The notes under the pieces were generated by a model. It ran no database searches. It saw only the letters and a program-made list of their open reading frames with translations, and was not told the origin of the DNA. From IMG/VR virus record IMGVR_UViG_3300032322_000238, positions 1 to 21,404 of that record: DNA of 21,404 nt. One strand, 5' to 3'. Origin of the DNA: a virus. Position numbers and translations under genes: made by a program. Positions 1-21,404 of the stretch are shown here, one piece after another. Numbering within the stretch: position 1 is the first letter of the stretch; every line of letters starts with the position of its first letter.

Positions 1-447
1 CCAGACTTCGGTGAAGTTCAGGTAGACCAAATTCTTGACGTTGCTAAACTTTACAAGCAGGGTATGCAGGTTAATCTTGCAACTGCTTTCGCTGAGGCTA
101 CCCTTGAGAATCTTCTCTTGGCACTAGCATTCAGTTCAGATGAACTAACTGGAAATGTCGCAACTCACACAGGTAAGTCATTAAACTTGTCTGCAGGAGA
201 TATCGGCGAATGTCCAGTAGAACGTGGAATCGTTGCTGTTGGACCAGGTACAGGTGACTGCGTAGACTCTCCATTCGTGGAGCGTGTTTACACTGCTTAC
301 CGTGCACTCTCAATCGAGAATGTAACTGTTTCAGCAAAGCGTGACGAAGCATCAATGTTCGAAGTTTCATTCCGTCTTCTTCCAGAAGATGTTTCAGGCT
401 CATACGGTAAGATCGTAGATCGTACCTTCGGAGACCTTCTTTCTTAA
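1..447 (+). CDS. major tail (tube) protein, C-terminal part, 5' end outside window
   Basis: The reading frame is open from base 1 and ends with TAA at 445-447, giving 148 visible codons. The real start lies upstream; the internal ATG at 64 is not needed. The product is a soluble beta-rich protein with no membrane segment, ending YGKIVDRTFGDLLS. Major tail protein is inferred mainly from position: the gene immediately before the tail chaperones and tape measure normally encodes the tail tube subunit. Its codons also fit a very abundant protein (CGT for Arg, frequent ATC, CTT and GTT, little ATA), unlike most neighbours. A strong terminator follows 19 bases after the stop, as expected for the end of a highly transcribed structural unit. 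Another virion protein cannot be excluded, since only the C-terminal part is seen. Confidence 0.65.
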   Translation, partial: PDFGEVQVDQILDVAKLYKQGMQVNLATAFAEATLENLLLALAFSSDELTGNVATHTGKSLNLSAGDIGECPVERGIVAVGPGTGDCVDSPFVERVYTAYRALSIENVTVSAKRDEASMFEVSFRLLPEDVSGSYGKIVDRTFGDLLS

Positions 448-466
448 TTATTTTAAGAATCAGCAC

Positions 467-500
467 AGCCCATATCTTCGGATGTGGGCTTTGTTGTTTT
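467..500 (+). terminator. Rho-independent terminator with cUUCGg tetraloop
   Basis: A 10-bp stem pairs 467-476 (agcccatatc) with 481-490 (gatgtgggct), with a single G-U pair. The loop is TTCG closed by C-G, a very stable tetraloop. The U-rich tail TTGTTGTTTT follows at 491-500. It lies between the major tail protein stop and the long chaperone start, so it should sharply reduce read-through from the tail-tube gene into the assembly genes. Confidence 0.9.
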
Positions 501-501
501 A

Positions 502-510
502 TGGTAGAAT
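502..510 (+). promoter_or_regulatory. extended -10 promoter, near-leaderless start for the long chaperone
   Basis: TGGTAGAAT is an extended -10 (TG, one base, then TAGAAT at 505-510) directly after the terminator T-tract. I see no convincing -35. Transcription would start around 517 and the ATG is at 520, so the mRNA would have a leader of only about 0-3 nt. No Shine-Dalgarno precedes the ATG (gaatttcc). This suggests weak promoter activity and leaderless translation, a common mode in actinobacteria. The box is seen directly; the start site is inferred. Confidence 0.5.
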
Positions 511-519
511 AGAATTTCC

Positions 520-1215
520 ATGGCAACTAATATATATAATACACAAATAGTAGAATTATTTGATGGTAAAGAATTAGAAATAATACCATTAAAGATTAAA
601 TATCTTCGTGAGTTTATGACGGCATTTGATGATATAAAATCATCTAAAGATGATGACGCTGCAATAGCGGTTCTAGTAGAATGCACAAGAATTTGCATGA
701 AACAATATTGTCCAGAAATATCAAATACAGTAGATCAAATAGAAGACAGTCTAGATATGCCAACTATATATAAAATACTTGATACTGCTGCAGGAATTAA
801 GATTAATAAAACATCTGAAGAACCAGTAAAAGAACAAGCCGAAAAGAGTGGTGAAACTTGGGAAACCCTAGATTTAGCAAAACTTGAATCAGAGGTTTTT
901 TTACTGGGTATTTGGAAAGACTATCAAGAATTAGAGAAGTCAATGTCAATGCCAGAACTACTGGCTACTCTAGAAATAAGTAGAGAACTAGATTATTCAG
1001 AAAAGAAGTTTATGGCTGCTATTCAGGGGGTTGATCTAGAAGCCCAGTCACAGCCAGAGCGAGGTCAGCAAGAATGGGAAAATCTTAAGGCTAGAGTATT
1101 TAGTAAAGGACAAACCAGCGATGCTAACGATATATTATCTTTGCAAGGACCAAAAGCAAGGAGTTTAGGGTTCGGAATCGGGAATGGTCTTGATTACGAA
1201 GATTTAACAAAATAA
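520..1215 (+). CDS. tail assembly chaperone, long form (N domain plus C-terminal T-like domain)
   Basis: The product (231 aa) is a cytoplasmic chaperone expected to bind the tape-measure protein and recruit tail-tube subunits, equivalent to lambda gpGT. Residues 1-93 match the next gene's product at about 37 of 93 positions with one single-residue gap; shared segments include LVEC, PLKI and YKI. Residues about 94-116 are a charged linker. Residues about 117-178 carry the T-like part, with SMPELLATLEISRELDY followed by KKFMAAIQGVDLE, typical of the downstream half of frameshifted phage chaperones. The last 50 residues are polar. Both halves are in one uninterrupted frame, so no frameshift is needed to make the long form. 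Codons differ from the short paralogue: in the N domain I count 10 ATA among 14 Ile codons. The start lacks a Shine-Dalgarno and sits beside a -10 box, so low expression is inferred. Confidence 0.8.
   Translation: MATNIYNTQIVELFDGKELEIIPLKIKYLREFMTAFDDIKSSKDDDAAIAVLVECTRICMKQYCPEISNTVDQIEDSLDMPTIYKILDTAAGIKINKTSEEPVKEQAEKSGETWETLDLAKLESEVFLLGIWKDYQELEKSMSMPELLATLEISRELDYSEKKFMAAIQGVDLEAQSQPERGQQEWENLKARVFSKGQTSDANDILSLQGPKARSLGFGIGNGLDYEDLTK
897..903 (+). other. T TTT TTA heptamer in frame for -1 slippage (function uncertain)
   Basis: Within the long chaperone gene the codons read GTT TTT TTA from 895, so T TTT TTA lies in the correct register for -1 frameshifting at residues 127-128. The -1 frame after it stays open for about 26 codons before a TAG, which would give a product of about 154 aa with the T-like domain replaced. 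I see no strong stimulatory structure at the usual 5-9 nt spacing. The heptamer is a direct observation; its use is speculative. Confidence 0.2.
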
Positions 1216-1232
1216 GCGTTTTATGCTATAAT
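1204..1232 (+). promoter_or_regulatory. strong sigma70-type promoter for the short chaperone and tape measure
   Basis: TTAACA (1204-1209) is separated by 17 bases from TATAAT (1227-1232), with an extended TG at 1224-1225. This is near consensus. The -35 lies in the last codons of the long chaperone. A consensus Shine-Dalgarno, AGGAGG (1246-1251), stands 5 bases before the ATG at 1257. Transcription would begin near 1239 and would include the tape-measure gene. Confidence 0.8.
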
Positions 1233-1256
1233 TGAGTTAACTTATAGGAGGAACAA

Positions 1257-1580
1257 ATGGCAACAACCACGCATGAGGCTGAAAAAGTCACTCTCATTGA
1301 TGGAACTATTATCAACGTTCGTCCACTTAAGATCTCACTTCTTCGTCCATTTATGAAGAAGTTTGAAGGGGTGGCAAAAGTTGCGGAAGATAACGAGAAG
1401 TCTATGACTCTACTCGTAGAATGTGTTCAGATTGCTATGGAGCAATACAAGCCAGAATTGGCTGGGGACATTCAGAAGTTGGAAGAATTACTTGATCTTC
1501 CAACAGTGTACAAGATCGTAGAGGCAGCATCAGGTATTAACTTGACAGCAATTTCAGACGTTCTTAGCGCACAAGAATAA
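1257..1580 (+). CDS. tail assembly chaperone, short form (N domain only)
   Basis: The product is 107 aa, equivalent in domain content to lambda gpG or HK97 gp13, the abundant short chaperone that coats the tape measure before tube polymerisation. It aligns from residue 1 to about 94 with the N domain of the preceding gene, including DG at 15-16, PLKI at 23-26, LVEC near 53-56, and PT.YKI near 82-87. It ends about 13 residues later without any T-like domain. No T-like sequence lies in any frame before the tape measure, which begins 25 bases downstream, so this copy cannot frameshift into a long form. The near-consensus promoter, AGGAGG, and codon use (no ATA among 9 Ile codons, both Arg CGT, 7 AAG to 2 AAA) all indicate high expression. 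Paralogy is seen directly; the chaperone role follows from position and family. Confidence 0.8.
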   Translation: MATTTHEAEKVTLIDGTIINVRPLKISLLRPFMKKFEGVAKVAEDNEKSMTLLVECVQIAMEQYKPELAGDIQKLEELLDLPTVYKIVEAASGINLTAISDVLSAQE

Positions 1581-1605
1581 CTATACATTAGAAGAGGTGT
1601 GATAG

Positions 1606-4600
1606 ATGGCTGATGTTAATGCCAATATTGGCGTAAATATTGACACGTCTTTAGCATTAGCACAACTTAAGTCTCTTCAGAGACAGATATCACAATTTCA
1701 TACCTCTATAGCAAGATCCAGCGAAACCGCTGCACTTGCTCAGAAGTCTCTGCAGAAGAACTTCCTAAATAGCGTAAATGCTATTGGGTCGTTCTCTGCG
1801 GAACTTCGAACAGTCAAAACAACTACAGAATCATTCACATCATCTCTTGAGGGCAATAAGTTCTCAATGCGAGAATACTTCCGATATGCGGGAGGGGCTA
1901 CAAAAACCTTTGGTCGTTTATTTAAATCTGAATTTGACACAATCGGCAAGGTAGCAGAAGAACGTGTTAAAAGACTTCAAACCCAATATATTAAAATGGG
2001 TCGTGATGCCAATGGAGCAATGCAGGCTATATCCATTACGCCTACTGCTTTGGATATGGAAAACTATGGTACAAAAACAGCCATAGCCGCACAGAAGCAA
2101 GCACTGTTTAATCAGTTAATGAGACAAGGTTCAACAAACCTTTTGAACTTTGGTAAAAATACACAGTGGGCTGGTCGTCAACTTATGGTTGGTTTTACTA
2201 TTCCACTTGCCATGGTTGGCAGCGCAGCCACAAAAACCTTTATGGATATGGAAGCCCAAGCACTTAAATTTAGAAAAGTTTATGGAGATTTGTTTACACC
2301 AAAAGAAGAAACTCAACAGGCATTAGATAATATTACAGAACTTGGAAAGCAATTTACAAGGTATGGAGTAGCAGTATCAACAACTGTTGGTTTGGCTGCA
2401 GAAGCAGCGGCTGCAGGCTTTTCTGGACTTGATCTACAAAGACAGACAACAGAAGCAACAAGACTATCTATCCTTGGACAACTTGACAGCCAAAAGGCTC
2501 TTGAAACAACAATATCCTTACAAAATTCTTTTGGTATGTCTTCAGAAAAACTTGCAGATTCTATTAACTTCCTTAACGCAGTTGAAAACCAAACCGTTGT
2601 ATCTCTTGACGATATTACTACTGCGATTCCAAAGGTTGCTCCAGTAATTCAGCAACTTGGTGGAGATGTAAAAGATTTAACATTCTTCATGGCAGCAATG
2701 AAAGAAGGAGGCATCAATGCTTCTGAAGGTGCTAACGCACTTAAGTCTGGTCTTGCAGCCCTGATTAATCCAACTGGAAGAGCATCTGAGATGCTTAAGT
2801 CTTTTGGAATTAATGCTAAAGAAATTGTTACAAGTAATAAGGGAGATTTAAAGGCAACAGTTATTGAGTTTGCAACAGCACTTAACCAACTTGATCCACT
2901 TAATAGAGCACAGGCTATTGAGCAAATGTTTGGAAAGTTCCAGTTTGCTCGTTTGTCAACACTTTTTGCAAACGTTGCTAAAGATGGAAATCAGGCTGCT
3001 CGTGTTCTTGATTTAGCAAACTCATCTGTTGAAGAACTATCTACACTTTCTGAGCAAGAACTTGGAATGACAGCAGATTCGGCAATGAACAAGTTTAAGA
3101 AAACTGTTGAAGATCTTAAAATTGCTCTTGTTCCAGTAGGAAAGGCTTTCCTTGAAGCAGTAACTCCAATTGTTGAGTTTGCAGGAAATATTCTTGAAAA
3201 GTTTGGAAGCCTTTCTGAAGGAACTAAAAAAGCAATCACATTGATGGTAACTGTAATAGGTGGCCTTGGTCCAATCTTACTTATGACATTTGGTTTGCTT
3301 GCTAACGGTGTAGCAAATATAATTAAGTTATTTTTAACACTTCGTAATGGATACCTAAGATTAACTGGACAGTCTCAAATTCTTGGTGAATCAACTCAGT
3401 ATTTAACCATGGAACAAATAGAGGCTGCGGCTGCGTCTCACTCTCTTAATCAAGCACATGCAACTCTTACTCAACAGTTTACCGCAGAAGCAAGTGCCGT
3501 AAATCAACTTATTTTAGCATATCAAAATGCTACTAAGGCTGCTGCTGCATTTGCAATAAGTAATCCTGGAGCAATGCGTCTACCAATGAAAAAGTTTGCT
3601 GATGGTGGAATTGTTCGTGGTTCTGGAGGACCAACGGGAGATAAGATTCCAATCATGGCTTCAGATGGTGAAGCAGTAATTCCTGCAAGAACTGTTAATG
3701 CTAATAAAAAAATAATTGGTGAATTGTTATCTACAGGTACCTTTAAACCAAAAGTAGATGTAACTGGATCTTCTGGCTCTGCCGCTAGAAGCAGTTTTAG
3801 TTATAGTGGCGTTAATCGTCTTCTTAGAGGAGAAGGAATGCCAGGGGCAACTGTTGGTGTTCCAGGAAATATGCCATCACAATCACAATCAAGAAGTTTA
3901 TTTAAGTCAGTAGACGTTCCTGGTGCGATGGATGTATCTCACTTTGGTAACAAACAAACCAGAACTGGTCAAGAACTTGTTAAAATGGTTGAAGGACTAG
4001 AAACAACCCTTGCTAATAATATTAGAAAAATGGTTGCAAGTGTAGATAATGGAGCAACTGAAACTTTTAGAGTATTCGATAATCAGGTTGTAGCACAATT
4101 AACTGAGATCAACAGACTCATGGATAAAAAGGGTAAGGCTAATTTAAATAAAGTAAAAACAAATATAGTAGGAGATGCCTTTGCCCCAGTAAGAGATATT
4201 GAATTACAAACACAGTTAGAAGCAGCAAGCGTTCCCCTTCAAGATATTAAGGTCATTAATCAAAAACTAACTGATGAAATGAAGATTGGTTTTAATAAAC
4301 TTGGAGATGCAACAGAAATTACATCAGACCAACTTGATAAATTAATTAGAGAAGCATACGAGGCAGTTGCAAAAACTGATGAGCGTGTAGCAAAAGCATA
4401 TTCTAGAATGAAAGAAATTACAACTGTATTTGAGCCTGGAAAAAATATTGATGGACAGTCTATTCGTGGAAAACGAATTCCAATTACTACAGATTCTTAT
4501 GTTGCAAAACAAAAAACAAAGATAAGGGGTAAAAATGTTTTCAGAGGTGCTCAAGAAAGAATGTCTGCTCCTGGAGAAGTTCCTTATCCAGAAATTGCTA

Positions 4601-7600
4601 GATTTGGTATAAATGAAAAAATGATTCAAGGTTTAGGCTTAAATGTTAAAGAAGCCCAAGCCAAGTTTAAGGAATTATCAGATACAACAAAGGTAGAGTT
4701 ATCAAAATTACAAGGCAGTGCAAAAGAGTTTGCAATAGCATTTAAAGGTGCAATTGATGAAGTAGAAGCATCTGGAGTAGCGCTTGGACAAGCCGCTGTA
4801 AAGTCTATTGGCAAAGGTGCAAAAACATCATCACCATCTAAAGACACAATTAAAACTGGCGAAGATGTTGGCAAAGGCCTTGAACTTGGAATGCAAAGTC
4901 GTAAAGACGATGTTGCAAGAGTTGGTCAATCCCTTGGAGAAACTGCTACACAAAGTACACAAAGTGGATCAAGAAGAGTTGCAACAAGGCCACAAGGAGC
5001 ACCAAGTGTACCTGTAAGTCAGGTTGCTGGATCAGCACCAATTAGTCCAGATCTTAAGCAAAAGGTTGTAGAACAAGCAAGAATAACACAAAATGCTTCA
5101 GATAAACTAAGAAGCCTTGATAGAAATATTATGGGTGCATCATTTGCTATATCAAGTTTATCTGGATTGGCATCTATGACTGGTGGCACACTTGGAGAAA
5201 TGTCTGGAACTATATCAAAAGTAACTGGAGCAATGTTTGCATTGCAAGCAGTAACTGGTTTACTAACACAAACAAATATGATTTCTCTTCTTCAGAAAAG
5301 AGCAGAGACAGCAGGAATCCTTGTTGGTAATGTTGCTACAAAAAAGATGGGCTTAAATACAACTCTATTCTCTGGTGGAATAAAGAAACTACTTCCTAAT
5401 CTACTTAACTTTGGCAAAGTTATTGCTAGATTCCTAGGGCCAATTGGATTAGCAATAACAGCCTTCGGCGCAACAGTATCTATTATTAAGATGGTCAATG
5501 CTGCTAGAGAACGTGAAAGACTTGCTATTGAAGGTTTGGGAGACGCAGCACTTTTATCTACAGACAAACTTAAGACTCTTGGAGATTTCTTTGGTATAGT
5601 TCCTACAAAATCACCATTAGAACAGGCAAAGCCAGTTACAGTTGTTTCAGCACAAGAAAGAACCAAGGTTGATGAACTTCGTGGAAGCGAAGCATTCCAA
5701 AGAGATTTTGGTAAAGATATTCAAGCACTTAAGGGTGCTACAAATAAGCAAGCAGAGTTAGTCCTAAAGGCAGTATCTGTTCAGTTAAAGGGTAAAGGCT
5801 TTCAGCAAGAACAAATTCAAACTATTATTACAGCCCTAAAGGATGAAGCAGGCAAGACAGAGGTAAAGTTAGACTTTAAAGCCCTAGATCTATCTACAGA
5901 TGCTGGAGTTGCAGCAGTAACTAGTGATGTAAATACTCTTCTTAATTCTTATGGTAAGGCTTTTGAAAAAGGGTATTCATCCAAGGTAAATAATGCCATC
6001 AGTTATGCAACTGGCGAGACCGTTTCTTGGACAACAGAAACAATATCAAAGGGTCTGCAAAAAAATGTAAATACAGCATCAAAGTCAATCGGTGGCTTTA
6101 TGATCGGTATATCTGGTCAATTTGCTAATGGAACTATTAATGCAGAAAAGTTTAATCAATCTTTTGATGGAATTTCAAATAAAATAAAAGATATGCCAAG
6201 GGCTGATGCTTTATTCTTAATGCAAAATGTATTAAAGAATTTACCATCAGAACTAGCCCAATCAGCAGCGGGAATTAAAAATGTTTCAGACCAACTACTT
6301 ATTGCTAAAGCAGCAGCATTAGGTGTAGCAACTATTACACCAGCAATGGTAAAGCAATTAAAGGCAGCAGCAGACTCTGGTGAAGGTGCAGCAAGTAGAG
6401 CAGCCTCTAGAGTTAGAGCAAAGATTAATGCTGATATGAAGGCAATACAAACATTGATAGGAAGCGTTGTAGAATCTACAAAAGACTTCCAAGACCTAGG
6501 TGATACTGGTGGTCCAAAAGATGATCCATTTGCATTTTTACAGCCACTAGTAGACAACCTTCGTAATACAAGAAATGCAGCAATTGGAGCCTTTGGCCCA
6601 CTAGAAGCCATAAAGCAGTTGGCTGCTGGAAAGATTAAGTTGGGTGGGTTTGATAAAGGTTTAACTGCACAAATAACAAGTGCTTTAGGTAAGTCAAAGA
6701 TTAAGCCAAATGATGATTTTATAAACGCTGTCTTAGGTCTAGATCAAAAGACGTTTGATAAAGTCAAGAAAACTTTATTTACATTTAAAAATGGTGTAAT
6801 CACGGGAATGACTCCAGTTGGAGAGTCTCTTGCAAAAGCCTATGGAACAGCAGCAGTAAAACCACTAGATGATTATATTAGAAAGCAGATGGAGGCAACT
6901 ACTGGAAGTGTTGCTCAACAAACCGCTTTCCTTAAACTTGCTAATCTTGGTGTTGATCTTGCTACTGCATATGACATGGTTACTAATACTGAAGATGCAG
7001 CATCTATAAATACAGAAAAAAATAATGACAAACTAAAGGCTGCAACAACAAACTTTACTGCTGCAAAGGCTGCAGCAAAAGCATATGAAGAACAACTTCA
7101 GCAGGTTGCAGAGCGTTCACGTTTACTAGCAGATACAAGTCCTGAAGGACAGGCTGCTGCTTTTGCTAAAGGTTTTGACGATGCAATGCAATATTTTGAT
7201 GCAACATCTGCATTAATTGAATCACAGCGTAATGGCGCTGCTGTTTATAAGGCATATAACAAAACCATTGAAGAGCAAACAGATAAACTTGCACAGGCTC
7301 AGATTGTTGTAGATGGATATCAAAAAACAATTGATGATGCACAGTTTGACCTTGCTTACAATACTACATACGGACAAAAGGTTATTGATAGCCTAAATGC
7401 ACAAATTGAAACAATACAACGTGCTATTGACATTAATTTTGAACGACCATTACAAGCACTTTCTGAAGAAGGTGATAGACTTTCTAATACTCTATCACTT
7501 ATTGATAGACAAGAATCTAAGATCAATGAAAAGTACGATGCCCAAGCAGCAGCCCTTACAAAAATATCAGAGATTAATTCTGAAATTGCTAACCAGCAAA

Positions 7601-8709
7601 AGCAACAATTAGGATTGGCCGATGCTTTATCTCGTGGTGATATAGCCGCAGCCGCTGCTGCAGCCCAAGAGATGAGAGCACAGGCAGCAGCAAACGCACA
7701 GGGTAGACAGTCGGGAGTTCTTGAGTCTGCACGTACAGCAGAACTTGCTGGAGTTACAGTTAATGGAATGACAAGGGCACAGATTGAAGAGCGTCAATTC
7801 CAAATATCACAACAAAGTTTTGCATTACAACAAGCACGTCAACTAAAAGAAGCAGAGATTGCTGCAATTACGGAACAGATTTATCAGAAAGAACTTCTAC
7901 GTAAGCCAATCATGGAAAACATTGCTAGGGCAGAAGAAAATATTGCAATATATAAGAGAAGTACTTTGGAGCCAGCACAAAGATTGCTTGACACTGCAAC
8001 AAAAGAAAAAGAGCAGTATGATAAAATTACACAAAACCTTATTGATGGAATAAACTATCTTGGACAAACAAAAGAAGGATGGATTGCAGCAAATGTAGAG
8101 ATTGAGGCTGCAAAGGCATCTGGAGAAGGTTTAGAGGCTTCAATGCTAAAGGCAAAGGGATATACAGATGCAATTGCTGCAAAGTGGAAAGAACTTGATG
8201 GTAAGGTAATTACAACAACTCATAATGTTATAGAAAACAGAACTGTATATGTAACAACAATAAATGTTCCTGGTGCTAAACCTACAGGTAAAATGTACGG
8301 TGGAAAAATAATGGCTATGAGTGCTGGAGGAATGGTTCCTAAGTATATGGCTAGAGGTGGTGCAGTTGGATCTGATACTGTTCCAGCCATGCTCACGCCT
8401 GGAGAATTTGTAATGAATAAAGGTGCAGTAAAGCGCTTTGGTCCAATGCTAGAAAATATGAATAACTCTAAGTATCCATCTATGATTAAAGACTTGACAC
8501 CAACTACCTATACAAATGTTAATTCATCTATGGTAACACCAATTATTAATAATGTGTCTACAAGTGTTAGTGACAACTCCAGCACCATGTATAATTATAA
8601 TGTAGGGATTAATGTTAATGAATCTAATGCAAGTTCTGGCGATATTGCAAGAGCAGTTATAGGTCAAATTAAGTATATTGATTCCCAGAGAATTAGAGGG
8701 CAGAGATAA
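1606..8709 (+). CDS. tape measure protein
   Basis: At 2367 aa this is the largest gene here. It would sit in the tail lumen, set tail length, and be ejected with DNA. Residues about 190-430 look like the TP901-type tape-measure core, with repeated Ala/Gly-rich helices such as TTVGLAAEAAAAGFSGLD. Hydrophobic stretches occur near residues 541-579, 1177-1222 and 1268-1298, fitting membrane-spanning segments used in DNA delivery. Residues about 1800-2180 are long Ala/Gln/Glu-rich helices, probably coiled coil. A Gly-rich motif of the type GG.V..G...D.IP.M...GE.V occurs twice, at residues 667-691 and 2251-2269. The start is fixed by GAGGTG at 1594-1599. The stop TAA shares its last A with the next ATG (TAATG). 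At about 0.15 nm per residue the tail would be near 350 nm if the whole chain acts as ruler. Confidence 0.93.
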   Translation: MADVNANIGVNIDTSLALAQLKSLQRQISQFHTSIARSSETAALAQKSLQKNFLNSVNAIGSFSAELRTVKTTTESFTSSLEGNKFSMREYFRYAGGATKTFGRLFKSEFDTIGKVAEERVKRLQTQYIKMGRDANGAMQAISITPTALDMENYGTKTAIAAQKQALFNQLMRQGSTNLLNFGKNTQWAGRQLMVGFTIPLAMVGSAATKTFMDMEAQALKFRKVYGDLFTPKEETQQALDNITELGKQFTRYGVAVSTTVGLAAEAAAAGFSGLDLQRQTTEATRLSILGQLDSQKALETTISLQNSFGMSSEKLADSINFLNAVENQTVVSLDDITTAIPKVAPVIQQLGGDVKDLTFFMAAMKEGGINASEGANALKSGLAALINPTGRASEMLKSFGINAKEIVTSNKGDLKATVIEFATALNQLDPLNRAQAIEQMFGKFQFARLSTLFANVAKDGNQAARVLDLANSSVEELSTLSEQELGMTADSAMNKFKKTVEDLKIALVPVGKAFLEAVTPIVEFAGNILEKFGSLSEGTKKAITLMVTVIGGLGPILLMTFGLLANGVANIIKLFLTLRNGYLRLTGQSQILGESTQYLTMEQIEAAAASHSLNQAHATLTQQFTAEASAVNQLILAYQNATKAAAAFAISNPGAMRLPMKKFADGGIVRGSGGPTGDKIPIMASDGEAVIPARTVNANKKIIGELLSTGTFKPKVDVTGSSGSAARSSFSYSGVNRLLRGEGMPGATVGVPGNMPSQSQSRSLFKSVDVPGAMDVSHFGNKQTRTGQELVKMVEGLETTLANNIRKMVASVDNGATETFRVFDNQVVAQLTEINRLMDKKGKANLNKVKTNIVGDAFAPVRDIELQTQLEAASVPLQDIKVINQKLTDEMKIGFNKLGDATEITSDQLDKLIREAYEAVAKTDERVAKAYSRMKEITTVFEPGKNIDGQSIRGKRIPITTDSYVAKQKTKIRGKNVFRGAQERMSAPGEVPYPEIARFGINEKMIQGLGLNVKEAQAKFKELSDTTKVELSKLQGSAKEFAIAFKGAIDEVEASGVALGQAAVKSIGKGAKTSSPSKDTIKTGEDVGKGLELGMQSRKDDVARVGQSLGETATQSTQSGSRRVATRPQGAPSVPVSQVAGSAPISPDLKQKVVEQARITQNASDKLRSLDRNIMGASFAISSLSGLASMTGGTLGEMSGTISKVTGAMFALQAVTGLLTQTNMISLLQKRAETAGILVGNVATKKMGLNTTLFSGGIKKLLPNLLNFGKVIARFLGPIGLAITAFGATVSIIKMVNAARERERLAIEGLGDAALLSTDKLKTLGDFFGIVPTKSPLEQAKPVTVVSAQERTKVDELRGSEAFQRDFGKDIQALKGATNKQAELVLKAVSVQLKGKGFQQEQIQTIITALKDEAGKTEVKLDFKALDLSTDAGVAAVTSDVNTLLNSYGKAFEKGYSSKVNNAISYATGETVSWTTETISKGLQKNVNTASKSIGGFMIGISGQFANGTINAEKFNQSFDGISNKIKDMPRADALFLMQNVLKNLPSELAQSAAGIKNVSDQLLIAKAAALGVATITPAMVKQLKAAADSGEGAASRAASRVRAKINADMKAIQTLIGSVVESTKDFQDLGDTGGPKDDPFAFLQPLVDNLRNTRNAAIGAFGPLEAIKQLAAGKIKLGGFDKGLTAQITSALGKSKIKPNDDFINAVLGLDQKTFDKVKKTLFTFKNGVITGMTPVGESLAKAYGTAAVKPLDDYIRKQMEATTGSVAQQTAFLKLANLGVDLATAYDMVTNTEDAASINTEKNNDKLKAATTNFTAAKAAAKAYEEQLQQVAERSRLLADTSPEGQAAAFAKGFDDAMQYFDATSALIESQRNGAAVYKAYNKTIEEQTDKLAQAQIVVDGYQKTIDDAQFDLAYNTTYGQKVIDSLNAQIETIQRAIDINFERPLQALSEEGDRLSNTLSLIDRQESKINEKYDAQAAALTKISEINSEIANQQKQQLGLADALSRGDIAAAAAAAQEMRAQAAANAQGRQSGVLESARTAELAGVTVNGMTRAQIEERQFQISQQSFALQQARQLKEAEIAAITEQIYQKELLRKPIMENIARAEENIAIYKRSTLEPAQRLLDTATKEKEQYDKITQNLIDGINYLGQTKEGWIAANVEIEAAKASGEGLEASMLKAKGYTDAIAAKWKELDGKVITTTHNVIENRTVYVTTINVPGAKPTGKMYGGKIMAMSAGGMVPKYMARGGAVGSDTVPAMLTPGEFVMNKGAVKRFGPMLENMNNSKYPSMIKDLTPTTYTNVNSSMVTPIINNVSTSVSDNSSTMYNYNVGINVNESNASSGDIARAVIGQIKYIDSQRIRGQR

Positions 8710-9350
8710 TGGCAACAGCCGCATATTTAACTGGAAGACGTAGATATCAAAGACCACAGGCTATCTTATGGTCTGAGAACGCTGGAACTCTTCAGGATGG
8801 AGTTTATGTACCTACAGGGTATGAAATAGGCGCAGATGCCCCAGAGGGGGCTGATGAGGCCCTTCTAGACCAGTTCATGATCTTGTCTGACGATAATCGT
8901 GGGGAACTTCAATTTAATCCAACTAGAATAGAACAACGTCAAAGAACAGTCAATGGTAGGATGAGATCTTATCATATTGCTGATAAGTTAACTATGTCCT
9001 TATCTTGGAATATGCTTCCATCCAGAGGTTTTTATTTGCCACCAGATTTTAATGTTACTACTGGAGCATCTCCATATAAAAGAGTTGCTAACGAAGAGCA
9101 TACGTCAGATGGTGGAGCAGGCGGAGTAGAGATCCTTGACTGGTATGAAAATCACCCTGGACCATTTTGGATGTTTTTATCTTATGACAAGTATAGTAAT
9201 TTTGGTAAAGACTCTGCTGCATACGGACATTTACCACAGTACAACCAAATCATGCAGGTATATTTTGCTGATTTTAACTATACGGTTGTAAAGCGTGGTG
9301 GAAGTAACTTTGATTTTTGGAACATATCGGTAACACTGGAAGAGGTCTAA
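8709..9350 (+). CDS. minor tail protein, probable distal tail (Dit-like) protein
   Basis: The product (213 aa) is translationally coupled to the tape measure through TAATG, with GAGGG about eight bases upstream. It is rich in aromatics and beta-prone sequence (SYHIADKLTMSLSWNMLPS; GPFWMFLSYDKYSNFG; VYFADFNYTVVKRGGSNFDF) and has no signal peptide or membrane segment. The C-terminus, ending WNISVTLEEV, is typical of tail proteins finishing on a beta strand. The gene directly after the tape measure usually encodes Dit, the ring joining tube to tip, and the size fits. I do not recognise a specific motif that proves Dit. The structural role is well supported; the exact tail position is inferred. 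Confidence 0.7.
   Translation: MATAAYLTGRRRYQRPQAILWSENAGTLQDGVYVPTGYEIGADAPEGADEALLDQFMILSDDNRGELQFNPTRIEQRQRTVNGRMRSYHIADKLTMSLSWNMLPSRGFYLPPDFNVTTGASPYKRVANEEHTSDGGAGGVEILDWYENHPGPFWMFLSYDKYSNFGKDSAAYGHLPQYNQIMQVYFADFNYTVVKRGGSNFDFWNISVTLEEV
9338..9345 (+). promoter_or_regulatory. Shine-Dalgarno that fixes a TTG start
   Basis: GGAAGAGG at 9338-9345 overlaps the end of the previous gene and stands 6 bases before TTG at 9352. The next in-frame ATG is about 27 codons later, inside a segment (AEWNMNMPDN) that looks like part of the protein, so the TTG start is preferred. Confidence 0.6.
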
Positions 9351-9351
9351 G

Positions 9352-12300
9352 TTGTTTGTTAATGAAGCACTAAAGACCCATCTAGAAACATCTTCAACTG
9401 TTCAGTTACAGTCTTTAGTCTTGGCTGAGTGGAATATGAATATGCCAGATAACATATTTAAACTTGGTAACTATAGATATAGACCAACCACTCTAGGTTC
9501 AATCTATAATACTCTTCCAAATAGTTTTGATAATGCTGATACTGGAAACTTCTATACTGGGGCAACAGATGCCGATATAACAGTTGATGGAGGGTTTACA
9601 GACCTTGACGTTCCTCAATTGTTTACTTCATCAAATCAAAAGATGAAGATGATTTATTCACTAGAGGATTGTATTAAACCATTTAGACCACGTTCTGGTA
9701 TTAATAAACCATTATATTTTAACAATAAGTTCTTGCCTAATTCTGGCGCAAGCATGGCTCAACGTCCAAGATACTATATGCCATCAAGATATGACCAATT
9801 TAAATATTGGACTTCTTATAGAACAGAAGAAAGCATAGAGCGTGGAATTGCAAAAAATATATCTAACTCTTTATTTTATATTGATGATGCAGTTCCTTTT
9901 GTAGTTTATAAAAATAATGTGCCAACCAATAGACTTGTTGTTAAGATGCAAACAAATATTGGAGATGTTAATCTCGGACCATTCAAGAATGGCTCAACCG
10001 AATTTGCTGATCCATTTTTTGGTGCTGCAAATAAGACAACTCCAACAAGATGGAAAATCCAATACCTTAAAGAAAATAACTGGATAGATGCTTACACGAT
10101 TAAAGAGGGTGATACTCGTGAAGATGGCTCTGCAATTATTGGATCTAATGGATATGTTGAACTTGAGTACGGACTTATAATCCCTGAAGAATATAGATCT
10201 TCTTTTATTTTTGCTGAGCGGTATTCATCAGAAACCCTATTGCCAACAAGATCTATACAAGGATATGCATATCTTGTAGTAGAAAGCAGTGGAGATAGAG
10301 GAACATTCCATATATGGATAGATGGGGAATATGAAACATTTACCCCAGAGTACGGCTGGACACTTGGTTCAGAATCAATAACCAATAATTCAGGATTTGT
10401 AACAGACCTAACATCTCCAGACTACTTTACAGACACAGTTGCTGGAGGTACCACTTATAGAGAGTTCCAATATATTCGTGGTATAAGAATAGTTGTAGAA
10501 ACCATGAATAAGTTTGATTCGACATTTGATCTTATTGAAATGTCACCAAGACTAGTGGTCAACATATCTGATAAAGTGCTTGACTTTAAGATTACTAAGA
10601 CCCTTTCCGACATTGGAGTTACATCACTTCCAGTAGGTCAATTGCTTGCTTCAAACGGAGGGCTTACATTATTTGATGACGACCAAGCCTTTAACGAAGA
10701 AAATGCTACAAGCATTATTTCTAGTTATATAAGAAAAAATATTAAATTTAATTTTTATGAGACAGTTCTTGATGTTGACGGATATGATTATTTTATTCCT
10801 ATCAAAACTCTTTACTCCGAAGGCTTTCCACAAGCAGACGTAACTGCTGGAACAATATCTATTAACTTAAGAGACTTTTTCTTTTTCCTAGAATCAATGC
10901 CTGCACCAAGACTTCTTACAACACAAACATCTTTAAGTTATGCAATTACCTTGCTTCTTGATTATATTGGTGTTAGCAACTACACATTTAAGAGGGTTGC
11001 AAATGAATCAGAACCAGTAATCCCATTCTTCTTTGTTGCTCCAGATCAAAATGTTGCACAGGTTTTAAATCAAATAGCACTTGCAACACAAACAGCAATG
11101 TTTTTTGATGAATATAATAATTTTGTTGTAATGAGTAAAGACTATATGATGCCATCTGAAACACAAAGATCTACAGACTTTGTTATTTCTGGATCTAATA
11201 ATCAGACCGATTCTGGAGTTATTGAAAATGCAACATCTGGAAATCTTCCTAACATTATTTCTATAGCATCACAAGATAATAAAATTTATAATGATGGAAA
11301 GATTAACTATACAGCCAGATATATTCAAAGATCTTATGGTGTAATTCGTGATGCTCACAAACTTGATCGTGATAAAACTTGGGTATACAAGCCATCTTTA
11401 CTATGGGAATCAGCAGGAACTGAAAATCTTAAAACAATTAATGAGGTAGCATCTAAGCAATCTGCATACAGTCTTTCAGCAATTCCAATTAATTCTAATC
11501 TATCAAACAGTGCTCCAACAGTGGTAAATAATGCTATAACAAATAATATAATTGATCTAGGAGAAAATGTATATTGGCTTACTAGATATCAGGGCTACGT
11601 ATATTCAAACGGAGAAATTATTAAGTTTGATGCAGCAGAGTTTAATATTACAGGTACAGGAAATGTTTGGATATCAAGTAATCAGGAATACCAAAAGTAT
11701 TTTTCATCGCTTCCATTTAATGGAAAGATATATCCTACAGGATTAATAAGAATATACGCTGTTCCATATTACGAAACAGTTGACGGCATAGTTAGAATGC
11801 AAAGTGGAGCAGTCCTTGAACATGGTCGTGGACAATTTGGAACTGCTATAACTTCACATACTGCTGGTATAGATTCATATTGGTCCAACAATGATTATGT
11901 TCGTGGATGTGATATGCAATCACAATATTTATTTACAACACAATTAGATTCAGACGTTACATTACCAGCAACCTCTGTAGGAGCAGCGGGTATTAATAAT
12001 GCTACTGCAAGACAAACAACAAGAAATGGCATTATTAAAAACTTTATGGCAACAAACTACCTAACAGAAACTGCTGTTAATAATCTTAAATCAACGGATA
12101 CTGGAACGGTACAGTCATCAGCCCTTGTTATGAATGGTCCATCATTTAAAACAACTGAAACACCATTAAACTTTGTTTCTTATGTATACAAAAATCTTAA
12201 TAATGCATATAAACATTTTGGAACTAGAATTCGTATTATTGGAAAAATTGAAAATAGTACTACAAGAACTCAAACTCCAATTGGAAGTACCACATATTTT

Positions 12301-13662
12301 CAGGCACCAGGTACTCAGCCAAATCAAAATGTAAACATTGGCGGTGGATCAGGAGGACTTGCAGTACTTCTTAATCCTGAAACCAATAACGGATATTATT
12401 TTGAGATTGTTGCCTTAACAGAGGATAACATTAACTCATACTTAAAATTAAATACTAAAAATGAAGCAGAACTTTCAATCAATAACATTATGTTTTATAA
12501 AGTTAAAAAGGAAACTTCTTCTGATAAGGCTATACCAGTAAAACTATGGGGAGGCCTTTCTAAGATCCTTGTTGATGACGGTAGATTTACTGGTCAATAT
12601 AGAGTAAGTGGAGAAGAAAATCCTACAGTATATGATCTTTCGGTAGAATATCAAGACATTGGAAAGATTAGAAGATTTTATTTATACATTAATAATAAAC
12701 TTATTAAGATTGTTGATGATACAGATCCACTTCCAATTTACAATAATATGGCTTTATTTACTCGTGGATCATCAAGAGTAATGTTTGAAAACATTTATGC
12801 GTTGTCAGAAAACTATTCGCAAAATAGTGTATTTACTGTTGGAGAAACTTTGTCTAGCGCTTTTGGTGATAAACAGATTGATGCAAACGAATCATTTAGA
12901 AAGTATGCCATGAGTGGAATGGTTCAGTCAACCTATCTTTCTGGTATTAGTGCTCAGCAACCTCCAAAATATAACATGTACTTTGATGAATTTGGAACAA
13001 TTATGCGTGAAGCAGCATACTTTGATATTAAATATGATCGTGCATACCCAGCACTATATGCACAACTATCTCCAACATTTAACAGAATCAAAGGCTACAC
13101 TACCTCTGGATTTCAGGCTGACTCTTATGGAGCAGAATTCTTAATATTTAACTCAACTGATACGTGGTTAAACTTAGATGAAACAAGTGGAAACTTTTTA
13201 AGAATTCAAGGTGTTACATTCACACAAGATACAACCCATGAACTAACTGTTGATGAGTACTTCCAGAAGCGTGGAAATTTATCTGACCCAGAATTCAAGG
13301 GAAGTGCAATAGCATATTCTCCACTAGTAGAAAAATCAAAATACGATGAAATTAGGCAAAGTAGAATGATCTACGGCAAGAACGAGTTTGCTATTGATAG
13401 TATTTACATACAAACACAAGATGATGCAGAAGCCTTAATGGGTTGGATTATAAACAAGGTTATGAAGTCAAAGAAGTCTGTTGGAGTTAACTTATTTTCA
13501 ATACCTACATTGCAATTAGGTGACATAGTTACTATCGACTACAAAGATTCTTCTGGATTAGATCTAGTAACATCTTCTGCAACAAGGTTTGTAGTATATA
13601 ATATAGATTATACAAGAAGTCCTAATGGTCCAAGTATGACAGTTTATTTAAGTGAGGTGTAA
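9352..13662 (+). CDS. large minor tail protein, probable tail hub/tip with lectin-like domain
   Basis: The product is 1436 aa with a TTG start. Residues about 1-45 (ALKTHLETSSTVQLQSLVLA) begin a typical actinophage minor-tail N-terminus. Residues about 140-400 contain beta-rich segments resembling discoidin-like carbohydrate-binding folds (RLVVKMQTNIGDVNLGPF; GIRIVVETMNKFDS). Residues about 410-620 look like the hub-forming part (ISDKVLDFKITKTLSDIG; INLRDFFFFL). Residues about 933-1150 have the strand pattern of a concanavalin A-like/LamG domain: GGLAVLLNPETNNGYYFEIV, then YDLSVEYQDIGKIRRFYLYI, then SRVMFENIYAL. The C-terminus (LGDIVTIDYKDSSGLDL; SMTVYLSEV) is the phage-tail end seen in hub proteins. 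I see no catalytic motif for a depolymerase or peptidase. Size, order and domain content point to host recognition at the tail tip. Assignments come from pattern recognition only. Confidence 0.7.
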   Translation: MFVNEALKTHLETSSTVQLQSLVLAEWNMNMPDNIFKLGNYRYRPTTLGSIYNTLPNSFDNADTGNFYTGATDADITVDGGFTDLDVPQLFTSSNQKMKMIYSLEDCIKPFRPRSGINKPLYFNNKFLPNSGASMAQRPRYYMPSRYDQFKYWTSYRTEESIERGIAKNISNSLFYIDDAVPFVVYKNNVPTNRLVVKMQTNIGDVNLGPFKNGSTEFADPFFGAANKTTPTRWKIQYLKENNWIDAYTIKEGDTREDGSAIIGSNGYVELEYGLIIPEEYRSSFIFAERYSSETLLPTRSIQGYAYLVVESSGDRGTFHIWIDGEYETFTPEYGWTLGSESITNNSGFVTDLTSPDYFTDTVAGGTTYREFQYIRGIRIVVETMNKFDSTFDLIEMSPRLVVNISDKVLDFKITKTLSDIGVTSLPVGQLLASNGGLTLFDDDQAFNEENATSIISSYIRKNIKFNFYETVLDVDGYDYFIPIKTLYSEGFPQADVTAGTISINLRDFFFFLESMPAPRLLTTQTSLSYAITLLLDYIGVSNYTFKRVANESEPVIPFFFVAPDQNVAQVLNQIALATQTAMFFDEYNNFVVMSKDYMMPSETQRSTDFVISGSNNQTDSGVIENATSGNLPNIISIASQDNKIYNDGKINYTARYIQRSYGVIRDAHKLDRDKTWVYKPSLLWESAGTENLKTINEVASKQSAYSLSAIPINSNLSNSAPTVVNNAITNNIIDLGENVYWLTRYQGYVYSNGEIIKFDAAEFNITGTGNVWISSNQEYQKYFSSLPFNGKIYPTGLIRIYAVPYYETVDGIVRMQSGAVLEHGRGQFGTAITSHTAGIDSYWSNNDYVRGCDMQSQYLFTTQLDSDVTLPATSVGAAGINNATARQTTRNGIIKNFMATNYLTETAVNNLKSTDTGTVQSSALVMNGPSFKTTETPLNFVSYVYKNLNNAYKHFGTRIRIIGKIENSTTRTQTPIGSTTYFQAPGTQPNQNVNIGGGSGGLAVLLNPETNNGYYFEIVALTEDNINSYLKLNTKNEAELSINNIMFYKVKKETSSDKAIPVKLWGGLSKILVDDGRFTGQYRVSGEENPTVYDLSVEYQDIGKIRRFYLYINNKLIKIVDDTDPLPIYNNMALFTRGSSRVMFENIYALSENYSQNSVFTVGETLSSAFGDKQIDANESFRKYAMSGMVQSTYLSGISAQQPPKYNMYFDEFGTIMREAAYFDIKYDRAYPALYAQLSPTFNRIKGYTTSGFQADSYGAEFLIFNSTDTWLNLDETSGNFLRIQGVTFTQDTTHELTVDEYFQKRGNLSDPEFKGSAIAYSPLVEKSKYDEIRQSRMIYGKNEFAIDSIYIQTQDDAEALMGWIINKVMKSKKSVGVNLFSIPTLQLGDIVTIDYKDSSGLDLVTSSATRFVVYNIDYTRSPNGPSMTVYLSEV

Positions 13663-13665
13663 TAG

Positions 13666-14583
13666 ATGCCTATAGCAGATATGGATCCATCAGATCGTAA
13701 ACTTGTAGAGCAAGCAAGATCTGCTGCTGCTAAACAATCTGCAAAAGCAGCAGAAAATCAAAGAATAGCATCAGTAGTTGCACAGGCTAATGAATTAAAA
13801 GCAAAACTAGAATCTCAAGTTGTTAAACTTGAAAAACAACAGTCAGATGCTCTTATAGAGAGAGCAGCAGCGCAAGGCGCTACTGGAAATTATTCAGGTT
13901 TAAATGAAATTATTAAAAATCCTGTAGCATATCAAGCATTTAAAGATGCTCGTTTGGAACGAGTTACAGAAACGAGAGTTGCAAATACTCCATTAAATCC
14001 TGCAACAATTGTACCAACACCTGTAAATCCTGGAATACCTTATTACAATCCAGGATCAACTTCATATACGACTCCAGCACCAGCAGCAACTCCTGCAACA
14101 CCAGCAACAATATCTACTCCAGTAGTACAGCCAGTTGTTGCACCACCAGTTAAGACTGCTCCAATAGATACTGTTTTATTTAATGATGATGAAGTACCAA
14201 TTGAGGTTATGCAGGACCTTATATTTGAAAATATTGGTGGACAAGAATTAATCAATATTGCACGTAATGATATTATTAATGGACAGGATATTTCTTATCA
14301 ACCAATTAAAAATTTAACTTCTGTGCAACAGCAATATAATCCAAATAATATTCTTAGTGTTCAGTCAACATCTGATAAATATTTTTCTAACTTTGCTATT
14401 AAATTAGAGAATAAAACACCAAACATTGGAAATGGGCCATTTGGATCAAACGTATACCTAGACACAGCAACTGGAGAATTAACAGTTGATAGCATAAATC
14501 TTGAGTCTGATGAGCAGGTAGAGATAGAAATTACCCTAAGTGGTACAATATATGAAGTGGATTTAACTGGGAGTGAATCATGA
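13666..14583 (+). CDS. minor tail protein with helical N-terminus, Pro/Thr linker and beta C-terminus
   Basis: The product is 305 aa. GAGGTG at 13654-13659 lies 6 bases before the ATG, overlapping the end of the previous gene. Residues 1-75 are strongly helical and charged (KAAENQRIASVVAQANELKA), probably coiled coil. Residues about 108-165 form a Pro/Ala/Thr/Val-rich linker (PAPAATPATPATISTPVVQP). Residues about 170-235 hold VPIEVMQDLIFENIGGQELI and SYQPIKNLTSVQQQYNPNNI, a segment I associate with minor tail proteins of actinobacteriophages. The last 70 residues are beta-prone. The organisation suggests an elongated connector at the tail tip. Its stop overlaps the next start as ATGA, so the two are coupled. 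The exact role is unknown. Confidence 0.65.
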   Translation: MPIADMDPSDRKLVEQARSAAAKQSAKAAENQRIASVVAQANELKAKLESQVVKLEKQQSDALIERAAAQGATGNYSGLNEIIKNPVAYQAFKDARLERVTETRVANTPLNPATIVPTPVNPGIPYYNPGSTSYTTPAPAATPATPATISTPVVQPVVAPPVKTAPIDTVLFNDDEVPIEVMQDLIFENIGGQELINIARNDIINGQDISYQPIKNLTSVQQQYNPNNILSVQSTSDKYFSNFAIKLENKTPNIGNGPFGSNVYLDTATGELTVDSINLESDEQVEIEITLSGTIYEVDLTGSES

Positions 14584-15725
14584 TTACTAATACTGGCAAG
14601 TCTATTATTGGAAAGTACCTACTTGGGCAGGCTCCAGCATATGCCTCATACCTTGCAGTAGGCTGTGGGCCAACACCTTTGGCTACTGAAGATACCCCCG
14701 CAGACTTTGCAACCAAGCAAAACCTAGACTTTGAAATGTTTCGTATTCCCATTTCTTCCAGGGGATTTGTAAATGAATCTGGAGTATCAAAGATTGTATT
14801 AACAGCAGAACTACCAACTGAAGAAAGATATGAAATCACAGAGGTAGGTATATACTCAGCAGGATCTAATCCATCTGCTGGAGCATATGATAGCAAGACT
14901 GTCTTTGCATTTACAACTGGAGAAAACTGGCAGCATCATACTGCTGTCGCAGCAACCGCAATTGATACAATTTCAGCACCTCTTGACGATCCAGAAGATA
15001 ATAATGTTATTGCTATAGCAGATCCAGTATTTCAAACTAATGCTGATAATGCTATTTTTTATAAACCATCTCGTGCAAACAGATATGAAAGATGCAGATT
15101 CTTAAATAATACAATCCTAATACAAGGTGATGATGCAGATATAACTATTAGCGAAGATAGCGGACCAACCCTTGATCGTTTTGTTGTAGAGAGTGGATCT
15201 AATCATATACATTTAACTGGTGCTAATGTTGATTTTACAAGAAACTCACCAATTGACGAACTTCGTTTAGCATTTTCTTTAATAAGTAAAGATGGAGACT
15301 CCCTTTCTGTTCCAGATACAGTTAGAATTCTTGTTGATTTTTCTTCAACAGATGAAGGAAATGGACAGTTTGCAAGGTTTGAAGCAGAACTTACAAATGG
15401 AACAGATCCTGGAGAGTACGATTTTACAACAAATAGATATTTTGTTGTATCAAAACAACTTCAGGAATTATACACAACTGCAAACTTTACTTGGAATGCT
15501 GTAACAGTGGTTAAAATTTATGCCTGTGTTATTGATGCAGGAGTTCCATCTGAAGATTATTATATTGGTCTTGATGCAATTAGACTTGAAAATATTGCAA
15601 CTATAAATCCAATTTATGGATTAACAGGATATTCAATCATTCAAAATACAGATGCAGAGACTGTAGTTAAATCTCCTAATACAAGTAATTATGTAGAATT
15701 TAGATTTTCAATTGGTGTAACATAA
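14580..15725 (+). CDS. minor tail / fibre-like protein with a beta-sandwich C-terminal domain
   Basis: The product (381 aa) starts in an ATGA overlap with the preceding gene. Residues 1-110 (ITNTGKSIIGKYLLGQAPAY; AVGCGP; RYEITEVGIYSAG) resemble the attachment domain at the start of many tail fibre and collar-fibre proteins, where an ITEVGIY-type strand is a hallmark. Residues about 165-350 look like a jelly-roll, carbohydrate-binding-type sandwich: RFVVESGSNHIHLTG, then ELRLAFSLISKDGDSL, ending LDAIRLENI. Residues 301-311 (NFTWNAVTVVK) are almost repeated in the next gene product. No enzymatic motif is visible. The TAA stop shares one base with the next ATG. A receptor-binding or baseplate fibre role is inferred from architecture and position. 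Confidence 0.6.
   Translation: MITNTGKSIIGKYLLGQAPAYASYLAVGCGPTPLATEDTPADFATKQNLDFEMFRIPISSRGFVNESGVSKIVLTAELPTEERYEITEVGIYSAGSNPSAGAYDSKTVFAFTTGENWQHHTAVAATAIDTISAPLDDPEDNNVIAIADPVFQTNADNAIFYKPSRANRYERCRFLNNTILIQGDDADITISEDSGPTLDRFVVESGSNHIHLTGANVDFTRNSPIDELRLAFSLISKDGDSLSVPDTVRILVDFSSTDEGNGQFARFEAELTNGTDPGEYDFTTNRYFVVSKQLQELYTTANFTWNAVTVVKIYACVIDAGVPSEDYYIGLDAIRLENIATINPIYGLTGYSIIQNTDAETVVKSPNTSNYVEFRFSIGVT
15480..15516 (+). repeat. 37-bp near-identical segment, copy A
   Basis: This segment matches 15932-15968 at 33 of 37 positions, with both copies read in the same frame. Copy A encodes ANFTWNAVTVVK in the fibre-like protein; copy B encodes ANFTWDAVTVLK in the next protein. The flanking sequences do not align well by eye. 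Confidence 0.6.
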
Positions 15726-16486
15726 TGTCTGCTGATTCGGGGATTAAAAAAGCAAAGGTTGCTGTTGGAGATCTTCCTCCAATAAGTAGTGAGACTGAAG
15801 GATATAGCATAAGATATAGGATTGTATCTGAAGATAAGAACCGTGTATCTCATTGGTCACCAGTATATTTAATTAAACCAGAATATACATTTGTGCCAGG
15901 GTCTATAAGGTTTTCTTCAGGAAATCAAATAGCAAACTTTACTTGGGATGCAGTAACAGTTTTAAAAGATATAGCAACTATTCAAACTATTAATAATAAA
16001 GTATTACATTCAAAAATTGCTACCCTAACAACTGCTGGCGCACACTACATGAAGATAGGGGATTGGGTAACTATATCTGGAGTAGACGCTACTTTTAATG
16101 GTACCTATCAATTAACTGCTGTTACTGCTAACACATTTAGTTATTATAAAGATCATGGAAATATTGCCTCTGCTGCTGTAAGTCCATTAGGTACTTATAA
16201 AAGAAACTCTGAAATTAGTAAAACTAATGAATATGATATCTGGGTTCGCTGGGATAGAAATGATGGTGGAGATTGGGTATATAAAGAAAGAGTTGCTGGA
16301 ACGACTGTATCTTTTCCACATCAGTCAACATATACTATTAATAATGTTGTTCAATCATCTGCTCCAAATAGAATTAGCGTTGAAATATATTTAAAAGGAT
16401 ATCCATTAAAAAGGGGAGATGGAGTTCCACTAGCATCGGGTACCCCATTCTTAAAGGTTTACAGGTTGCTAAATGCGACCATCTAG
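15725..16486 (+). CDS. FN3-type minor tail protein with an inserted beta domain
   Basis: The product (253 aa) is coupled by a one-base TAATG overlap; I see no clear Shine-Dalgarno. Residues about 20-50 (GYSIRYRIVSEDKNRVSHWS) and about 163-250 (NEYDIWVRWDRNDGGDWVYK; RISVEIYLKGYPLKR) look like strands of fibronectin-III-like tail domains. Between them, residues about 95-150 contain GDWVTISGVDATFNGTYQLT followed by AVTANTFSYYKD, a small beta domain found as a module in many phage tail proteins. The order suggests this module is inserted into the FN3-like domain after the strand NFTWDAVTVLKD. That motif also appears in the preceding protein. A virion surface role is likely. Codon use is ATA/AGA-rich, like most minor tail genes here. 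Confidence 0.6.
   Translation: MSADSGIKKAKVAVGDLPPISSETEGYSIRYRIVSEDKNRVSHWSPVYLIKPEYTFVPGSIRFSSGNQIANFTWDAVTVLKDIATIQTINNKVLHSKIATLTTAGAHYMKIGDWVTISGVDATFNGTYQLTAVTANTFSYYKDHGNIASAAVSPLGTYKRNSEISKTNEYDIWVRWDRNDGGDWVYKERVAGTTVSFPHQSTYTINNVVQSSAPNRISVEIYLKGYPLKRGDGVPLASGTPFLKVYRLLNATI
15932..15968 (+). repeat. 37-bp near-identical segment, copy B
   Basis: This is the partner of the segment at 15480-15516, with 33 of 37 bases identical and the same reading frame. The differences are mostly at codon third positions, apart from Asn/Asp and Val/Leu changes in the encoded NFTW.AVTV.K motif. Confidence 0.6.
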
Positions 16487-16495
16487 TGATATAAT
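16466..16495 (+). promoter_or_regulatory. promoter with extended -10 giving a near-leaderless mRNA
   Basis: TATAAT (16490-16495) has an extended TG at 16487-16488 and a partial -35, TTGCTA (16466-16471), 18 bases upstream. The predicted start is near 16502 and the ATG is at 16504. The 17-base gap between genes carries no Shine-Dalgarno, so leaderless translation is likely. Confidence 0.6.
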
Positions 16496-16503
16496 GGATA
16501 TAT

Positions 16504-16947
16504 ATGGCTAAAGTACCGCTTCCAGAACGAGGTCAACCCCTAGACGTTACATACGTTTATCAGTTGGCTAACGCTATCAATGACCTGTCAACACAGGTTT
16601 CTTCTGCAACCTATAACTATACGACTGTAGAAACTATTAGTGCAGGAAAGCAAAGCATTAAAACATCAGAGGCAAGAATGATCGGTGGCTACGTAGAAGT
16701 AGCAAATAACAGTACAGTAACAGCGTCATCTGAAAAAACATTTTCTTATGACTTTGCAAGCGATTTTAAGTATCAACCAATAGTAACTGCTACTGCAGTC
16801 AATATCGGAAATACTCCTGCTGGACAAAATGTAACTGTTATCTTAAAGACTGTTACTACATCAAGGGTAGAAGGTATTGTTAGATTCGGTGCATCTGGAG
16901 ATCTTTCTCTTGCAGTTAATTTAATTATTATTGGTATTCCAAACTAA
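16504..16947 (+). CDS. small virion structural protein (last gene of the tail module)
   Basis: The product is 147 aa. Residues 1-35 (PLPERGQPLDVTYVYQLANA) look like an attachment segment. Residues about 40-147 alternate Thr/Val/Ser strands (EARMIGGYVEVANNSTVTAS; VTVILKTVTTSRVEGIVRFG; VNLIIIGIPN), consistent with a compact beta-sandwich ending on a hydrophobic strand. That is the pattern of a fibre-tip or decoration protein. It has its own promoter, and only about one ATA Ile codon, unlike the gene before it, suggesting higher expression than the other minor tail genes. No enzymatic motif is seen. Its place at the end of the tail cluster supports a structural role; the specific function is not recognised. 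Confidence 0.55.
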   Translation: MAKVPLPERGQPLDVTYVYQLANAINDLSTQVSSATYNYTTVETISAGKQSIKTSEARMIGGYVEVANNSTVTASSEKTFSYDFASDFKYQPIVTATAVNIGNTPAGQNVTVILKTVTTSRVEGIVRFGASGDLSLAVNLIIIGIPN

Positions 16948-16959
16948 ACAAGGTGGGTT

Positions 16960-17151
16960 ATGATTATTTGCAATAAATGCAAAGGTCGTATGTTTGTTGA
17001 TAGACAATACAGTACGAACGAGCATATAGAAACTTTTTGCATCCTGTGCGGTGCACGTACTTTTTTTCACCCACCTTCAGAAAGTGAGCAAGGTAGATGG
17101 ATACTGCAAAAGGAAAAATCCAGAGCCAGCAATACAATAACGAGCCTGTAA
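16960..17151 (+). CDS. zinc-ribbon small protein
   Basis: The product is 63 aa. Cys pairs C4-x2-C7 and C27-x2-C30 form a zinc-ribbon knuckle pair (ICNKCKG and FCILCGAR), followed by a Lys/Arg-rich tail. Such ribbons bind nucleic acid or protein, and many phage regulators are of this size. The Shine-Dalgarno is AAGGTGG, unusually close to the ATG (GGTGGGTTATG). The last 55 bases overlap the start of the HTH gene in another frame, so the two are probably co-translated. It is the first gene after the tail module. The cysteines are seen directly; a regulatory role is inferred. Confidence 0.6.
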   Translation: MIICNKCKGRMFVDRQYSTNEHIETFCILCGARTFFHPPSESEQGRWILQKEKSRASNTITSL

Positions 17152-17639
17152 TAAAAGGAAACCAGAATGTCTGGTTTTTAAATGGGGATCTCGTAAGGTT
17201 GTATCATAGTTCACGCTCTACTGGAATGGTAACTGTTTATAATATTAACAAAGATAGGATTGAGACATGTCTTCGTTCTGACTTTAGAAAAAATAGACAA
17301 AGGGCATACACTATAGCAGAAACTGCAATACTTGTCAATAGACACAGAAAGTATATGCCAAGTTTAATTAAACGAGGAGTGATTCCTCCTCCAGTTGGTT
17401 CAAGCATTGGCGGAATAACTGGTTTTCAAATTAGGGCTTATTACTCAGAAGATCACGTTAGAGATATCCGTGCTATACTTGCAAGTATACATATTGGACA
17501 ACCAAGAAAAGATGGTTTAATAACAAACAATATGACTCCTACTAACCAAGAATTGACAAGGCGTATGGGAGACGGTATACTTACATATACGAAGACTGAA
17601 GATGGAAGATTTATTCCAGTTTGGTCTGAAAGTATTTAA
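17097..17639 (+). CDS. MerR-like helix-turn-helix DNA-binding protein
   Basis: The product is 180 aa. Residues 26-63 (WFLNGDLVRLYHSSRSTGMV, then TVYNI) form a small beta domain preceding the HTH. Residues about 71-125 fit a winged-helix MerR/excisionase-type HTH: YTIAETAILVNRHRKYMPSL, then IKRGVIPPP, then the wing RAYYSEDHVRDI. The PPP turn and Y-S-E-D-H-V ending are characteristic of this class. Residues 126-180 are a polar tail with a possible dimer or partner site. The start at 17097 overlaps the zinc-ribbon gene by 55 bases and has AAGG upstream; a later start is possible, but the WFLNGDLVRL segment seems part of the fold. It lies between tail and replication genes, so a transcription or replication switch is plausible. 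A perfect 16-bp palindrome lies inside the gene. Confidence 0.65.
   Translation: MDTAKGKIQSQQYNNEPVIKGNQNVWFLNGDLVRLYHSSRSTGMVTVYNINKDRIETCLRSDFRKNRQRAYTIAETAILVNRHRKYMPSLIKRGVIPPPVGSSIGGITGFQIRAYYSEDHVRDIRAILASIHIGQPRKDGLITNNMTPTNQELTRRMGDGILTYTKTEDGRFIPVWSESI
17474..17489. repeat. perfect 16-bp palindrome inside the HTH gene
   Basis: TATACTTGCAAGTATA is its own reverse complement. It overlaps TGCTATACT (17471-17479), an extended -10-like string. A perfect 16-mer palindrome has an appreciable chance of occurring randomly in 21 kb of AT-rich DNA, so an operator role for the HTH protein is only a possibility. Confidence 0.35.
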
Positions 17640-17659
17640 AACTATGAAATGGGTGGGTA

Positions 17660-17869
17660 ATGGAAAACGATTCAACTAAAGTAAATGTAACGCTAGGCTA
17701 CACTCTTAATCTGGGTAACTTCCAGTCATTGAGACTTGATCTTGGCGTTGTTGATTCAAAGCGTGATGGTGAGACTACTGAACAGGCATTTGAACGTGTC
17801 TATAAGTTCGTAGAAGATAAACTCACTGATAAGATTAAAGAAGCACAAGAAGAGGCTGCCGAAGCATAA
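17660..17869 (+). CDS. small conserved-type protein of unknown function
   Basis: The product is 69 aa. The N-terminal half alternates hydrophobic residues (VNVTLGYTLNLGNFQSLRLD), consistent with two or three beta strands. The C-terminal half is an acidic amphipathic helix (ERVYKFVEDKLTDKIKEAQE). I associate this beta-then-helix layout with small early proteins found beside replication genes in actinophages but know no function. The ribosome site is GGGTGGG with a short spacing, nearly the same string (GGTGGGTAATG) as at the zinc-ribbon gene. Codons are moderately C/G-ending (CGT, CTT), suggesting good expression. The stop overlaps the next start as TAATG. Confidence 0.6.
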   Translation: MENDSTKVNVTLGYTLNLGNFQSLRLDLGVVDSKRDGETTEQAFERVYKFVEDKLTDKIKEAQEEAAEA

Positions 17870-18177
17870 TGGCTGAACGCAAAGACCGCATGGCTTTGCT
17901 CAGTAGGTACAGTAAGTTACATACAGCAAGGTATGAGGAAAAGCCATCTCTTAACTTAAATGTTGAGCAGTGGGCTTCTGATGCTCTTGTAGAATCTTAT
18001 GGCATCTCTCAATGCTATGACCTTCTTGAGTACTACTTTAGCGTTGCACAGGAACCATCTTGGAACTACTTTGCATATAATGCAGAAAAGATTCTTAATG
18101 GTAAAAAAGATTATTTGTCAGATTTAAAAGAGCGTGAAGAACGTAGAGTGTTAGCGAGGAAGTGGCTTAGTGAATAA
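17869..18177 (+). CDS. small helical protein before the helicase, candidate replisome accessory or helicase loader
   Basis: The product is 102 aa. It is all-alpha in appearance, with charged and aromatic helices (VEQWASDALVESYGISQCYD; LLEYYFSVAQEPSWNYFAYN; LKEREERRVLARKWLSE) and no Walker motif, Cys cluster or membrane segment. It starts in a TAATG overlap and ends 8 bases inside the helicase gene, so it is translated in step with the helicase. The tight coupling suggests a partner such as a loader or adaptor, but no loader family is recognised. It could equally be an unrelated early protein. The coding call is firm; the function is speculative. Confidence 0.6.
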   Translation: MAERKDRMALLSRYSKLHTARYEEKPSLNLNVEQWASDALVESYGISQCYDLLEYYFSVAQEPSWNYFAYNAEKILNGKKDYLSDLKEREERRVLARKWLSE

Positions 18178-19390
18178 TACAGAGGCAAGAGTAATATCAG
18201 CACTGCTACAAGACAAGCAAATGCATGTTTTGTTACAGGCAAATGTTGAGAACCTTCTAAGAACTCATAATGACGTATGGAACTTCATTAGGCTGTATTT
18301 TGACAATAATGGCACAGTACCTCCAGCATCTTTGGTTGTAGAAAAGTTTAGAGACTTTGAGCCAGTAGATGGCGTAGGTGCAACAAAACACCACTTAGAA
18401 GAGTTACAGACAGAATACCTAAACGATAGCCTAAAGGATATCCTAAGATCCGCTGCTGGAGAAGTCCAAGGTGGCGAGGGTACAAAGGCACTAGATGAAC
18501 TAATCACTAAGACTTCAGAACTAAAGAAGAATACATCTGCTATACGTGACATTGATGCTACAGACTTAGATTCAGCAGTAGCGTATTATGAAAATGTTCA
18601 AAAGATGAAAGAGACTGGTCAGATTGGCATTAAGACTAACCTACCAGGGTTTGATAACTACCTACCTTCTGGAATTATGCCTGGACAACTTGGAGTGTTC
18701 CTTGCTTATCCTGGTATTGGTAAGTCATGGATGGCACTTTACTTTGCAGTACAAGCATGGAAGCAAGGTAAGTCTCCACTAATTATCTCGCTTGAAATGT
18801 CAGAAACAGAAGTTCGTAACCGTATCTTTGCAATTATGGGTGAAGGTCTTTGGTCACATCGTAAACTATCTAATGGTGAGATAGAGATTGATATGCTTAA
18901 GAAGTGGCACCAAAACAAAGTAGAAGGTCGTCCAGAGTTTCACATCATTTCTAATGACTCTGGTGGAGAAGTAACGCCATCTATTATTCGTGGAAAGATT
19001 GATCAGTACAAGCCTGACTTTGTTGTAGTTGACTATCTTCAGTTGATGAGTCCAAACCAAAAGGCTGATTCCGAAACTGTAAGAATGAAGAACCTTTCAC
19101 GAGAACTTAAACTTATGGCTATTGGTGAAGAAGTACCTATCATTGCTATCTCATCTGCAACACCAGATGATGTTAAGGATCTTAGTAGTGCACCAACACT
19201 TGGACAAACTGCTTGGTCTAGACAGATTGCTTATGATGCTGACTGGGTTATGGCTTTAGGTCGTGCAACAAATAGTGATATTATTGAGTGCGTTTTTAGA
19301 AAGAATCGTAATGGTTTTATGGGTGACTTCTTAGTACAAGTAGACTTTGATAAGGGTTACTATCGATATAAAGATTATGAAGACAAGTAG
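18170..19390 (+). CDS. dnaB: DnaB-family replicative DNA helicase
   Basis: The product is 406 aa with a GTG start overlapping the previous stop by 8 bases. A short DnaB N-terminal-type helical region (residues 1-120; EARVISALLQDKQMHVLL) is followed by the RecA-like ATPase. Walker A is AYPGIGKS at residues 179-186, with K185 and S186 for ATP. Walker B is VVVDYLQL with D288, and LEMSETEVRNR is the usual segment after the first core strands. The C-terminus has RQIAYDADWVMALGRATN, the region around the conserved DAD motif, then KNRNGFMGDF. It should form a hexamer unwinding DNA at the phage fork and pair with the primase encoded next. Its length is shorter than cellular DnaB (about 450-470 aa), mainly through a reduced N-terminal part. 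Codons are richer in CGT than in the minor tail genes. Confidence 0.92.
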   Translation: MNNTEARVISALLQDKQMHVLLQANVENLLRTHNDVWNFIRLYFDNNGTVPPASLVVEKFRDFEPVDGVGATKHHLEELQTEYLNDSLKDILRSAAGEVQGGEGTKALDELITKTSELKKNTSAIRDIDATDLDSAVAYYENVQKMKETGQIGIKTNLPGFDNYLPSGIMPGQLGVFLAYPGIGKSWMALYFAVQAWKQGKSPLIISLEMSETEVRNRIFAIMGEGLWSHRKLSNGEIEIDMLKKWHQNKVEGRPEFHIISNDSGGEVTPSIIRGKIDQYKPDFVVVDYLQLMSPNQKADSETVRMKNLSRELKLMAIGEEVPIIAISSATPDDVKDLSSAPTLGQTAWSRQIAYDADWVMALGRATNSDIIECVFRKNRNGFMGDFLVQVDFDKGYYRYKDYEDK

Positions 19391-19396
19391 TATAAT
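19391..19396 (+). promoter_or_regulatory. TATAAT box at a probable leaderless GTG start
   Basis: A perfect TATAAT follows immediately after the helicase stop codon (TAG 19388-19390). Transcription would start near 19403, on the GTG at 19402. No -35 at 16-18 bases and no extended TG are apparent, so the promoter depends on the -10 alone. An in-frame stop at 19396-19398 excludes any start further upstream. Confidence 0.5.
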
Positions 19397-19401
19397 AGGA
19401 T

Positions 19402-19722
19402 GTGTATCATCATAAGCCAATTAAAAACTTTGGCATAAGTGGAAACATTTATGATGAAGCACACATGCCAAGGCTTAAAAATGAATATACTTGGCTTGTT
19501 GTCTCTCAAATGAGAACAAAAGGATATGTGCCAAGATTTGACATAGATCCTGATTTTACGGTACAATATAATGAGAACAAAGAAATATTTGAATTTGAAC
19601 TAACAGTGTATGGAATATATGTAGGAAAAAGGAAGAGTGAATGGATAGCAGGAATAGACGAACACAAGGCGATATTTATACAGAAGAACAAATCAGAAGA
19701 GTACTTAACGGAATCGGCGTAG
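19402..19722 (+). CDS. hypothetical protein between helicase and primase
   Basis: The product is 106 aa with a GTG start, which is the first possible start because the frame has a TAG at 19396. Visible features are YTWLVVSQMRTKGYVPRFD, IDPDFTVQYNENKEIFEFEL and VYGIYVGKRKSEWIAGIDEH, alternating like a small alpha/beta fold; no cofactor, zinc or nucleotide motif is seen. The C-terminal 27 codons overlap the primase in another frame by 82 bases. This overlap, and its place between two replisome genes, suggests a small protein acting at the fork, but nothing in the sequence states a function. The start is near-leaderless, which predicts low or separately controlled translation. Confidence 0.6.
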   Translation: MYHHKPIKNFGISGNIYDEAHMPRLKNEYTWLVVSQMRTKGYVPRFDIDPDFTVQYNENKEIFEFELTVYGIYVGKRKSEWIAGIDEHKAIFIQKNKSEEYLTESA

Positions 19723-20585
19723 ATGTAGAAGCAGAGTTCGGTAATGAATTAATCGTATACTGTCCATATCATAATAATACAAGAACACCAGCAGGAGAAA
19801 TATCAAAAGAGTTTGGTAGATTTTTTTGCTTCGGATGCCAAGCAACAAAAGGTTTAGATGAGTTTGTAATGACTATATCTGGGCGTACATATTTTGAAGC
19901 AATTAGATACATTAAGAGCAAGGGTCAAGAGACTGACCTAACTTCTGTTATTAATAAAACACTTTATAGTCCACCTGACTTTGTTCCATATGACGAATTA
20001 CTTATAAAGAGATTGCATAATCAGGCTATGGAGTCTCCAAGAGCAATAAGATATTTTGAAGGTCGTAAGATAACCAAGGAATCAATGATTAAGTTTTCTT
20101 TGGGCTATTCAGCAAATCAAGACTCAGTAATTGTTCCAATGCATAATCACGAAAGTATGTGTTTAGGCTTTGTTGCTAGAACTGTTGAAGGTAAAGAGTT
20201 TAAAAATACTCCAGGATTACCAAAGAGTAAAATATTATTTAACTTAAATAGAATCAAAGCGTCTAATACAGTTTATGTTGTAGAATCATCTTTTGATGCT
20301 ATCCGTTTGGATCAAGTAGGTTTCCCAGCAGTTGCTACTCTGGGTGCTAATGTGTCTGTATCTCAGATCAGGCTATTAGAAAAGTACTTCAATAATGTTG
20401 TACTTATTGCAGACAATGATGAAGCAGGCGTAATCATGTCCGAAAAGTTAATTGAAAAACTTGGGTCAATGGTTACGATTGTGAATCTAGATAAAAAATA
20501 CAAAGACATAGGTGATATGGATGATGAGTCAATTAAGAAACTTGAGTTCTCATTTGACAGTTCTATCACTGCTATGCTAAAATAA
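19641..20585 (+). CDS. dnaG: DnaG-type DNA primase (zinc finger and TOPRIM)
   Basis: The product (314 aa) makes RNA primers at the fork. The zinc-binding site is C41-P-Y-H44 with C63-F-G-C66 (CHC2 type). The RNA polymerase domain follows (RAIRYFEGRKITKESMIKFS), then TOPRIM: the catalytic glutamate is E215 in YVVESSFDAIRL, where the usual Gly after Glu is Ser, and the metal-binding acids D258 and D260 lie in ADNDEAG. The C-terminal helicase-interaction domain of bacterial DnaG (about 580 aa in total) is absent, as in many phage primases. AAAGGAAG just upstream supports ATG 19641, which lies inside the preceding gene. The primase end carries the promoter for the ssDNA-binding protein. Family assignment is confident; partner choice is inferred. 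Confidence 0.9.
   Translation: MDSRNRRTQGDIYTEEQIRRVLNGIGVDVEAEFGNELIVYCPYHNNTRTPAGEISKEFGRFFCFGCQATKGLDEFVMTISGRTYFEAIRYIKSKGQETDLTSVINKTLYSPPDFVPYDELLIKRLHNQAMESPRAIRYFEGRKITKESMIKFSLGYSANQDSVIVPMHNHESMCLGFVARTVEGKEFKNTPGLPKSKILFNLNRIKASNTVYVVESSFDAIRLDQVGFPAVATLGANVSVSQIRLLEKYFNNVVLIADNDEAGVIMSEKLIEKLGSMVTIVNLDKKYKDIGDMDDESIKKLEFSFDSSITAMLK
20554..20583 (+). promoter_or_regulatory. strong promoter for the ssDNA-binding protein gene
   Basis: A consensus TTGACA (20554-20559) is separated by 18 bases from TAAAAT (20578-20583), with an extended TG at 20575-20576. It lies in the last codons of the primase. A leader of about 20 bases follows, with AAAGGAG (20599-20605) before the ATG at 20611. 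Confidence 0.75.
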
Positions 20586-20610
20586 AAAGATAACTAACAA
20601 AGGAGAACAC

Positions 20611-21267
20611 ATGAGCGTAGTAAAGGGACTCAAAAACATTAATGCCCTGCTCGACAAGCCAAAGTATGACGAAAACTCACCAAAGGTGAAGTGGCTAAAA
20701 CTTGCTGACGGACAGTCAGTAAAGATTCGTTTCATTGAAGAACTAGATGAAGACTCTGCAAACTATAATGCAGAACGTGGTCTTGCACTAGTTGTTAAAG
20801 AACACACAAATCCAAAGGACTATAAGCGCAAGGCTGTAGATACAATGGAATCAGAGGGCCGTGACTGGGCTGAAGAAATGCATCGCAAGGATCCAAAGGC
20901 TGGCTGGAGAGGCCGTCTTCGTTTCTATTGCAACGTACTTGTAGATGATGGTATTGAAGCACCTTATGTTGCTATTTGGTCAATGGGTGTTAGCAAGCAG
21001 TCTGCATTTAACACTATTCGTGAGTATGCTCTTGAAACAGGAAGCATCTCAAACGTAGTCTGGAAGGTAAAGCGTAATGGTCAGGGAACTGAAACATCTT
21101 ACACAATTATTCCAGGCGCTCCAGATAAGGAACCTTTTGATTGGTCAGAAGTAAAGCCTTATCCACTTGAGTCAGCACTTAAGAAGATTCCTTATGCTGA
21201 ACAAGAAGCATTCTATTTGGGCTTTGATGGTCCATCTACTTCTTCTGCTACCAATATTGACTGGTAG
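20611..21267 (+). CDS. probable single-stranded DNA-binding protein
   Basis: The product is 218 aa. It starts MSVVKGLKNINALLDKPKYD and continues KWLKLADGQSVKIRFIEELD, the opening I associate with gp32-like ssDNA-binding proteins of actinobacteriophages. The middle segment (GRLRFYCNVLVDDGIEAPYV, WSMGVSKQSAFNTI) is consistent with an OB-type core. There is one Cys only, so no zinc site. The tail (TSSATNIDW) is short and only mildly acidic. Codons are C/G-ending (CGT, CGC, AAG), and a consensus promoter plus AAAGGAG predict high expression, which fits a protein needed in bulk during replication. The stop is doubled (TAG TAG) and the polymerase starts immediately after. The call rests on resemblance and context rather than a defining motif. 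Confidence 0.6.
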   Translation: MSVVKGLKNINALLDKPKYDENSPKVKWLKLADGQSVKIRFIEELDEDSANYNAERGLALVVKEHTNPKDYKRKAVDTMESEGRDWAEEMHRKDPKAGWRGRLRFYCNVLVDDGIEAPYVAIWSMGVSKQSAFNTIREYALETGSISNVVWKVKRNGQGTETSYTIIPGAPDKEPFDWSEVKPYPLESALKKIPYAEQEAFYLGFDGPSTSSATNIDW

Positions 21268-21270
21268 TAG

Positions 21271-21404
21271 ATGAACTACGTAGGCTTACACGTACACACA
21301 CACTATTCATTATTTGATGGTGTTGCTACTCCAGAAGAATATATTGACCGAGCAGTTGAACTTGGTATGCCAGCATTGGCTATCACAGATCACGGAACCT
21401 TATC
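21271..21404 (+). CDS. dnaE: DNA polymerase III alpha subunit (DnaE-type), N-terminal PHP part, 3' end outside window
   Basis: The visible 44 codons read MNYVGLHVHTHYSLFDGVAT and later PALAITDHGTL. This is the start of the PHP domain in DnaE polymerases: HVHTHYS and DG supply the first metal ligands, and ITDHG the next. Canonical metal-binding residues suggest that the PHP domain may be active, as in actinobacterial DnaE1 where it proofreads. The start follows the double stop of the preceding gene with no Shine-Dalgarno, so translation is probably coupled. The catalytic palm (DxD) lies beyond the window and cannot be checked. A PHP protein without polymerase is possible but less likely beside a helicase, primase and ssDNA-binding protein. 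Confidence 0.85.
   Translation, partial: MNYVGLHVHTHYSLFDGVATPEEYIDRAVELGMPALAITDHGTL

Follow-up and report, generated by a model that had tools for sequence, protein, structure and literature searches.

Most long-tailed phages make a short and a long tail assembly chaperone through a ribosomal frameshift, and this is among the best conserved recoding events in phages. Siphovirus chaperones of this kind were reportedly found by Xu and colleagues in 2004 to be generally produced by −1 frameshifting. In lambda, gpG and gpGT are made by −1 frameshifting at a molar ratio of roughly 30:1 (PMC5009743). The locus considered here raises the question of how the two isoforms are provided when the long form is encoded in a single open frame and the short form in a gene of its own. 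The DNA analyzed, hereafter the window, is the whole stretch of 21,404 nucleotides of IMG/VR record IMGVR_UViG_3300032322_000238 (positions 1 to 21,404), and the virus is a siphovirus-like, uncultured phage with a distant relationship to the Stanwilliamsviridae. We judge it likely that this locus encodes tail assembly chaperones whose abundant short (N) and scarce long (N-T) isoforms are made from two genes instead of by −1 frameshifting.

The chaperone locus and its products

The following features were located on the plus strand of the window:

1..447, +, 3′ part of the tail-tube (major tail protein) gene; phrog_2175 (Ig-domain protein), 4e-23
467..500, +, intrinsic-terminator-like hairpin (467-490) and T-rich tail, between the tail-tube and long chaperone genes
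502..510, +, predicted extended −10 promoter of the long gene, TGGTAGAAT, 9 nt 5′ of the ATG; no Shine-Dalgarno sequence
520..1215, +, long tail assembly chaperone, 231 aa, one open frame
1204..1232, +, predicted promoter of the short gene, TTAACA-17 nt-TATAAT with a TG extension (11/12 hexamer matches), overlapping the 3′ end of the long gene
1246..1251, +, Shine-Dalgarno sequence of the short gene, AGGAGG
1257..1580, +, short tail assembly chaperone, 107 aa, N domain only
1606..8709, +, tape-measure protein gene, 2367 aa; phrog_10030 (tail length tape measure protein), 1.7e-102, and PF10145, 2e-26

The long chaperone is composed of an N domain (roughly residues 1-100), a linker, a T domain (roughly residues 114-197), and a conserved C-terminal tail. 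The two chaperone ORFs are separated by 41 bases, and the tape-measure protein, encoded 25 bases past the short gene, is the expected client of the chaperones. Homologues of the tail-tube gene are labelled “major tail protein” and lie directly 5′ of the chaperone in Patelgo, MulchMansion, and Coruscant. The window was also scanned for Rfam families and tRNAs, and none were found. Near its far end, the first start codon of a primase-like ORF (19641-20585) is located 82 bases inside the preceding ORF (19402-19722), and the true start of the primase-like ORF is probably further downstream.

An earlier note on this DNA had read the long ORF as an N domain joined in a single frame to a T-like domain and the short ORF as a separate gene with an N domain only. 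Both readings were confirmed by the ORF coordinates, the first also by PHROG matches and by homology to annotated chaperone ORF pairs in other phages. Both ORFs matched phrog_10504 (3e-23 and 3e-19), and the long form additionally matched a separate PHROG, phrog_10474 (4e-13), which would be expected to stand apart if other phages encode the T part as an ORF of its own. Functional names are thereby gained for phrog_10504 and phrog_10474. The chaperone homologue in MulchMansion was matched at 39% identity over 92%.

The similarity proposed for the two N domains was upheld, although its count of 37 of 93 residues was corrected to 40 identical residues of 101 (40%; 68 positives, E 2e-27). Profile-profile comparison of the two N domains gave a probability of 99.95% (E 3e-38). 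AlphaFold models were built from locus-only alignments and were of moderate confidence (pLDDT 73.1 for the long protein and 71.5 for the short); in both, the predicted N topology was a beta hairpin at residues 9-21 followed by helices at 26-41, 45-64, 71-78, and 80-92. The fold that the note had suggested the two N domains share is backed by the profile comparison and by the same predicted order of elements. The HK97 gp13 chaperone (2OB9) was the top match of the long model using VIA (Z 4.3, among unrelated entries near 4) and ranked second using Foldseek, weakly at E 1.6; it was not among the matches of the short model by either program. No Foldseek match was significant for either model, and the 2OB9 match of the long model is only consistent with a chaperone fold. 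Searching the sequences of solved structures turned up no relative, and no Pfam model fitted the chaperones.

Purifying selection was observed across the loci, with median dN/dS values of 0.13 for the long N domain, 0.06 for the T domain, and 0.116 for the short gene. Both genes are thus maintained.

Layouts and slippery sequences among relatives

Relatives were sought by tblastn in 50,697 phage records, of which only Streptomyces phages (127 records) and a few Rhodococcus phages matched. Homology to the N and T parts was found in 124-132 phage records, many of which are annotated as “tail assembly chaperone”. IMG/VR was scanned with each of the two proteins and with profiles of the N and T domains as queries, which together with the phage records yielded 335 loci. 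The identifiable relatives (Streptomyces Stanwilliamsviridae, Rhodococcus Trinavirus, and IMG/VR contigs) are all tail assembly chaperone loci and lie between the major tail protein and tape-measure genes. The order tail-tube, chaperones, tape measure was found in 140 of the first 162 loci, and nearly all of the others were cut by contig ends. A scan of bacterial and archaeal genomes returned no relative of the short gene and a single relative of the T domain, in a frameshifting locus (CAINGU010000031.1, L336). This tail locus lies on a contig of 110 kb that was assigned to the MAG of an uncultured cyanobacterium, possibly through a binning error, and does not show the host.

Two layouts were distinguished, leaving aside loci at contig ends, a pair of highly divergent N domains from Rhodococcus phages, and a single N domain that is split. 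The two-gene layout, a fused N-T gene followed by an N-only gene, was present in 140 distinct sequences including the locus in the window, so that the survey of relatives proposed in the earlier note recovered the arrangement many times over. The frameshifting layout, a single N/T locus with T in the −1 frame overlapping N, was present in 82 distinct loci. Among cultured relatives, T was in the −1 frame and overlapped the end of N at all 13 loci examined, and a joined CDS is annotated in three records (Patelgo, NiceHouse, and Francesca). In many Streptomyces phage records, such as that of Faust (NC_070783; L168, 2525-2827), the T part appears in the annotation as a gene of its own or as a truncated one, and not as a joined frameshift product. 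For annotators, a missing frameshift or the presence of two chaperone genes need not mean an annotation error.

Two loci (L187 and L188) were considered as an intermediate carrying an extra N domain before a frameshifted N/T pair, and this was rejected: the N domain of a frameshifting chaperone (2546-3013) is broken there by an insertion of roughly 30 residues. No true intermediate between the layouts was found among the surveyed loci.

A canonical X XXY YYZ heptamer in the N frame (CCCAAAC, CCCAAAT, or GGGAAAC) was present in 72 of the 82 frameshifting overlaps. Within the overlaps heptamers occurred at 0.0529 per codon, compared with 0.0014 inside N, and the other two frames had none. Such heptamers are carried by the Rhodococcus phages, by many of those of Streptomyces, and by the majority of uncultured relatives. 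The slippery sequence of the cultured phages is GGGAAAA or near it in Rhodococcus phages and CCCAAAT in the Loccivirinae. Within the Boydwoodruffvirinae (L163, 4280-4345, as well as L165, L167, L169, L175, and others) the −1 overlap of N and T lacks a canonical heptamer, and a conserved site, GAC CCG GAA (CCCGGAA), occupies the place where relatives have CCCAAAC or CCCAAAT; these phages may rely on another or a weaker slippage signal.

In the two-gene class the heptamer was absent from 126/140 long-gene junctions and from 123/140 short-gene tails. No T-like sequence was found 3′ of the short gene, where both shifted frames close within 60 nt past the stop in 140/140 loci. In the window, the long gene reads through in a single frame, the short gene has no T frame after it, and neither the long-gene junction nor the end of the short gene holds a CCCAAA or GGGAAA heptamer. 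The earlier observation that the long form comes first, with nothing T-like after the short gene, therefore held, given how soon the shifted frames close and the tape-measure gene begins. These counts also bear on whether frameshifting might persist in the short or the long gene, with the second gene only tuning dosage. A-rich or TTTAAA heptamers do occur near the junction (14/140) or the short-gene end (17/140), but those remaining are mostly of other types than in the frameshifting loci, and with no T-like frame to enter and neither heptamer in the window, we consider persistence very unlikely.

Origin of the two-gene layout

On the T-domain tree the two-gene class required one change and was nested in frameshifting lineages, near the GGGAAAC group. 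As read from this tree, frameshifting is the ancestral state of the chaperone family and the two-gene layout is derived, with a single origin. The opposite polarity, in which the two-gene layout came first and the frameshifting loci arose by losing one copy, draws on the fact that the root rests on a few divergent outgroup sequences from Rhodococcus phages. It is nevertheless extremely improbable, given that the outgroup and all deep branches frameshift, that the two-gene clade is nested, and that lambda-like phages generally frameshift.

In the N-domain tree the N domains of the long genes (longN, 99/96) and of the short genes (shortN, 100/98) each formed a clade. ShortN was nested among the N domains of GGGAAAC frameshifting loci, and longN fell outside shortN and its nearest frameshifting group (99/84 and 100/92) on a long stem of 0.48. 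Holding longN and shortN together as one clade was not rejected by the AU test (p 0.216). The tape-measure tree placed the two-gene class together, except that a frameshifting locus (L320, of which L303 and L326 are near copies) fell inside it. The neck, tail-tube, and frameshifting chaperone of this locus (L320, 1-6297) are those of a frameshifting lineage, and its tape measure is closest to the two-gene lineage. It looks like a chimera joined at the chaperone/tape-measure border, which would mean that tail modules recombine in these phages and suggests that tape measures of the two-gene lineage can work with a chaperone made by frameshifting.

These placements allow for an import, in which the long gene was acquired from a related phage by recombination and the resident locus then lost its T part. 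The branching of longN outside shortN is as expected under such a history, and the chimera indicates that tail genes recombine in the group. However, the T domain of the long gene is nearest to the frameshifting lineage with GGGAAAC, which is also where shortN is placed, the AU test does not reject long and short as one clade, and longN is a long branch. We regard import as possible but doubtful; more likely, longN is a tandem copy of the same locus.

Duplication followed by in-frame fusion in one copy, which the earlier note had offered as a way in which recoding could have been replaced, is well supported as a history, since frameshifting is ancestral on the trees, the derived layout has a single origin, the heptamer is mostly gone, and no T sequence follows the short gene. 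On the sequence evidence, the replacement happened once, in the common ancestor of a large clade, where the original N/T locus with its slippery heptamer gave way to a fused copy upstream and a copy with N alone downstream. Because the loss is placed on the tree, between frameshifting sisters and 140 distinct two-gene loci, close relatives can be compared for what the frameshift is for (ratio, co-translation, or compactness), and these phages form a natural test of how a conserved frameshift can be lost.

The chaperones of lambda (gpG/gpGT), of the Stanwilliamsviridae (Patelgo genes 37/38), and of Trinavirus (NiceHouse genes 68/69) occupy the same position between tail tube and tape measure and likewise comprise N and N-T isoforms; those of the latter two groups have N and T domains homologous to those in the window. 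Each of the three systems uses one gene with T in the −1 frame, and usually a slippery heptamer, whereas the window has two genes without a recoding signal and with separate predicted promoters and starts.

T4 genes 26 and 51, which we take to be the chaperone pair of the T4-like phages, encode paralogous proteins (E 2e-6, 20% identity) and are divergently transcribed, unlike the pair in the window, which is co-directional with the long gene first, is 40% identical, and has a predicted split between leaderless and leadered starts. No relation was detectable between T4 gp51 and the long form in the window (BLASTP E 1.0), and the short-form profile matched gp51 with a probability of 1.4%. PF12322 gave one match among 52 N proteins of the family, at chance level (E 0.03). 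According to a summary (PMC10885494) of Vladimirov, Gautam and Davidson (2022, Virology 566:9-15), T4-like phages have, in place of frameshifting, a short chaperone gene and a long fused one; as far as that summary describes it, this arrangement is shared with the window as a layout only. Two-gene chaperones are thus not unprecedented. The present case is phylogenetically resolved and, as the proteins tested have no detectable relation and the transcription arrangement differs, most likely represents an independent origin in another phage group. Two chaperone ORFs expressed separately “without an evident frameshift” have been reported for subclusters of Microbacterium phage Cluster EA (PMC7302621), which are likewise actinobacterial phages with no apparent frameshift and are not described there as having a fused long gene and a paralogous short gene. 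The searchable literature contained no description of the present two-gene clade or of a leaderless/leadered split.

Start anatomy and the isoform ratio

Start regions were compared across 47-48 two-gene representatives at <80% identity, and promoters and leaderless starts were called by consensus. A terminator precedes the long gene in 43/47 representatives (0.7/47 in shuffles), as it does the chaperone in 31/39 frameshifting relatives, and none lies between the long and short genes (0/47). An extended −10 with at least 7/8 matches was found before the long gene in 46/47 (97.9%, versus 4.8% in shuffles) and ends 5-9 nt before the start in 41/47; no long gene (0/48) had a Shine-Dalgarno core of at least 4 nt. 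The short gene has a Shine-Dalgarno core of 5-7 nt in 48/48 and TGNTATAAT, with 8/8 matches, 23-35 nt before the start in 43/47. The tape-measure start, used as a control, had a promoter in 2/47, which is not above chance. Frameshifting relatives mostly have the same kind of promoter and Shine-Dalgarno leader as the short gene. Codon adaptation to the tail-tube gene was higher for the short gene than for the long N domain in 40/43 loci, which parallels the higher adaptation of N than of T in frameshifting relatives.

The mRNA of the long gene is predicted to be leaderless or nearly so because the −10 is close to the ATG and a Shine-Dalgarno sequence is lacking. Together, the terminators, promoters, and control predict nested transcripts: one covering the long gene, short gene, and tape measure from the upstream promoter and a second covering the short gene and tape measure from a stronger internal promoter. 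As the start anatomy of each gene is conserved and differs from that of the other, the isoform ratio probably depends on how transcription and translation are initiated and not on slippage, a proposal that goes beyond the earlier note. The short copy shares the promoter and Shine-Dalgarno type of the frameshifting relatives, and the long copy has a weaker promoter-like element, at a position from which a leaderless message is predicted. Initiation at a Shine-Dalgarno sequence versus leaderless initiation, along with the better codons of the short gene, would keep the short form well above the long. Reporter measurements in M. smegmatis make lower output from a leaderless message plausible in direction, since such a message can give less protein than a leadered one (PMC7148126), although leaderless efficiency can equal that of some leadered messages, is not always poor in actinobacteria (PMC7148126), and actinobacteria may not be the host of this phage. 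By analogy with lambda G/GT, the tape-measure protein would carry a coat of many short and few long chaperone molecules, and the latter would bring in tail-tube subunits through their T domains.

A shared coat of this kind would not be required if the functions were split, with the long protein acting at one place (tail initiation or delivery of the tube protein) and the short protein alone chaperoning the tape measure. The long N domain is only 40% identical to the short one, sits on the long stem described above, and is less conserved between loci (mean identity 0.61 versus 0.75), all of which would fit such a division. Yet both N domains share the predicted order of elements and core motifs, their dN/dS values are alike, one N domain fills both roles in the frameshifting relatives, and a scarce protein freed from double-frame coding would also be expected to change faster; a split of functions is therefore considered unlikely. 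On balance, we lean toward a replacement in which a conserved, ratio-fixing frameshift gave way to a pair of paralogues whose ratio would follow from the mode of initiation, leaderless for the scarce long form and, for the abundant short one, a Shine-Dalgarno start under a stronger nested promoter. Frameshifting sister lineages still exist.

Six two-gene loci (L136, L140, L141, L143, L145, and L157) depart from the usual spacing, with the −10 of the long gene sitting 14-20 nt before the start and followed by a short G-rich leader, which was perhaps regained.
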